Shown here piece after piece: positions 1 through 62,808 of a stretch of 62,808 nucleotides of DNA. Origin of the DNA: Lachnospiraceae bacterium (GTDB lineage Bacteria > Bacillota > Clostridia > Lachnospirales > Lachnospiraceae); assembly GCA_030531435.1 (NCBI GenBank), contig JAUNNN010000006.1:1-62808 (forward strand), written 5' to 3'. The notes beneath the pieces are model-generated. The model made no database searches. It had not been told where the DNA came from and saw only the letters and a list, made by a program, of their open reading frames with translations. The translations under genes were made by a program, and so were the position numbers. Each line of letters starts with the position of its first letter. Positions within the stretch are counted from its first letter, which is position 1.

Positions 1-819
1 TATGGTGATCGTGTAAGAATAAGAGGCATTCTAGTTAATATACTTAATAATGCAGTTAAGTATACAAGGCAGGGAACAGTCAGTCTTAAATGTGCGGTTG
101 ATTCAATAGAAGAAAATGTAGCAACATTAAAATTCTATATTAAGGATACAGGTATTGGAATAAAGGAAGAAGATCTTCCAAAACTGTTTGAGACATTTCT
201 AAGAGTTGATAGTAGGAAAAACGCGAACATAGAAGGAACAGGTCTAGGTCTTGCCATAGTAAAGGGATTCCTAGATTTAATGCATGGAAATATTTCTGTT
301 GAAAGTGTATATGGTGAAGGTTCAACCTTTATAATTACAGTTCCACAGAAGATAATAGATAAAACACCAATTGGAAAGCTCACATCAGGAGATAATAAAC
401 CAAAGGCGCAATCATCAATAGGAGACGTTAAGTTTAAGGGAGTAAAGGTGTTAGCTGTTGATGACAATAATGTTAACTTAAAGGTTGTATCCCGTGCCCT
501 TAATAAATATGAGATGGACGTAACTACTGTAAGTGGTGGTGAAGATGCCATTGAGATGTGTAAAAATGAGAACTTTGATATTATTCTTATGGATCAGATG
601 ATGCCAGTAATGGATGGTATTGAAGCTATGAACCATATAAGAGAATTGTCGGATTATTATAAAAAGGGTGGCAAGTGTAAAATAATCGCATTAACAGCCA
701 ACGCAATATCTGGCGTAAGAGAAGAATTGTTAGAGTGTGGATTTGATAATTATTTGTCTAAGCCGATAAATTTTGCAAGTATGGAAGAATTGTTCAGCAT
801 GTACTACGAGAATAAATAG
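1..819 (+). CDS. Hybrid sensor histidine kinase/response regulator, 5'-truncated by window edge
   Basis: The reading frame is open from base 1, so the gene begins upstream of the window; 272 residues are visible. The first ~115 residues are a HATPase_c domain: an N box (NILNNAVKYT), a G1 box (DTGIGI) and a G2 box (GTGLGLAI), which bind ATP for autophosphorylation. After a ~35-residue linker comes a receiver domain with an acidic pair (VDDN), the phosphoacceptor Asp at visible residue 198 (LMDQMMP) and the conserved Lys in LSKPI. The dimerisation/phosphoacceptor His domain and any sensor lie outside the window. No HPt domain follows the receiver, unlike the related hybrid kinase at 3003-5429. 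The input signal cannot be told from this fragment. Family assignment is secure. Confidence 0.93.
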   Translation, partial: YGDRVRIRGILVNILNNAVKYTRQGTVSLKCAVDSIEENVATLKFYIKDTGIGIKEEDLPKLFETFLRVDSRKNANIEGTGLGLAIVKGFLDLMHGNISVESVYGEGSTFIITVPQKIIDKTPIGKLTSGDNKPKAQSSIGDVKFKGVKVLAVDDNNVNLKVVSRALNKYEMDVTTVSGGEDAIEMCKNENFDIILMDQMMPVMDGIEAMNHIRELSDYYKKGGKCKIIALTANAISGVREELLECGFDNYLSKPINFASMEELFSMYYENK

Positions 820-918
820 TGGTCAAAAGCTGGGATACACTGGTTGACATAACACAATAAATCCAATTAAGTTGGCTCCTCTTTGGACTGTATGAGCACT
901 GTCTCGTACAGATATAAT

Positions 919-942
919 GTTATAAAGTTTTTGCTTTATAAC
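919..942 (+). other. 9-bp perfect hairpin just upstream of the hrb ribosome binding site
   Basis: GTTATAAAG and CTTTATAAC form a perfect inverted repeat with a six-base loop, ending about eight bases before the GGGAGG ribosome binding site of the gene at 961. A TATAAT at 913-918 could act as a -10 element, but no good -35 is seen at the right distance. If transcription starts just downstream, the hairpin would lie at the 5' end of the mRNA, where it could stabilise the message. It has no U-tract and is not a terminator. Confidence 0.4.
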
Positions 943-960
943 ACAAAGGGAGGCGACAAA

Positions 961-1584
961 ATGGATCAGAAAATATTAAATAAACTAACCTATGGATTAT
1001 TTGTTATTACAACAAATAAGGATGGACATGATAATGGCTGTATGACTAATACTGTGGTTCAGCTTACATCAGAACCATTAAAAATAGGTGTAGCTTTAAA
1101 TAAAGCAAGTTTGACATGTGAGATGATAGCAGATACAAAAAAGTTCACTGTGTCAATTCTTAATGAAAATGCCACTTTTGATATAGTTAAGCATTTTGGA
1201 TTTCAATCTGGCAGAAGTGTAGACAAGTTTGCAAACTATGTAGACTGCACAAGAGAATTAAATGGTACTCTGGCTATTACAGCTGGGACTAATGCTTATA
1301 TATCGGCGGATGTTGTTAAACAGGTAGATTTAGGAAGCCATTTCCTATTTATTGCTTCAATTACTGATTCCGGGATATTTAATGATATTCCATCAGCAAC
1401 TTATGCGTACTATTTTTCTAAAATAAAGCCACAGACTGAAACTCAGGCTGAAACAGTAGAGGGTCAGGCAATGTGGAAATGTAAAGTATGCGGCTACGTA
1501 TATGTGGGGGATGAGATTCCAGTAGATTTTGTATGTCCAATATGCAAGCATCCGGCATCTTATTTTGAAAAAGTAACAAACTAA
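961..1584 (+). CDS. hrb: Flavin reductase-rubredoxin fusion (high molecular weight rubredoxin)
   Basis: The 207-residue protein has two domains. Residues ~1-160 are a flavin reductase/flavoredoxin-type FMN-binding domain (LTYGLFVITT at the start, CMTNTVVQLTSEP following). The last ~40 residues are a rubredoxin with both iron-binding pairs, CKVCGY and CPICKH. This arrangement is known in clostridia as high molecular weight rubredoxin, which passes electrons from NAD(P)H oxidoreductases to diiron flavoproteins or other acceptors in oxygen and nitric oxide detoxification. I chose the ATG at 961 because GGGAGG lies eight bases upstream; the frame is open to 883 but those extra residues do not look like the family. 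A terminator follows, so the gene is probably monocistronic. Confidence 0.88.
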   Translation: MDQKILNKLTYGLFVITTNKDGHDNGCMTNTVVQLTSEPLKIGVALNKASLTCEMIADTKKFTVSILNENATFDIVKHFGFQSGRSVDKFANYVDCTRELNGTLAITAGTNAYISADVVKQVDLGSHFLFIASITDSGIFNDIPSATYAYYFSKIKPQTETQAETVEGQAMWKCKVCGYVYVGDEIPVDFVCPICKHPASYFEKVTN

Positions 1585-1602
1585 AAAAGGGATTTGATGT
1601 AG

Positions 1603-1634
1603 AAGAGGTCTAGTTTTTAAACTAGGCCTCTTTT
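1603..1634 (+). terminator. Intrinsic terminator after hrb
   Basis: AAGAGGTCTAG and CTAGGCCTCTT form an 11-bp stem with one G:U pair and an eight-base loop, ending in a short T run. It lies 18 bases past the hrb stop codon and upstream of the hisS promoter. Confidence 0.8.
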
Positions 1635-1669
1635 GTTACATCTATGGCACAAACAAAAGTAAACTTACA

Positions 1670-1698
1670 TTGACTTTATTGGATAACAGAAATATAAT
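1670..1698 (+). promoter_or_regulatory. Sigma-A-type promoter for the hisS operon
   Basis: TTGACT and TATAAT are separated by exactly 17 bases. Transcription should start near 1705, leaving a leader of only ~40 bases before hisS. That is too short for a T-box, so this aminoacyl-tRNA synthetase gene does not appear to have tRNA-sensing leader control. Confidence 0.75.
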
Positions 1699-1743
1699 TT
1701 AATGTTAGGAAAGTATGCTTATTAATGAAGAGGAGAAAATCAA

Positions 1744-3006
1744 ATGGTTAAGAAACCAACAACCGGAATGAAAGATATTATGCCTGCTGAAATGCAGATT
1801 CGTGACTATGTTACAGGCCTTGTTAAGGAAGTATATGGAGGTTTCGGATTTCAGTCAATAGAGACACCAGCAGTTGAATCTATAGAAAATCTTTGCTCAA
1901 AGCAGGGCGGAGAAAATGAGAAGCTTATTTTTAAAATTTTAAAGCGTGGTGAAAAGCTTAATCTTGAAACAGCTGGAAGCGAGGCTGACCTTGTTGATTC
2001 AGGATTACGTTATGACTTAACAGTCCCACTATCTAGATATTATTCAGCTCATGCTAACGAATTACCATCACCATTTAAGGCACTTCAGATGGGCCCAGTT
2101 TGGCGTGCGGACAGACCACAGAAAGGCCGTTTCAGACAGTTCGTTCAGTGCGATATTGATATTTTAGGTGATGCAAGCTATCTTGCAGAAATAGAGCTTA
2201 TTACAGCTACAACTACATTATTATCAAGACTTAATTTTAAGAATTTTACTGTTCGTATTAATGATAGAAAAATGCTTAAGGCAATGGCAAGCTATGCTGG
2301 ATTTAATGAGGCCGATTACGATAATGTATTTATCATTCTTGATAAGATGGACAAGATTGGCGTAGATGGCGTAAGAGAAGATTTAATTGCTAACGGATAC
2401 GATAGCGAATGTGTATCAAAATACATGGATCTTTATGAAAACGTTACAGGAGATATTGCTGGTATTGAATATCTTAAGGAAACATTATCAGACCATTTGC
2501 CTTCTGAGACAGTAGAAAGTCTTGAAACAATTATAGAAGCTGCTTCTGCTATTAAGGCAACTGATTTTAATATAACATTTGACCCAACTCTTGTTAGAGG
2601 AATGTCATATTATACAGGTACTATTTTTGAAATTGGAATGGATGAATTCGGAAGTTCTGTCGCTGGTGGCGGTAGATACGATGAGATGATTGGTAAATTT
2701 ACAGGAAATAAGACTTGTGCCTGTGGATTTTCAATTGGATTTGAAAGAATTATTACAATCCTTATGGATAATAATTTCACTGTTCCTACAAGCGGTGAGA
2801 AATATGCATTCCTAATTGAAAAGGGTGCTGATAAAGATAAAATCTGTGAAGTTATGAAAGAAGCAACAGAGCTTAGAAAGAAGGGTGCTGTTGTACTTGT
2901 TTCCCAGATGAATAAAAATAAAAAGTTCCAGAAGGAACAGCTTGTTTCTGAAGGATACGATATAAATAATATAAAGGATTTTTATTGCACGGAGTTTAGG
3001 AAATGA
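1744..3006 (+). CDS. hisS: Histidyl-tRNA synthetase
   Basis: Cytoplasmic class II synthetase of 420 residues that charges tRNA-His. The N-terminus [11 protein letters not shown] matches the family start. The catalytic domain carries [16 protein letters not shown], where most bacterial enzymes have an LRPEGT block; the RYDLTVP form is typical of the eukaryote-like HisRS branch. The histidine-binding motif is [15 protein letters not shown], followed by AGGGRYDEM, and an anticodon-binding domain occupies the last ~90 residues. The HisA motifs and anticodon domain argue against the regulatory paralogue HisZ, and no his biosynthesis genes are nearby. The start has AGAGGAG upstream. The stop overlaps the next start as ATGA, so translation of the hybrid kinase is probably coupled. 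Confidence 0.93.
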
Positions 3007-5429
3007 TGCAAAAATATGAAGCAAAAATAAATCATTTTTTGTTTCTGATTTATGCGTTTTTCTCTATTTATGTAGTATTTGTTTCTACTAGAGGAAGAGC
3101 GTATTTTTTCAGATCATTAATTTTGGTTTCCATTTTTGTGATGCTTTATATCTTTTTCTTAGACGATAAGATTGATAGAGAAAGAAAGGCAACTATTTAT
3201 GGGTTGTCCTTCTTTGCTATTTCATTTTTCTATAGTTTAAGGGTTAATGCAATGTCAATTAATATACTGGCATTGCTTGTTACTTGTGCTCTTACTCTAT
3301 TGCATTCAAGAAAGGCAATGGAGAGAACTATAGAAGTAATATTATTAGTAAAAATATGCCAGTTATTTGTAGTGGATGGACGCCTTCAGTTTGATACAGA
3401 TGAACTTATGCCATTTGTTGTGATGATTGTTACACTTGTTGCTATTGTTTATGCAGTAAGTGTTTCTGAGATGATGGTAAATTCCAACGAATTAAAGGCT
3501 AAAAGTAATGAAGAACTTTTGAAAATTGTTGAAATGAAGCGTAAAGACGCAAAGGCTGCAGTTAAGGCAAAATCTGATTTTCTTGCAAATATGTCTCATG
3601 AAATCAGAACACCTATGAATGCTATCTGTGGTATGTCAGACTTGCTCTTACAGACTGATATGAATGCAGAGCAGCTCGAATACCTTAATACAATTAAGGT
3701 CTCATCAGAAAATCTCTTGTCAATAATTAATGATATTCTTGATTTCTCAAAAATCGAAGCTGGAAAGATGGAGCTTGTTGAACAAAAATATAATCTTTTA
3801 TCACAGCTTAACGGTATACAGAATACTATTGATGTTCGAATCGGAAATAAGCCTCTAGAATTTGAAATTATTATAAAGAAAGACATGCCAACAGAGCTGT
3901 TTGGTGATGATGTACGTGTACAGCAGATAATGTTGAACTTCTTGACTAATTCAGTCAAATATTCTGAAAGCGGCAATATTAAGCTAATTCTTGATTATGA
4001 GAAGCTCTCAGATGACAAGATTCTCTTCAAGGGAAAGGTCACTGATACTGGTATTGGAATCAAAGAGGAAGATATGGGTAAACTCTTTGGCGCTTTCCAG
4101 CAGATTGATATGGAAAGAAATCATAAGATTGAGGGAACTGGTATTGGACTTACAATTACAGAACGCCTTGTAAAAGCAATGAATGGTTCTATTAGTGTAA
4201 AGAGTACCTATGGAGAAGGCTCTACTTTCTCATTTACAATTGAGCAAAAGGTTACAGACTTTGATTCTACTGTTGAGACTGAAGCAGGATATGACGAAGA
4301 CTTTGTTTCATTATCAAAGACTGGAGCATTAAAGGGATTCTATACTGAGAAGGTTGAAATATCAAAATTCATTGCACCAACAGCAAGAGTTCTAGTAATA
4401 GATGATAACGAGGCTAACCTTATGGTAGCTAAGGGCCTTATGGGTCAGTATAAAGTTGAAGTCGTTACAGGATCAAGTGGTAAACAGGCTCTGGAAATAC
4501 TAAGTGCTGATAAGAACTTCGATATAGTATTTGTTGATCATATGATGCCAGAAATGGATGGTGTAGAGCTTGTTAAGATAATTAGAGAAAAGCCAAATGC
4601 TTACTATAAGGATGTGCCAATTGTTGCATTAACTGCTAATGCAATCAAAGGTGTAAGTGATATGTTCTTATCAAATGGATTCAGTGATTATATGACAAAG
4701 CCTATAGATATAAAGGTATTAGGCAGAGTTATGAGATCATGGATTCCTAAAGAAAAACAGATTGATAAGGATAACAACATAGTAGAAGATGAGCAGGAAA
4801 TCTATGGTATCAAAAATGATGAGAGGTACAAGGCATTAAGCGAAGTTAAAGCTATAGATATTGATAAAGCCCTTTCGTTCTGTACAAATGATATCGATAT
4901 GCTTATTGGCGTAATGGATATCTATGTTAAATCCTTTAACACAATTAAGGCAAGACTTGAAAGCACATATGCAGAAAAAGATATGCAAAACTATGGAATC
5001 GAGGTTCACGGGGTTAAGAGTTCATCAAGAAGTATTGGCGCCATGGAGCTTGGTGAACTTGCATATGCACTTGAGATGAATTCAAAAGATGGAAATTATG
5101 ACTTTGTTAAAGAGAACCATGATGAATTCATGAAAGAGTACTCAGCATTTGTAGATGAATTAAATGAAAAGTTATCTTTAGTACATAAAGATGAAGAAGT
5201 AGAAAGAATCAGTCTTAGCGCTGAAGAGACAAAAGATATAATTGCAAGATGCTGTGAAGCATTTGAGAATTTTGAAACAAGAACAGCTACAGAGCTTATT
5301 GGAGAACTCCTAAAGGGCGACTTTAGCGAAGATGTTATCAAGAAGATTAAAATGGCTAATGATGCAGCTGAGTTATTTGATTTTGATGATGCAACAAATA
5401 TTTTGAAGGAAATATATTTGGAAATATAG
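3003..5429 (+). CDS. Membrane hybrid histidine kinase with receiver and HPt domains
   Basis: This 808-residue protein holds most of a phosphorelay in one chain. Residues ~1-155 contain five or six hydrophobic segments with little outside the membrane, followed by a short coiled linker. The HisKA domain has phosphoacceptor His199 in [11 protein letters not shown]. The HATPase domain carries the N box ([10 protein letters not shown]), DTGIGI and GTGIGLTI. A receiver follows, with phosphoacceptor Asp512 in [10 protein letters not shown] and Lys in MTKPID. The C-terminal HPt domain has His669 in [12 protein letters not shown]. The final output regulator is not part of the protein; the receiver-HD-GYP protein at 6424 is a natural candidate. 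It overlaps hisS by four bases and is followed at once by a lipid-kinase-like gene. Confidence 0.93.
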
Positions 5430-5430
5430 T

Positions 5431-6423
5431 ATGGTAAATGTTTTTATTGTAAATCCGGTAGCTGGCACAATAGACAGAACGGAAATAATTCAAAGAGAGC
5501 TTGGATACAGATCAGATATTCAGTACATTCTGTTTAATACAGAGGAGGCTGGGCAGGAGCGTTCTTTAGTAAAGAGAATACTTGATATCTTTGATGATGA
5601 ACCAGTTCGTGTATTTATATGTGGTGGCTCTGGTACCCTTTCAAATTCAATTGATGCTATGGAAGAACAGGATTTTGATCATGTAGAAATTGGTTATTAT
5701 CCATGTGGTACAACAAATGATTTCCTTAAAAATTTCGGAAAAGACAGAGTCTTATTTGAAGATATAAACAGAGTCATTGAAGGTGAGCCTTATTACATTG
5801 ATTTTATGAGATGCACAATAAATGGCGATAGGTCAGGTAATGAGCTTCTTTTCTCATCTGTTGGTATTCCAGCAAAGATTGAGGAATTTGCATCAGGAAT
5901 TAAGCCAATAGGAGTGATAAGCCCAGGTATACTGTATACGCTTGGAGCGGTGTTTAGCATACCTTTTTCAGCTCCTGTGAATTACGAAATAGACGTAGAC
6001 GGAGTGGATTATTCAGGCTCATATACAGTTATTTATACAGGTAACAGCGTATGTCTTGGTGGAGGTTATTTTCCAATTAAAAAGGGTATTGACTGTAGAG
6101 ACGGATATGCCAATATTATGCTTCTGAAAAAAACTCCAATGCATAAATATTTCAAGTATTTATTTGGATTTATGCATGGAACACTGCCTGAAACAAATCC
6201 AGATGATATAGTTCTTTTAAGAGGTAAAAAGGTATCTGTCAGACGTACAGATGGAAAGCCAATGGTATTAAATTCTGATGGAGAATTATATAAAGCAGAT
6301 AGCTATGAAATGGAAATAGTTCCAAAGAAATTAAAGTTTATTGTTCCAAAGAATTGTTCATTTGAAACAGATATTGATGAAACTATAAAACATGAGCACT
6401 TATGTAAAAAAGGTAAGAGGTAA
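5431..6423 (+). CDS. Diacylglycerol/sphingosine kinase-like lipid kinase with altered GGDGT motif
   Basis: The 330-residue soluble protein has the DAGK catalytic-domain fold signature: an N-terminal VFIVNPVAG strand, a nucleotide-binding GGSGT at residues 65-69, and PCGTTNDF at 91-98, where family members have P.GT.ND. The family transfers ATP phosphate to a lipid hydroxyl such as diacylglycerol, recycling it into phospholipid synthesis. Here the Asp of the usual GGDGT is Ser, which could lower or change activity. The GT.ND motif and the C-terminal beta-sandwich region are kept. It sits one base after the hybrid kinase stop and abuts the HD-GYP gene, so all belong to one transcript. The lipid substrate cannot be read from the sequence. 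Confidence 0.8.
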   Translation: MVNVFIVNPVAGTIDRTEIIQRELGYRSDIQYILFNTEEAGQERSLVKRILDIFDDEPVRVFICGGSGTLSNSIDAMEEQDFDHVEIGYYPCGTTNDFLKNFGKDRVLFEDINRVIEGEPYYIDFMRCTINGDRSGNELLFSSVGIPAKIEEFASGIKPIGVISPGILYTLGAVFSIPFSAPVNYEIDVDGVDYSGSYTVIYTGNSVCLGGGYFPIKKGIDCRDGYANIMLLKKTPMHKYFKYLFGFMHGTLPETNPDDIVLLRGKKVSVRRTDGKPMVLNSDGELYKADSYEMEIVPKKLKFIVPKNCSFETDIDETIKHEHLCKKGKR

Positions 6424-7434
6424 ATGATGGAAACAAAGAAAGTCATAATGGTTATTGATGATACGCCAAGCAATCTTCAATACGCAATGGAGGTTTTGTC
6501 AGATATATATAAAGTTGTTCCTGTTAAATCAGGAGAGGCAGCAATAGCAGCCCTTGAAAAAATAATACCAGACCTTATCCTTCTTGATATTGAAATGCCA
6601 GGAATGAGTGGATTCGAGACTATACAGAAAATACGTAGTGATGCCCGGTTTGATGCAATACCTGTTATTTTCCTTACAGCTCATGCAGATAAGGAGAATG
6701 AAGTAAAAGGTTTTAAATTAGGCGCAGTTGACTTCATTATGAAGCCATTTATACCAGACATTATGCGTGCAAGAGTAGCTACACAGATTGAGCTTTCTTT
6801 ATATCGTAATTCTCTTGAAGAGATGGTGGAAGTTAAAGCAAAAGAGGTTGAGGAGCTTACTTTCCAAGCTATTATGGCTATCACAAAGGCTGTTGATGCT
6901 AAAGACGTTTATACAAGACAGCATTCTGCAAGAGTTGCAAAGTTCTCCCGTGAGATAGCTGAGAGGCTTGGCACATTTACAGATGATGAAATAAATGAGA
7001 TTTATCGTTTGGCGCTTTTGCATGATATTGGTAAAATTGGTATTCCAGATGCAATACTAAATAAGCCAGCAAAGCTTACAGATGAAGAATTTGCAATTAT
7101 GAAGTCACATACATCAATGGGGGCGAATATTCTTAAGGAAGTATCTCTTGTTAAGGACGTAGATAAGGGTGCTAAGTATCATCATGAAAGATATGATGGA
7201 AGAGGATATATGGAAGGCCTTAAGGGAGAGGAAATACCTCTTTGTGCACGTATTGTAGGAATTGCAGATGCCTATGATGCTATGACTAGTGACAGAGCAT
7301 ATAGAAAGCGTCTTCCAGAAGACGTTGTAAGAAGCGAAATTGAAAAGGGCAGAGGAACACAGTTTGATCCAAAGCTTGTAGATATAATGTTAGCTATTAT
7401 GGATGATGGAATAGAATTTCCAGATGAGGATTAG
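6424..7434 (+). CDS. Response regulator with HD-GYP domain (putative c-di-GMP phosphodiesterase)
   Basis: The 336-residue protein starts with a receiver domain (IDDTPSN; phosphoacceptor Asp55 in LLDIEMPG; Lys in MKPF), then a short coiled coil, then an HD-GYP domain. The metal-binding residues are visible: His167 in RQHSARV, HDIGK at 200-204 and HHERYDGRGY at 253-262. The signature tripeptide is GYM rather than GYP (261-263). HD-GYP proteins hydrolyse cyclic di-GMP, so phosphorylation of Asp55 would control the c-di-GMP level. The gene begins directly after the preceding stop and follows a hybrid kinase with an HPt domain, which is the likely phosphate donor. Two adjacent ATG codons are possible starts. 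Confidence 0.9.
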   Translation: MMETKKVIMVIDDTPSNLQYAMEVLSDIYKVVPVKSGEAAIAALEKIIPDLILLDIEMPGMSGFETIQKIRSDARFDAIPVIFLTAHADKENEVKGFKLGAVDFIMKPFIPDIMRARVATQIELSLYRNSLEEMVEVKAKEVEELTFQAIMAITKAVDAKDVYTRQHSARVAKFSREIAERLGTFTDDEINEIYRLALLHDIGKIGIPDAILNKPAKLTDEEFAIMKSHTSMGANILKEVSLVKDVDKGAKYHHERYDGRGYMEGLKGEEIPLCARIVGIADAYDAMTSDRAYRKRLPEDVVRSEIEKGRGTQFDPKLVDIMLAIMDDGIEFPDED

Positions 7435-7439
7435 TCGTT

Positions 7440-8945
7440 ATGAAATATTGCAAAAAATGTGGAATGCTTCTTGAGGATACTCAGAATACTTGTATTGGAT
7501 GCGGAACAGACGTGTCACTAGAGGAAAATATATCACTCTATCCACCAAATATGGAACAGTCAATACAGACAGAAAAGGAGTCTGCTAAAAAGAGAACGGG
7601 AATTATTGCTGCGATTGTGGCAATATTTGCTCTTTTAGTTGCTCTTATTGTAGTGCTTGTAGTATATGTTTCATCAGCAGAAGAAAGAGCCAAGACTGAA
7701 AAACCTGAAGAGGTAGTTGAGGAAGTAGCTGAAACAAGTGCTGAGCCAGAAGAAGTGGTAGAAGAGGAAGAAAAAACCATTGGTTTAAATACTGATGATG
7801 TTATCACAAATGATACAGCTGTTAAACCAGAAAACAAGTCAAACGATAACAGAACTGTAAAGGATGACAAGGGCCTTTATTATGATGTTCATAGTGTAAC
7901 TGATGATGCTGGAACAGTGGTTTTCACAACTGTCTGTCCAGAGGATTTTGTTTCTATCGGATTTGATATTGATTATGGAAAGTATTCAACTAAATATCCT
8001 GAAGTTCTTACCTTTATGGCATCTAATGAAGATAATAGTGTAAAGTTTACATACATTTCTCCTCAGGATTTCTGGTTTAGAGATTCAGAGAATGGAAAAT
8101 CAAGAAGTAATGAAAGAGATGTAATTGGCTACAAGACATATTACGCATATGATGGTGTACAGCCATATCTTGAAGCTCTTATTAAGGCAAGCTACAAGGA
8201 TATAAAGAAGGTTGAATTCAAAGAGAAGAAGCCTATTGATGAAAGTATGGAAGGTGTCTTAAAGAAAGTCTCTGATAACTATACAAAGAAATTAACTGGA
8301 GAAATCGGAGATTATGCAGGAATTGGTGAAGATACAACTTATGCTGCTATGGCTGCGGACCATGAGGCGTGCATATATACATACAATGTAGTATCAAGAC
8401 AGGGAAATACAGTTTTCATGGACTTCTATATTCCTGTTATGGCAAATACCCTTGGATATGCTAGTGAATCAGCAGCAGATAAAGGTGATGTTGTAGACTG
8501 GTCTATTCCATGCATCGTAGTTTTTGAAGCTGGAAATGAAGATTTACACGAATTCTACGAAGAAGAGTTTAAGGCATTTATTTATAACTCAAGACTCACT
8601 AGAGAATTTTTCTATGATAACTATGAATATTCAAAGGTTATAGAAGCAGCAGTTAAAGATGAAAAGGACCCAGATCCTCTTGATAAAAAGATGCTTGAGG
8701 ATTTTCATAAGAAATATACAGCAAATGCTGAAATTGGCGAATATAATGAGGGCATTAGTGAGTTTTTAAGCTCTACACCTGCAGGAAGTTCTAAATTTAA
8801 AAATGGCAGTGTAGAGTTTACACTGCCAAGTAAAAATAAAGTCGGTTTCTATGATGCTACAGGTAAAAAACTGTTTGCATCTGAACAGCCAGATGAGTAT
8901 CCTGGTAATTCATTTGAGGAACTTGAACTTACTGATCCTCAGTAG
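7440..8945 (+). CDS. Zinc-ribbon membrane protein with large extracytoplasmic domain, function unknown
   Basis: The 501-residue protein begins with a short zinc ribbon (Cys4, Cys7, Cys18, Cys21). One transmembrane helix follows at residues ~53-78, then an acidic Glu/Val-rich stalk (~80-115) and a ~380-residue outside domain that I do not recognise. Topology is therefore cytoplasmic zinc ribbon and external folded domain. It follows the HD-GYP gene by five bases and is the last gene of the hisS-led transcript. Its 3' end overlaps the 3' end of the convergent CorC-like gene by 17 bases. The zinc_ribbon_2-TM-domain layout is common in Firmicutes, but no function can be assigned. Confidence 0.75.
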   Translation: MKYCKKCGMLLEDTQNTCIGCGTDVSLEENISLYPPNMEQSIQTEKESAKKRTGIIAAIVAIFALLVALIVVLVVYVSSAEERAKTEKPEEVVEEVAETSAEPEEVVEEEEKTIGLNTDDVITNDTAVKPENKSNDNRTVKDDKGLYYDVHSVTDDAGTVVFTTVCPEDFVSIGFDIDYGKYSTKYPEVLTFMASNEDNSVKFTYISPQDFWFRDSENGKSRSNERDVIGYKTYYAYDGVQPYLEALIKASYKDIKKVEFKEKKPIDESMEGVLKKVSDNYTKKLTGEIGDYAGIGEDTTYAAMAADHEACIYTYNVVSRQGNTVFMDFYIPVMANTLGYASESAADKGDVVDWSIPCIVVFEAGNEDLHEFYEEEFKAFIYNSRLTREFFYDNYEYSKVIEAAVKDEKDPDPLDKKMLEDFHKKYTANAEIGEYNEGISEFLSSTPAGSSKFKNGSVEFTLPSKNKVGFYDATGKKLFASEQPDEYPGNSFEELELTDPQ

Positions 8946-10221
8946 GTTCCTCATCAGTAGTTGTTTCTTCAGGAAGAAATACTTTAACTTTTTCAATATG
9001 AGTTTTATCCATTGATAAAACACTTAATATAATTCCATCATCAAGTGTGACGGATTCTGAAGGCTCGGGTATATGCTCGAGCTTTTCAATTATAAGACCG
9101 CCAATTGAATCATATTCTTCTGATTCAAATTCTGTTCCAATAGCATTATTTATATCATCAAGTTTCATTGAACCATCAACAATATATTCACGATCATTTA
9201 TTTGCTGGATAAGGTCGTCTTCGTCATCATCATATTCGTCTCTGATTTCTCCAACAATTTCTTCAAGAAGATCTTCTAAGGTTACAAGACCAACAGTTGT
9301 TCCGTATTCATCAAGTACAAAAATCATACTTAAAGAATTCTGTCTCATTTCAACAAGAAGGTCAGATGTTTTCTTGTATTCAAAAGTGAAGTTTGGCTCT
9401 CTCATAAGAGAACGAATATTAAATCCATCGTAATTCTCATAGAAGAGGAAATCCTTCATATTAAGAACTCCGACGATATTGTCAGTAGACTCTTCATATA
9501 CTGGAAGTCTTGTGTATTTCTTCTCAAAGAATATTTCTTTTAATTCATCATATGTTGCATCAACATTTACTGATGACATTTCAATACGTGGAATCATAAC
9601 ATCCTTGGCGCATGAATCACCAAAATCAACCACGTTGTTAATCATTTCTCGCTCTTCAGATTCAATAACTCCATCTTCGTGGCTTGTTTCAACAATAGAA
9701 CGAAGTTCGTATTCTGTTATAGCGGCTCTTGACTCACTTGGATCAACACCAAACATTCGAATGATTACTGAAGAAAGCTTATCAATCACGATTACAACAG
9801 GAGTAAGTATTTTTACAAATAAATAAACTGTACGAGCATATGAAAGACTTAATTCCTCGCTTTTTATTGTGGCAATGTTTTTAGGTGTGATTTCGCCTAC
9901 GATAATAAGTACAAAAGTAAGAACGCCTGTAGCGACTGCAATATACATGCTGCCAAACATTTTTATTGCCATAGTAGTAGTAAGGGCTGAGGCAGACAGA
10001 TTTATTATATTATTCATTATGAGAATTGCACTGAGCATCATTGAACGGTTCTCAAGCATTTTAAGCGCAATAGATGCACGCTTGTCACCCTTCTCATCAA
10101 GAATAGCCTGTAATCTAACTTTATTTACGGCTGTAAGAGCTGTTTCTGCAGAAGAAAAGAATGCAGATGCGAATAAAAGTATTACTAAAATTATAAGTTG
10201 TATGGCACCTTCGGTATCCAA
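8929..10221 (-). CDS. CNNM/CorC-HlyC family transporter (DUF21-CBS-CorC_HlyC)
   Basis: The 430-residue protein has an N-terminal DUF21/CNNM membrane domain with about four helices (starting IQLIILVILLFASAFFSSAE), then a pair of CBS domains around residues 200-325, then a CorC_HlyC domain of ~80 residues and an acidic Glu-rich tail. The family is linked to magnesium or cobalt efflux and resistance; the 'hemolysin' name is historical. I accept a TTG start because AAAGGAG lies ten bases upstream and no ATG or GTG suits the membrane domain. It is transcribed alone and convergently to the zinc-ribbon gene, with which it shares 17 terminal bases. The transported ion is inferred from the family only. 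Confidence 0.88.
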   Translation of the reverse strand: MDTEGAIQLIILVILLFASAFFSSAETALTAVNKVRLQAILDEKGDKRASIALKMLENRSMMLSAILIMNNIINLSASALTTTMAIKMFGSMYIAVATGVLTFVLIIVGEITPKNIATIKSEELSLSYARTVYLFVKILTPVVIVIDKLSSVIIRMFGVDPSESRAAITEYELRSIVETSHEDGVIESEEREMINNVVDFGDSCAKDVMIPRIEMSSVNVDATYDELKEIFFEKKYTRLPVYEESTDNIVGVLNMKDFLFYENYDGFNIRSLMREPNFTFEYKKTSDLLVEMRQNSLSMIFVLDEYGTTVGLVTLEDLLEEIVGEIRDEYDDDEDDLIQQINDREYIVDGSMKLDDINNAIGTEFESEEYDSIGGLIIEKLEHIPEPSESVTLDDGIILSVLSMDKTHIEKVKVFLPEETTTDEEPTEDQ

Positions 10222-10448
10222 AAAAAGTTCACTCCTTTACGAATAAATATTACCAATAATTACATAGAGAAATATTATTAAAATAGGGGGAAAAAGTCAA
10301 GTTTTGTGCGCAGAAGAAATAACACTTGTTACAGTAAAAAAGCATTTATTCTTATGATACTTTGTGTTATTATATGTTGGTCGGAATGCGTATGCTTATA
10401 TGTTACCGACGTGATCTTTCAAAACTTAATAAGAAAGGAAACCGTAAA

Positions 10449-11450
10449 GTGAATAAGGCGTCCAGTACGGGGAGTATAGACAGGAGTACCAGGGTGCGCC
10501 GAATTAAAAGGGTTTTAATTGGATTAGTTTTTATTGCAATATTGCTTCCAACAGTTTTGTGTGTTCTCTTATTTGTAAAAATGAATAAGATGGAACAGCA
10601 AATAAATGAGCTCTCACTTAAGAGAGAACAGTATTCAGTTGTAAATATGGATACGACTTATGTTGTAGCAAATGCATCAGAACCATCCAGTAATGATATA
10701 GTATCAGCCACAGTTGTTAATGAGGATCTCGATGAAGTAGATGAAGTTAAAGAAGAGATTTTAGTGGATGATGACGAAGATGTTTTGGAGGAAGTTACTG
10801 CAGAAGAAAATGCAGATATTACCTTAAAAAGAGTATATCTAACATTTGATGATGGACCAAGCAGTAATACAGCAAAGATACTTGATATATTGAAAGAATA
10901 TGGAGTTAAGGGAACGTTCTTTGTAAATGGAAAAGAATCAGACACTCTTACACCATTATATAAAAGAATTGTTGATGAAGGCCATCAGATAGGAATGCAT
11001 TCGTATACACATAGGTATAGCGAAGTATATGCAAACGAAGATGCATTCATCTACGATTTAGACAGAATTCAGGCATATATATACGAACAGACTGGTGTTC
11101 TGTCAAAGATATACAGATTTCCAGGTGGGGCTTCAAATACTGTGAGCAAGACTCCAGTTTCGCAGTTTGCCGATATACTTGATTCAAGAGGAATCAAATA
11201 TTATGACTGGAATGTTGTATCAGGAGATACTACTTCAACATATGGTATTCCTGCAGATTCCATAATAAGGAACATAATTAATGGAAGTTCAAATCAGGAA
11301 GATGCCATTGTATTAATGCATGACTTACCTGAAAAAGATACAACTGTTGATGCACTTCCAACAGTAATTGAGAAGTTTCTTGAGATGGGAGTTGAAATAC
11401 TTCCAATCGATGAAAATACAATAGAATATCATCAACCATTTGCGATGTAA
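10449..11450 (+). CDS. Membrane-anchored polysaccharide (peptidoglycan) deacetylase, NodB domain
   Basis: From a GTG start the product is 333 residues: a basic N-terminus, one membrane anchor (residues ~22-44), an acidic stalk rich in Asp/Glu/Val, and a C-terminal NodB domain. Motif 1 is TFDDGPS (Asp134, Asp135), motif 2 is HSYTH (His184, His188), and motif 3 is RFPGG. These bind the metal and catalyse removal of N-acetyl groups, most likely from cell-wall N-acetylglucosamine, which commonly gives lysozyme resistance. GTG at 10449 is preferred because AAGAAAGGA lies ten bases upstream; the frame is open further to a TTG at 10362 that has no clear ribosome site. A bactofilin gene follows 22 bases later, hinting at localised wall modification. 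Confidence 0.88.
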   Translation: MNKASSTGSIDRSTRVRRIKRVLIGLVFIAILLPTVLCVLLFVKMNKMEQQINELSLKREQYSVVNMDTTYVVANASEPSSNDIVSATVVNEDLDEVDEVKEEILVDDDEDVLEEVTAEENADITLKRVYLTFDDGPSSNTAKILDILKEYGVKGTFFVNGKESDTLTPLYKRIVDEGHQIGMHSYTHRYSEVYANEDAFIYDLDRIQAYIYEQTGVLSKIYRFPGGASNTVSKTPVSQFADILDSRGIKYYDWNVVSGDTTSTYGIPADSIIRNIINGSSNQEDAIVLMHDLPEKDTTVDALPTVIEKFLEMGVEILPIDENTIEYHQPFAM

Positions 11451-11472
11451 TTAATATTAGGAGGAAGTTTTA

Positions 11473-12333
11473 ATGAGTTTTTTCAAGGATTTCAAAGAGG
11501 ATTTATCACAGGCAGTTAACGAGCTTATGCCAGAAGCAGAAGCACCAGTAGCTCCAGTAGCAGAGCCAGTGGCTGAGCCAGTAGCAGAAAGCACAATCGG
11601 ACAGGATGAGCTTGCTAGCATGCTTAATAATATTGATAGCATAATGGCAGCAGAGCCAGCTCAGGAGCAGGCACCAGTAGTAGAGCCAGTTGCACCTGCA
11701 CCAGCTCCAGCACCTGCACCAACACCAGTAGTTGAGCCTGTATTTGCTCCAGAACCTGTTATTCCAGAAGAGCAGAAAATTCCAATGGCTCCAATTTTTG
11801 GAGAGCCAGATGTTGTTGCAGAACAGCCTATCAATACAGTTAAGAATTTAAAGACAATGGAAACTGGTATTATCATTGAGGGTATGGAAGTTTCTGGTGA
11901 TATTAAATCAGAAGGTTCTCTTGATATTAAGGGTACAGTTAAAGGAAATATTACAATCGAAGGTAAGCTTGATATTACAGGTACTGTTGAAGGTAACTCA
12001 GTTGCTGAAGAAGTATTTGCTGATGGCGCTAAGATTGTTGGTGAAATCAAATGTAATGGTTCAGTTAAGATTGGACAGAGCTCCGTAGTAAGAGGTAATG
12101 TTACAGCAACAGCTGCAGTTCTTGCAGGCGCTGTTAAGGGTGACATCGATGTTCAGGGTCCAGTTATTCTTGATTCAACTGCAATCATTATGGGTAACAT
12201 TAAGTCAAAATCAATTCAGATTAATAATGGTGCTGTTATCGAAGGTCTTTGTTCACAGTGCTATGCTGATGTAAGCCCAATGAGCTTCTTTGGTGAAGAA
12301 AAGCCAGCAAAGGCAACAAAAGCTTCTAAATAA
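11473..12333 (+). CDS. Bactofilin (polymer-forming cytoskeletal protein) with Ala/Pro-rich N-terminal arm
   Basis: The 286-residue protein has a bactofilin domain at residues ~130-260, recognisable from the beta-helix repeat of Gly-Ile/Val-Lys-Gly units (SGDIKSEGSLDIKGTVKGN and following turns). Bactofilins form nucleotide-independent filaments that position cell-wall enzymes. Ahead of it is a low-complexity arm of ~110 residues made of Ala-Pro-Val-Glu repeats, probably unstructured. The gene follows the deacetylase by 22 bases with GGAGGAAG as ribosome site, so the two are probably cotranscribed; the bactofilin could recruit the deacetylase to a particular site. A hairpin follows the stop codon. 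Confidence 0.88.
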   Translation: MSFFKDFKEDLSQAVNELMPEAEAPVAPVAEPVAEPVAESTIGQDELASMLNNIDSIMAAEPAQEQAPVVEPVAPAPAPAPAPTPVVEPVFAPEPVIPEEQKIPMAPIFGEPDVVAEQPINTVKNLKTMETGIIIEGMEVSGDIKSEGSLDIKGTVKGNITIEGKLDITGTVEGNSVAEEVFADGAKIVGEIKCNGSVKIGQSSVVRGNVTATAAVLAGAVKGDIDVQGPVILDSTAIIMGNIKSKSIQINNGAVIEGLCSQCYADVSPMSFFGEEKPAKATKASK

Positions 12334-12345
12334 TGATTAGTATAT

Positions 12346-12382
12346 CCCGTATATAAAGTGATTTATTCGTTTTATATACGGG
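12346..12382 (+). terminator. Probable terminator between bactofilin and pyrH
   Basis: CCCGTATATAAA and TTTATATACGGG form a 12-bp perfect stem with a 13-base loop. The T-run after it is weak (TAATTTTA), so termination may be partial and some pyrH transcription could come by read-through. Confidence 0.6.
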
Positions 12383-12418
12383 TAATTTTATACATGATAA
12401 AAGATTCTGGAGATGAAT

Positions 12419-13114
12419 ATGAAAAGAGTATTACTTAAACTTAGTGGTGAGGCTTTAGCCGGTGAAAAAAAGACAGGTTTTGATGAAGAAACTGTTAGAA
12501 AGGTAGCTCTTCAGGTTAAGACAATTGTTGACGCCGGAACAGAAGTAGGAATCGTTATTGGCGGTGGTAACTTCTGGAGAGGTCGTACAAGCGAAAATAT
12601 TGATCGTACTAAGGCAGATCAGATTGGAATGCTTGCAACAATTATGAACTGCATATACGTTTCTGAAATATTTAGATCTGTTGGAATGATGACAAATATA
12701 TTAACTCCATTTGAATGTGGAAGCTTCACTAAGCTTTTCTCAAAGGATAGAGCTAATAAGTATTTCTCAAAGGGAATGGTAGTATTCTTTGCAGGAGGTA
12801 CAGGACATCCTTATTTCTCAACAGATACAGGTGTTTTATTAAGAGCCATTGAGGTTGAAGCTGAAGGCGTATTACTTGCAAAGGCAATTGATGGTGTATA
12901 TGATTCAGATCCAAAATCAAACCCTAATGCAAAGAAATTTGATGAAATATCAATCGAAGAAGTAATTGAGAAGAAGCTTCAGGTTGTAGACCTTGCTGCA
13001 TCAATTCTTGCAATGGAAAATAAAATGCCAATGTATGTATTCTCACTTAATGAGAAAGACAGCATTATTAATACAATAAATGGCAACTTTAATGGAACAA
13101 AGGTTACAGTTTAA
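12419..13114 (+). CDS. pyrH: UMP kinase
   Basis: Cytoplasmic hexameric UMP kinase of the amino-acid-kinase fold that makes UDP from UMP. Visible motifs are LLKLSGEAL at the N-terminus (phosphate binding), IGGGNFWRGR (substrate loop) and the central FFAGGTGHPYFSTDT. Length (231 residues) is normal. I place the start at the second of two in-frame ATGs (12413 and 12419): GGAG at 12409-12412 would touch the first but lies six bases before the second. It heads the conserved block pyrH-frr-uppS-cdsA-dxr-rseP. Confidence 0.96.
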   Translation: MKRVLLKLSGEALAGEKKTGFDEETVRKVALQVKTIVDAGTEVGIVIGGGNFWRGRTSENIDRTKADQIGMLATIMNCIYVSEIFRSVGMMTNILTPFECGSFTKLFSKDRANKYFSKGMVVFFAGGTGHPYFSTDTGVLLRAIEVEAEGVLLAKAIDGVYDSDPKSNPNAKKFDEISIEEVIEKKLQVVDLAASILAMENKMPMYVFSLNEKDSIINTINGNFNGTKVTV

Positions 13115-13131
13115 ATCACAGGAGATTAGGT

Positions 13132-13686
13132 ATGAACGAGAGAATTAAAGAATACAATGACAAAATGCAGAAGACACTTGACCACTTAGAGTCAGAATTT
13201 GCATCAGTAAGAGCAGGAAGAGCAAATCCTCATGTTCTTGATAAAGTTAAGGTTGATTATTATGGAACTCCAACACCTATTCAGCAGGTTGGTAACTTAT
13301 CAGTTCCAGAACCAAGAATTATCGTTATTCAGCCATGGGAAAAGTCATTACTTAAAGAAATCGAAAAAGCAATTCAGATGTCAGATATCGGAATTAACCC
13401 AACAAATGATGGTTCAGTAATCAGACTTGTATTCCCTGAGTTAACAGAGGAGAGACGTAAAGAGCTCGTTAAGGATGTTAAGAAAAAAGGTGAAAACGAT
13501 AAGGTTGCAATTAGAAACATCAGAAGAGATGGTAATGATGCATTCAAGAAGTTAGCAAAGAGCGATGATATTTCAGAGGATGAAATCAAGCAGCTTGAAG
13601 ACGAGCTTCAGAAAATTACAGATCAGTTTGTAAAGAAGATTGATGAACTTGTTGATTCAAAATCAAAAGAAATCTTAACAGTATAA
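13132..13686 (+). CDS. frr: Ribosome recycling factor
   Basis: The 184-residue protein has the full RRF signature: an N-terminal helix ending in SVRAGRANP, the GTPTPIQQVGNLSVPEPR beta region, and the C-terminal coiled-coil arms with EERRKELVKDVKK. With EF-G it splits post-termination ribosomes so subunits and mRNA can be reused. It lies 17 bases downstream of pyrH, the usual bacterial arrangement. Confidence 0.97.
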   Translation: MNERIKEYNDKMQKTLDHLESEFASVRAGRANPHVLDKVKVDYYGTPTPIQQVGNLSVPEPRIIVIQPWEKSLLKEIEKAIQMSDIGINPTNDGSVIRLVFPELTEERRKELVKDVKKKGENDKVAIRNIRRDGNDAFKKLAKSDDISEDEIKQLEDELQKITDQFVKKIDELVDSKSKEILTV

Positions 13687-13747
13687 TTCATAATAATTTG
13701 GTTCTTGTCAGTTGGCAGGAACCAACTATTATTTGTGAGGATAAAAG

Positions 13748-14464
13748 ATGAATGTTCCAAATCATGTAGCAATTATTCTTGACGGAAATGGAAGATGGGC
13801 TAAATCAAAAGGTATGCCTAGAAATTATGGCCATGTTCAGGGTGCCAAGAATGTTGAAATAATATGTGAAGAAGCTTATAAGATGGGAATTAAATATCTC
13901 ACAGTTTACGCGTTTTCTACTGAAAACTGGAATAGACCTGATGATGAAGTTGAAGCCCTTATGAAGCTTCTTAGAAATTATTTAAAAACATGTGTAAAGA
14001 CAGCAAATAAAAATAAAATGCGCGTCAGAATTATTGGTGATAAGACAAGGCTTGATCAGGATCTTCAGGATTCAATTAAAGAGCTTGAAGAGATGTCAGC
14101 AAAAAATGACGGGCTTAATTTTACTGTTGCACTTAACTATGGAAGTCAGGATGAAATGCTTCGTGCAATGAATTCCATAAAGAATGACATTGCCTCAGGG
14201 AAAATAGAAAATCAGGAAATTACTAAGGAATTATTTGAGTCATATCTTGATACTGCTGAATTACCTGATCCTGATTTACTTATAAGAACTTCTGGGGAAG
14301 AAAGATTATCAAACTTCCTTTTATGGCAGCTTGCATATTCGGAGTTCTATTTTGCAGATGTTCACTGGCCTGATTTTTCTAAGGAAGAATTGGAAAAGGC
14401 TGTAGAGGCATTTAATAGTAGAAATAGACGCTTTGGAAAGACGGATGAACAGCTAAGCAAATAA
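13748..14464 (+). CDS. uppS: Isoprenyl transferase (undecaprenyl diphosphate synthase)
   Basis: The 238-residue cis-prenyltransferase shows the catalytic-Asp motif ILDGNGRWA near the N-terminus, the Tyr-Ala-Phe-Ser-Thr-Glu-Asn-Trp block, and the substrate-binding segments DLLIRTSGEERLSNFLLWQ and SEFYF. It condenses isopentenyl diphosphate onto farnesyl diphosphate to make undecaprenyl diphosphate, the lipid carrier precursor for peptidoglycan and other surface polymers. It lies 61 bases after frr and just ahead of cdsA, both envelope-precursor genes. Confidence 0.95.
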   Translation: MNVPNHVAIILDGNGRWAKSKGMPRNYGHVQGAKNVEIICEEAYKMGIKYLTVYAFSTENWNRPDDEVEALMKLLRNYLKTCVKTANKNKMRVRIIGDKTRLDQDLQDSIKELEEMSAKNDGLNFTVALNYGSQDEMLRAMNSIKNDIASGKIENQEITKELFESYLDTAELPDPDLLIRTSGEERLSNFLLWQLAYSEFYFADVHWPDFSKEELEKAVEAFNSRNRRFGKTDEQLSK

Positions 14465-14478
14465 CAAGGAGAGTCAAG

Positions 14479-15315
14479 GTGAAGCAGAGAGTAATTAGTG
14501 GAATAATTATAGCGGCAGTACTCATATCTTCAGGGTTAATAGGTGGGTTGTATCTATACCTGTTAGTTTTTGCATGTTCACTAATAGGACTTTTTGAATA
14601 TTACAAAGCTACAAGTAATAAAGAAATTACAGTAAAAGATATGCTAAAAACACCTATGTATTTTGCGGCATTTATTTTAACTGTAATTTATTATTTATAT
14701 ATCGCTTATAAAGGAGACAACATTAGTCTTAGATATGTGCTAATTATAGTAGCTGTAGTATTAATAGCTATTTACGTTTTTTCATATCCTAAGTATAAAG
14801 TTTCAGAGCTTTATAATGGATTATTTGGATTTATATACTGCACAGTAATGATGTCGTTTGTTCTTCTTGTTAGAATTATGCCAGGAGAAGGACGTATTTA
14901 TTTCTTTGCGATGTTAATTGGTTCTTCTGTATGCGATGTTTTTGCATATTTTGTTGGAGTAAAATTTGGAAAGCACAGATTGGCACCTGTGCTTAGTCCT
15001 AAAAAATCAATAGAAGGTTCTATTGGTGGAATATTAGGCTCAGTATTTGTAGCGTTCCTTTTAGGACTTGTAGTACTTGATAAAATACTTTATAAACCAG
15101 GGTATACAGTTCAGCTAATGATTCTTTGTTTCTTCGCGTCCATAGTATCCCAGATAGGTGATTTATTTGCATCTGGAATAAAAAGAGAGCATGAAATAAA
15201 AGATTATGGCAATTTGATTCCAGGTCATGGTGGAATAATTGACAGAATGGACAGTATGATTTATTCGGCGCCAGTTGTATATATTGTAGCAACTCTGCTT
15301 CTGGCTTATTTTTAA
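14479..15315 (+). CDS. cdsA: Phosphatidate cytidylyltransferase
   Basis: The 278-residue integral membrane enzyme has about eight hydrophobic segments and the family signature near the C-terminus: SQIGDLFASGIKR followed by KDYGNLIPGHGGIIDRMDS. It makes CDP-diacylglycerol from phosphatidic acid and CTP, the branch point for phospholipid synthesis. It starts with GTG, with AAGGAGAG upstream. It sits between uppS and dxr as in most Firmicutes. Confidence 0.95.
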   Translation: MKQRVISGIIIAAVLISSGLIGGLYLYLLVFACSLIGLFEYYKATSNKEITVKDMLKTPMYFAAFILTVIYYLYIAYKGDNISLRYVLIIVAVVLIAIYVFSYPKYKVSELYNGLFGFIYCTVMMSFVLLVRIMPGEGRIYFFAMLIGSSVCDVFAYFVGVKFGKHRLAPVLSPKKSIEGSIGGILGSVFVAFLLGLVVLDKILYKPGYTVQLMILCFFASIVSQIGDLFASGIKREHEIKDYGNLIPGHGGIIDRMDSMIYSAPVVYIVATLLLAYF

Positions 15316-15332
15316 AATAAGAGGATATTTTA

Positions 15333-16481
15333 ATGAAAAATTTGGCAGTTCTTGGCTCAACAGGCTCAATTGGTACACAGACTCTTGATATAGTAAGAGC
15401 AAACAGTAATGAGCTTTGTGTAAAGGTTTTAGCAGCTGGGTCAAATGTTGATTTAATTGAAAAACAGATACGTGAATTTAAACCAGAGGTTGCTGTTTTA
15501 TTTGATAAAAATAAAGCAGAAGAACTTAAGGTTAAAGTTTCTGACATAAATGTAAAAGTACTTTCTGGTATGGAAGGTATGATAGAGGCTGCAAGATACG
15601 AAGGAACAGATACAGTTGTTACTTCTATGGTAGGTATGATAGGTATTAAACCTACGATTGCAGCAATTAATGCTGGAAAAGACATTGCTCTTGCAAATAA
15701 GGAAACACTAGTTACAGCAGGTCATATTATTATGCCACTTATTAAGGAAAAGAATGTGGCATTACTTCCTGTTGATTCAGAACACAGTGCAATTTTCCAG
15801 TCAATGAATGGAGAAAATAAAAAGAGAATTTCAAAAATTCTTCTTACTGCATCAGGCGGACCATTTAGAGGAAAATCATATGATGACCTTAAGACAATGA
15901 CTGTTGAGGATGCTCTTAAACATCCTAACTGGGCAATGGGAAGAAAGATTACAATAGATTCAGCATCCTTAGTAAACAAAGGTCTTGAAGTTATGGAGGC
16001 CAAGTGGTTATTTGATGTTGATTATGATGATATAGAAGTTGTTATACATCCACAAAGTATCATCCATTCAATGGTTGAATATGTAGACGGAGCAATTATT
16101 GCAGAGCTTGGTATGCCTGATATGAAGTTGCCTATACAGTATGCACTATTCTATCCAGACAGAGTGCCACTTGATACTAAGAGAGTCAATTTCTTTGATT
16201 TAAAGGAAATGACATTTGAAAAGCCTGATATGGATACGTTTAGAGGATTAAGACTTGCCCTTGATGCAGCAAAGGCAGGCGGAAGTATGCCAACAGTATT
16301 CAATGCAGCAAATGAGGAAGCTGTAGCAGCATTCCTTGATAAAAAGATTGGATTCCTTGATATATATAATATTATCGAGAACGCAATGGATAGCCATAGC
16401 GTAATCAAGAATCCTGATATTAATGAAATTCTTGGCGTTGAGAATGATGTCAGAATTAAAATAAAAGAGAGATTTATATGA
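15333..16481 (+). CDS. dxr: 1-deoxy-D-xylulose 5-phosphate reductoisomerase
   Basis: The 382-residue cytoplasmic enzyme starts with an NADPH-binding motif (LGSTGSIG). It carries ANKETLV, the metal- and substrate-binding PVDSEHSAIFQ, the loop TASGGPFRG, and NKGLEVMEA. It converts DXP to 2-C-methyl-D-erythritol 4-phosphate in the non-mevalonate isoprenoid pathway. ispG, a later enzyme of the same pathway, is at 23230, beyond an inserted module. The stop overlaps the rseP start by four bases. Confidence 0.96.
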   Translation: MKNLAVLGSTGSIGTQTLDIVRANSNELCVKVLAAGSNVDLIEKQIREFKPEVAVLFDKNKAEELKVKVSDINVKVLSGMEGMIEAARYEGTDTVVTSMVGMIGIKPTIAAINAGKDIALANKETLVTAGHIIMPLIKEKNVALLPVDSEHSAIFQSMNGENKKRISKILLTASGGPFRGKSYDDLKTMTVEDALKHPNWAMGRKITIDSASLVNKGLEVMEAKWLFDVDYDDIEVVIHPQSIIHSMVEYVDGAIIAELGMPDMKLPIQYALFYPDRVPLDTKRVNFFDLKEMTFEKPDMDTFRGLRLALDAAKAGGSMPTVFNAANEEAVAAFLDKKIGFLDIYNIIENAMDSHSVIKNPDINEILGVENDVRIKIKERFI

Positions 16482-17521
16482 TTTTAAAATATGTACTAGC
16501 AATCATTATGATTTGTGTTATCGTGCTTGTTCATGAAACTGGTCATTATCTGATTGCAAGAATGAATGGAATAGTAGCAAAAGAATTTTTTATTGGTATT
16601 GGACCTACTATTTGGAAAAAGCAGAAAGGTGAAACACTTTTCTCAGTGAAGGCATTTCCTTTTGGCGGTGCCTGTGTGTTTGGAAATGAAGAAGATGTTG
16701 AGGATCCATCAACTAATTCTTATTTATCAGCAAATGTATGGGCAAGAATTGCGACTATTTTTGCTGGCCCTTTCTTTAATTTTTTATTAGCGTTTGTGTG
16801 TTCACTATTTGTAATAGGAGCAACAGGTTATACAGGTACAACGGTTGTTGAAGTAACTAAAGGTTCTCCTGCTGAAGAAGCAGGTTTACAACCTGGAGAT
16901 CTTATTACTCGATTTGATGGTGCGAAGGTTTATATGTATGGAGAAATCACTTTCGCTACTATGTACAACAATGGAGAGCCTGTAGAAGTAGTATATAAAA
17001 GAGCTGGAAAAACCTATCATACAACTGTAGTTCCAAAGTATGATGAGGATTATAAGAGAATGATGATAGGTATTACATTCTCAGCAGGAGATACTAAGCC
17101 TACAGCTCTTGAAACAATAAAATACAGTTATGCCAATGTAAGATACTGGATTAAGCTCTCTGTTCAGAGTATTAAGATGTTATTTACAGGTATTGTTTCT
17201 GTAAATGATTTATCTGGTCCTGTAGGCGTTGCAAATATGGTATCTGATGTATATGACGAAGCATCAGGTTATGGAATCAGGGTTGTAATTTATTCATTAC
17301 TTGATTTTGCCATTTTAATAACTGCAAACCTTGGAGTAATGAATTTACTTCCATTCCCTGCACTGGATGGTGGAAAGCTTATATTCCTTTTCATTGAAGC
17401 TATAAGAAAGAAGCCTGTTAACCGTGAAGTTGAAGGTATGATAAGTTTTATTGGAGTTGTTTTATTACTTCTACTTATGGTTTTTGTAATGTACAACGAT
17501 ATAAGAAAAATATTTATGTAA
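16478..17521 (+). CDS. rseP: Site-2-type intramembrane zinc metalloprotease (RseP/RasP)
   Basis: The 347-residue membrane protein has the zinc motif HETGH (HExxH) in the first helix, a PDZ domain around residues 115-190 (SPAEEAGLQPGDLI) and a second metal site, LLPFPALDGGK, in the C-terminal membrane part. The family cleaves transmembrane segments of anti-sigma factors, divisome proteins or signal peptides. Translation is coupled to dxr by an ATGA overlap. It is the last gene before a terminator and the inserted kinase module; ispG and polC, its usual neighbours in clostridia, come 5.7 kb later. Confidence 0.94.
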   Translation: MILKYVLAIIMICVIVLVHETGHYLIARMNGIVAKEFFIGIGPTIWKKQKGETLFSVKAFPFGGACVFGNEEDVEDPSTNSYLSANVWARIATIFAGPFFNFLLAFVCSLFVIGATGYTGTTVVEVTKGSPAEEAGLQPGDLITRFDGAKVYMYGEITFATMYNNGEPVEVVYKRAGKTYHTTVVPKYDEDYKRMMIGITFSAGDTKPTALETIKYSYANVRYWIKLSVQSIKMLFTGIVSVNDLSGPVGVANMVSDVYDEASGYGIRVVIYSLLDFAILITANLGVMNLLPFPALDGGKLIFLFIEAIRKKPVNREVEGMISFIGVVLLLLLMVFVMYNDIRKIFM

Positions 17522-17542
17522 ACCACATTAAAATAAAGTTTA

Positions 17543-17572
17543 TTGACAAAAAGAACTGTGCTGTAATAATAT
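17543..17572 (+). promoter_or_regulatory. Promoter for the kinase/surface-protein module, overlapping the rseP terminator
   Basis: A consensus -35 TTGACA (17543-17548) and -10 TAATAT (17567-17572) are 18 bases apart. The -10 lies in the loop and the spacer in the left arm of the hairpin that ends the rseP transcript. Start would be near 17579, giving a ~65-base leader before the kinase ATG at 17643. Confidence 0.7.
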
Positions 17573-17590
17573 GATTAAGCACAGTTTTTT
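17554..17590 (+). terminator. Intrinsic terminator after rseP
   Basis: AACTGTGCT and AGCACAGTT form a perfect 9-bp stem with a 15-base loop, running directly into TTTT. It lies 33 bases after the rseP stop and separates the conserved operon from the module that follows. Confidence 0.8.
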
Positions 17591-17642
17591 CATTTCACTT
17601 AAAATCCAACATTATTAACAAAGACATGCAGACAGGAGCTAT

Positions 17643-18911
17643 ATGGATACTGTTTTACATGATCGTTATATTGTTAAAGGAAGTCTTGGCAGCGGAGGCA
17701 TGTCCAGAGTCTATTTGTGTGTAGATAATCATATAAATAAGCTATGGGCGGTTAAGAAAATAAAGTGCTGCAATGATAATTTACGGCTTATTGAGAGCGA
17801 AATTAATACATTAAAGACGCTTGATTATTATTTGTTTCCAAAAATTACTGATGCATGGATAGAGGAAGGGTATTATTACATAGTTAGTGATTATATTGAG
17901 GGGACATCCCTTGATAAAATAATATCTAAAGGCCAGGGGCTTAGTGAAAGTGTAGCAGTAAAATATGCCATGGAGCTAATACGTGCTCTTAAGTTTCTTC
18001 ATTCTGAAAGCCCACCGATTTTATATCTTGATATGAAGCCATCTAACATTATGATTACGAAAGATGGCTCCATAAAAGTAATAGATTTTGGAATCGCTCA
18101 AAGTATTACATTAAAATCAAGGTGCTATGGGACAGCTGGATATGCTGCACCTGAACAGTATGTTAAGGGCGAGATTCTAGATGAGAAAACAGATATATAT
18201 TCATTTGGAGTAACATTCTATTCGTTACTTACTGGTTCAAATCCTGATTCAAATCATTATAAGCAAATCAAATTAGTCAAAAAGAATCCAGGAATAAATA
18301 AACAAATTAAATCTTTAATTCTTGACTGTATTCAAGTTGAAAAAGAAAAACGACCAGAACTTTATGAAGTTGAAAATCGGTTAGCAAATATTGTAGGGAA
18401 AATAAAGCTATATAAAGTATTGCTTCTTGCGGTAGTTATTTCCTTAAGTGTTGTAAGTGTTACAACGTATCTCATAAAAAGAGATGATAGTAAAAATAAA
18501 TATCAGACTGCAGCTAAAGATATGATAGAGCTAAGCTCAGCCCATGTAGAGAATGGTGAGTATACAAGGGAAGGTATTCGCATTATTTGTGGTTATCTTG
18601 ATGGAAATTTCCTTGATGATGAAACGAAGGAAGCTTTTACATATGAGGTTGCAAGGAATTTTTTTGAAGTTCAAAGAGATTATTCAAACGCAAAAAGATA
18701 TTTTGAAAAGGTTAATTTTGAGAAGTATCCTGATGCAGAATTTCTGCTTGATATATGTAATGAAATGACACGATTTGATATGGACGAAGAAAGAATATCA
18801 AAAAGTATAGAACGATTTAAGGATTATAACAAAATAATATCTGATAAAGATAAGCAAAGAAAAAATGAGGAACTAGTTAACATAATTCAGAAAAGGAGAA
18901 GGGATGAATAA
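17643..18911 (+). CDS. Membrane Ser/Thr protein kinase (Hanks type) with TPR-like outer domain
   Basis: The 422-residue protein has a eukaryotic-type kinase domain at residues ~9-255: Gly loop GSLGSGGMSRVYL (13-25), ATP-anchoring Lys38, catalytic Asp130 in YLDMKPSN, metal-binding Asp148 in DFG, and AAPE at 168-171. The HRD motif reads YLD, so this is a non-RD kinase that may not need activation-loop phosphorylation. A single membrane helix (~257-278) is followed by ~140 extracytoplasmic residues with helical, TPR-like character and no PASTA repeats, so it is unlike PrkC/StkP. Its stop overlaps the next start by eight bases, tying it to the two surface proteins downstream. Confidence 0.88.
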   Translation: MDTVLHDRYIVKGSLGSGGMSRVYLCVDNHINKLWAVKKIKCCNDNLRLIESEINTLKTLDYYLFPKITDAWIEEGYYYIVSDYIEGTSLDKIISKGQGLSESVAVKYAMELIRALKFLHSESPPILYLDMKPSNIMITKDGSIKVIDFGIAQSITLKSRCYGTAGYAAPEQYVKGEILDEKTDIYSFGVTFYSLLTGSNPDSNHYKQIKLVKKNPGINKQIKSLILDCIQVEKEKRPELYEVENRLANIVGKIKLYKVLLLAVVISLSVVSVTTYLIKRDDSKNKYQTAAKDMIELSSAHVENGEYTREGIRIICGYLDGNFLDDETKEAFTYEVARNFFEVQRDYSNAKRYFEKVNFEKYPDAEFLLDICNEMTRFDMDEERISKSIERFKDYNKIISDKDKQRKNEELVNIIQKRRRDE

Positions 18912-20754
18912 AAAATTATTAAAATTAATAGCAGGATTAATGTGTTGTGTACTCTTGATGCTTATTACTGTTTGTGATGTAAAAGCGATGGTAATTTCAA
19001 GACCAATAGTTGTTGAGCAAAGTAATAGTTCTTCAAGAGAAGACTGCGTAGTATATGTATCATACAATGCCTTTATCGCAGGAGAAAGTTCAGTGGAGCC
19101 ACAGCGAATTAGAAATTTTGAGGTGGACTTTACAAATATAGATGCATTCAGAATGGAGTATAGTTTCTGGTGCGATGCATGTTACTGTCAGAAACCTACA
19201 TTTTCAAGAGGCACATATTACAACATAAAATTCAAAGATTTATATAACAAAAATGTCACAGAGATTTTCTATGGAAATGACAGAGGGCATAGTATATGGA
19301 CTCCTGTAATCGATTTATATGGAGCTGATTATCACAATGAAATAATATCTTGTGACATTATGCTGCCATCTGAAAGATGTTCTGTATGCGGAAAAGATAG
19401 TATTGCTATGAGCGCAAGTGCAGGTGGGTTTGAGTTTTATGATTACAGAGGTGTGTGTACAGAATTCCCATCTGTATCAGTAGAAGATGGAGAGTCTGTA
19501 ACATTAAATCCTAAGTTTAATTCATATACAAAAAGGGTTGAATACAAAATTAAATACGAGGGAGACGCTGTATTTACCCCACTTAAAAATGGCACTCAGG
19601 CTAATGGAATGAATGTAGTAATAGGAGCAGATAATAGCATATCAATTACAAATGTCAATCGGTCAAAGGGAAGCTACTTTGAAATACTTCCAGTGACTTA
19701 TGATAAAAATAACCAGCTCCCTTATAAATTCGATGAAAACAATAACTCTCATGTAGCTAGAATAAGTATAGCACAAAGTAGTGTCCAAAATCCTGGACAG
19801 AACCCACCACAGGAAGAAGTTAATAATGATCCTCCAGTAGTTACACCATCTGTTACAGAAGTACCAAACAATCCAGTGAGTGAAATTGATAAGACATCAG
19901 TAACAGGAACGACTCCGAATCAGACACCTCATAACATTCCAAATAGTTCTCCAAATAATAATGGTCATGATAAAGAAAGTCCAGTAAGTGTAGTATCAAA
20001 TCAAAAGGAACAGTATACAGAAGATCCAAAGCCAGTTTTTGTTCCAATAGATATAGCGACGGCATCACCTGATAGTAATACAAAGCCTGGTCAGACTGGA
20101 AGCGTAAGTAAGAATACGAATGATAAAAATAAGCCATCAAAGATATCTGATGAAAAGAAAAAATCATTGTTTGATAGCATTAAAGATAACTCATCTGAAT
20201 ATGTGACTACGCAGGAGAAAATCGATAAAGATAATGCGATTAAGAAAGAGAATAACGAAAAAAAGGATATCACAGCTGAATCAATAGAAAAGGATGAAAC
20301 TAATTTAGATATTGATGAGAGTCTTCTAGATGGAAGTGTTGAAAGTAATTATGTGCCAAAGCTTAAATATGACAGCACGTTTATTGCTGTTATGTTGTCA
20401 TGTATCTTTGCGTTTTTACTTCTTGCAATATTATTTGCCCTATTCTTTGTTGTAATTATTTATGCTGAAAAACCGGTTAAAAATATTATTACAGGAGAGG
20501 ATGAGAAAAAGAAGGTTCCAGTTGCTATTAGACTTGTGATGCTGAATAAGAAAATGTGGAGTCTTAACATGAATGATTTGTTAAATGAGTACGGAACTTT
20601 ATATGCGCACTTAGGTCTTATTTTTGTATATCTCTATGAAGATGAATTTATGAGAATTCTATCTAAAGTTAAAGGAGATGAGAAAAGAGAAATTGCAAAA
20701 GAGCAGATTAAAAGAGAGGTTATTATTGGAAAGGGGAAGGCTAGACTTAGATGA
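18904..20754 (+). CDS. Membrane-anchored surface protein with C-terminal TM and cytoplasmic tail, unknown function
   Basis: I do not recognise a family for this 616-residue protein. A signal peptide occupies residues ~1-28. The outside N-terminal half has two cysteine clusters (WCDACYC and CSVCG) that could form disulfides or bind metal. Residues ~295-480 are low-complexity, rich in Pro, Asn, Thr, Ser, Lys and Asp, like a wall-spanning stalk. A strong transmembrane helix at ~493-523 is followed by a ~90-residue basic cytoplasmic tail. The tail places it within reach of the kinase encoded just upstream, so it could be a substrate or a signal partner; that is inference. Start overlaps the kinase gene, and its stop overlaps the next start as ATGA. 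Confidence 0.8.
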   Translation: MNKKLLKLIAGLMCCVLLMLITVCDVKAMVISRPIVVEQSNSSSREDCVVYVSYNAFIAGESSVEPQRIRNFEVDFTNIDAFRMEYSFWCDACYCQKPTFSRGTYYNIKFKDLYNKNVTEIFYGNDRGHSIWTPVIDLYGADYHNEIISCDIMLPSERCSVCGKDSIAMSASAGGFEFYDYRGVCTEFPSVSVEDGESVTLNPKFNSYTKRVEYKIKYEGDAVFTPLKNGTQANGMNVVIGADNSISITNVNRSKGSYFEILPVTYDKNNQLPYKFDENNNSHVARISIAQSSVQNPGQNPPQEEVNNDPPVVTPSVTEVPNNPVSEIDKTSVTGTTPNQTPHNIPNSSPNNNGHDKESPVSVVSNQKEQYTEDPKPVFVPIDIATASPDSNTKPGQTGSVSKNTNDKNKPSKISDEKKKSLFDSIKDNSSEYVTTQEKIDKDNAIKKENNEKKDITAESIEKDETNLDIDESLLDGSVESNYVPKLKYDSTFIAVMLSCIFAFLLLAILFALFFVVIIYAEKPVKNIITGEDEKKKVPVAIRLVMLNKKMWSLNMNDLLNEYGTLYAHLGLIFVYLYEDEFMRILSKVKGDEKREIAKEQIKREVIIGKGKARLR

Positions 20755-23141
20755 GTAGAATAAAAAGATTATTCTTATTAGTTACTATGATTTTAATGAC
20801 TGTTATTTTAGATGCAACAGTTTATGCGGATGAGCTTGAATTACATTATCTTGATGTTTTAGTGACTAAAAATGATATGCCACTCCTTATTAAAAAAGAT
20901 TCTATATTTTATACAAATAATGACATTAGATTTAGTTTACATAATTCTGACGAGACAGCGGAGAATGATGAAATAAATGCTTTAGCTGAACAGGTGCTTT
21001 GTAATACGACAATAGATGAAAACATAGAATACAAGAACCGTACTAATTATTTTTATGGGTATTCAAAAGCAGTCAATGGTCAGTTTCCTGCATATGAAGA
21101 ATTAGAAAATGGAGAGTATTTATTAAATAAAGAATTGGCTGAAAATACAGAGGCACTTATTTTTACTAAGATCATGTATGTAACTGTTTATTATTTAGAT
21201 GATGATGGTAAGGAACACATTGTTGGGAAAAATGAGAAGAGGCATGAATCAGATGTTTTCAGGATAGCAGTTGATGATGTCCCATCAGAAATAAGCTATG
21301 TAGAAGATGATGATTTCATACACATTTTTACAGAAGATAAAGAGGCAGGTATTAGAAGGTTTTCTATTGTCTCAGATGAAAAAATAATTGATTCAGTTAA
21401 TTTATCAGAAAAAGGCTGTGTAGCTAATTATGATCATATAGTTTCAAAATCAGTATTTAACAATGCTAAAAGCAAAGGTGAATTTACAGTAGAAGTAGAA
21501 GATAATGCAGGAAACATTTCGACGTTACAGATAAGCTTTTTAGTTGATGAAAAAGCACCAGAAGCAGCAATAGGTGGTGTAGAGGATAATAAAATATATG
21601 GTGAAAATGTTACTGCCTATTTAACTGCATCAGATGATACCTTTGTTAATGTGTGGTATCGGTGTGACTTCATCGATACAAATGGAAATGAATCAGTTGA
21701 AGAGTGCTTTCTAAATGAATGTAAATCAAATGGTTTTAGTGATAGAAGGACATACTCAAAAGAGGGCGCATATTATGTAAGAATGTATGCTTACGATAAT
21801 TTTGGAAACGAATCTGATATGAAGGAATATAGCTTTGGTATTGATAAATCATCGCCTGAAATAGTATTTGAAGGTGCTGATTTTACAAAAATACAAAATG
21901 GAACAGTTAATCTTTCAGTCGGAGTTAAGGAGTTATTCTATGATGGAATGAACGTTGATATAAAAGCATTTAAACATAATGATGGTTCAAAAATTGAATT
22001 GCCTCTTGGGGGATATTCTGTAGGGGCTAAAAATAATAAAAACGTATATGTTTTTGATAGGGATGGTGAATATTCAGTATCAGTAAAAGCAAAGGATTCT
22101 TCTTTAAATGAATCAGAGAGAACCGTTAATTTTACAATAGATAAAACGGCGCCAGAAATAGACATTTTATTTAATAACGAATATGTAAAGGATAAAGTTA
22201 CTCTAAACAAAGAGCCATCAATCACACTTAATGTAATAGATGCTACATTTAAAGATACAGATATTGATGTAAGTCTATCAAAGCAGGTTAAAGGTGGTGT
22301 TTTTGAAAAAGTATCGATACCTAAATTTAAGATGGATAAAAGTGAGAGTATATTTTATCTTCCAGAAACGGGAGAAGGAAAATACGAGCTTAGTATTTTA
22401 GCAAAAGATGGAGGAGGTAATATTTCTACAAAAAAATATCAATACACCTTAGATTACACACCACCAGTTATTGAGAGATTAAGTGCATTTGATAGAAAAT
22501 TTTTGAAGAATTTCATCATTCCAGATAATTTGAAGGATGGCATAGTAGACCTTACAGATGTAACCTATAAGGCATATCTTAATGGGAAGGAAACGGGCCC
22601 ACTAAATATAAAAAAGGACGGGAAATACATTTTGCAGGTTGTGGCTACAGATGAGGGAGGAAATACTAGTGAAGAGATGATAGCCTTCATTGTAGATAGT
22701 ATTAAACCCACAGTTATATTAAATGGATTAAATGATAGAGGGATGCTTGAAAAAGACAGGGCCATTAATTTTTCCTTAAATGATAGTGATGATTATTTTA
22801 CTGATATATTTGTAAATGGCGTAAAGATTGCCCTATCAGATGATAAAAAAAGTGCCACGTGGATTCCTGATGGTGCAGGAGATTTTAGAATATATGTAGC
22901 AGCAAGGGATAGTGCAGGGAACATTACAACAGAAACTATTGAGAAAAGGTGCGAGGCAATATTGTCTGCTCCATTAGTCAAAGAATTGTCAGTAGAAAGT
23001 CTTACAAAAAATGAAAATAATTTTGAAAAAAATAATATAAAAGTAAGTCCCCTAACAATGTGGATTTTATGCGGAATAATATGCGCTACAGCTGTTATTT
23101 TAGTGATATTTGCGTTCGTTGACACTGCCAATAATTCATAG
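20751..23141 (+). CDS. Large surface protein with tandem Ig/cadherin-like repeats and C-terminal TM anchor
   Basis: The 796-residue protein has an N-terminal signal peptide and a C-terminal hydrophobic anchor (last ~35 residues, with a very short tail). Between them lie at least five beta-sandwich repeats of ~95 residues, each marked by a junction of the type Asp-[KS]-x-x-P-[EV] (DEKAPEA, DKSSPEI, DKTAPEI, DYTPPVI, DSIKPTV) and ending in a D..GN.[ST] turn (DNAGNIS, KDGGGNIS, TDEGGNTS, RDSAGNIT). These resemble bacterial Ig-like modules used in adhesins and surface scaffolds. No LPXTG sorting signal is seen. It is the third gene of the kinase module, overlapping the preceding gene by four bases. 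Confidence 0.8.
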   Translation: MSRIKRLFLLVTMILMTVILDATVYADELELHYLDVLVTKNDMPLLIKKDSIFYTNNDIRFSLHNSDETAENDEINALAEQVLCNTTIDENIEYKNRTNYFYGYSKAVNGQFPAYEELENGEYLLNKELAENTEALIFTKIMYVTVYYLDDDGKEHIVGKNEKRHESDVFRIAVDDVPSEISYVEDDDFIHIFTEDKEAGIRRFSIVSDEKIIDSVNLSEKGCVANYDHIVSKSVFNNAKSKGEFTVEVEDNAGNISTLQISFLVDEKAPEAAIGGVEDNKIYGENVTAYLTASDDTFVNVWYRCDFIDTNGNESVEECFLNECKSNGFSDRRTYSKEGAYYVRMYAYDNFGNESDMKEYSFGIDKSSPEIVFEGADFTKIQNGTVNLSVGVKELFYDGMNVDIKAFKHNDGSKIELPLGGYSVGAKNNKNVYVFDRDGEYSVSVKAKDSSLNESERTVNFTIDKTAPEIDILFNNEYVKDKVTLNKEPSITLNVIDATFKDTDIDVSLSKQVKGGVFEKVSIPKFKMDKSESIFYLPETGEGKYELSILAKDGGGNISTKKYQYTLDYTPPVIERLSAFDRKFLKNFIIPDNLKDGIVDLTDVTYKAYLNGKETGPLNIKKDGKYILQVVATDEGGNTSEEMIAFIVDSIKPTVILNGLNDRGMLEKDRAINFSLNDSDDYFTDIFVNGVKIALSDDKKSATWIPDGAGDFRIYVAARDSAGNITTETIEKRCEAILSAPLVKELSVESLTKNENNFEKNNIKVSPLTMWILCGIICATAVILVIFAFVDTANNS

Positions 23142-23229
23142 TAGATTATTTGTTGTAGCATTGTATAAATGCACATTACGACAGCTGATTTTATAAGTCT
23201 ATAAATACATATTTTATGAGGTGAAAACT

Positions 23230-24285
23230 ATGTATAGAGATAATACAAAAGTAGTTCATATTGGAGACAAGGTTATTGGTGGTGGGAATCCTATATTGAT
23301 TCAGTCAATGACTAATACAAAGACCTGGGATGTAAAAGCTACTGTAGAGCAGATTTTACGTCTTGAAGAAGCTGGTTGCGAAATTATTAGATGTACTGTT
23401 CCTAATGAGGAAGCAGCGAAGGCAATTAGTCTCATTAAAAAAGAAATACATATTCCACTTGTTGCGGACATTCATTTTGACTATAAGATGGCAATTGCAG
23501 CAATGGAGAATGGTGCAGATAAGATAAGAATCAACCCAGGAAATATTGGTGGCATCGATAACTTAAATGCAGTTGTAAAGGTTGCAAAAGAGAGAAATAT
23601 TCCTATAAGAGTTGGTGTTAATAGTGGCTCACTTGAAAAGGAACTTGTAGAAAAATATAAAGGAGTTACTGCAGAAGGTATAGTTGAAAGCGCCCTTGAT
23701 AAAGTCAGAATGATTGAAGATGCAGACTATGACAATATGGTTGTATCAATAAAATCATCTGATGTAATGATGTGTGTAAAGGCACATGAATTAATTGCTC
23801 CAAAGTGTAAATACCCACTTCATGTTGGTATTACTGAAGCTGGAACTGTTAAGTCTGGAAATATTAAATCTTCTGTAGGACTTGGTATTATTTTAAATCA
23901 GGGAATAGGTGATACAATTCGCGTGTCTCTTACTGGAGATCCTGTTGAAGAAATTGTTTCAGCAAAGCTTATATTAAGAACATTAGGCCTTAGAAAGGGT
24001 GGAATTGAAGTCGTATCATGCCCTACATGTGGAAGAACTAATATTGATATGATTTCTCTTGCTAATAGCGTTGAACAGATGGTAGCAGGATATGACCTTG
24101 ATATTAAGGTTGCTGTTATGGGCTGTGCTGTTAATGGACCAGGTGAAGCAAAGGAAGCTGATCTTGGAATTGCAGGAGGTAAGAACGAAGGCCTTTTAAT
24201 TAAACGAGGAGAAATCGTTAAAAAGGTTCCTGAGAGTGAATTATTAAATACATTAAAATTTGAACTTGATAACTGGGGAAAATAA
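23230..24285 (+). CDS. ispG: 4-hydroxy-3-methylbut-2-enyl diphosphate synthase
   Basis: The 351-residue enzyme (also called GcpE) makes HMBPP in the penultimate step of the non-mevalonate isoprenoid pathway. It uses a [4Fe-4S] cluster whose ligands are visible as CPTCGR and the later CAVNGPGEA segment. The N-terminal TIM-barrel region has PILIQSMTNT. I start it at ATG 23230, where AGGTG sits eight bases upstream; the GTG at 23221 overlaps that ribosome site. It is separated from dxr and rseP by the inserted module, and polC follows six bases after its stop. Confidence 0.95.
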   Translation: MYRDNTKVVHIGDKVIGGGNPILIQSMTNTKTWDVKATVEQILRLEEAGCEIIRCTVPNEEAAKAISLIKKEIHIPLVADIHFDYKMAIAAMENGADKIRINPGNIGGIDNLNAVVKVAKERNIPIRVGVNSGSLEKELVEKYKGVTAEGIVESALDKVRMIEDADYDNMVVSIKSSDVMMCVKAHELIAPKCKYPLHVGITEAGTVKSGNIKSSVGLGIILNQGIGDTIRVSLTGDPVEEIVSAKLILRTLGLRKGGIEVVSCPTCGRTNIDMISLANSVEQMVAGYDLDIKVAVMGCAVNGPGEAKEADLGIAGGKNEGLLIKRGEIVKKVPESELLNTLKFELDNWGK

Positions 24286-24291
24286 TCATCT

Positions 24292-27200
24292 ATGGAAAAG
24301 CTGTTTAAGGAGACTTTCGCTCCATTAAAATTAAATAGCGAACTTGATGATGTGATGGAAGGTGTCATTGTTACAAAGGTTAAATCATCCTTAAAGCGTG
24401 ATATCCTGACAATTTACGTAGATAGCGACCATATTATCCTATACAGTCAATTTGCGTCTATTAGTAAACAGATGGCAAAGCAGCTATTTGATAATAAGCT
24501 AAACGATATTAGATTCATCCCTAAATTCACACTTTCTAGTCAGTATACGATAGAGAGTTTACTTGCTGTATATAAAGAGAGTATCGAGGAAGAGTTACGA
24601 GATTACAATCACGTTATGGCAAGAATGTTTGCCAAGGCAGATTTTGAATATAATGGTGGCTTAGACCTTAAAATTATTTTTGAAGATGGTGCAATTCAGC
24701 GTAAGGCTGAGTCACAGCTACTTGAGATATTAGACAAGATTTTTGCAGAAAGATGTGGCTTAAATATTGATATAGAAATAGGCTATAAGAAGCCTGAAGA
24801 GACAATCAGAAATGAACATCTAAAGCATAAAGTTGAAGAACAGATTTCTCTTATTAGCAGACGTGCTGAAGAATTAAGCAGAGCAGAAAGCGTATCTGAA
24901 AGTACGGATTCCACTGATACAGAAAGTGTTAATAAGGATGAGGCTAAAGACAATAAAGCTAAAGCTGATAGTAAGCAGCAAAGCAACAATTCGGTTGACA
25001 TAACTCAAAACAAATTCCAGTCTAATAAAGGTGGATATAAGGGCAACACATACAGGAGAAGGGTTGAAACATCAGATAATCCAGATGTTTTATATGGACC
25101 TGATATTGAAACTGAATACATGTCTATTTATGATGCCTGTGATGAGCTTGGTGGTGCTGTTATTCGTGGAGTTGTTACTTCGTTTGAAACAAGAGTCAGC
25201 AAGAAAGGTACTACTATTGTTAAGTTTGAAATGACAGACTATACAGATACAGTAGGAGTAACAATGTTCCCAAAGGAAGAGGAACAGGAGCGTTTGTTTG
25301 CAGGGCTTAAAGAAGGCGCTTTTATTATGGTAGAAGGTGTCGCTGAGTTTAATGACTTTGATGGCGATGTTGCAATATCAAGAGTTAGAAGCGTTAAAAA
25401 AATAAAAGACTTCAGATTTGTAAGAAACGATACAGCTAAAGAAAAAAGAGTTGAACTTCACTGTCATACAAAGATGAGTGATATGGATGCTGTTTCTGAA
25501 CCTGGTGATTTAATTAAACGCGCAATTAAGTGGGGACATAAGGCTATTGCCATTACAGACCACGGCGTAGTTCAGGGCTTTACAGATGCATTTCATGCAT
25601 ATCAGAGATTAGAAAAAGACAATCCAGATTTTAAAGTAATATACGGAATGGAAGGTTATCTTGTAGATGATCTTACTTTGACCTGTGAGAATGTAAAAGA
25701 GCAGAGGCTAGATGATACATTTGTTGTTTTTGATATTGAAACAACAGGATTTTCTGCTGTTAAAAATAATATTATTGAAATTGGTGCAGTTAAGGTTGTA
25801 AATGGAGAAATAGTAGATAAGTTCTCTGCATTTGTAAATCCTAAGGAGCCAATTCCATATCGTATTACACAGCTTACAAGCATTACTGATGCAATGGTTG
25901 TTGATGCACCATTTATTTCTGAAGTGATGCCCAAATTTCTTGAATTCTGTGATGGAGCAGTAATGGTAGCTCATAATGCAAGATTTGATATGGGCTTCAT
26001 TATGGAAAAGTGCAATATGCTTTGCATTAAGCATGACTTCACATATGTAGATACTGTTGCAATGGCAAGAATTTTACTTCCACAGCTTAGTAAATTTAAG
26101 CTTGATGCTGTATGTAAGGAATTAAATATATCTCTTGAAAATCACCATAGAGCTGTTGATGATGCAGGGGCAACAGCAGAAATATTTGTTAAGTTTGTTG
26201 AAATGCTTAAGGGTAGAGAAATTTATACTCTTAAAGAACTAAACGAACTTGGAAATAGTGAAGAAGAAAAAAAGAACAGAGTTAAAAAGCTTAAAAGACG
26301 TCATGTAATATTACTTGCAGCTACTGAAGAGGGACGAGTTAATTTATATAGAATGGTATCTATGTCTCATCTTGAGTATTATCATATTCGCCCTATTATT
26401 CCAAAGTCTGTGCTTATGGAATATAGAAAGGGTATAATTGTTGGCTCTGCCTGTGAGCAGGGTGAACTATATGCAGCAATCGTTGATAACAGAAGTGAAG
26501 ATGAAATAAGAAATATTGCATCATTCTACGATTTCCTTGAGATACAGCCTCTTGGGAATAATGAATTCATGCTTAGAAGCGATAAGTTTGAAGACATAAA
26601 TACATGGGAAGATTTAGAAAATATAAATAAAAAGATTGTGGCTCTTGGAGAGGAGCTATCAAAGCCTGTTTGTGCTACTTGTGATTCTCATTTCATTGAC
26701 CCTCAGGATGAGATATACAGAAGAATTATTATGGGTGGTAAGGAGTATGATGATGCAGATTATCAGGCTCCACTATACCTTCGTACAACAGACGAAATGC
26801 TTCAGGAATTTTCATATCTTGGATATGAGAAGGCGTTTGAAGTTGTAGTTACAAATACAAACAAGATTTGTGACATGATAGACAAAATTGAGCCAGTTCG
26901 TCCAGATAAGTGCCCACCTGAAATTGAAAATTCAGACAAAACACTTACTGAAATATGCTATGAAACTGCTCATAATCAGTATGGCCCCGAACTCCCTGTG
27001 GAGGTTTCAGCAAGACTTGAAAAAGAGCTTAATTCTATTATTTCAAATGGATTTGCGGTTATGTATATAATCGCGCAAAAGCTTGTTCATAAATCAAATG
27101 AGGATGGATATCTAGTTGGTTCAAGAGGTTCTGTTGGATCATCGTTTGTTGCTACAATGGCTGGAATTACTGAAGTTAATCCGCTTCCTCCGCATTATTA

Positions 27201-28830
27201 CTGTAGTAAGTGTCATTATGCTGATTTCAAATCTGAAGAAGTCAGAGCATATGCAGGACGTGGTGGTTGTGATATGCCAGACAAGGTCTGCCCTAATTGT
27301 GGCGAGATGCTTAAGAAGGATGGATTCGATATTCCTTTTGAAACATTCCTTGGATTCAATGGTGATAAGGAACCTGATATTGACCTTAACTTCTCTGGAG
27401 ATTATCAGGCTAAAGCCCACAAATATACAGAAGTGATTTTTGGAGAAGGTCATACATTTAAAGCAGGTACAGTAGGTACAGTTGCCGAAAAAACAGCTTT
27501 CGGATATGTAAAGGCATATTATGAAGAAAGAGGACTAAAGAAACGTAATTCAGAAATAGCAAGAATTTCTGTTGGATGTACAGGAGTAAGACGTACAACT
27601 GGACAGCACCCTGGTGGAATTATTGTTTTGCCACATGGTGAAGAGATACATTCATTTACTCCAGTTCAGCATCCTGCAAATGATATGACAAGTGATATTA
27701 TTACTACTCACTTTGATTACCACTCAATTGACCATAACCTTTTGAAGCTTGACATTCTAGGACACGATGATCCTACTATGATTAGAAAGCTCCAGGATTT
27801 AACTGGAACTGACCCAACAAAGGTTGCGCTTGATGATAAGGATGTAATGTCTTTATTTATGAATACAGATGCTCTAGGAATAAAGCCAGAAGATATTAGC
27901 GGTTGTAAGCTTGGATGTCTTGGTATCCCAGAGTTTGGTACAGATTTTGCTATGGGCATGCTTATTGAAGCTAAACCAACTGCATTTTCTGATCTTGTAC
28001 GTATTGCAGGATTATCCCATGGTACTGATGTATGGCTTGGAAATGCCCAGGAATTGTTAAGACAAGGTAAGGCAACTATTTCTACTGCAATATGTACTCG
28101 TGATGATATTATGACGTATCTTATTAATCAGGGAATTGAACCTGGTACGGCATTTAAAATCATGGAGAATGTGCGTAAGGGTAAGGTAGCAGGTGGTAAG
28201 TGTGATAAGTGGCCTGAGTGGAAAGAAGATATGCTTAATCATGATGTGCCTGACTGGTATGTATGGTCATGTGAAAAGATTAAGTACATGTTCCCTAAAG
28301 CCCATGCAGCTGCATACGTTATGATGGCATGGCGAATTGCTTACTACAAAATAAATTATCCATTAGCATATTATTCTGCGTTCTTAAGTATTCGTGCAAC
28401 AGCATTTAACTATGAAATAATGTGTCAGGGTATAGATGTTCTTCACAGATACATGGATGATTATAGGGCAAGAGAAGATATATTAACAAATAAAGAACAG
28501 GATACTCTTCATGACATGCGTATTGTAGAGGAAATGTATGCAAGAGGATATGAGTTCTGGCCTCTTGATATTTTTAAGGCAGATGCATATTACTGTAAAA
28601 TCATTGATGGCAAGATTATGCCTCACATTGGTTCAGTAGATGGATTTGGTGGTGCAGCGGCAGCAGGTGTTGCAGCAGCATGTAAGGATGGCCCATTTAG
28701 TTCTAAGGATGATTTCAGAGAACGTAGTAAAGTAAGTAAGACTTGTGTAGATAAGTTATCAGAGCTAGGACTGTTAGGAGACCTTCCAGAGTCAAACCAG
28801 ATTTCATTATTTGATATATTTAAAGAATGA
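24292..28830 (+). CDS. polC: DNA polymerase III alpha subunit, Gram-positive PolC type
   Basis: Main replicative polymerase of low-GC Gram-positives, 1512 residues. In order: an N-terminal domain (~1-190); a charged low-complexity linker (~195-255) rich in Ser, Asp, Lys, Asn; an OB fold (~275-375); a PHP domain beginning with ELHCHTKMSDMDA and split by the inserted 3'-5' exonuclease, whose first motif is VFDIETTGF; then the polymerase core with GSRGSVGSSF, a zinc-binding region (CSKC...CPNC) and the catalytic PDIDLNFSG; the C-terminal region has a helix-hairpin-helix part. The PHP-exo insertion separates PolC from DnaE. It is slightly longer than most PolC proteins, mainly in the linker. Confidence 0.97.
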   Translation: MEKLFKETFAPLKLNSELDDVMEGVIVTKVKSSLKRDILTIYVDSDHIILYSQFASISKQMAKQLFDNKLNDIRFIPKFTLSSQYTIESLLAVYKESIEEELRDYNHVMARMFAKADFEYNGGLDLKIIFEDGAIQRKAESQLLEILDKIFAERCGLNIDIEIGYKKPEETIRNEHLKHKVEEQISLISRRAEELSRAESVSESTDSTDTESVNKDEAKDNKAKADSKQQSNNSVDITQNKFQSNKGGYKGNTYRRRVETSDNPDVLYGPDIETEYMSIYDACDELGGAVIRGVVTSFETRVSKKGTTIVKFEMTDYTDTVGVTMFPKEEEQERLFAGLKEGAFIMVEGVAEFNDFDGDVAISRVRSVKKIKDFRFVRNDTAKEKRVELHCHTKMSDMDAVSEPGDLIKRAIKWGHKAIAITDHGVVQGFTDAFHAYQRLEKDNPDFKVIYGMEGYLVDDLTLTCENVKEQRLDDTFVVFDIETTGFSAVKNNIIEIGAVKVVNGEIVDKFSAFVNPKEPIPYRITQLTSITDAMVVDAPFISEVMPKFLEFCDGAVMVAHNARFDMGFIMEKCNMLCIKHDFTYVDTVAMARILLPQLSKFKLDAVCKELNISLENHHRAVDDAGATAEIFVKFVEMLKGREIYTLKELNELGNSEEEKKNRVKKLKRRHVILLAATEEGRVNLYRMVSMSHLEYYHIRPIIPKSVLMEYRKGIIVGSACEQGELYAAIVDNRSEDEIRNIASFYDFLEIQPLGNNEFMLRSDKFEDINTWEDLENINKKIVALGEELSKPVCATCDSHFIDPQDEIYRRIIMGGKEYDDADYQAPLYLRTTDEMLQEFSYLGYEKAFEVVVTNTNKICDMIDKIEPVRPDKCPPEIENSDKTLTEICYETAHNQYGPELPVEVSARLEKELNSIISNGFAVMYIIAQKLVHKSNEDGYLVGSRGSVGSSFVATMAGITEVNPLPPHYYCSKCHYADFKSEEVRAYAGRGGCDMPDKVCPNCGEMLKKDGFDIPFETFLGFNGDKEPDIDLNFSGDYQAKAHKYTEVIFGEGHTFKAGTVGTVAEKTAFGYVKAYYEERGLKKRNSEIARISVGCTGVRRTTGQHPGGIIVLPHGEEIHSFTPVQHPANDMTSDIITTHFDYHSIDHNLLKLDILGHDDPTMIRKLQDLTGTDPTKVALDDKDVMSLFMNTDALGIKPEDISGCKLGCLGIPEFGTDFAMGMLIEAKPTAFSDLVRIAGLSHGTDVWLGNAQELLRQGKATISTAICTRDDIMTYLINQGIEPGTAFKIMENVRKGKVAGGKCDKWPEWKEDMLNHDVPDWYVWSCEKIKYMFPKAHAAAYVMMAWRIAYYKINYPLAYYSAFLSIRATAFNYEIMCQGIDVLHRYMDDYRAREDILTNKEQDTLHDMRIVEEMYARGYEFWPLDIFKADAYYCKIIDGKIMPHIGSVDGFGGAAAAGVAAACKDGPFSSKDDFRERSKVSKTCVDKLSELGLLGDLPESNQISLFDIFKE

Positions 28831-28875
28831 TGTTGGTTTACATAAATATGGAATTTAAACACGTAAAAAAAATAC

Positions 28876-28904
28876 TTGCATAATAATATATGATAGTGTA
28901 AGAT
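28876..28904 (+). promoter_or_regulatory. Promoter of the tRNA-Glu gene
   Basis: TTGCAT and TAAGAT are separated by 17 bases, putting the transcription start within a few bases of the tRNA 5' end at 28915. This fits an independently transcribed tRNA gene. Confidence 0.6.
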
Positions 28905-28914
28905 ATTCGGGTAC

Positions 28915-28986
28915 GGCTGATTGGTCAAGCGGTTAAGACGCCGCCCTCTCACGGCGGAAACAGGGGTTCGATTCCCCTATCAGCTG
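28915..28986 (+). tRNA. tRNA-Glu (anticodon CUC)
   Basis: A 72-base cloverleaf is visible. The acceptor stem pairs GGCTGAT with ATCAGCT (first pair G:U). The D arm has GTC/GAC with AAGCGG in the loop. The anticodon stem CCGCC/GGCGG carries the loop CTCTCAC, so the anticodon is CTC, which reads GAG. The T arm is AGGGG-TTCGATT-CCCCT, and the discriminator base is G. The 3' CCA is not encoded. It is a single tRNA gene with its own promoter and terminator, between polC and a transporter gene. Confidence 0.95.
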
Positions 28987-29018
28987 CGACTGTTAATTAA
29001 ACAGCCCAACCCGAAAAC

Positions 29019-29046
29019 GAGTAAGCGAGAGCTTGCTCTTTTTTTT
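29019..29046 (+). terminator. Terminator after tRNA-Glu
   Basis: GAGTAAGC and GCTTGCTC form an 8-bp stem (one G:U pair) with a GAGA tetraloop, followed by eight T residues. Confidence 0.88.
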
Positions 29047-29105
29047 CGACAAATTTATAATCGAGGAAATATATATTAAATAAATGGAGGACGTAGTCCA
29101 ACGTT

Positions 29106-29984
29106 ATGAAAGATAAGAATAAAGCAATATTGTTTTTAATTTCTTCTGCGCTTGGGTTTGCATTTATGAACCTTTTTGTGAAGATGTCAGGCGACTTGCC
29201 TACAATGCAGAAGTGTTTTTTTAGAAATTTTGTGGCTATGTTTTTTGCTCTTGGAGTAATGCTAAAAGAGAAGGTTAACTTTATACCTCCAAAGGCATCA
29301 GTAAAATATATAGCCATTAGATGTATAGCAGGCAGTCTTGGCATGATTGCGAACTTTTATGCTATTGATAAGCTTGTAATTGCAGACGCATCAATGTTAA
29401 ATAAAATGTCGCCATTTTTTGCGATTATTTTTTCATACATTATGATTAAGGAAGTTCCAAAACGTTATCAGGTTGCCTGTGTAGTAACAGCGTTTATTGG
29501 AGCATTATTTATTTTAAAGCCAGGACTTAGCTTTAGCTTCCCAACATTTATCGGAATGCTTGGTGGAGCAGGTGCAGGAATGGCCCACACAAATGTAAGA
29601 ATAGCAACATCAAAGGGTGCACCAAAGCCTTTAATTATTGCTTATTTCTCTGCATTTACATCTCTTATGTGCCTTCCATGGTTTATAGGAGATTTTGCAC
29701 CAATGACAGGATTTCAGTGGTTTTGCATGATATTTGCTGGACTTTCTGCAACGGTTGGTCAGTTTGGAATCACATCAGCATTTGCTCTTGCCAGAGCATC
29801 TGAGATTTCAGTATATGACTATACAATGATATTATTTTCAACTACACTTGGATATTTCTTCCTTGGCGAAATGCCAGATGTATTCAGTTTTGTTGGGTAT
29901 GCTATAATTATAGGCGCAGCTGTTACTATGTTCATTTTAAGTAACAGAGAAGACCACATAAATGCTATTAAAGAGTCAAATTAA
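29106..29984 (+). CDS. DMT-superfamily transporter (EamA family)
   Basis: The 292-residue protein has ten predicted membrane helices arranged as two five-helix EamA halves; the halves start near FLISSALGFAFMNLFVK and FIGMLGGAGAGMAHTNV. The family exports or imports small metabolites such as amino acids and their derivatives; the substrate cannot be deduced. The ribosome site is TGGAGGA, and a second membrane-protein gene follows 15 bases downstream, so the two are likely cotranscribed. Confidence 0.85.
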   Translation: MKDKNKAILFLISSALGFAFMNLFVKMSGDLPTMQKCFFRNFVAMFFALGVMLKEKVNFIPPKASVKYIAIRCIAGSLGMIANFYAIDKLVIADASMLNKMSPFFAIIFSYIMIKEVPKRYQVACVVTAFIGALFILKPGLSFSFPTFIGMLGGAGAGMAHTNVRIATSKGAPKPLIIAYFSAFTSLMCLPWFIGDFAPMTGFQWFCMIFAGLSATVGQFGITSAFALARASEISVYDYTMILFSTTLGYFFLGEMPDVFSFVGYAIIIGAAVTMFILSNREDHINAIKESN

Positions 29985-29999
29985 AGGATTAGGCAGATA

Positions 30000-30656
30000 A
30001 TGAAGGATTTCAATCTAAAGAAATGGACAGTTAAAGTAATTGTGTTAATGATAGGTTTAACTATCGCACATCTTGGATGCACATTATTTATTCAGAGTAA
30101 CTTAGGAAATGATCCATATAATGTACTAATACAGGGATTATTTAGAACAATACAAGGCGCTACAGGGTGGAGTTTTTTGACACATGGAAGAGTGCATGTA
30201 GTTATATGTTTTATTATTATAGTAGTTCTTCTAATAGTTGATAAATCATATATAAAAATTGGAACAGTTCTTTGCATGATATTTGGCGGTCCAATAATTG
30301 ATATGTTTACTGTAGTACTTAAGGGTATTGTAAATGAGAATAGCTCTATGGTAGTAAGATTCATTGCATTAGCTCTAGGCTGTGTAATACTTGCGTATGG
30401 AATGACTATAGTAATTAAGTCAGATTGTGGTACAGGACCAAATGATTTAGTTGCGGTAGTAATAAGCGATAAGAGTAAAAAGAACTTTGGCGTAATTAGA
30501 ATAGTAGTTGACATAACATTTGTTGTAATTGGATTTCTTTTATCAGGAACGGTGGGAATTGGAACGGTTGTGTGTGCATTCCTTGTAGGACCTGTTGCAA
30601 ATGTGTTTATGCCGATTAATGAAAGAATAATTGGAAAGATATACGAAAAGGTGTAA
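30000..30656 (+). CDS. YczE/YyaS/YitT-type integral membrane protein
   Basis: The 218-residue protein has about five or six membrane helices and the conserved features of the YczE group: an early IQSNLGNDPYNVLIQG segment and a later internal counterpart, IKSDCGTGPNDLVAV. The two similar loops (NLGNDPYNVL and DCGTGPNDLV) indicate an internal repeat. Function is not established for the family; some members lie near transporter or lipopeptide genes. It follows the EamA gene by 15 bases and ends at a strong terminator. Confidence 0.78.
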   Translation: MKDFNLKKWTVKVIVLMIGLTIAHLGCTLFIQSNLGNDPYNVLIQGLFRTIQGATGWSFLTHGRVHVVICFIIIVVLLIVDKSYIKIGTVLCMIFGGPIIDMFTVVLKGIVNENSSMVVRFIALALGCVILAYGMTIVIKSDCGTGPNDLVAVVISDKSKKNFGVIRIVVDITFVVIGFLLSGTVGIGTVVCAFLVGPVANVFMPINERIIGKIYEKV

Positions 30657-30681
30657 ATTCTTGAATTTACACCTTTTTTTT
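30646..30681 (+). terminator. Intrinsic terminator overlapping the YczE-like stop codon
   Basis: AAAAGGTGTAAATTC pairs with GAATTTACACCTTTT across a very small loop and runs into a tract of eight T. The left arm contains the last codons and the TAA of the preceding gene. Confidence 0.88.
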
Positions 30682-30726
30682 GCTATTATCTAACGGTATA
30701 TAATTTTATATGAGGAGGAAAAAATT

Positions 30727-31512
30727 ATGAAAAAATTTGCTATGGTAGCAGCTCTTGCAATGACAGTAGTTTCACTTGCAGGATGTGGATCAAAGGCTCC
30801 AGAAAACAAGGTATTTTCTGCTGATGATCTTCCAGGAAAAGTAATTGGTGTTCAGCTTGGAACAACTGGTGACATTTATGCTTCAGATTACGAAGCAGAA
30901 GGTTCAACAATCGAAAGATACAACAAGGGTAATGATGCGGTTCAGGCTCTTAAGACAGGAAAGGTTGACTGTGTAATTATCGATGAACAGCCAGCAAAGG
31001 CATTTGTTGAGAAGAATGATGATCTTAAGATTCTTGACGATCCATTCGCTCTTGAAGAGTACGCTATTTGCGTAGCTAAGGAGAATTCAGATCTTACAGC
31101 AAAGATTAATGGTGCACTTGATGAGCTTAAGGCTGATGGTACACTTGATTCAATCATTTCAAACTTCATTGGTGAGGAAAGAGGACAGCATCCTTACGTA
31201 TCACCAGATGGTGTTGACAGATCAAATGGTGAACTTGTTATGGCTACAAACGCTTACTTCGAGCCATATGAGTACTATGAAGGTACAGATGTAGTTGGTA
31301 TTGACCCTTCTATGATGCAGGCAGTTGCTGATAAGCTTGGTATGGAGCTTAGAATTGAAGATATGGAATTCGATTCAATCATCACAGCTGTTCAGTCAGG
31401 TAAGGTTTCAGTAGGTGCAGCAGGTATGACAGTTACAGAAGACAGATTAAAGAACATCGACTTCACAAACCCATACACAACAGCTACACAGGTTATTATT
31501 GTTAGAAAATAA
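30727..31512 (+). CDS. Solute-binding lipoprotein (SBP family 3, polar amino acid) with circularly permuted lobes
   Basis: The 261-residue lipoprotein has a signal peptide with lipobox LAGC (Cys20). Residues ~36-150 match the second half of a family 3 binding protein: DLPGKVIGVQLGTTGD, a Lys-Gly-Lys-Val-Asp-Cys-Val-Ile strand, then the C-terminal helix ELKADGTLDSII. Residues ~166-261 match the first half: NGELVMATNAYFEPYEYYEG, VGIDPSMMQAVADKLGM, EFDSIITAVQSGK and the ligand-loop AGMTVTEDRLKNIDF. A ~16-residue linker (GQHPYVSPDGVDRS) joins the old C-terminus to the old N-terminus. The protein ends where the lobe-crossing strand should be. So the full fold appears present but circularly permuted. 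The permease and ATPase genes follow. Ligand is probably a polar amino acid. Confidence 0.9.
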   Translation: MKKFAMVAALAMTVVSLAGCGSKAPENKVFSADDLPGKVIGVQLGTTGDIYASDYEAEGSTIERYNKGNDAVQALKTGKVDCVIIDEQPAKAFVEKNDDLKILDDPFALEEYAICVAKENSDLTAKINGALDELKADGTLDSIISNFIGEERGQHPYVSPDGVDRSNGELVMATNAYFEPYEYYEGTDVVGIDPSMMQAVADKLGMELRIEDMEFDSIITAVQSGKVSVGAAGMTVTEDRLKNIDFTNPYTTATQVIIVRK

Positions 31513-31526
31513 AAATGCAGTAGGCT

Positions 31527-31548
31527 CCCACGCACTCAGGTGCGTGGG
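31527..31548 (+). other. Intercistronic GC-rich hairpin between binding protein and permease
   Basis: CCCACGCAC and GTGCGTGGG form a perfect 9-bp stem with a TCAG tetraloop, 15 bases after the binding-protein stop. There is no T-tract, so it is more likely to protect the 3' end of a processed mRNA than to terminate. That would give more binding protein than permease, as in other ABC importers. Confidence 0.65.
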
Positions 31549-31592
31549 CAGCATTACTTTAGCGTAGTAAATAACTAAAAAGGATTTATCAC

Positions 31593-32276
31593 ATGACATT
31601 TTCCGAAAAATTTCATCAAAATTTTATTCAGGATGGCAGATGGACTTATTTAACAGATGGTCTTAAAAGTACCATTATTATAACTATTTTTGCTGTCATT
31701 CTTGGAACATTAATTGGTATGCTTGTAGCAATTGTCTGCTCTACGTATGCTAAGAATGGCAAGCTAAAAGTGCTTAATTATATTTGCCAGATTTATTTAA
31801 CAGTATTCAGAGGAACCCCTGTAATGGTACAGCTCCTTATTATGTTCTATGTAATCATGGCATCTTCAACAAATAAGCTTTTTGTTGCTATCCTTACTTT
31901 TGGTATTAACTCTGGAGCATATGTTGCAGAAATAATGCGTTCGGGAATCATGTCAATTGATAATGGACAGTTTGAGGCAGGCCGTAGTCTTGGATTTAAT
32001 TATGTTCAGACAATGAGATTTATTATTATTCCACAGGCGTTTAAAAATGTACTGCCAGCACTTATGAATGAGTTTATTACTCTCCTTAAAGAGACATCAG
32101 TCTGCGGATACATTGGACTTATGGATCTTACAAAAGGTGGAGATATTATTCGAAGCAGAACATATGAGGCGTTTTTACCTCTTATGGCAGTAGCCATTAT
32201 TTATCTTATAATGGTGTGTGGACTTTCTGCAGTTGCTAAAATGGTAGAAAGGAGACTTCGAATTGGAGAAAACTAA
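31593..32276 (+). CDS. Polar amino acid ABC transporter permease
   Basis: The 227-residue membrane protein is a HisM/GlnP-type permease with about five helices. Diagnostic segments are YLTVFRGTPVMVQLL (amphipathic entry, before helix 3) and the ATPase-contacting EAA loop EAGRSLGFNYVQTMRFIIIPQAFK. It works with the permuted binding protein upstream and the ATPase gene it overlaps by 14 bases. Only one permease type is encoded, so it probably forms a homodimer. Confidence 0.9.
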   Translation: MTFSEKFHQNFIQDGRWTYLTDGLKSTIIITIFAVILGTLIGMLVAIVCSTYAKNGKLKVLNYICQIYLTVFRGTPVMVQLLIMFYVIMASSTNKLFVAILTFGINSGAYVAEIMRSGIMSIDNGQFEAGRSLGFNYVQTMRFIIIPQAFKNVLPALMNEFITLLKETSVCGYIGLMDLTKGGDIIRSRTYEAFLPLMAVAIIYLIMVCGLSAVAKMVERRLRIGEN

Positions 32277-33009
32277 TAATAACATCATTTTTGATGTAAA
32301 GGATTTAAGAAAGAGCTTCGGAAAATTAAATGTATTAAACGGAGTGGATATTAAGGTAAATGCAGGAGAAGTAATTGCTGTAATTGGACCATCAGGTGGT
32401 GGTAAGTCAACATTCCTTAGATGTCTTAATAGACTTGAGGAACCAACTGGTGGAGAAGTTTATTTTAAGGGTAATCTTACTACAGCTAAGACTTGTAATA
32501 TAAATGAACTTCGTCAGAATATGGCAATGGTATTCCAGCATTTTAATCTGTTTCCACATATGACAGTGCTTGATAATATTACACTTGCACCTACAAAGCT
32601 TAAAAAGGAAGCAGAAAAGAACGCGAAGGAAAGAGGTTTAGAGCTTCTTAAAAAGGTTGGTCTTGAAGAAAAAGCTAATTCATATCCTTCACAGTTATCA
32701 GGCGGACAGAAGCAGAGAGTTGCTATTGCAAGAGCTCTTGCTATGGATCCTGATGTTATTCTTTTTGATGAGCCTACATCAGCTCTTGATCCTGAAATGG
32801 TAGGTGAAGTTCTTGATATTATTAAGGAACTTGCTGGAACAGGTATTACAATGATTATCGTTACACATGAAATGGGCTTTGCAAAAGAAGTAGCAGACAG
32901 AGTAGTGTTTATTGATGAAGGAAAAATAAAGGTAGATGAAGCACCAGATGTATTTTTCAATAATCCAGAAAATGAGCGATTAAGAGAGTTTATTTCTAAG
33001 GTGCTTTAA
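32263..33009 (+). CDS. Polar amino acid ABC transporter ATP-binding protein
   Basis: The 248-residue ATPase has Walker A GPSGGGKST, Q-loop in MVFQHFNLFPH, signature LSGGQKQR, Walker [12 protein letters not shown] and switch His in VTHEMGFAKE. It resembles GlnQ/HisP of polar amino acid importers. The start is TTG at 32263, inside the permease reading frame, with AAAGGAG eight bases upstream; no nearer ATG fits. It completes the first of two transporters in tandem. Confidence 0.92.
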   Translation: MEKTNNNIIFDVKDLRKSFGKLNVLNGVDIKVNAGEVIAVIGPSGGGKSTFLRCLNRLEEPTGGEVYFKGNLTTAKTCNINELRQNMAMVFQHFNLFPHMTVLDNITLAPTKLKKEAEKNAKERGLELLKKVGLEEKANSYPSQLSGGQKQRVAIARALAMDPDVILFDEPTSALDPEMVGEVLDIIKELAGTGITMIIVTHEMGFAKEVADRVVFIDEGKIKVDEAPDVFFNNPENERLREFISKVL

Positions 33010-33050
33010 AAAAGGCCCTACAAAAAAGGGCAGATAAAGAGGAGAAAAAA

Positions 33051-33833
33051 ATGAAAAAATTTATATCAGTTTTATTAGTAGCTGCTATGTGTTTTTCACT
33101 TACAGCATGTGGCAATAAGGCAGCTGCAGATTCAGATTCAGCAGCAATTAAGGCAAATGGAAAGCTTGTAGTTGGTATTACAGATTTCGCACCAATGGAT
33201 TACAAGGATGATGCTGGTAACTGGGTTGGATTTGATGCAGATATGGCAGCAGCTTTTGCTAAGAGTCTTGGAGTTGACGTTGAGTTCGTAGAAATCGACT
33301 GGGATAACAAGGTATTAGAGCTTGATGGTAAGACAATTGACTGTGTATGGAATGGTATGACACTTACAGATGAAGTTAAGTCAGCTATGGAGTGTTCAAA
33401 TGCATATTGTAACAATGCACAGGTTGTAATCGTAAATAAGGCAGTTGCAGATAAGTATCAGACTGTAGATTCACTTTCAGAGCTTAATTTTGCTGTAGAA
33501 GCAGGCTCAGCTGGTGAGGCTGAGGTTGAAGCTCTTGGCTTAAACTTCACACCTGTAAAGGCTCAGGCAGATGCACTTATGGAAGTAGCAGCTGGAACAA
33601 GTGATGCAGCAGTTATTGACTCACTTATGGCAGCAGCAATGGTAGGTGAGGGAACAAGCTATGCTGACCTTACATATACAGTAGGCCTTAACTCAGAAGA
33701 ATATGGTGTAGGATTCAGAAAGGGTTCTGATCTTGCAGCAATGTTAAATGATTTCTTCAAGGCTTCAGCTAATGATGGAACAATGGAAGCATGCGCTGAA
33801 CAGTATGGCGTTCAGGCTGCACTTATTAAATAA
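33051..33833 (+). CDS. Solute-binding lipoprotein, SBP family 3, canonical lobe order
   Basis: The 260-residue lipoprotein has a lipobox LTAC (Cys20) and normal family 3 order: NGKLVVGITDFAPMDY and WVGFDADMAAAFAKSLG first, then TLTDE in the ligand loop, the crossing strand AQVVIVNK, and the second lobe ending in a helix with NDGTMEACAEQYG. It should bind an amino acid and deliver it to the permease at 33894. It is a direct contrast to the permuted protein at 30727. A weak 5-bp hairpin lies between it and the preceding ATPase gene; RBS is GAGGAG. Confidence 0.93.
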   Translation: MKKFISVLLVAAMCFSLTACGNKAAADSDSAAIKANGKLVVGITDFAPMDYKDDAGNWVGFDADMAAAFAKSLGVDVEFVEIDWDNKVLELDGKTIDCVWNGMTLTDEVKSAMECSNAYCNNAQVVIVNKAVADKYQTVDSLSELNFAVEAGSAGEAEVEALGLNFTPVKAQADALMEVAAGTSDAAVIDSLMAAAMVGEGTSYADLTYTVGLNSEEYGVGFRKGSDLAAMLNDFFKASANDGTMEACAEQYGVQAALIK

Positions 33834-33847
33834 TTAATGTAAATAAT

Positions 33848-33868
33848 GGGCACACTTATTGTGTGCCC
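33848..33868 (+). other. Intercistronic hairpin after the second binding protein
   Basis: GGGCACAC and GTGTGCCC form a perfect 8-bp stem with a five-base loop, 14 bases after the binding-protein stop and 25 before the permease start. It has the same position and probable role (3' protection, uneven expression) as the hairpin at 31527-31548. Confidence 0.65.
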
Positions 33869-33893
33869 AGATTTATACATAATCGGAGATAAA

Positions 33894-34574
33894 ATGTTTG
33901 CAGAACAGTTTCCAATAGTATTTAATGCGTTAAATGTTGGTTTTTTACAGACAATTAAATTGTTTTTCGTAACACTTCTAGGAGCTTTGCCACTAGGCCT
34001 TATTATTTCATTTGGTTCAATGTCAAAGCTGACTACACTAAGAAGTATTACTAAGGTATTTGTTTGGATTATAAGAGGAACACCTCTTATGATTCAGCTT
34101 CTTATCATTTATTATTTCCCTGGACTAGTACTTCATAATCCAATATGGGGCGGCGGTGAAGGCGGAAGATTTGGCGCCTGTGCAGTTGCCTTCATAATCA
34201 ATTATGCGTGCTATTTCTCAGAAATATATAGAGGTGGAATCCAGGCGATTCCTCAAGGACAGCATGAGGCAGGTCTTGTACTTGGAATGACGAAGTCTCA
34301 AATTTTCTTTAAAGTAAAACTTTTACAAATGATAAAGAAAATTCTTCCACCAATATCAAACGAAATAATAACTCTTGTAAAAGATACATCCCTTGCAAGA
34401 ATCATTGCCCTTCAGGAAATTATCTGGGCAGGACAGGCATTCTTAAAGGGAAGTCAGGGAATATCTGGAGCAATATGGCCATTATTCTTTACTGCAGTAT
34501 ATTACCTCATTGCAAGCGGCTTATTAACAGTTTTACTTGGTGCGTTAGAAAAGAAGTTAAATTATTTCAGATAG
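33894..34574 (+). CDS. Polar amino acid ABC transporter permease
   Basis: The 226-residue permease has about five membrane helices, an IRGTPLMIQLLIIYYF segment and an EAA-type loop (EAGLVLGMTKSQIFFKVKLLQ). It differs from the other permease in a glycine-rich loop (GGGEGGRFG). I start it at ATG 33894, nine bases after CGGAGA; an earlier in-frame ATG at 33846 would put the intercistronic hairpin inside the coding region and lacks a ribosome site. It pairs with the binding protein at 33051 and the ATPase at 34586. Confidence 0.9.
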   Translation: MFAEQFPIVFNALNVGFLQTIKLFFVTLLGALPLGLIISFGSMSKLTTLRSITKVFVWIIRGTPLMIQLLIIYYFPGLVLHNPIWGGGEGGRFGACAVAFIINYACYFSEIYRGGIQAIPQGQHEAGLVLGMTKSQIFFKVKLLQMIKKILPPISNEIITLVKDTSLARIIALQEIIWAGQAFLKGSQGISGAIWPLFFTAVYYLIASGLLTVLLGALEKKLNYFR

Positions 34575-34585
34575 GTTAACATAAT

Positions 34586-35362
34586 ATGCCAATTTTAGAA
34601 GTTAAAAATATATCAAAACAATTTGATAATACTCCGGTATTAAAGGATATTTCATTTACAATGGAAAAGGGAACTGTACTTTCAATTATTGGTTCCTCTG
34701 GTGGAGGTAAGACAACACTTCTTCGCTGTCTTAATTTCTTAGAGATTCCAGATAAGGGAAAGATTATTGTAAATGGAGAAGAATTATTTGATGGAGAAAA
34801 AAATAAGACATTTACTGACAATGATTTCAGATTAAGACGTCTGCATTTTGGCCTCGTATTTCAGTCATTTAATCTTTTCCCACAGTATACAGCCCTTGAG
34901 AATGTGGCACTTGCAGGAAAGCTTCTTGCAAAGGAACGTCCTGATTTTAAAACAAATAAAGATGCTATTTATGCAGAAATAGACGAAAGCGCAAGAGAGC
35001 TTCTTACAACAATGGGACTGAAAGAGAGAATGAATCACTATCCTCATCAGCTATCAGGTGGTCAGCAGCAAAGAGTTGCAATCGCAAGAGCCCTTGCCTT
35101 AAAGCCTGACATTCTATGCTTTGATGAGCCTACATCAGCTCTTGATCCTGAGCTTACAGGAGAAGTTTTAAAAGTTATTAAAGAACTTGCAAATAATAAA
35201 TATACAATGATTATTGTTACGCATGAGATGAGCTTTGCAAAAGAAGTTTCAGATCAGGTTATATTTATGGATCAGGGTATTATTGCAGAGTGTGGTACCC
35301 CTGAAGATGTCTTTGATAATCCAAAGAATGAGAGAACAAAAAAATTCTTCACCAATTATTAG
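34586..35362 (+). CDS. Polar amino acid ABC transporter ATP-binding protein
   Basis: The 258-residue ATPase carries Walker [11 protein letters not shown]-loop [11 protein letters not shown], signature LSGGQQQR, Walker [11 protein letters not shown] and switch His in [11 protein letters not shown] ~15-residue insertion ([13 protein letters not shown]) after the first strands is absent from the ATPase at 32263. It is the last gene of the second transporter, 11 bases after the permease. Confidence 0.92.
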
Positions 35363-35377
35363 AAAGGTTGACATAAT

Positions 35378-36484
35378 ATGGGAAGAGATGCAACATACGA
35401 TGATTATGATTTAAATAAAGCTGCAACAATGCAGGAAACAGACAGAAAGTGCCCACAGTGCGGAGGCACAATGGATTTTGATCCAGCTCTTGGAAAACTT
35501 CACTGTCCATACTGTGATTATACAGAAGATATTCCAGAAGCGGATATCCCATCAAGTAAAGCAGAGGAACTTGATTTTGAAACAGCTGAATTTACTGGAA
35601 ACTGTGACTGGGGTACAGCTCAAAAAACAGTTACTTGTAAGTCATGCGGTGCAACAACAGTTTATGATGCCCTTGAGGTTGCAAATGAGTGTCCATACTG
35701 TGGTTCAAATCAGGTAATGGAAGCAAATGATGTTAAAACATTAGCCCCTGGTGGTGTTGTAGCATTTAAAATCACTGCAAAGCAGGCAGGAGAGAGATTT
35801 AAAAAGTGGTTATCTGGAAAGTGGTTTTGCCCATCAGAAGCTAAAAAATCAGCTGAAGCAGATGCATTTAAGGGAGTTTATCTTCCATACTGGACATTTG
35901 ATACAGATACAAGTAGCACATATACAGGTGAATACGGATATCATAAGAAGCGTAAAAGAAATGGACAGGAGGAAACATATACTGAATGGCATAATACGTC
36001 AGGAAGCTTTGAACATTTTATAGATGATGAGCTTGTTTGTGCCACAACACAGCATGATCCTTCAATAATGGCTTCAATTGAACCATATAATACAGAAGAT
36101 AACAAAGCCTATAGACCTGAATACATTGCAGGATTTGCTGCTGAAAGATATTCAATTGGGCTTAAGGAAGCTTTTGAAAGAGCAAAGAGAAGCATTGCTA
36201 GTAAGCTTCAGTCAATGATTGGAAACAAAATCATGTCTGAACATAATGCAGATACTTACAGAAATGTAAGAGTAAATACAAACTTCAGTAATATTACTTA
36301 CAAGTACTTAATGCTTCCAATCTGGATATCAAGCTTTACATATAAAGGCAAAGTATACCAGTTTATGGTAAATGGACAGACAGGTAAGGTTGGCGGAAAG
36401 TCACCTATTTCTGCACTAAGAGTTGCTATTGCAGTTTTAATAGTGATTGTGTTTATTTTACTTATTGCATATCTGTCATCATAA
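35378..36484 (+). CDS. Zinc-ribbon protein with C-terminal membrane helix, unknown function
   Basis: The 368-residue protein starts with two zinc ribbons: CPQC...CPYC (residues ~28-50) and CKSC...CPYC (~88-110). A ~200-residue central domain that I do not recognise follows (contains YLPYWTFDTD and LMLPIWISSF), and a C-terminal transmembrane helix (last ~25 residues) with almost no tail makes it tail-anchored. Clostridial homologues are often mis-named after the helicase PriA because of the zinc ribbons; no helicase motifs are present. It follows the second ABC transporter by 15 bases and its upstream sequence nearly repeats that of the ATPase gene (GGTTGACATAATATG versus GGTTAACATAATATG). Confidence 0.78.
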   Translation: MGRDATYDDYDLNKAATMQETDRKCPQCGGTMDFDPALGKLHCPYCDYTEDIPEADIPSSKAEELDFETAEFTGNCDWGTAQKTVTCKSCGATTVYDALEVANECPYCGSNQVMEANDVKTLAPGGVVAFKITAKQAGERFKKWLSGKWFCPSEAKKSAEADAFKGVYLPYWTFDTDTSSTYTGEYGYHKKRKRNGQEETYTEWHNTSGSFEHFIDDELVCATTQHDPSIMASIEPYNTEDNKAYRPEYIAGFAAERYSIGLKEAFERAKRSIASKLQSMIGNKIMSEHNADTYRNVRVNTNFSNITYKYLMLPIWISSFTYKGKVYQFMVNGQTGKVGGKSPISALRVAIAVLIVIVFILLIAYLSS

Positions 36485-36494
36485 GAGGCTCTAC

Positions 36495-36523
36495 TTTACT
36501 TTATTGCCCAGGTATGGTACAAT
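36495..36523 (+). promoter_or_regulatory. Promoter of the SCIFF peptide gene
   Basis: TTTACT and TACAAT are 17 bases apart, and TGG directly before the -10 makes an extended -10. Start near 36530 gives a ~45-base leader to the SCIFF ATG. Confidence 0.65.
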
Positions 36524-36575
36524 TTAGCAAGTTTATGATGATTATGCCGAAAGGCTTTAAAATGGAGGATATAAA

Positions 36576-36731
36576 ATGAAGCACGTTAAGACTTTATTTA
36601 CAAGAGATTACAAGGAATCAATGAAGAAGGGCGGATGTGGCGAGTGCCAGACATCTTGTCAGTCAGCATGCAAGACAAGCTGCACAGTTGGTAACCAGAG
36701 CTGTGAGCAGATTGCTAATTCAAAGAACTAA
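36576..36731 (+). CDS. scfA: SCIFF peptide (six cysteines in forty-five residues), RiPP precursor
   Basis: This 51-residue gene has TGGAGG seven bases upstream. The C-terminal half has six cysteines (21, 24, 28, 32, 36, 43) in the highly conserved order of the SCIFF family, including GECQTSCQSACKTSC and TVGNQSCE; the N-terminal half MKHVKTLFTRDYKESMKKGG is the leader. SCIFF peptides are ribosomally made substrates of the adjacent radical SAM maturase, which links Cys sulfur to the alpha carbon of another residue (sactipeptide/ranthipeptide chemistry). They are nearly universal in Clostridia, and their role is not settled. The maturase follows after a hairpin. Confidence 0.95.
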   Translation: MKHVKTLFTRDYKESMKKGGCGECQTSCQSACKTSCTVGNQSCEQIANSKN

Positions 36732-36759
36732 TCTATAGATTAACTACACTATATTTGTA

Positions 36760-36784
36760 AGCAGCGGCATTGTCGCTGCTTTCT
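36760..36784 (+). terminator. Attenuating hairpin between SCIFF peptide and maturase
   Basis: AGCAGCG and CGCTGCT form a 7-bp stem with a seven-base loop followed by TTCTA. The T-tract is weak and no separate promoter is seen before the maturase at 36804. Partial read-through would give more peptide than enzyme. Confidence 0.6.
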
Positions 36785-36803
36785 ATATGCATAGGGATAA
36801 AAA

Positions 36804-38216
36804 ATGATACACCAGTATAAATCAAACAATTTAAATATAGTAATGGATGTTGAGAGTGGCTCAGTTCATGTTGTTGATAATATTGTATATGACATGATAA
36901 AAGCTCTTGATGCTATGGAAAGCGAATCATCTTTTAAATCAAAGGATGGTGAAAATACTGTCTGTAAGGAGTTTAGCGAGCTTGAAGGATATTTTTCTTT
37001 CATGCTAAGTGGATATGGCAGTGATGAAATAAAAGAAGCATATGATGAAGTAAAGGAGCTTATTGAAGCAGAAGCTTTATTTACTGATGATATATATAAG
37101 AATTTCGTAATGGACTTCAAGAAGAGAAAGACAGTTGTAAAAGCCCTTTGTCTTCATATTGCACATGACTGTAACCTTGCATGCAAATACTGTTTTGCAG
37201 AAGAGGGTGAATATCATGGAAAAAGAGAGCTTATGAGCTATGAAGTAGGTAAAAAGGCTCTTGATTTTCTTGTTGCAAACTCAGGAGAGAGAAAGAATCT
37301 TGAGGTTGATTTCTTTGGCGGTGAGCCTCTTATGAATTTTGAGGTTGTAAAGAAGCTTGTTGAATACGGAAGAAGTCTTGAAGAAGCAAATAATAAGAAG
37401 TTCAGATTTACTCTTACAACAAATGGTGTTTTATTAAATGATGAAATACTTGAGTTCGCTAATAAAGAAATGGGTAATCTTGTATTAAGTATTGATGGAC
37501 GTAAAGAAATCCACGACTTAATGCGTCCAAAGAGAGGCGGACAGGGAAGCTATGATGAAATAGTACCTAAGTTTATTAAAGCTGCTGAATCAAGAAATCA
37601 GACAAACTATTATGTAAGAGGAACATACACACATAACAATCTTGATTTCTGCAATGATGTCTGTCATCTTGCAGACCTTGGTTTTGAACAGATTTCGGTT
37701 GAACCAGTTGTAGCTGAACCAACAGAAGATTATGCAATCAAAGAGGAGGACGTTGAAATCCTTCTTAATCAGTATGATGAGTTAGTAAAAGAAATGGTTA
37801 AGAGAAAAAAAGATGGAAAAGCATTTAATTTCTTCCATTTCATGATTGATTTGTCAGGCGGTCCATGTGTAGCAAAGAGACTTTCTGGATGCGGTTCTGG
37901 AACAGAGTATCTTGCAGTTACACCAACTGGTGATTTGTATCCATGCCATCAGTTTGTTGGAAATAAGGATTTCTTACTTGGAAATGTTGATGATGGTATT
38001 ACAAATACAGAAATAAGAGATGAATTTAAGCTCTGTAATGTATATGCAAAAGAGAGCTGTAGTACATGTTTTGCTAAGTTCTACTGTAGTGGTGGATGTG
38101 CAGCAAATTCATATAACTTCTCAGGAGATATTAATGGTACATATGAAATAGGATGTAAGCTCCAGAGAAAAAGAGTAGAATGTGCAATTGCCTTAAAGGC
38201 ATTGGAATTAGATTAA
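36804..38216 (+). CDS. scfB: Thioether cross-link-forming SCIFF peptide maturase (radical SAM/SPASM)
   Basis: The 470-residue enzyme has an N-terminal peptide-recognition region (~1-110), a radical SAM core with the cluster ligands Cys123, Cys127 and Cys130 (CNLACKYC) and FFGGEPL downstream, and a C-terminal SPASM domain with many cysteines (CVAKRLSGCGSGTEY, CHQF, CSTCFAKFYCSGGC) for two auxiliary 4Fe-4S clusters. Characterised homologues use S-adenosylmethionine radical chemistry to install thioether bonds in the SCIFF peptide, encoded 73 bases upstream. Length and motif order are normal. secDF follows with its own promoter, a common neighbourhood in Clostridia. Confidence 0.95.
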   Translation: MIHQYKSNNLNIVMDVESGSVHVVDNIVYDMIKALDAMESESSFKSKDGENTVCKEFSELEGYFSFMLSGYGSDEIKEAYDEVKELIEAEALFTDDIYKNFVMDFKKRKTVVKALCLHIAHDCNLACKYCFAEEGEYHGKRELMSYEVGKKALDFLVANSGERKNLEVDFFGGEPLMNFEVVKKLVEYGRSLEEANNKKFRFTLTTNGVLLNDEILEFANKEMGNLVLSIDGRKEIHDLMRPKRGGQGSYDEIVPKFIKAAESRNQTNYYVRGTYTHNNLDFCNDVCHLADLGFEQISVEPVVAEPTEDYAIKEEDVEILLNQYDELVKEMVKRKKDGKAFNFFHFMIDLSGGPCVAKRLSGCGSGTEYLAVTPTGDLYPCHQFVGNKDFLLGNVDDGITNTEIRDEFKLCNVYAKESCSTCFAKFYCSGGCAANSYNFSGDINGTYEIGCKLQRKRVECAIALKALELD

Positions 38217-38217
38217 A

Positions 38218-38246
38218 TTGACATTAGTGAGTCTATGATTTATCAT
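38218..38246 (+). promoter_or_regulatory. Promoter of secDF
   Basis: TTGACA and TATCAT are 17 bases apart, beginning two bases after the scfB stop. The start would be near 38253, 35 bases before the secDF ATG. A small palindrome (CTATGA/TCATAG) covers the -10. Confidence 0.65.
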
Positions 38247-38287
38247 AGATTATTGCGGTAATGCATATTTAAGGAGAGATTTTAGTT

Positions 38288-40543
38288 ATGAAAAAGAGAA
38301 ATGGATTTATCGTATTAGTACTCGCTCTTGTACTTATCATTGGCGGTGCTTTTATGGTAGTAAGCGGTGTTGGCGCCGAAGGAACAGGATCAGCTGAAAA
38401 TATTAATCTTGGTCTTGATCTTGCAGGCGGTGTTAGTATTACATATCAGGTCGTTGGAGAAGAAACACCATCTTCAGAAGATATGGCAGATACTATTTAT
38501 AAACTTCAGAAGAGAGTTGAAGGATATTCAACAGAATCTCAGGTTTATAAAGAGGGAACAAATAGAATTAATATTGAAATCCCAGGTGTAAATGATGCCA
38601 ATGCTGTTCTTGAAGAACTTGGTAAGCCAGGATCTTTATACTTTATTAAAGAGTTTGATCCAGATGGCAATCAGAACTATCTTCCTATTGGATATAAAGA
38701 AAATGGAAAGCTTGATTACGAACTCACAAAGTCTATTGAAGACTTAGAAAAAGAAGGTTCAATCGTTCTTTCAGGTACTGGTGTTAAAACAGCACAGGCT
38801 GGAACAATTCAGAACGATATGGGCAATAATGAGTTTATCGTTGAGCTTACACTTAATGATGAAGGAACAAAGGCTTTTGCTGATGCAACAAGAGAAGCTG
38901 TTGTAAATCACGACACAATCATGATTTATTATGATGGCGATGATGTTTCAGTTCCTTCTGTTAGATCAGAAATCACAGGTGGTATTGCTCAGATTTCAGG
39001 TATGGACAACTTTGAAGAGGCAGAAAATCTTGCATCAACAATCCGTATCGGTGGTCTTAAACTTGAACTTGAAGAACTTCGTTCAAACGTTGTAGGTGCT
39101 CAGCTTGGTGGAGAAGCAATCTCAACAAGTGTTAAAGCTGGTATAATTGGTTTTGCAGTTGTATGTGTATTCATGATTGCTGTATATTTCATTCCAGGTC
39201 TTGCAGCATCACTTGCATTATCTCTCTATGTAGTATTAATGATCATTTGTCTTGATCTTTTCGAAATAACACTTACACTTCCAGGTATTGCCGGTATCAT
39301 CCTTTCAATTGGTATGGCGGTAGATGCTAACGTTATTACATTCGCTCGTATAAGAGAAGAGTTAGCTCTTGGTAAGTCAGTTCAGTCAGCTATTGCATCA
39401 GGTTATAAGAAAGCTTTATCAGCTATCATTGATGGTAACGTTACAACACTTATTGCAGCTGCAGTGCTTGGCTTCTTAGGAAGCGGTTCAATCATTGGAT
39501 TTGCTCAGACACTTGCACTTGGTATTGTTTTATCAATGTTCACAGCTCTTGTTGTTACAAAGCTTCTTATCAACGCTTTATATGCTGTAGGCTTAAAGGA
39601 TGTTAAGTTCTACGGTAAAGCAAAAGAACGTAAGCAGGCTGATTTCCTTTCAAAGAAGAACATCTTCATTGCAGCATCACTTGCAGTTATCGTTGCTGGT
39701 TTTGTATGCATGGGTGTTAATAAAGCAGGTGGAAAGGGAGCTCTTAATTTCTCACTTGAATTCTTAGGCGGTACATCAACAAATGTTACATTTAATGATG
39801 ATATGGCTCTTAATACAATTGAAGCTGATGTAGTTCCTCTTATTGAGAAGATTACAGGCGATGCTAATGTTCAGGTTCAGAAGGTTGCTGGTTCAAACGA
39901 AGTAATCTTTAAGACAAGAACATTAACAGTTAATGAACGTGAAGAGTTCAATCAGACAATGGTTGATAGCTTCTCAGTTAACCCAGAAAAGATTACAGCA
40001 GAAACAATCAGCTCAACAGTAAGTTCAGAAATGCAGAAGGACGCTATTGTAGCCGTTCTCGTAGCTGTAGTACTTATGCTTATTTACATCTGGTTCAGAT
40101 TTAAGGATATGAGATTTGGTGCAAGTTCAGTTATCGCACTTGTACATGACGTACTTGTAGTTCTTGCATTCTATGCATTTGTTAGAATCTCAGTTGGCTC
40201 AACATTCATTGCATGTATGCTTACAATCGTTGGTTACTCAATCAACGCTACAATCGTTATTTTCGACAGAGTACGTGAAAGCCTTCCAGTTATGAAGAGA
40301 GGCGAGACATTAGAGGAAATGCTTAACGGATGTATTAACCAGACATTATCACGAAGCATCTTCACATCTCTTACAACTTTCATCATGGTATTCGTTTTAT
40401 ACATCTTTGGTGTAAGTTCAATCAAGGAGTTCGCGCTTCCACTTATGGCAGGTATCCTTTGCGGTACATATTCATCAGTATGTCTTGCATGTGCTATCTG
40501 GTTTATTCTTAAGACAAAGGTTGTTAAGAAAGAAAGCAAATAA
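38288..40543 (+). CDS. secDF: Protein translocase SecDF fusion
   Basis: The 751-residue membrane protein joins SecD (~1-430) and SecF (~445-751) in one chain with about twelve helices. SecD motifs include LGLDLAGGVSITYQV, the first periplasmic-type domain and GIAGIILSIGMAVDANV; SecF motifs include LEFLGGTSTNVTF and SIVGYSINATIVIFDRVRE-like segments. SecDF uses the proton or sodium motive force to pull secreted proteins through SecYEG. Fused SecDF also occurs in B. subtilis. It is followed by a terminator. Confidence 0.95.
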   Translation: MKKRNGFIVLVLALVLIIGGAFMVVSGVGAEGTGSAENINLGLDLAGGVSITYQVVGEETPSSEDMADTIYKLQKRVEGYSTESQVYKEGTNRINIEIPGVNDANAVLEELGKPGSLYFIKEFDPDGNQNYLPIGYKENGKLDYELTKSIEDLEKEGSIVLSGTGVKTAQAGTIQNDMGNNEFIVELTLNDEGTKAFADATREAVVNHDTIMIYYDGDDVSVPSVRSEITGGIAQISGMDNFEEAENLASTIRIGGLKLELEELRSNVVGAQLGGEAISTSVKAGIIGFAVVCVFMIAVYFIPGLAASLALSLYVVLMIICLDLFEITLTLPGIAGIILSIGMAVDANVITFARIREELALGKSVQSAIASGYKKALSAIIDGNVTTLIAAAVLGFLGSGSIIGFAQTLALGIVLSMFTALVVTKLLINALYAVGLKDVKFYGKAKERKQADFLSKKNIFIAASLAVIVAGFVCMGVNKAGGKGALNFSLEFLGGTSTNVTFNDDMALNTIEADVVPLIEKITGDANVQVQKVAGSNEVIFKTRTLTVNEREEFNQTMVDSFSVNPEKITAETISSTVSSEMQKDAIVAVLVAVVLMLIYIWFRFKDMRFGASSVIALVHDVLVVLAFYAFVRISVGSTFIACMLTIVGYSINATIVIFDRVRESLPVMKRGETLEEMLNGCINQTLSRSIFTSLTTFIMVFVLYIFGVSSIKEFALPLMAGILCGTYSSVCLACAIWFILKTKVVKKESK

Positions 40544-40565
40544 TAATAGTATATTAAAAGATATT

Positions 40566-40595
40566 GGGAGAACCCTAAGGTTCTCCCATTTTCAT
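40566..40595 (+). terminator. Intrinsic terminator after secDF
   Basis: GGGAGAACC and GGTTCTCCC form a perfect 9-bp stem with a CTAA loop, followed by ATTTTCATTT. It lies 23 bases after the secDF stop. Confidence 0.82.
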
Positions 40596-40606
40596 TTATA
40601 GAGATT

Positions 40607-42355
40607 ATGAAAAAATGGATGCTTTTAAGGAAAAGTGCAGATTTTGATTCCATAGCAAAAAAGTATGGGATTTCTCCGTTTTTAGCAAGAGTTATTCGTA
40701 ACAGAGATATTGTTACGGATGAAGAGATAAATGCGTATTTAAACGGTACACTTGATGACATGCATAATCCATTTCTTATGAAAGACATGGAAAAAGCAGC
40801 GTCTTTTATTTCTGATGCCATTTTAAATAACAAGAAAATAAGAATTGTAGGCGACTACGATATTGATGGTGTATGTGCTACAGCCATTTTAGTAAAGAGC
40901 TTATCTTTCTTTGGGGCAGATGTTTCATATAGATTGCCTGACCGTATAGTGGATGGTTATGGAATTAACATTACTATGATTGATGAGGCAAAGGCAGATA
41001 ATGTTGATTTAATTGTTACATGCGATAATGGTATAGCTGCAAGCGCAGAAATGAAATATGCTAAGGAACTTGGCATAGATGTTATTGTAACAGACCATCA
41101 TGAAATACCTTTTGAAGAAATAAATGGCGGAAAGGTTTACATAATTCCAGATGCGATAGCTGTTGTAGATCCCCATCAGGAAAATGATACGTATCCATTT
41201 GCCGGAATTTGTGGCGGTATGGTGGCATATAAGCTTATACTTGCCATAAATAATCTAGGTAAATTAAATAAAAATATTTCACCTGATTTAAAGGAATATA
41301 TTACCACTCTTGCTGCATTTGCAACAGTTGGAGATATAATGCAGCTTAAAGACGAAAACCGTATTGTAGTAAAGCATGGAATAGATATGCTTAAGAGAAC
41401 TACAGTTCCTGGCTTAAGAGCTTTGATTGATGTTACTGAGACAAAAAGGGAGCGTATTTCTGCATACACTATTGGCTTTGTTTTAGGCCCATGTGTTAAT
41501 GCTGTTGGCCGACTTGAAAGTGCAAATAAGGCACTTGAACTGCTACTTACAGACGATAATGATACTGCACTTAGTCTTGCAAAAGAACTTAAAAGTGCAA
41601 ATGATGTCAGAAAAGCTATGATGGAGCAGAAAATAAAAGAGGCATCAGACATTGTGACCGAAGGAATAGATAACCATGACTACTCAAAAGATACAGTACT
41701 TGTTATTTTTCTTGAAAACTGTCATGAGTCAATCGCTGGATTAGTAGCTAGTAGAATTAGAGAGAGATTTAGTAAGCCTACGCTTGTTATTACTTCTACA
41801 GAAGGCGGCGCGAAGGGTTCTGGTAGATCAATAGATGCTTATAATATGTTTGAAGAGCTTACAAAGGTGAAGCATCTTTTTACAAAATTTGGTGGACATC
41901 CTATGGCGGCAGGACTTTCAATGCCAGTAGAAAACATAGATGAATTAAGAAAGCTACTTAATGAAAATTCTACTCTTACAGAAGATGATCTTGTTGAAAA
42001 ATTATCCATTGATATAGATATGCCAATTAACTATGTGACTATGGACATGGTTAAGGAATTAAGTCTGCTTGAGCCATTTGGAAATGGTAATCCAGGGCCG
42101 GTGTTTGCGCAAAAAAATCTGGAGATTTTAAGCAGAAGGACTACAAAGAATAGAAATATGGTTTTCTTTAATCTAAAGTCTGGTGCGGTAAATAATTTGC
42201 CAGAAAAAATAATTGAAGCAAAGTATTTTGGAGATGCCGATGAGGTCTTTTCAAATCTTTCTGGTAGGGATACAATTACAGTTGCATACACTCCAGATAT
42301 AAATTCATATATGGGTGTTGATACACTTCAAATTAGTATTAGGGAGTACTTATGA
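40607..42355 (+). CDS. recJ: Single-stranded-DNA-specific exonuclease RecJ
   Basis: The 582-residue protein has the DHH phosphoesterase motifs: DYDIDG at 83-88, the metal-binding TDHHE (Asp163-His164-His165), and the DHHA1 region ending in KFGGHPMAAGLS; a C-terminal OB fold follows. RecJ degrades single-stranded DNA 5' to 3' in recombination and mismatch repair. The size is near that of E. coli RecJ and lacks the long C-terminal extension of B. subtilis RecJ. Its stop overlaps the murE start by four bases. Confidence 0.92.
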   Translation: MKKWMLLRKSADFDSIAKKYGISPFLARVIRNRDIVTDEEINAYLNGTLDDMHNPFLMKDMEKAASFISDAILNNKKIRIVGDYDIDGVCATAILVKSLSFFGADVSYRLPDRIVDGYGINITMIDEAKADNVDLIVTCDNGIAASAEMKYAKELGIDVIVTDHHEIPFEEINGGKVYIIPDAIAVVDPHQENDTYPFAGICGGMVAYKLILAINNLGKLNKNISPDLKEYITTLAAFATVGDIMQLKDENRIVVKHGIDMLKRTTVPGLRALIDVTETKRERISAYTIGFVLGPCVNAVGRLESANKALELLLTDDNDTALSLAKELKSANDVRKAMMEQKIKEASDIVTEGIDNHDYSKDTVLVIFLENCHESIAGLVASRIRERFSKPTLVITSTEGGAKGSGRSIDAYNMFEELTKVKHLFTKFGGHPMAAGLSMPVENIDELRKLLNENSTLTEDDLVEKLSIDIDMPINYVTMDMVKELSLLEPFGNGNPGPVFAQKNLEILSRRTTKNRNMVFFNLKSGAVNNLPEKIIEAKYFGDADEVFSNLSGRDTITVAYTPDINSYMGVDTLQISIREYL

Positions 42356-43821
42356 AAGTAAAAGAGCTAATTAAAGAATTAAAATACGAAATATTAAATG
42401 GTGATGGAGAAAAGGAAGTTTCATCTCTTGTATACGACAACAGATTAATTGAAGAGGGCTGTGTATTTGTATGTATAGTTGGTGCTAACTTTGATGCTCA
42501 CACAGTTGCATATGATGCATTTGATATGGGAGCTTCTGCAATTGTTGTTTCAAAGGATATTGAAATTCCGGATGACACAGATGTTACTGTTATTAAGGTT
42601 GATGATACAAGAGAAGCGCTTGCTCTTTTGTCAGCAGCATATTTTAACTATCCAACAAGAGAATTAAAGGTAATTGGAATTACAGGTACTAAAGGTAAGA
42701 CAACAACTACATACCTTGTTAAATCAATACTTGAAAATGCTGGATATAAGGTTGGACTTATTGGAACAATAGAAGCAATTATTGGGGATGAAGTAATTCC
42801 TGCCAAAAACACAACACCAGAGTCATATGTACTTCAGGACTACTTTAGAAGAATGGTTGATGTTGGAATAGAAATATGTGTAATGGAAGCATCGTCTCAG
42901 GGCTTCTTAATGAAGAGAACAGCTGGAACAGAGTTTGAGCTTGGTATTTTCACAAATCTTGAGCCAGACCACATTGGACCAAATGAGCATGACAGTTTCG
43001 AGAATTATCTTGAATGTAAAAGTATGCTATTTAAACAGTGCAAGGTTGGTATTTTAAATGCTGATTCAGAGCACGTTGAAAAAATACTTGATGGACATAC
43101 ATGCAGAGTTGAAACATTTGGTGTAGAGCAGAATGCAGATTATCATGCCAAAAATATTAAGCTTTATTCTGATAAGGGCGTACTTGGAACAAGCTTTGAT
43201 ATTGAAGGAAAGCTAAGTATGAATGTCTCCATTAATATGCCAGGCATATTCAGTGTTTATAACGCTCTTACTGCAGTTGCTGTATGTTCTCATTTTAATA
43301 TTAGTGAAGAGAATATAAAAAGTGCACTTAATAATGCAAAGGTAAAGGGTAGAATTGAGATGGTAAAGGTATCGGATGACTTTACTTTAATGATTGATTA
43401 TGCCCATAATGCAATGGCCTTAGAAAGCCTTCTTACAACGCTTAAAGAGTATGACACAGGCCGAATAGTATGTTTATTCGGATGTGGTGGAAATAGAGCA
43501 AAATCAAGACGATATGAGATGGGAGAAGTTTCTGGAAGATTAGCTGATCTTACAATTATTACTTCTGATAACCCTCGTTTTGAGAAGCCTCTTGATATAA
43601 TTGCCGACATTGTATCTGGAATTGAAAAGACAGATGGTGAATATGTTAAGATTCCTGATAGAAGAGAAGCAATTAAATATGCAATAGAAAATGGAAGACC
43701 AGGAGATATTATTGTTCTTGCTGGTAAGGGACATGAAGATTATCAGGAAATAGAAGGTAAGAAATATCCTATGGATGAACGAGTTCTTATTGCAGAAATA
43801 CTTGATGAATTAAACAGATAA
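42352..43821 (+). CDS. murE: UDP-N-acetylmuramoyl-tripeptide synthetase (MurE)
   Basis: The 489-residue Mur ligase has the ATP-binding loop GITGTKGKTTT near residue 110, the central NLEPDHIG and C-terminal ligase domain, and DNPRFE with Asp406-Asn407-Pro408-Arg409. The DNPR motif marks MurE enzymes that add meso-diaminopimelate rather than lysine to UDP-MurNAc-L-Ala-D-Glu, so the cell wall is probably A1-gamma (DAP) type. It is coupled to recJ by an ATGA overlap and not to other mur genes, a separated position that recurs in clostridia. Confidence 0.92.
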   Translation: MKVKELIKELKYEILNGDGEKEVSSLVYDNRLIEEGCVFVCIVGANFDAHTVAYDAFDMGASAIVVSKDIEIPDDTDVTVIKVDDTREALALLSAAYFNYPTRELKVIGITGTKGKTTTTYLVKSILENAGYKVGLIGTIEAIIGDEVIPAKNTTPESYVLQDYFRRMVDVGIEICVMEASSQGFLMKRTAGTEFELGIFTNLEPDHIGPNEHDSFENYLECKSMLFKQCKVGILNADSEHVEKILDGHTCRVETFGVEQNADYHAKNIKLYSDKGVLGTSFDIEGKLSMNVSINMPGIFSVYNALTAVAVCSHFNISEENIKSALNNAKVKGRIEMVKVSDDFTLMIDYAHNAMALESLLTTLKEYDTGRIVCLFGCGGNRAKSRRYEMGEVSGRLADLTIITSDNPRFEKPLDIIADIVSGIEKTDGEYVKIPDRREAIKYAIENGRPGDIIVLAGKGHEDYQEIEGKKYPMDERVLIAEILDELNR

Positions 43822-43892
43822 GTTTTGAAAATAAAGTAAAATATGTTAAACTGAAATGTGACATATTTTAGTTAATTTTATGGAGAGATAAT

Positions 43893-44864
43893 ATGAGTGA
43901 AAATAAGGGCGGCCAAGCTTCACTTAAGAGTTATGTGAAAATCGCAAGACCAGATCACTGGATAAAGAACTTTTTCATTATGCCAGGTGTTGTTCTTGCT
44001 GTAATACTTATTAACAAGCCTACAGATATTAGGACTTTTATAATAAAGCTTCTTATTGGTTTCTTTGCAACATGTTTTATTGCATCAGCAAATTATGTAA
44101 TAAATGAATGGCTTGATGCAGAGTTTGATAAATTCCATCCTGTAAAGAAAAACAGACCAGTTGTTACAGATAATTTAAAGTTATCTTTAGTAATGGTTGA
44201 ATATGCAGTATGCATCATTATAGGTATTGGATTGTCAATTTTTGAAAATGCACCATTTATATGGACAGAAGTTGTCCTTTTGATAATGGGTGTTTTATAC
44301 AATGTAAAACCAATTAGAACAAAGGATATCGTTTATCTTGATGTTATTTCAGAATCAGTTAATAACATGTTAAGACTTTTACTTGGATGGTTTATTGTAT
44401 GTGAGGATGTTTGGCCACCAAGCAGTATCATGATTGGATACTGGATGGCAGGAGCATTCCTTATGGCAGTTAAGAGATATGCGGAATATAGAATGATAAA
44501 TGATCCATCAGTAGCTGGTCTTTATAGAAAATCATTTGCAAAGTATTCCGAGGCAACATTACTTGCATCATCATTCTTTTATGGTCTTAGTGCAACATTC
44601 TTAATCGGTATTTTCCTTCTTAAATATCGTATTGAATATCTTGTTGCAATGCCAGTTATGTTCCTTTTATTCTGCTATTACCTTTACATAGCGCATAAAC
44701 CGGACTCAGCAGCACAGAAACCTGAAAAGCTTTTTAAAGAAAAAAATCTTATGCTTTTAGTAGCGATACTCATTGTGCTATTTGCAGTGCTGACATTTGT
44801 GGATATTCCAGTAATTAAAGTATGGGAGACTAATTTCTTCCTACCAACAGGCAGTAAATTATAA
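43893..44864 (+). CDS. UbiA-family transferase, decaprenylphosphoryl-5-phosphoribose synthase-like
   Basis: The 323-residue membrane protein has about eight helices. The first Asp-rich motif is NEWLDAEFDKFHP (N...D...D), followed by VKKNRPV; a second region carries VKRYAEYRM. The N-terminus ARPDHWIKNFFI and the KRYAE segment resemble the mycobacterial phosphoribosyltransferase that joins PRPP to a polyprenyl phosphate, more than quinone or heme prenyltransferases. The product would then be a polyprenyl-phosphoryl-phosphoribose for surface glycan synthesis. It abuts a HAD phosphatase gene, which could remove the 5-phosphate. The substrate call is inference from motifs and context. Confidence 0.78.
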   Translation: MSENKGGQASLKSYVKIARPDHWIKNFFIMPGVVLAVILINKPTDIRTFIIKLLIGFFATCFIASANYVINEWLDAEFDKFHPVKKNRPVVTDNLKLSLVMVEYAVCIIIGIGLSIFENAPFIWTEVVLLIMGVLYNVKPIRTKDIVYLDVISESVNNMLRLLLGWFIVCEDVWPPSSIMIGYWMAGAFLMAVKRYAEYRMINDPSVAGLYRKSFAKYSEATLLASSFFYGLSATFLIGIFLLKYRIEYLVAMPVMFLLFCYYLYIAHKPDSAAQKPEKLFKEKNLMLLVAILIVLFAVLTFVDIPVIKVWETNFFLPTGSKL

Positions 44865-45563
44865 ATGAATAATATTTCAATGAAAAAGGCGATGGATGAC
44901 TATCGCCTATATGTTTTTGATTTGGACGGAACGCTTTATTTCCAAAAGCCTTTCAGAGTGAGGATGCTAGTATATCTTGCAACATATGTATTAACTCATC
45001 CAGCATCCGTAAAGGACATTTTTTTATTAAAGCTTTATAGAGAAGTTAGAGAAAATTGGGAAGAGCGTGAAATAGATGAAATTGGAAAACTGATTAGTGC
45101 AGATTTTTCAATGGAAGATAAACAGTATGAATATGTGGCAAAAGCTAAAAAGGTTAGTAGAGAACGCGTAAAAGATGCGGTCACATTCTTTATGATGAAA
45201 GCACCACTAACTATACTTCCAGACTTTGTGGATGAGGAATTAAGAAAGCTTATTTTCTTAATCAGAAATACTGGAAGAACTGCAGTTATATATTCAGACT
45301 ATCCTGTAGAAGATAAGCTGAAAGCTCTCAAAATAGAAGGGGATGCTATGTATACTTCTTCTGACGAGAGAATAGGTACAATGAAGCCGGATGCAAAAGG
45401 GCTTCAGGTTATTTTATCAGATTTTGATTTTGATAAATCAGATGTTTTGATGATAGGCGATAGATACGAAAAAGATGGACTTGCAGCTATTGCAAATGAA
45501 ATTGATTATTTGATACTTCCATCTAGTAAATCAGAACGCGCCAAGTTATATAAGGAGATTTAA
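44865..45563 (+). CDS. HAD-family hydrolase (putative phosphatase)
   Basis: The 232-residue protein has HAD motif I VFDLDGTLY near residue 20, motif II in VIYSDYP (residue ~145), Lys in TMKPDAKG and motif IV in MIGDRYEKDG. The cap is inserted after motif I and is helical, so it is a C1-type HAD. The start codon directly follows the stop of the UbiA-like gene with no clear ribosome site, implying coupled translation. That link suggests it dephosphorylates the UbiA product, for example a phosphoribosyl lipid, but this is inference. UbiA/HAD pairs and fusions are found in other bacteria. Confidence 0.82.
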   Translation: MNNISMKKAMDDYRLYVFDLDGTLYFQKPFRVRMLVYLATYVLTHPASVKDIFLLKLYREVRENWEEREIDEIGKLISADFSMEDKQYEYVAKAKKVSRERVKDAVTFFMMKAPLTILPDFVDEELRKLIFLIRNTGRTAVIYSDYPVEDKLKALKIEGDAMYTSSDERIGTMKPDAKGLQVILSDFDFDKSDVLMIGDRYEKDGLAAIANEIDYLILPSSKSERAKLYKEI

Positions 45564-47012
45564 ATGGAAAAGAAAAGAGTACTTCTGTTTTACCCACCAG
45601 GACCAATGTATCAAAGAGGTGAGGACAGATGCCAGCAGAATATAGATGACGCTTCAGCTGAGGCAATTCGTGCATGTAATGACTTAGGCTATGCAGCTGC
45701 AATACTTCTTAAGAAGGGGTATGATGTAAAGCTTAGAGATTATATGACTCAGCGTGATAAGATGGAAGATCTTCATCATGATATGGAAGAATACAAGCCA
45801 GACCTTATTATGATGAGTATTACAAATACGACTATCTATGGCGACTTAGAGATTATTAATGAATTAAAAGCAAAATATAATCCTGTTACAGTAATTAAGG
45901 GTGCACTTTTCTATGATCCTGAACAGGAAATGATGGATATGCTAGATTTGTCATCTGTTGATTACATTATCGGCGGAGAAACAGATTTTGCTATTGGAGA
46001 GATTGCTGATTACGCATTAAAGGGTGAAGGCAATATTGAAGATGCTTTATCTATTTTATACAAGGTAGAAGACGGCAGCTTTAAGAGAACAGTATTCCAT
46101 GAGTGGGCTGGAGATCTTGATTCAAGACCTTTCCCAGCAAGACATCTTATGAATAATGGCCTATATAAAAGACCAGACACTGATGAGCCAATGGCAACAA
46201 TTCAGACAGCAAGAGGTTGCCCATCAGCATGTGTATTCTGTCTTACTCCAATTATTTCTGGTAAGTGTGTAAGATTCAGAAGTCCACAGAATGTTTTAGA
46301 TGAAATGCTTGAGTGTTATGAAGTCCATAACATTAAGACATTCTTCTTTAAAGCAGACACATTCACAATTGATCCTAAGTGGGTTAAGGAAATGTGTGAG
46401 TTAATTATTAACTCTAAGATGCATGGAGATATTGCATTTACTGCGAACTCAAGAGTTAATCCTTTATCTAAAGAAACACTTCAGCTTATGAAGGAAGCAG
46501 GATGCTTTATGGTTGCCTTCGGATTTGAGTCTGGTTCTGATGAAATGCTTAAGACATTAAAGAAGGGTACAACTGTAGAAATGAACCTTCGTGCAGCAAG
46601 ATGGTGTCACGAGGTTGGTATTCCATTCTGGGGCTTTTATGTTATTGGATTCCCTTGGGAAAATCGCGAACATATACTGGCAACAAAGAAACTTATTATG
46701 GAGTCAGATCCTGATTTCATAGAAGTAAAGATGGCACTTCCATTTTATGGAACACCACTTTATGATGCATGTAAGGAATTTGACTTATTAACAGCATCTC
46801 CTATGGGCAGTGATTTCTTCCATTCTGCCATGAGTGGTACTAAATATTTGAGCCAGGATGAGGTTGAGAAGCTTAGAAGAAATATTCTTCTTTCATTCTA
46901 TTTAAGACCAAAGTATATATTTAAGAAAATGGCAGAGTGTATCACAAAGCCAGGAGTATTTATTAATTATTGTAAATATGGAATCAAACTGGTTGTTAAT
47001 CTCTTCAAGTAA
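45564..47012 (+). CDS. B12-binding-domain radical SAM protein
   Basis: The 482-residue protein has an N-terminal cobalamin-binding-like Rossmann domain (~1-165; LLFYPPGP at the start, with a D..M.S.T region) and a radical SAM core with CPSACVFC (Cys-x3-Cys-x2-Cys) near residue 220, followed by FGFESGSDEMLKTL and IGFPWEN. This class includes methyltransferases and ring-forming enzymes acting on lipids, hopanoids, fosfomycin and others. The canonical B12 lower-ligand motif DxHxxG is not visible, so cobalamin binding is uncertain. It starts directly after the HAD stop with AAGGAG upstream and is the third gene of the cassette. Confidence 0.85.
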   Translation: MEKKRVLLFYPPGPMYQRGEDRCQQNIDDASAEAIRACNDLGYAAAILLKKGYDVKLRDYMTQRDKMEDLHHDMEEYKPDLIMMSITNTTIYGDLEIINELKAKYNPVTVIKGALFYDPEQEMMDMLDLSSVDYIIGGETDFAIGEIADYALKGEGNIEDALSILYKVEDGSFKRTVFHEWAGDLDSRPFPARHLMNNGLYKRPDTDEPMATIQTARGCPSACVFCLTPIISGKCVRFRSPQNVLDEMLECYEVHNIKTFFFKADTFTIDPKWVKEMCELIINSKMHGDIAFTANSRVNPLSKETLQLMKEAGCFMVAFGFESGSDEMLKTLKKGTTVEMNLRAARWCHEVGIPFWGFYVIGFPWENREHILATKKLIMESDPDFIEVKMALPFYGTPLYDACKEFDLLTASPMGSDFFHSAMSGTKYLSQDEVEKLRRNILLSFYLRPKYIFKKMAECITKPGVFINYCKYGIKLVVNLFK

Positions 47013-47041
47013 TTGAAGATTTACATAATTCGTGTTATAAT
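47013..47041 (+). promoter_or_regulatory. Promoter of the SH3-domain protein gene
   Basis: TTGAAG and TATAAT are 17 bases apart, starting right after the stop of the radical SAM gene. A CTTCAA/TTGAAG inverted repeat overlaps the stop codon and -35 and may also slow upstream transcription. Confidence 0.65.
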
Positions 47042-47085
47042 TTGTAATGTTGTGTTAATAAACACTTATTCAGGGAGATTATGAA

Positions 47086-48195
47086 ATGAATAAAAAAACA
47101 AGGACGAGAATAATGCTTATTGCCATATTACTTCTTGGCATAGCAATTATCGTATCAGCAGTACTTTTAGTAAAGAAGATAACAGGACTTAAATCTATTA
47201 CTATTTCACCAAGTTTTGCAGATACAGAGCTTGACGTAAATTCTGATTACATCGTTAATGTTGTAACTGATCCAGAAGGAATGAACATCAAGAAGTTCAA
47301 ATTTGCGTGTGATAGTTCAAGCGTTAAGTTTGAAGTATATGATAAGAAAACTGCAATTATCCATACAGGAGCAGATGGTGGAGCATTCTCTATCACAGTT
47401 TCAAAGGGTGGAGTTGAGAGTAACACTATTTCTTTCAATGTTGTTGATAAGGCAGCTCAGGCAGCAGCGGAGCAGGCAGCAGCAGAAGCAGCAGCTGAAG
47501 CTGAAAGACTTGCAGCAGAGCAGGCAGCAGCTGAAGCAGAGGCAGCAGCCGCAGCAGCTGAGGCACAGAAAGAGTATGTTAAGGTTATTAAAGATAGCGT
47601 TAATGTAAGAGCTGAGGGCAATACAGACTGTGATACAGTTGGTAAGGCTAAGAAGGGCGAAGTATTCGAGAAGATTAACGATAATGGTGAATGGACAGAA
47701 ATTGACTTCAATGGACAGACTGGATTCATCAGAAATGATATGATTGAAGCTGCAGCAGAAGGTGAAACAGCTTCATCTACAGCATCTTCAGAAGAAACAA
47801 AACCTGCTGAAGAGAAAAAAGAAGAAGTAAAGCAGGAAGAAAAGAAAGAAGAAGCTAAAAAAGAAGAAAAAACTGAAGAGCAGAAGAAGCAGGAAGCAGA
47901 AGCTGACCAGAAGAAGAAAGAAGAGGAAGCTCAGAAGAAGGCAGAAGCAGATGCTGCTAAGCAGGCAGAAGAACTTCAGAAGCAGCAGGAGGCTTTAGCA
48001 GCTGCAGCAGCGGCAGCCGCACCAGCAGTAGCATGGGTATCAGCTGATGGTACGAAATTCTCTGCAGCAGAAAAGGCTATATTCGAAGGCGAATGGGGAT
48101 ATACAGGTGACTGGCAGGAATATGCGAACCATCATTCTGGTGGCGAGCTTAAGCAGGTAGCAAGAGTTCGTGGTGTTCCGGATCCAGGATTCTAA
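47086..48195 (+). CDS. Membrane-anchored SH3-domain surface protein with coiled-coil and Lys/Glu-rich segments
   Basis: The 369-residue protein has a single N-terminal membrane helix (~8-30), an Ig-like region (~35-120), an Ala-rich heptad-like coiled coil (~123-165), a bacterial SH3_3 domain (~165-225; DSVNVRAEGN and GQTGFIRNDM are the typical parts), a Lys/Glu-rich helical segment (~240-305), and a conserved-looking C-terminus with aromatic residues. SH3_3 domains bind peptidoglycan or other surface ligands, so a wall-associated role is likely. No enzyme domain is seen. It has its own promoter and terminator. Confidence 0.8.
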   Translation: MNKKTRTRIMLIAILLLGIAIIVSAVLLVKKITGLKSITISPSFADTELDVNSDYIVNVVTDPEGMNIKKFKFACDSSSVKFEVYDKKTAIIHTGADGGAFSITVSKGGVESNTISFNVVDKAAQAAAEQAAAEAAAEAERLAAEQAAAEAEAAAAAAEAQKEYVKVIKDSVNVRAEGNTDCDTVGKAKKGEVFEKINDNGEWTEIDFNGQTGFIRNDMIEAAAEGETASSTASSEETKPAEEKKEEVKQEEKKEEAKKEEKTEEQKKQEAEADQKKKEEEAQKKAEADAAKQAEELQKQQEALAAAAAAAAPAVAWVSADGTKFSAAEKAIFEGEWGYTGDWQEYANHHSGGELKQVARVRGVPDPGF

Positions 48196-48223
48196 AGAAT
48201 ACATTTAAATGATTAGTGTAAAG

Positions 48224-48252
48224 CGACTCCGCTCCTTGAGCAGAGTCGTTTT
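48224..48252 (+). terminator. Intrinsic terminator after the SH3 protein gene
   Basis: CGACTCCGCTC and GAGCAGAGTCG form an 11-bp stem with one mismatch and a CTT loop, followed by TTTTG. Confidence 0.8.
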
Positions 48253-48268
48253 GATGTAAAGGAAAAAT

Positions 48269-50230
48269 ATGTTATACAAGATTCAGGCGGGTTTTGTTGA
48301 ATTATCAGGAAATCCGATACTAAATAATATTGATTTTGAAATAAGGAATAAAAACGAGAAGATTGCTATTGTCGGCAGAAATGGATGTGGTAAAACTACA
48401 CTCCTTAGGCTTATTGCTGGGGATGTTGAACTTACCCGACATGATGGAGATGAGAACACAGCAATTATTAAAACAGGTAACCCTGAAATAGGCTTCCAAA
48501 GACAGATTTCTTTTGAAAATGAGAACATTACTCTTGATGAAGAAATAAGAAAAGTTTTCAAGAGAATTTTAGATATGAAGGCAAGGCTTGATGAACTTGT
48601 GCTTCTTTTATCTGAGGAAAGTGCAGATCACGAGGCTTTAGCAAAAGAATATACAGAGCTTGAAGAAAAGTTTAAAGATGATGGTGGTTATTACTATGAA
48701 AAAGAGTATGACACTATGCTTAGAAGCTTTGGGTTTGACTTAACTGATAAAGCAAGACGTTTATCAGAATTCTCAGGAGGTCAGAGAACTAAGCTTGCAT
48801 TTATTAAGCTATTACTTTCAAAGCCAGATATTTTGTTACTTGATGAGCCAACAAACCATCTAGATATTACAACAATTCAGTGGCTTGAAGGCTACATTAA
48901 AGATTATAAAAAGGCAGTGGTAGTAGTTTCCCACGATAGAATGTTTCTTGATAATGTTGTTGATACCGTATATGAAATCGAGCGCGGCAGAATGAAGAGA
49001 TATCCTGGCGATTACACATATTTTGTGAATCGTAAAAAGGAAGACTACGAGCTTCAGATGAAGGCATATAAGGCTCAACAGAAAGAAATAGAAAGACTTA
49101 GTGCTGTAGCTGAGAGATTTATGGCAAAAGCTACAAAGACATCAATGGCCCAGAGTAAGCTTAAGCAGATTGAGCATATGGACATTATCGAAGCTCCAGA
49201 TAAATACGATAACAATACTTTTCATGCTTCATTTGAACCAAATAGAGAAACTGGAAAAGACGTGTTATTTGTAAGTGATTTATCCATTGGATATGATAAG
49301 GAGCTATCAAGAGTTTCATTTGATTTAAAAAGAGGACAGAGACTTGCTGTTGTTGGTGGAAATGGTGTAGGAAAATCAACGCTTCTTAAAACGTTGGTTA
49401 ACATAATTCCAAGCCTTGGCGGTGAGTATAAATATGGCGTTAATGTAGATATTGGATATTTTGATCAGCAGATGGCTGAGTATTCATCAGATAAGAAAGT
49501 CATTGACGATTTCTGGGATGAGTATCCAACTCTTACTGAGACAGAGGTTAGAAATTGCCTAGGCGCTTTCCTAATAACAGGTGATGATGTCTTTAAATCA
49601 GTTAAGATGTTATCTGGTGGTGAAAGAGTACGACTTGCTCTTGCTAAAATATTTAAAAGTAAGCCAAATGTACTTATTCTGGACGAGCCAACAAACCATA
49701 TGGATATTATTGGAAAAGAGACGCTTGAATCAATGCTTCTTGATTATAATGGTACTGTTATATTTGTATCCCATGACAGATATTTTGTAAAAAAAGTATC
49801 AGATGTCATCCTTGATATGAGAGAAGAGGGATCTACCTTATATAATCTTGGATATGAGAATTACGTTGAAAGAACGAGTGGTTTACATAATTCTACTGAG
49901 GCAGGTAATGCCAGTGGAAATAGCAATATGTCAGGTGCTATTTCTACTAAAGGAAATAGTGCTAATTTACAGGATGAAGTAAAGAAGGAAGTAACTTCTG
50001 CAGAAGCATCTTATAAAGCAGGAAAAGAACAGTCAAAGAACCGTAAGAAGATTCAGAAAATTGAAGAAGAAATTGCGGCAATTGAAGAAAAGAATGAAGG
50101 ATTAAAGCTTAAACTTGAGGATCCAGCTATTGCTTCTAGCTATATGAAGCTTTCAGAAGTTCAGGCTGAAATAGATGCAAACGATGAGAAACTGCTTGAG
50201 CTTATGGACGAATGGGAGAGTCTGCAATGA
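48269..50230 (+). CDS. ABC-F family ATP-binding protein
   Basis: The 653-residue soluble protein has two ABC domains and no membrane segments: Walker A GRNGCGKTT and GGNGVGKST, signatures FSGGQRTK and LSGGERVR, and Walker B LLLDEPTNHLD and LILDEPTNHMD. An ~80-residue charged linker (the P-site tRNA interaction motif region) joins them, and the C-terminus ends in a coiled coil. ABC-F proteins act on the ribosome, in translation control or in protection from antibiotics. The sub-type cannot be set by eye; a resistance role is possible but not shown. The stop overlaps the next gene's start. Confidence 0.9.
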   Translation: MLYKIQAGFVELSGNPILNNIDFEIRNKNEKIAIVGRNGCGKTTLLRLIAGDVELTRHDGDENTAIIKTGNPEIGFQRQISFENENITLDEEIRKVFKRILDMKARLDELVLLLSEESADHEALAKEYTELEEKFKDDGGYYYEKEYDTMLRSFGFDLTDKARRLSEFSGGQRTKLAFIKLLLSKPDILLLDEPTNHLDITTIQWLEGYIKDYKKAVVVVSHDRMFLDNVVDTVYEIERGRMKRYPGDYTYFVNRKKEDYELQMKAYKAQQKEIERLSAVAERFMAKATKTSMAQSKLKQIEHMDIIEAPDKYDNNTFHASFEPNRETGKDVLFVSDLSIGYDKELSRVSFDLKRGQRLAVVGGNGVGKSTLLKTLVNIIPSLGGEYKYGVNVDIGYFDQQMAEYSSDKKVIDDFWDEYPTLTETEVRNCLGAFLITGDDVFKSVKMLSGGERVRLALAKIFKSKPNVLILDEPTNHMDIIGKETLESMLLDYNGTVIFVSHDRYFVKKVSDVILDMREEGSTLYNLGYENYVERTSGLHNSTEAGNASGNSNMSGAISTKGNSANLQDEVKKEVTSAEASYKAGKEQSKNRKKIQKIEEEIAAIEEKNEGLKLKLEDPAIASSYMKLSEVQAEIDANDEKLLELMDEWESLQ

Positions 50231-50730
50231 GAGATAATTTAACAGCATCTGATATAAAGAAAATGCAGGAGGAAATGGAACGCCGTATTATGGTTGACCG
50301 TCCTGAAATACTTGAGAGAGTAAAAGAGGCAAGAGCTCAAGGTGATTTGTCAGAGAACTTTGAATATTATGCTGCTAAAAGAGCTAAGAATCAGAATGAG
50401 AGCCGTATAAGATATCTTGATAAAATGATTAAGACGGCTAATGTTATTGATGATAGCTCAAATGATGATGAAGTCGGAATAAATAATACTGTAACAGTTT
50501 TAAACCTTAAGAGTAATCAGGAGAGGGTATATAAGATTGTTACAACAATACGTGCAGATTCCCTGCATGGACTTATTAGTATTGAATCTCCTATGGGCAA
50601 ATCACTTCTTAAACATAAGGTTGGAGATACAGTACATATTAAGGTTAATGATACAATCGAATATGATGTAAAAATTCTTAATATTGATAAATCAACAGAT
50701 GATTCAGAAGATGCAATTAGACAATTCTAA
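50227..50730 (+). CDS. GreA/GreB family transcription elongation factor
   Basis: The 167-residue protein has the N-terminal Gre coiled coil, with the family region ARAQGDLSENFEYYAAK (residues ~35-50) whose acidic tip (Asp, Glu) acts in RNA polymerase, and a C-terminal FKBP-like domain with SPMGKSLLKHKVGD. Gre factors rescue backtracked RNA polymerase by stimulating transcript cleavage. I start it at ATG 50227: GGGAG is eight bases upstream, and the start overlaps the ABC-F stop as ATGA. An in-frame ATG at 50212 exists but would lie ahead of that ribosome site. Whether it is the main GreA or a paralogue is not clear. Confidence 0.9.
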   Translation: MRDNLTASDIKKMQEEMERRIMVDRPEILERVKEARAQGDLSENFEYYAAKRAKNQNESRIRYLDKMIKTANVIDDSSNDDEVGINNTVTVLNLKSNQERVYKIVTTIRADSLHGLISIESPMGKSLLKHKVGDTVHIKVNDTIEYDVKILNIDKSTDDSEDAIRQF

Positions 50731-50778
50731 AAGACGTAGAAAAATGGCTTATAAGATGTGGTTTATTTGCAGAATATA

Positions 50779-50807
50779 TTGATTTTTTCGCGATTTTTAC
50801 ATAAAAT
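50779..50807 (+). promoter_or_regulatory. Promoter for the SEC-C protein gene
   Basis: TTGATT and TAAAAT are 17 bases apart, 61 bases before the coding start. No terminator is seen after the Gre-like gene, so read-through is also possible. Confidence 0.5.
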
Positions 50808-50867
50808 AGTAGGGATTGTAATAGTGTAAATTACTCCGTTTGGAGAATAAATAATTTGGAGGCTAAT

Positions 50868-51377
50868 ATGGCATTACTTGAACAGTGGAGAAAAATGGCT
50901 TACTCAGAGACAGCAGATAAGAATGCTCTTTCTGAATTATGGCGTGATTATTTCTTAAAGGAAAAAGAAATTTATGAGCAGCTTCTTGCTAACCCAAAGG
51001 AAAAGGTTAAGGGTACAGTAAAAGAGCTTGCTGAAAAATATAACGTTGATATTATGACAATGACAGGATTCCTTGATGGTATCAACGAAAGCTTAAAGAA
51101 AGAAAACCCTATCGAGAAGATGGATGAGGATACAAAGGTATCACTTGAGTTTGTTCCAGAAAATCTTTACAAGAACATGGTAAAGGCTGGCGCAGACTGG
51201 TTATATGGTCTTGAGCAGTGGAATGATATCTTTGACGAGGATACTAGAAAGGCTCTTTATAAGGAGCAGAAGAAGTCTACTACAGTAGTTAATGAAGGAC
51301 CAAAGGTATTCCCTAACGATCCATGTCCATGCGGATCAGGAAAGAAGTATAAGAAGTGCTGCGGAGCTCGTCGCTAG
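50868..51377 (+). CDS. SEC-C metal-binding domain protein
   Basis: The 169-residue protein is mostly helical and ends in a SEC-C motif, [15 protein letters not shown], a zinc-binding tail best known from SecA. The body (residues ~1-140) has the look of a helical family found next to thrS and infC in Lachnospiraceae; function is unknown, possibly ribosome or protein-targeting related. The start is ATG 50868, where TTGGAGG lies five bases upstream; the frame is open to 50856 through the ribosome site itself. thrS follows 73 bases later. Confidence 0.82.
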
Positions 51378-51398
51378 GACGAAGTCGTAACGGCCTGA

Positions 51399-51417
51399 GA
51401 AAGAACGAAGTTCTTTC
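51399..51417 (+). other. Short hairpin between the SEC-C gene and thrS
   Basis: GAAAGAAC and GTTCTTTC form a perfect 8-bp stem with a GAA loop. No T-tract follows, so full termination is unlikely. No T-box features (AGGGTGGNACCGCG-like sequence or long leader) are seen ahead of thrS. Confidence 0.5.
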
Positions 51418-51450
51418 GAAGAAAAACTAATCTAGAAGGATTAAAATATA

Positions 51451-53223
51451 ATGGTAAATTTTAAAGAAGATTTAGAACTAAATACACTTAATCATTCATG
51501 CGCCCACCTTATGGCTCAGGCTATTAAGAGAATTTATCCTGATGCAAAATTCTGGGTAGGACCTGTAGTTGAAGAAGGATTTTACTATGATGTAGATGTT
51601 CCAACAATTACAGATGAAGATATCGAGAAAATCGAAAAAGAAATGAAGAAGTGTGCAAAAGATGCTAAGAGAATCGTTCGTAGCGAAATCTCAAAGGCAG
51701 AAGCACTTGAAATGTTCAAGGATGATGAATATAAGCTTGACCTTATTAACGGACTTGATGATGGCAACATTTCAATATATACACAGGGTGATTTCACAGA
51801 CCTTTGTCGTGGACCTCACGTAGACAACACAAAGCTTTGTAAGAACTTTAAGCTTATTAAGCATTCCGGAGCATACTGGAAGGGCGATTCTAAGAACAAA
51901 GTTCTTCAGAGAATCTATGGTGTATGTTTCCCTACTCCAGAAGAGCTTGAAGATCATTTAAAGCTTCTTGCTGAGGCAAAGGAAAGAGACCATCGTAAGA
52001 TTGGTAAAGATCTTTCAATATTCATGACAGATGACTTAATTGGTCAAGGACTTCCAATGTTCCTTCCAAAGGGTTACACAATCTGGAATGAACTTGAAAC
52101 ATATATTCGTGATAAGGAGTTACGTCTTGGATACCAGCACGTACTTACACCATGTATTGGTACAGTAAATCTTTATAAGACATCAGGACACTGGGATCAC
52201 TATAAAGAGAATATGTTCCCTGCAATGGAGGTTGATGACGAGACATTCGTATTAAGACCTATGAACTGTCCTCACCATATGATGATTTATGCTAACGCTC
52301 CTCATTCATACAGAGAACTTCCAATCAGACTTGCAGAAATAGCTCATGATTTCAGATATGAAGCATCTGGTGCCTTAAAGGGTATAGAGAGAGGTCGTCA
52401 TTTCTGTCAGAATGACTCACATATTTTTGTAACACCTGATCAGATTAAAGATGAGTTCAAATCAGTTGTTGATCTTATTTTTGATGTATATAAAGATTTT
52501 AATATTACAAATTACAGATGTGTTCTTTCACTTCGTGATCCAGCTGATACAGAAAAGTATCATCCAGATGATGAAATGTGGAATACAGCTGAGCAGGCTC
52601 TTAGAGAGACACTTGATGCAATTGGTATTGAGTATACAGAAGAAATCGGTGAAGCTGCATTCTATGGACCAAAGCTTGACGTTAATGTTAAGCCAGCTGT
52701 AGGTGCTGAATATACACTTTCAACATGTCAGCTTGATTTCTGTCTTCCAATGAAATTTGATCTTAAGTATGTAGATGCTGATGGAACAAAGAAGACACCT
52801 GTAGTATTACACAGAGCTATTCTTGGATCTCTTGACAGATTTATGGCATACATCTTAGAAGAGACAAAGGGAAAACTTCCTACATGGCTTTCACCTGTTC
52901 AGGTTAAGGTTCTTCCTTTATCTGACAAGTATGTTGATTATGCAACTTCAGTATATGAGAAGCTTCGTAACGAAGGCATCAGAGCTGAAATTGATACAAG
53001 AGATGAAAAGATCGGATATAAGATTCGTGAAGCAAGACTTGAAAGAACTCCATATATGTTAGTTCTTGGTCAGCAGGAAGAAGAGGCAGGTAATATAGCT
53101 GTTCGTTCAAGATTTGCTGGAGACGAGGGCGCTAAGGCTCTTGATGAGTTCATTAAAGAACTTAAAGAAGAGATAAGCACAAAGAAAATTCGTGAGGAGA
53201 TTCCTTTCGAAGATAGAAAATAA
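51451..53223 (+). CDS. thrS: Threonyl-tRNA synthetase lacking the TGS domain
   Basis: The 590-residue class II synthetase charges tRNA-Thr. It starts at the editing domain: HSCAHLMAQAIKR gives the two histidines, CRGPH and SGAYWKGD follow, so removal of mischarged Ser is probably intact. The catalytic domain has LRPMNCPHHMMIYA with the zinc-binding Cys, motif 2 in DFRYEASGALKGIERGRHF, and motif 3 in LHRAILGSLDRFMAYI; the anticodon-binding domain is at the C-terminus. Most bacterial ThrRS (~640 residues) have an extra N-terminal TGS (ubiquitin-like) domain; here no such sequence is found in the 73 bases upstream. Confidence 0.95.
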   Translation: MVNFKEDLELNTLNHSCAHLMAQAIKRIYPDAKFWVGPVVEEGFYYDVDVPTITDEDIEKIEKEMKKCAKDAKRIVRSEISKAEALEMFKDDEYKLDLINGLDDGNISIYTQGDFTDLCRGPHVDNTKLCKNFKLIKHSGAYWKGDSKNKVLQRIYGVCFPTPEELEDHLKLLAEAKERDHRKIGKDLSIFMTDDLIGQGLPMFLPKGYTIWNELETYIRDKELRLGYQHVLTPCIGTVNLYKTSGHWDHYKENMFPAMEVDDETFVLRPMNCPHHMMIYANAPHSYRELPIRLAEIAHDFRYEASGALKGIERGRHFCQNDSHIFVTPDQIKDEFKSVVDLIFDVYKDFNITNYRCVLSLRDPADTEKYHPDDEMWNTAEQALRETLDAIGIEYTEEIGEAAFYGPKLDVNVKPAVGAEYTLSTCQLDFCLPMKFDLKYVDADGTKKTPVVLHRAILGSLDRFMAYILEETKGKLPTWLSPVQVKVLPLSDKYVDYATSVYEKLRNEGIRAEIDTRDEKIGYKIREARLERTPYMLVLGQQEEEAGNIAVRSRFAGDEGAKALDEFIKELKEEISTKKIREEIPFEDRK

Positions 53224-53228
53224 ACTGT

Positions 53229-53257
53229 TTGACATCATGTGAAAACAGTGATAATAT
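53229..53257 (+). promoter_or_regulatory. Strong promoter of the infC-rpmI-rplT operon
   Basis: A perfect TTGACA and a TAATAT are 17 bases apart. The start near 53264 gives an untranslated leader of about 185 bases. Confidence 0.85.
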
Positions 53258-53263
53258 ATTCAA

Positions 53264-53391
53264 GGTGTGAAAACACCGTACAAGCAGAGTGAGAGCTCTC
53301 ACCCTGGGACCTTAGATGTGTTACCAGGTGTCTGAATATTTTCTTTTGAATTTATTTTGACGGATGCTTGTAGTGTCCGTCTTATTTTTTG
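53264..53391 (+). ncRNA. Ribosomal protein L20 leader (infC operon attenuator)
   Basis: The leader holds a hairpin GGTGT/ACACC (53264-53277), a 14-base perfect palindrome GTGAGAGCTCTCAC (53289-53302), a CCTGG/CCAGG pairing (53303-53328), and finally an intrinsic terminator. Position and order match the L20 leader of Firmicutes, in which excess L20 binds the leader and promotes termination before infC. I did not fold it computationally. Confidence 0.75.
53359..53391 (+). terminator. Leader terminator of the infC operon
   Basis: GACGGA and TCCGTC form a 6-bp stem with an 11-base loop, followed by TTATTTTTT. It lies 57 bases before infC and is the probable switch point of L20 autoregulation. 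Confidence 0.75.
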
Positions 53392-53447
53392 TATAAACGG
53401 ACTGAGGTAAAGTTTTTTTAAACCAAAAGGTTTTGGAGGGTACAGCC

Positions 53448-53957
53448 ATAAGCGAATTAATGATTAATGGACAGATTCGTGATAAAGAAGTCCGCGTTAT
53501 TGGTGAGAATAACGAACAGTTAGGTATCATGTCTGCAGCAGAAGCGCAGAAGTTAGCAGATGAAGCTGGTCTTGATCTTGTAAAAATTGCTCCAACAGCA
53601 AAGCCACCTGTATGTCGTATCGTTGACTACGGTAAGTTTAAATACGAGCAGACAAGACGTGAAAAGGAAGCTAAGAAAAAACAGAAGACAATCGAAATTA
53701 AAGAAATTCGTATGTCTCCAAACATTGATACTAATGATTTAAATACTAAAGTTCAGGCTGCAAGAAAATTCCTTGAAAAAGGAGACAGAGTAAAGGTTAC
53801 AATCCGTTTCAGAGGTCGTGAGCTTGCTCATATGAACGACAACAAGTACATTCTTGATAATTTTGCTGAAGCACTTGCTGATTGTTCAACAGTTGAAAAG
53901 CCCGCTAAGATTGAGGGCCGTACACTTACAATGTTTTTAACCGAAAAGAAAAACTAA
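53448..53957 (+). CDS. infC: Translation initiation factor IF-3, apparently starting at AUA
   Basis: IF-3 binds the 30S subunit and checks the start codon and initiator tRNA. The 169-residue protein has the N-domain start (LMINGQIRDKEVRVIG), the lysine-rich linker, and the C-domain (IRMSPNIDTNDLNTKV, FRGRELAH). The ribosome site GGAGGG at 53435-53440 is followed after about eight bases by ATA (53448), giving Ile-Ser-Glu-Leu-Met as the first codons. The next in-frame ATG (53460) is 20 bases from the ribosome site, and a TTG at 53433 overlaps it. A non-standard start is expected, because infC uses AUU in E. coli and B. subtilis for autoregulation. Confidence 0.88.
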   Translation: MSELMINGQIRDKEVRVIGENNEQLGIMSAAEAQKLADEAGLDLVKIAPTAKPPVCRIVDYGKFKYEQTRREKEAKKKQKTIEIKEIRMSPNIDTNDLNTKVQAARKFLEKGDRVKVTIRFRGRELAHMNDNKYILDNFAEALADCSTVEKPAKIEGRTLTMFLTEKKN

Positions 53958-54001
53958 TAAACAACGGTTAAATATATATTATTCATTTAGGAGGATTTAT
54001 C

Positions 54002-54199
54002 ATGCCAAAGATTAAAACAAACAGATCAGCTGCAAAGCGTTTTAAGGCTACAGGAACAGGTAAGCTTAAGAGAAATAAAGCTTATAGACGTCATATTCTT
54101 ACAAAGAAGAGCACAAAGAATAAGAGAAATCTTCGTCATGCAGCTATGACAGATGCAACAAATGTATCAAACATGAAGAAGATTCTTCCATACATCTAA
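54002..54199 (+). CDS. rpmI: 50S ribosomal protein L35
   Basis: The 65-residue basic protein is typical of bL35: [20 protein letters not shown] at the start and a C-terminal LPYI. GGAGG lies eight bases before the start. It sits between infC and rplT in the order conserved across bacteria and is coexpressed with them. Confidence 0.98.
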
Positions 54200-54250
54200 T
54201 AGAAATTTTCTTTGTTAAAAATTACGTTTATAAATTAGGAGGATATTAAA

Positions 54251-54607
54251 ATGGCTAGAATTAAAGGCGGTTTAAATGCCAAGAAAAAGCATAATAGAGT
54301 ATTAAAGCTTGCTAAAGGTTACAGAGGAGCCAGAAGCAATCAGTATAGAGTAGCTAAGCAGTCAGTTATGAGAGCTCTTACAAGCTCATACGCTGGACGT
54401 AAGGAAAGAAAGCGTCAGTTCAGACAGCTTTGGATTGCTCGTATTAACGCAGCAGCTAGAATGAATGGTCTTTCATATTCAAAGTTCATGTATGGTCTTA
54501 AGCTTGCAGAAATCGATATCAACAGAAAGATGCTTGCTGAAATGGCTGTAAATGATGCAGAAGGATTCAAGGCATTAGCAGAAGTTGCTAAGTCAAAGCT
54601 TGCATAA
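54251..54607 (+). CDS. rplT: 50S ribosomal protein L20
   Basis: The 118-residue protein has the bL20 features: [23 protein letters not shown]-type N-terminus and [22 protein letters not shown] in the globular half. It is an early 50S assembly protein and the probable repressor that acts on the leader at 53264-53391. The operon ends in a strong terminator. Confidence 0.98.
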
Positions 54608-54621
54608 TATAGATAAAGCAT

Positions 54622-54653
54622 AAAAAAGCTATCTCGTATGAGATAGCTTTTTT
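54622..54653 (+). terminator. Bidirectional terminator between rplT and carB
   Basis: AAAAAAGCTATCTC and GAGATAGCTTTTTT form a 14-bp perfect stem with a GTAT loop. The A/T-rich base works on both strands, so it can end both the rplT operon and the convergent carB operon. A second, weaker pairing (CGCACC/GGTGCG, 54694-54719, then seven T) follows on the plus strand. Confidence 0.9.
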
Positions 54654-54754
54654 GTTATAGCAACGAGAAAAATAAAAATAATACGCACCTCAGTCGTCTC
54701 TTCGAAATTCCTTTGGTGCGCATTTTTTTATTTCCTGTATAGTAATTAGAATAA

Positions 54755-57700
54755 TTATATTGTATTTATATCTACGAGTACTGTGTTGTCTTCTGTATAT
54801 TCGCTATATAAGCATGCTAACAGTGCATTAGCTGTATCTAAGCTTGTGAGACATGAGATACCTACAACAGTTGCTCTACGTCTTAGTTTAACGCTTTCAC
54901 GCTCTGGAAGACGTCCCTTTGACGATGTAGAAATAATATATGAGAGTGAACCATCTTCAATGAGTTCCATGGCACTCTTTACATTCTTATTGTCAGACTG
55001 AAGTCTTGTAATTACATTTGCTGCAATTCCTTCTTTCATAAGAACCTCGGCCGTTCCATCTGTTGCAAATATTTCAAATCCAAGATCCATGAACTTCTTT
55101 CCAATAGAAGCGATTTCTGGCTTATCTGAATCCTTAACAGAAATAAATACTCCGCCAGACTTTTTAAGCTTGTAGCCAGCTCCAAGAAAGCCTTTATACA
55201 TTGCTTCTGTAAGTGTCTTACCAATACCAAGAACTTCACCTGTTGATTTCATTTCAGGTCCTAACTGAGTATCAAGACCAGATAACTTTTCAAATGAGAA
55301 TACTGGAACCTTTACTGCAATATGGTCAGGCTTTCTATAAAGGCCTGTTCCATATGGCATATCCTTTAACTTATATCCAAGACTTACTTTTATTGCAAGA
55401 TCAACCATTGGAACGCCAGATACTTTTGAAAGATAAGGTACTGTACGAGATGCTCTTGGGTTAACCTCTATAACATAGATTTCTCCATTCTGTACGATAT
55501 ATTGGACATTAACTATTCCTGTAGCTTTTAATCCATCGCAGAGCATTTTTGTTGTTTCTACGATTTTGTCTTCAAGCTCTTTTGTTAAATCCTGTGCAGG
55601 ATAGATTGCAATTGAGTCACCAGAATGTACACCTGTTCTTTCGATATGTTCCATAATTCCAGGAAGAAGTAGGTCTTCGCCATCATAGATGGAATCTACT
55701 TCGATTTCCATACCCTCAATATACTTATCAATAAGTACAGGGTTATCGATTTCGTGCTCAAGTATTATTTTCATGTACTCGCTTACATCATCATCACTTC
55801 TTGCAATTGTCATATTCTGACCTCCAATAACATATGAAGGACGAAGGAGTACAGGATATGTTAAATCATTTGCAGCGTTTAATGCTTCTTCAAGAGTCAT
55901 AACTGTATGAGCTTTTGCTTTATTTATATTAAGCTTTGTTAGAAGAGCATCAAAACGTTCTCTATCTTCAGCCATATCAATTGAATCAGCAGAAGTACCA
56001 ATGATATTAATTCCATTATCATTTAATACTTTTGTGAGTTTAATTGAAGTCTGACCACCAAAGGCTACAACTACACCAATAGGCTTTTCTATTTCAATGA
56101 TGTTCATAACATCTTCTGGACAAAGTGGCTCAAAATAAAGTCTGTCAGCTATATCAAAATCAGTTGAAACAGTCTCTGGGTTATTATTTATAATAACAAC
56201 GGTATATCCCATTTTACGAAGAGAATTTACGCAGTGAACGCTGGCGTAATCAAATTCAATTCCCTGTCCGATTCGTATTGGACCAGATCCTAAAACAATG
56301 ATAGTTCCTTTAGAAGAATTATTGTTAAGGAATGGAAGAACCTCATTTTCACCACCAGATTCTTTAGTATTGTATGTAGCGTAGAAATAAGGTGTTGTGG
56401 CTGCGAACTCACCACTACATGTATCAACCATTTTGTATGTAGGATAAAGCTTGTCTGAGCTTTCAGAAAGCTTCTTGATTTTTAATGAGTTGGCAGGCAT
56501 CTTCTTGCTTGTTTTCATTAATGCAGCATCTGTGTATCCCATTTTCTTTCCATCAATATAGTCATCAAAGGAAATAGAATATGATGATAATGTCTGCTCA
56601 TAGTTTACAAGCTTTAGAAGTTTATATAAGAACCATCTGTCGATTCTTGTGATTTCAAATAATTCATCTACACTAACTCCTCTGTATAGTGATTCATATA
56701 CAAGGAATAATCTTAAATCACTTGGCTCTAATAGTTTATTTCTTAATTCTTCATCTGATAATTCTTTAACAGCAGGAACGTGGAGTGTATCAAAGCCAAG
56801 CTCAGCACCACGAACAGCCTTCATAATTGCTGACTCAAAGCTGTCTGAAATAGACATTACTTCTCCAGTAGCCTTCATCTGTGTACCAAGAGTCCTGCTT
56901 GCATATACAAATTTTTCAAATGGCCACTTAGGGAATTTAACAGCTACGTAGTCAATAGCTGGTTCAAATGCTGCGTATGTTGTACCTGTTACGGCATTCT
57001 TTATTTCATCAAGGTTATATCCAAGAGCAATCTTTGCTGCAACTTTTGCAATAGGATAACCTGTAGCTTTAGACGCGAGAGCAGAAGATCTTGATACTCT
57101 AGGGTTTACCTCGATAACTGCATACTCAAATGAGTCAGGATTTAAGGCAAACTGACAGTTACAACCACCTTCAATATTAAGTGCATCAATGATTTTTAGT
57201 GCGGCACTTCTTAACATCTGGTACTCTTTATCGGCAAGAGTAACAGTAGGAGCAATAACGATACTATCACCTGTATGGACTCCAACTGGATCAAAGTTTT
57301 CCATTGAACATACAGTAATTGAGTTTCCAATATGATCACGCATTACCTCAAACTCAATTTCTTTCCATCCAGATACACATTTCTCAACAAGAATCTGAGT
57401 GATAGGAGACTGCTTAAGACCATTGGCTGCGGTTAACATAAGTTCTTCACGATCCTTTGCTATACCACCACCACTTCCTCCAAGAGTGAAGGCTGGACGA
57501 ACAATTACAGGATAACCAATTGACTCAGCAAAGCTAAGTGCATCCTCAACAGTAGTTACTACTTCAGATGGAATACATGGCTGTCCAATTGACTCCATTG
57601 TATCTTTGAAAAGCTGTCTATCTTCAGCTTTATCAATTGTCTCAGGTGATGAGCCAAGTAGTCTTATTCCATGACTTTCAAGGAAACCATCATGAGCAAG

Positions 57701-58003
57701 CTGCATACATAATGTAAGAGAAGTCTGACCACCAAGTCCTGATAGAATACTGTCTGGCTTTTCTTTTTCAATAATTCTCTTTACAGTTTCAAGTGTAAGT
57801 GGCTCAATATATATTCTGTCTGCCATTATATGGTCAGTCATAATTGTTGCAGGGTTTGAATTTATTAATACGATTTCAATGCCTTCTTCTTTAAGGGCTC
57901 TGCAGGCCTGAACGCCGGCGTAGTCAAATTCTGCAGCCTGACCAATTACGATAGGACCAGAACCTATGAGCAGTACTTTTTTAATATCATTATTCTTAGG
58001 CAT
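54755..58003 (-). CDS. carB: Carbamoyl-phosphate synthase large subunit
   Basis: The 1082-residue subunit makes carbamoyl phosphate from ammonia, bicarbonate and two ATP for pyrimidine and arginine synthesis. The two homologous ATP-grasp halves are seen from the paired motifs KVLLIGSGPIVIGQAAEFDY and GTIIVLGSGPIRIGQGIEFDY, and from paired EVNPR segments. The C-terminal ~140 residues are the allosteric MGS domain (IGKKFMDLGFEIFATDGTAEVL). It overlaps carA by eight bases and is last in the pyrG-purF-carA-carB operon. Confidence 0.97.
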   Translation of the reverse strand: MPKNNDIKKVLLIGSGPIVIGQAAEFDYAGVQACRALKEEGIEIVLINSNPATIMTDHIMADRIYIEPLTLETVKRIIEKEKPDSILSGLGGQTSLTLCMQLAHDGFLESHGIRLLGSSPETIDKAEDRQLFKDTMESIGQPCIPSEVVTTVEDALSFAESIGYPVIVRPAFTLGGSGGGIAKDREELMLTAANGLKQSPITQILVEKCVSGWKEIEFEVMRDHIGNSITVCSMENFDPVGVHTGDSIVIAPTVTLADKEYQMLRSAALKIIDALNIEGGCNCQFALNPDSFEYAVIEVNPRVSRSSALASKATGYPIAKVAAKIALGYNLDEIKNAVTGTTYAAFEPAIDYVAVKFPKWPFEKFVYASRTLGTQMKATGEVMSISDSFESAIMKAVRGAELGFDTLHVPAVKELSDEELRNKLLEPSDLRLFLVYESLYRGVSVDELFEITRIDRWFLYKLLKLVNYEQTLSSYSISFDDYIDGKKMGYTDAALMKTSKKMPANSLKIKKLSESSDKLYPTYKMVDTCSGEFAATTPYFYATYNTKESGGENEVLPFLNNNSSKGTIIVLGSGPIRIGQGIEFDYASVHCVNSLRKMGYTVVIINNNPETVSTDFDIADRLYFEPLCPEDVMNIIEIEKPIGVVVAFGGQTSIKLTKVLNDNGINIIGTSADSIDMAEDRERFDALLTKLNINKAKAHTVMTLEEALNAANDLTYPVLLRPSYVIGGQNMTIARSDDDVSEYMKIILEHEIDNPVLIDKYIEGMEIEVDSIYDGEDLLLPGIMEHIERTGVHSGDSIAIYPAQDLTKELEDKIVETTKMLCDGLKATGIVNVQYIVQNGEIYVIEVNPRASRTVPYLSKVSGVPMVDLAIKVSLGYKLKDMPYGTGLYRKPDHIAVKVPVFSFEKLSGLDTQLGPEMKSTGEVLGIGKTLTEAMYKGFLGAGYKLKKSGGVFISVKDSDKPEIASIGKKFMDLGFEIFATDGTAEVLMKEGIAANVITRLQSDNKNVKSAMELIEDGSLSYIISTSSKGRLPERESVKLRRRATVVGISCLTSLDTANALLACLYSEYTEDNTVLVDINTI

Positions 58004-59063
58004 TTTTTACCTCCATCATTTCTACGAATGAGTCAAATAAGAAATTTGTATCTCTTGGACCAGCACAGGCTTCTGGATGGAACTGAACCGAGAAGCAAGG
58101 CTCATTTATGTATTTAAGTCCTTCGTTTGTACCATCATTTACATTGATAAATAAAGGAGTAGCAACAGTGTTGTCTACTGATTCATTTACAACAGCATAT
58201 CCATGATTCTGTGAAGATATGTAAGTGCAGCTATCTTCTGAGTATCTGACAGGCTGGTTTGAACCACGATGGCCGTATTTAAGTTTCATAGTTTCAAAGC
58301 CATGAGCAAGGGCTAAAAGCTGATGACCAAGACAAATTCCCATTGTAGGGTACTTAAGAGGGATAAGCTCTTTGATAACCTCAATAGCTCCCTTATTATC
58401 AATAGGATCACCAGGTCCATTTGATAAAAAGATTCCATCTGGATTAACACTTAAGATATCTTCTTTAGTAGCTGTATCTGGGAAAACATATACTGTGCAG
58501 TCTCTATTTGTAAGGCATCTGCAAATATTTTCCTTCATACCAAAATCAAATAATGCAACCTTATATTTACCATTACCTTCAACATACATTTCCTTTGTTG
58601 AAACAAGGTGTACAGGATTTTCACATTTATATGCTTTTATCATTTCTAGATTAGCTTTAGATGGAGTATCAGTAATGAGACCATTCATTGTTCCATGTTC
58701 TCTTAATACTCTTGTGAGGGCTCTTGTATCGATTTTGTATAATCCTACAATACCTCTCTTTTTAAGATATGTATCAAGATCTCTTTTTGAACGGAAGTTT
58801 GAAGGATGGTCACACCATTCTCTTACGATGTAAGCTGATGCACCAATCATTTCACTTTCGGCATCCTCTGGAATGATTCCATAGTTACCAATAAGTGGGA
58901 ATGTCTGGACTATTGCCTGGCCGGTGTAACTCTTGTCTGTTAAAGTTTCAAGATATCCCGTCATAGCAGTAGTGAATACTATTTCTGCAATAACATCACC
59001 AGGGGCACCAAAACCTTCCCCCTTAAATATTTGTCCGTTTTCAAGTATTAAATATTTGTTCAT
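57996..59063 (-). CDS. carA: Carbamoyl-phosphate synthase small (glutaminase) subunit
   Basis: The 355-residue subunit releases ammonia from glutamine and channels it to CarB. The N-terminal domain has GEGFGAPG and TTAMTGYLETLTD; the class I amidotransferase domain has nucleophile Cys in GICLGHQLLAL, SQNHGYAV, and the His/Glu of FHPEA. It starts with ATG after AAGGAAG, 57 bases downstream of purF. Only one carAB pair is in the window, so it may serve both pyrimidine and arginine needs. Confidence 0.96.
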   Translation of the reverse strand: MNKYLILENGQIFKGEGFGAPGDVIAEIVFTTAMTGYLETLTDKSYTGQAIVQTFPLIGNYGIIPEDAESEMIGASAYIVREWCDHPSNFRSKRDLDTYLKKRGIVGLYKIDTRALTRVLREHGTMNGLITDTPSKANLEMIKAYKCENPVHLVSTKEMYVEGNGKYKVALFDFGMKENICRCLTNRDCTVYVFPDTATKEDILSVNPDGIFLSNGPGDPIDNKGAIEVIKELIPLKYPTMGICLGHQLLALAHGFETMKLKYGHRGSNQPVRYSEDSCTYISSQNHGYAVVNESVDNTVATPLFINVNDGTNEGLKYINEPCFSVQFHPEACAGPRDTNFLFDSFVEMMEVKNA

Positions 59064-59120
59064 AAAATCTTCCTTCCGAACGCTATATGTTTATACTCAT
59101 GCATACATGGGCTAGAGTAT

Positions 59121-60548
59121 TTACTTCTCAGATAATTTTGTTTCAAATCTATATTTTGTCTGCACGACTGGTGTTGAAGTAGGGTAGTTACCATCAAAGC
59201 ATGCAAGACAGTGGGAACCTTCAGCAAGCTTTTTGGCATCTTCAAGATTTAGATAACCAAGTGAGTCAACACCTATTATTTCTGCAATTTCCTCGATTGA
59301 ATGATTATTTGCAATAAGATTTTCTTTTGTATCTACATCAGTTCCGTAATAGCATGGATTTAAAAATGGAGGAGCAGAGATTCGCATATGAACTTCTTTG
59401 GCTCCCGCTTCACGGAGTAGTTTTACAATACGTGCACTTGTTGTACCTCGAACAATTGAGTCATCAATCATAACAACTCGCTTGCCTTTAATAGTACTTT
59501 CTATTGGGCTAAGTTTAATACGCACCTGATTTTCTCTTGCACTTTGTTCAGGGGCAATAAATGTACGTCCAATATATTTATTTTTTACAAATCCAATTCC
59601 GTAAGGAATACCAGATTCTTCCGCATATCCTAGGGCAGCATCGAGACCTGAGTCTGGAACACCGATTACAATATCAGCATCTACAGGGTGTGATTTTGCA
59701 AGGAAATGACCGGCTTTAAGTCTTGATTCATGAACGCTTTCGCCATCAATCTTTGAATCAGATCTAGCAAAGTAGATATATTCAAAGATACAGAGTGCTT
59801 TCTCTGCACGGTTACAGTGTGTAGTTATTGACTGGATGTTGTCTTTTGAGAAAACAACTATTTCTCCAGGAAGAATGTCTCTTACAAATTTGGCTCCGAC
59901 TGCACTTAGAGCACAGCTTTCTGATGCAACAATATATGTTCCATCATCCTTTATTCCATAGCAGAGAGGACGCATTCCGCGTTTGTCTCTTGCAGCGATA
60001 AGTTTTGTAGCCGACATTACAAGTAATGAATAAGCTCCTTCCATTTTGTGCAGTGCAACTTCAACAGCACTTTCAATAGATGGAGTAGTTAGTCTTTCTT
60101 TAACAATTGTATATGCGATTGTTTCTGTATCAGATGTTGTATGGAAAATAGAACCTGTAAGTTCCATATCCTCACGAAGCTTAAGTGCATTTGTAAGGTT
60201 TCCATTATGAGCAATAGCAAGAGAACCCTTTATGTGGTGTACTTCAATTGGCTGTACGTTTGTACGGTTATTTCCACCAGTAGTAGAGTAGCGGACATGA
60301 CCAATTGCTATAGCACCAGCACCAAGCTCCTTAAGTGTGTTTTTATCAAATACTTCACTTACAAGACCTATGTCTTTATATGAAGAAAAAACGCCGTCAT
60401 CATTTACAACAATTCCGCATCCCTCTTGGCCTCTATGCTGAAGAGAGTAAAGACCATAGTAAACAGTGGATGCAATGTTTTCATCATTATTTAGTTGTGG
60501 GTTGAATACGCCAAAGACGCCGCATTCTTCATGAATGTTATCAAACAT
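59121..60548 (-). CDS. purF: Amidophosphoribosyltransferase
   Basis: The 475-residue enzyme makes phosphoribosylamine from PRPP and glutamine, the first committed step of purine synthesis. The short propeptide MFDNIHEE precedes Cys9 (CGVFGVF), the N-terminal nucleophile of the glutaminase domain. The phosphoribosyltransferase domain has the PRPP loop VVMIDDSIVRGTT. The downstream cysteines CYYG and CLACF are consistent with the Fe-S-containing B. subtilis type. It sits within a pyrimidine operon between pyrG and carA, not with other pur genes. Confidence 0.96.
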   Translation of the reverse strand: MFDNIHEECGVFGVFNPQLNNDENIASTVYYGLYSLQHRGQEGCGIVVNDDGVFSSYKDIGLVSEVFDKNTLKELGAGAIAIGHVRYSTTGGNNRTNVQPIEVHHIKGSLAIAHNGNLTNALKLREDMELTGSIFHTTSDTETIAYTIVKERLTTPSIESAVEVALHKMEGAYSLLVMSATKLIAARDKRGMRPLCYGIKDDGTYIVASESCALSAVGAKFVRDILPGEIVVFSKDNIQSITTHCNRAEKALCIFEYIYFARSDSKIDGESVHESRLKAGHFLAKSHPVDADIVIGVPDSGLDAALGYAEESGIPYGIGFVKNKYIGRTFIAPEQSARENQVRIKLSPIESTIKGKRVVMIDDSIVRGTTSARIVKLLREAGAKEVHMRISAPPFLNPCYYGTDVDTKENLIANNHSIEEIAEIIGVDSLGYLNLEDAKKLAEGSHCLACFDGNYPTSTPVVQTKYRFETKLSEK

Positions 60549-60588
60549 ATTAAACCTCGAAAGTTTGTAAATAGGTCGCTTGAGTTAT

Positions 60589-62187
60589 TTATTTTAAAGC
60601 CGCATTAACAAGACCAAGGAATAGTGGATGTGGCTTATTTGGTCGTGATTTAAATTCTGGATGGAACTGAACACCTACATAGAATTTATTCGACTTAATT
60701 TCTACAGTTTCTACTATGTAATCATCAGGTGATGTACCTGAAATTGTAAGTCCTGCTTTTTCTAAAGTATCTCTGTATTCGTTGTTGAACTCGTATCTGT
60801 GTCTGTGACGCTCAGAAATATTTTCTGACTTATAACATTCGTACATTTTAGTATCTTTCTTTACAGAACATGGATAAGCGCCCAGTCTTAATGTTCCACC
60901 CTTATCAGTTTTATCATTTTGATCAGGCAAGAAATCAATAACATTATGTAAACCAGACTCGTCGAATTCTCTTGAATTTGCATCTGCTAAACCTGCAACG
61001 TATCTCGCAAATGATATTACTGAAATTTGCATGCCAAGGCATATTCCTAAATAAGGTACATCGTTTACTCGGCAGTAATTTGCTGTAATAACCATTCCTT
61101 CAATACCACGGCTTCCAAAACCGCCAGGAACGATAACGCCCTGAACACCTGACAGTGTATCTGCTACGTTTTCTTCTGTGATTTGTTCTGAATCAATCCA
61201 CTTAATATCAACAAATGCTCCGTGTTCATATCCAGCGTGGGAGAGTGCTTCAGCGACTGATAAATACGCATCATGAAGTTGTACGTATTTACCAACGATT
61301 GCTATACTTACATGACGTGTTCTGCCATGGATTTTTTCAAGCATCTTTTCCCATTCTTCCATGTCGTTTTCGAAATAATCGAGACCGAGCTCTCTGCATA
61401 CAATTTTTGAAAAGTTGCTCTTTTCAAGCATGACTGGAGCTTCATATAAAACAGGAAGAGTCATATTTTCAATTACACAATCAGGCTTTAAATTACAGAA
61501 CATTGCAATCTTTTTAAAGATAGATTCTTCTAGTGGCTTATCACATCTAAGTACTACTATGTCTGGATGGATCCCCATACCCTGTAATTCTTTAACTGAA
61601 TGCTGTGTTGGTTTTGTTTTGTGTTCATCTGAACCAGATAAATAAGGCACAAGACATACATGAATGTATAAAGAATTTTTCTGGCCAACTTCAAGACCAA
61701 CTTGTCTTATTGCTTCTAAAAAGGGTTGAGACTCTATGTCACCGGTTGTTCCGCCGACTTCTGTAATGACTATATCTGCTGAAGATTCGTTTGCTACGTT
61801 GTAAATAAAAGATTTGATTTCGTTAGTGATATGAGGGATAACTTGGACAGTTTCTCCAAGGTATTCGCCACGGCGTTCTTTGTTGAGAACGTTCCAGTAG
61901 GTTTTACCACTGGTTAGGTTAGAGTATTTATTTAAATCTTCGTCAATAAATCGTTCATAGTGTCCAAGGTCAAGGTCAGTTTCAGCACCGTCCTCAGTGA
62001 CGTAAACTTCGCCGTGCTGATAAGGACTCATTGTACCTGGATCTACATTTATATATGGGTCAAGCTTCTGGGCTGCGACTTTGTATCCCCTGGCTTTTAA
62101 TAGCCTTCCGAGAGAGGCAGCAGTTATACCTTTTCCAAGGCCAGAAACAACACCGCCAGTAACAAAAATATATTTTGTCTGCTTCAT
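60589..62187 (-). CDS. pyrG: CTP synthase
   Basis: The 532-residue enzyme makes CTP from UTP, ATP and glutamine. The N-terminal synthase domain has [36 protein letters not shown] and GGTTGDIES; the C-terminal class I amidotransferase has LGICLGMQ with the nucleophile Cys, and QFHPEF. The ATG at 62187 has GGAGGGA seven bases upstream; a longer frame to 62223 passes through that ribosome site and lacks one of its own. It heads the minus-strand operon pyrG-purF-carA-carB and has a ~146-base leader with an intrinsic terminator. Confidence 0.96.
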
Positions 62188-62250
62188 GGTTCTTCCCTCC
62201 ATTGGGGACGCTTCTTTTGTCATATGGAGTGTCCCTTTGTACTATGCCAT

Positions 62251-62277
62251 GCGATATGCATACATCCGCTATATCGC
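62251..62277 (-). other. Second hairpin in the pyrG leader
   Basis: GCGATAT and ATATCGC form a 7-bp stem with a 13-base loop. On the minus strand it begins right after the T-tract of the leader terminator and ends 63 bases before the pyrG start. It could be part of the regulatory switch. Confidence 0.45.
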
Positions 62278-62326
62278 AAAAGAAAAAGACGCTTACTAGG
62301 ACGGCTTTGCCGTCAGTAAACGTCTT
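62276..62326 (-). terminator. Intrinsic terminator in the pyrG leader (attenuator)
   Basis: Read on the minus strand, AGACG-TTTACT-GACGGC pairs with GCCGTC-(CT)-AGTAAG-CGTCT across an AAA loop: 17 bp with one two-base bulge and a G:U pair. It is followed by CTTTTTCTTTT. It lies ~10 bases after the predicted start of transcription and before pyrG, with no gene upstream for it to terminate, so it acts as an attenuator. The opposite strand has a poorer T-tract. Confidence 0.8.
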
Positions 62327-62338
62327 TGTTCGTCTGAT

Positions 62339-62367
62339 ATTGTAAATCGACAACGTTTTTCTGTCAA
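62339..62367 (-). promoter_or_regulatory. Promoter of the pyrG operon
   Basis: On the minus strand a perfect TTGACA (62367-62362) and TACAAT (62344-62339) are 17 bases apart. The first transcribed bases fall in ATCAGACG (62338-62331). No GGGC initial sequence, as used for CTP-sensing reiterative transcription at B. subtilis pyrG, is present. Confidence 0.8.
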
Positions 62368-62480
62368 TTGTTTCTAGGAAAAATATGAAAATATTTTTCT
62401 GTTAAATTTATTAAAAACAAGTTAAAATTTATATAGTTATTTGAGTAATGTATTTACTTATATATAGGGAGTATATGACC

Positions 62481-62705
62481 ATGAGAGATTATTATGTTTT
62501 AGATGAAGAGCTTTTTGATAAGGTGGAAGTTGATGATTCTGAAAATAAGGAAGAAAAGGAAATCAAGAAAGAGAAGGGGCTTAAAAGATTCTATAAGGCT
62601 GTGAAAATTATGCTATATGCTGTTATGGGATCAGCTGCAGCAATGCTATCATATAAAACATCAGATAATAAAGATAAAAATACGGACTATTTAGACAGGT
62701 TTTGA
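62481..62705 (+). CDS. Small single-pass membrane protein, unknown function
   Basis: The 74-residue product has an acidic N-terminus (residues 1-20), a lysine/glutamate-rich middle, a hydrophobic helix at ~46-62 (IMLYAVMGSAAAMLSY), and a charged tail. I do not recognise a family. GGGAG lies nine bases before ATG 62481; an ATG six bases earlier (62475) is also possible. It precedes a patatin-like gene by 34 bases, so the two may form an operon. Confidence 0.6.
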   Translation: MRDYYVLDEELFDKVEVDDSENKEEKEIKKEKGLKRFYKAVKIMLYAVMGSAAAMLSYKTSDNKDKNTDYLDRF

Positions 62706-62739
62706 CAATAATCTAAAGTTATTTGTACGGAGGTAAAAC

Positions 62740-62808
62740 ATGAATCGCAGTGCACTCATTTTGGAGGGCGGAGGAGTAAGAGGTATTTTTTCCGCTGGAG
62801 TATTAGAT
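62740..62808 (+). CDS. Patatin-like phospholipase, 3'-truncated by window edge
   Basis: Only the first 23 codons are in the window. They read ALILEGGGVRGIFSAGVLD, which contains the patatin oxyanion-hole motif GGGxR(G). The nucleophile GxSxG motif lies beyond the window. GGAGG is six bases before the ATG. Patatin-like proteins hydrolyse acyl ester bonds of lipids. Confidence 0.85.
   Translation, partial: MNRSALILEGGGVRGIFSAGVLD

Follow-up and report, generated by a model that had tools for sequence, protein, structure and literature searches.

The natural circular permutations known so far are for the most part ancient and separate distantly related proteins. Among importer binding proteins, a permuted Type I protein that binds glucose has been described in Treponema pallidum (PMC4990184): Tp0684 (MglB-2), for which the class 'Type Ic / Cluster Bc' was proposed and which has relatives among treponemes and Gram-positive bacteria of the gut. 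It resembles the protein described here in being a natural circular permutant and a lipid-anchored importer binding protein, and its authors suggest a link with tethering; however, TpMglB-2 has a Type I sugar fold, to which the permutation adds a fourth lobe crossing (PMC4990184), whereas our protein belongs to a type II amino-acid family and gains none. With Type Ic / Cluster Bc it has the circular permutation in common but not, by Pfam, a Type I (Cluster B) sugar-binding sequence. In another case, glycine betaine-binding proteins, molybdate-binding proteins and CysB are linked by circular permutation (PMC2395249); these binding folds are likewise related via circular permutation, but they are remote (<24% identity) and were compared by structure, whereas the permuted and ordinary forms studied here are 60-75% identical per half, which makes recent permutation events traceable. 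The glycine betaine-binding (OpuAC/ProX) profile gave no match to our protein in Pfam at E <= 0.001, and in chain order the structural resemblance was weak (TMq at most 0.52). The tandem substrate-binding domains (SBDs) of GlnPQ (6h30) have an SBD1-SBD2 junction that matches across both permuted halves, and the permease-fused permuted SBDs described below are their counterpart; however, every SBD of GlnPQ is in the ordinary order. Solute-binding protein (SBP) family 3 itself (PF00497; E. coli GlnH; AncQR) shares with our protein the sequence, the pocket residues, an operon with permease and ATPase, and a single confident predicted fold, but in our protein the equivalent of GlnBP residues 97-226 precedes that of residues ~1-96, and the termini lie on the small lobe. 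Searches of the open-licence PMC literature listed no permuted family-3 SBP, and word searches in the CIRPIN paper PMC12667903, in PMC2861598 and in PMC9732360 gave nothing on permuted SBPs. Permuted SBPs are known in other families (PMC4990184, PMC2395249); the surprising part is their recurrence in family 3 and the existence of two mirror-image cuts, referred to below as site A, the order found in our protein, and site B.

The window, by which we mean the whole analyzed stretch of 62,808 nucleotides from a Lachnospiraceae genome, contains at positions 30727..31512 of the forward strand, which also carries the other parts of this operon and the SBP gene at 33051..33833, an open reading frame for 261 amino acids, in which the lipobox LAGC with the anchor residue C20 can be read directly. 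The gene is preceded by a Shine-Dalgarno-like sequence, GAGGAGGA (30712..30719), which was also read directly. A sequence-only reading had interpreted the gene as coding for a circularly permuted SBP of a polar-amino-acid importer, with the two family 3 halves in reversed order and each expected segment present once in one frame. Profile and sequence searches agree with it in these respects. A phmmer search against PDB matched AncQR with a total E value of 3e-44 in two strong stretches of reversed order, residues 28-150 on chain positions 108-233 (80 bits) and residues 167-261 on 9-104 (73 bits); Pfam SBP_bac_3 (PF00497) scored 115 bits against a gathering cut-off of 26.4, with the match again split in two, of which the part from residues 170-261 on profile positions 1-92 was the best; and the best NCBIfam stretches were residues 31-148 on positions 125-250 of TIGR01096 and residues 167-260 on 24-117 of GlnH. 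These scores exclude chance as the source of the reversed-order matches. At E <= 0.001, Pfam reported nothing besides SBP_bac_3 and, below its own cut-off, Lig_chan-Glu_bd.

The signal peptide and lipobox (30727..30786) stand immediately ahead of the normally C-terminal part (30808..31176, residues 28-150), which by phmmer, NCBIfam and GlnBP mapping comprises the small lobe, the second hinge segment and the C-terminal helices. A linker (31177..31224, residues 151-166) bridges the former C- and N-termini, and is followed by the normally N-terminal part (31225..31509, residues 167-261), assigned by phmmer, Pfam, GlnBP mapping and the predicted structure to the large lobe, the first hinge segment and the first small-lobe strand, with QVIIVRK as its final strand. 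In an alignment of five permuted homologues C20 is retained, and the linker is less conserved than both halves. Both halves are complete and single, and the product is not a fragment. The ordinary order of the family (large lobe a, small lobe, large lobe b) is not found in it, and judged from these matches the protein is a circularly permuted variant of SBP family 3 rather than an ordinary member. We propose, with a probability of about 0.88, that the gene encodes the lipid-anchored SBP of a polar-amino-acid ABC importer with the operon structure SBP-permease-ATPase, and that this circularly permuted family 3 lipoprotein is a natural permutant.

Alignment to GlnH of E. coli K-12 places the last residue, K261, on GlnBP position 96 and the start of the mature chain on position 97, in agreement with the earlier statement that the part normally at residues ~100-230 comes first. 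According to PMC13229503, the large domain of GlnBP comprises residues 5-84 and 186-224, the small domain residues 90-180, and the hinge 'residues 85-89, 181, and 189'. By this mapping the new ends are located within the small domain, after its first strand and seven residues past the first hinge segment; because the cut at GlnBP 96/97 lies past segment 85-89, both lobe crossings, and with them both hinge segments, are read as continuous after the permutation. The new ends had been placed at the first lobe-crossing strand, but on the GlnBP mapping they fall just beyond the hinge and not in it. The possibility that only one lobe crossing is left after the permutation was rejected, as the mapping together with the published domain limits keeps both. 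Of the effects that the sequence-only reading had suggested, on lobe closure, ligand release or tethering, the sequence itself implies only a change of the tethered lobe: the chain end with the lipid anchor now belongs to the small lobe and no longer to the large one.

An AlphaFold2 prediction based on 80 aligned sequences of the permuted family gave one confident fold (pLDDT 96.0, pTM 0.90), in which the expected strands and helices each occur once and in the permuted order; the model thus predicts that the halves form a single fold, as the sequence-only reading had supposed. Foldseek, whose alignments follow the chain, is unable to superpose a permutant, and its TMq values did not exceed 0.52 among the best 50 of 1254 matches; within these 50 the top match was the tandem SBD1-SBD2 chain 6h30, and the others were partial fits. 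The permuted-family profile matches 464 PDB sequences, and among the best 60 of them only 6h30 has a best stretch that covers both halves in the permuted order, while no solved family-3 SBP in permuted order was present among these 60. The relatives with solved structures include ArgBP of Thermotoga, domain 1 of which is among the Foldseek matches. ArgBP swaps domains, and the reversed half of one chain of our protein might in the same manner complete the lobe of another chain in a dimer. We regard such a domain-swapped dimer as very unlikely, given that a single chain was modeled at this pTM and that the linkers of the listed site-A proteins, 18-31 and mostly 18-20 residues long, look long enough to close the chain on itself.

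The equivalents of GlnBP F13, F50, G68, T70, R75 and D157 are conserved in the window protein, whereas D10, K115, G119 and H156 are replaced by N, Q, T and I, respectively; the identical changes occur in four proteins of ordinary order (L014, L190, L188 and L023). We take all ten positions to be ligand residues of GlnBP, with T70, R75 and D157 presumably forming the pocket for the alpha-carboxylate and alpha-amino groups. Since the pattern is kept and changed as in ordinary relatives, the ligand is probably an amino acid and not necessarily glutamine. For the mature part, comparison with the homologue L010 gave dN 0.107 and dS 0.937, with similar values for either half. This conservation under purifying selection, together with pocket and operon, speaks for a functional part of an importer. 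In the proposed mechanism, of the ordinary Venus-flytrap kind, two lobes would close on the amino acid in the manner of GlnBP and then pass it to the permease, the lipid anchor being carried by the small lobe and not by the large one.

The permease and the ATPase of the family are encoded alongside the permuted SBP. The permease gene (31593..32276) codes for a BPD_transp_1 protein whose best NCBIfam models, cystine and glutamine permeases, score below their cut-offs, and the ATPase gene (32263..33009) codes for a GlnQ-like protein, also below the model cut-off, with TTG as its first in-frame start codon. The interval between the SBP and permease genes, taken with the SBP stop codon (31510..31592), contains a strong hairpin (MFE -29.8 kcal/mol, z -5.45), which may favor SBP over permease mRNA. 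Downstream, a second family 3 lipoprotein (33051..33833) is in the ordinary order, as had been noted before, and matches SBP_bac_3 in a single stretch. A protein of 368 amino acids with zinc-ribbon-like matches below the Pfam cut-offs is encoded at 35378-36484, directly after the second importer operon. A search of the whole window against Rfam at gathering scores returned a tRNA (28915-28986) as the sole match and no riboswitch that would hint at the ligand.

The reversed order of the halves proved to be widespread among gut-type Clostridia, and the window protein is not an isolated case. In the half-domain annotation of all fetched loci, in which distinct proteins were told apart by shared 6-mers, 120 free-standing site-A loci gave 104 distinct proteins, 61 permease-fused ones gave 54, and the 31 site-B loci gave 31; four partial ORFs were set aside, and the L116 fragment was counted as fused. 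Among 392 sampled genomes of the order, 39 have a full-span match at E ~1e-70 or better, excluding the tandem case G381; this is a lower bound, with about six candidates scored per genome, and 36 of the 39 were read as reversed and three were not fetched. Named genomes contain at least 80 such loci, and all 80 listed are reversed, 62 of them free-standing and 18 permease-fused, including one split over two frames (L116). Their carriers, e.g., Roseburia hominis, Ruminococcus bromii, Blautia schinkii, Parasporobacterium paucivorans and Ruminococcus sp. FMBCY1, the last with a complete chromosome, are by name nearly all Clostridia, with one metagenome-assembled genome labeled Bacteroides. A broader profile found matches at E <= 1e-40 in 84 of 391 genomes of the class, which include site-B proteins and some ordinary half matches. 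In the phylum sample, four of 398 genomes had a match at E <= 1e-55, the window's own among them and one outside the class. A free-standing site-A permutant from outside the class (L231 in genome G506) has an uncertain position in the tree. With duplicate loci left out, 106 of the 108 free-standing site-A loci that leave enough sequence downstream have the permease gene next, 62 of 64 have the ATPase gene, and in 92 of 110 a lipobox-like motif was recognized by a crude pattern. Thus, the order is widely conserved beside permease and ATPase genes. The window comes from a draft assembly of 95 contigs, where a sequencing or assembly artefact might conceal a normal gene order, as the sequence-only reading had itself pointed out. 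The chance of this is practically negligible: the 104 distinct free-standing proteins have the same order, among them that of the complete chromosome of Ruminococcus sp. FMBCY1 (L122) and those of records that are not marked as metagenome assemblies (L093, L108, L124 and L146), and the signal peptide, ribosome-binding site and operon of the window gene are intact. Independent genomes thus already refute the artefact.

A second type of permuted SBP was found in a genome of the same genus (G013), where locus L050:2072-4345 on contig C257 is a complete counterpart of the ordinary operon of the window (33051-35362), with SBP, permease and ATPase genes. The SBP of this locus, unlike its counterpart in the window, is permuted, at nearly the same place as the protein of 30727-31512 (GlnBP 98/99). 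Half by half, it shares 75% and 60% identity with the 33051 protein, against no more than 42% and 34% with any other site-A protein then in the set; support for pairing L050 with the 33051 protein varies between trees, from 99/83 with 108 rows to 95/42 with 40 rows. Five further proteins of this type (L232-L236) were found among 250 genomes of the family. A single clade of the six L050-type rows is compatible with the data (p 0.238), yet in the tree the six are not resolved from 17 ordinary rows. Their linkers start with YGVQxxxxEQ in all six and end with DxxYIxxKGxLxVG in five, the Y being absent from L236. Among ordinary relatives, YGVQ occurs in the C-terminal tail of 12 of the 14 proteins of L237-L251 with an available tail sequence, and SDxxYxxxKGxLxxG is found at the mature N-terminus in 15 of 15. 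The L050-type linker thus looks like the old C-terminus joined to the old N-terminus, and it matches the remnant that would be expected of a tandem fusion and loss of the outer halves, a route to permutation that is described in PMC2213659. Accordingly worded, our hypothesis for the origin is that two SBP copies would have been fused in frame and in tandem and that their outer halves would subsequently have been lost, a course of which only the L050 type bears a footprint. The linkers of the window's own clade are diverged, with the sequence PYxSPxxVDRSNG shared between the window protein and numerous relatives; we found no fusion footprint in them and no tandem intermediate inside this clade.

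These comparisons also bear on whether the window protein is a permutation of one SBP at all or a chimera of half-genes from two SBP paralogues. The closest ordinary relatives do differ by half, being L191 for the N-half (73%) and L033 for the C-half (68%). However, by identities per half both halves find their nearest matches among the ordinary SBPs of one wider clade, within which the permuted clade is nested in a concatenated tree, and both L050 halves are nearest to one gene, that of the 33051 SBP (75% and 60%). We consider a chimera improbable and retain the circular permutation of a single SBP.

Site-B proteins were recognized in the course of this search. They start at about GlnBP 171-173 and end at about 170-172, which results in the order last small-lobe strand, large lobe, remaining small lobe. 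Partial spans of 98-259 and ~70-235, which could have been weak or broken matches, turned out to be site-B permutants in those fetched: this arrangement was read in all 31 loci retrieved for such spans (11 of 11 and 20 of 20; L168-L178 and L282-L301), from the class of the window. A confident fold was predicted for one member, L282 (pLDDT 92.5, pTM 0.84, 31 sequences). The two cuts are mirror images: in each, the hinge-side strand of the small lobe stays attached and the loop beyond it is freed.

The distribution of permuted proteins on phylogenetic trees shows that the rearrangement arose more than once in Clostridia. A first tree of 57 rows, built with identical rows merged and without nine duplicate, partial or divergent loci (L005, L007-L009, L048 and L055-L058), needed five changes between ordinary and permuted order. 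In a second tree, for which 15 duplicate or partial loci were omitted and 231 rows were thinned to 108 at 74% identity within class, the window protein belongs to an all-permuted clade of 40 rows (100/97) nested among ordinary SBPs. This tree needs 10 changes, a number to be read with a bootstrap that is not fully settled, and fewer are required if one relies on its well supported branches only. AU tests on 40 and 44 chosen rows, in which the groups were named after the first tree had been seen, so that p values near 0.01 are weakened, rejected all site-A rows as a single clade (p 2.2e-5), the main clade with L050 (p 0.002), the main clade with L013 (p 0.011), and sites A and B as one clade (p 0.017). 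A common origin was not rejected for the main clade with L185 (p 0.255) or with L182 (p 0.469), nor for all site-B rows (p 0.114 with 40 rows and 0.319 with 44 rows). One origin for all permuted forms is thus rejected, and the AU rejections would imply, provided that no reversions took place, a minimum of three origins for the site-A order and of one for site B. The separation of L013 from L050 rests on identity distance, L050 being at most 42% and 34% identical per half to any site-A protein. Parsimony counts changes without direction, and the 10 changes were counted on a large unrooted tree, on which the permuted order might be ancestral in part of the family and some of the changes might be reversions to the ordinary one. 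Such a history appears unlikely: the rows next nearest to L050 (L006, L116 and L163) are ordinary, and the only chain among the best 60 of 464 PDB sequences that spans both halves is a tandem of two ordinary domains (6h30). Repeated departures from the ordinary order remain the preferred reading.

It is conceivable, though we put it forward with more doubt than conviction, that the repeated permutation of family-3 SBPs in Clostridia at two mirror small-lobe loops, which directly follow the first hinge strand and directly precede the last, is an adaptive convergence, by which the tether, or the permease attachment of the fused forms, would be placed on the small lobe instead of the large one, altering docking and release and leaving the pocket untouched. 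In two species of one genus, the same importer gene exists in an ordinary and a permuted form, the halves of which are 75% and 60% identical. Together, such close pairs, the two mirror cuts and the one apparently retained junction allow a direct test of how proteins become permuted, and the same material could serve to test which SBP lobe needs to be tethered for ABC importer function. They also provide a warning, in that annotation by the best domain match treats permuted SBP genes as ordinary.

The reversed order also occurs in fusions with the permease, in which the C-half is followed by the N-half and the permease domain. Several of these have tandem permuted SBDs ahead of one permease, with two (L039-L042, L044-L047 and L181), three (L274 and L279) or five SBDs (L180). 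The last of these (G314:C150) is an open frame of 1527 amino acids with five tandem permuted SBDs and one permease domain. A frame of 910 amino acids (L043 / L264, G046:C17) combines a permuted SBD, a permease and an ATPase in a single polypeptide, and in Ruminococcus sp. SIG544 a permuted permease-fused gene is split over two reading frames (L116). The supposition that the long frames are tandem ordinary SBPs was rejected, as among those read it applies to L179 only and the others have one to five permuted SBDs. L179 (G381:C2) is a frame of 973 amino acids, in which three tandem SBDs of ordinary order, near-identical by eye, are fused to a permease; an array like this is of the kind from which a permutant could be cut.
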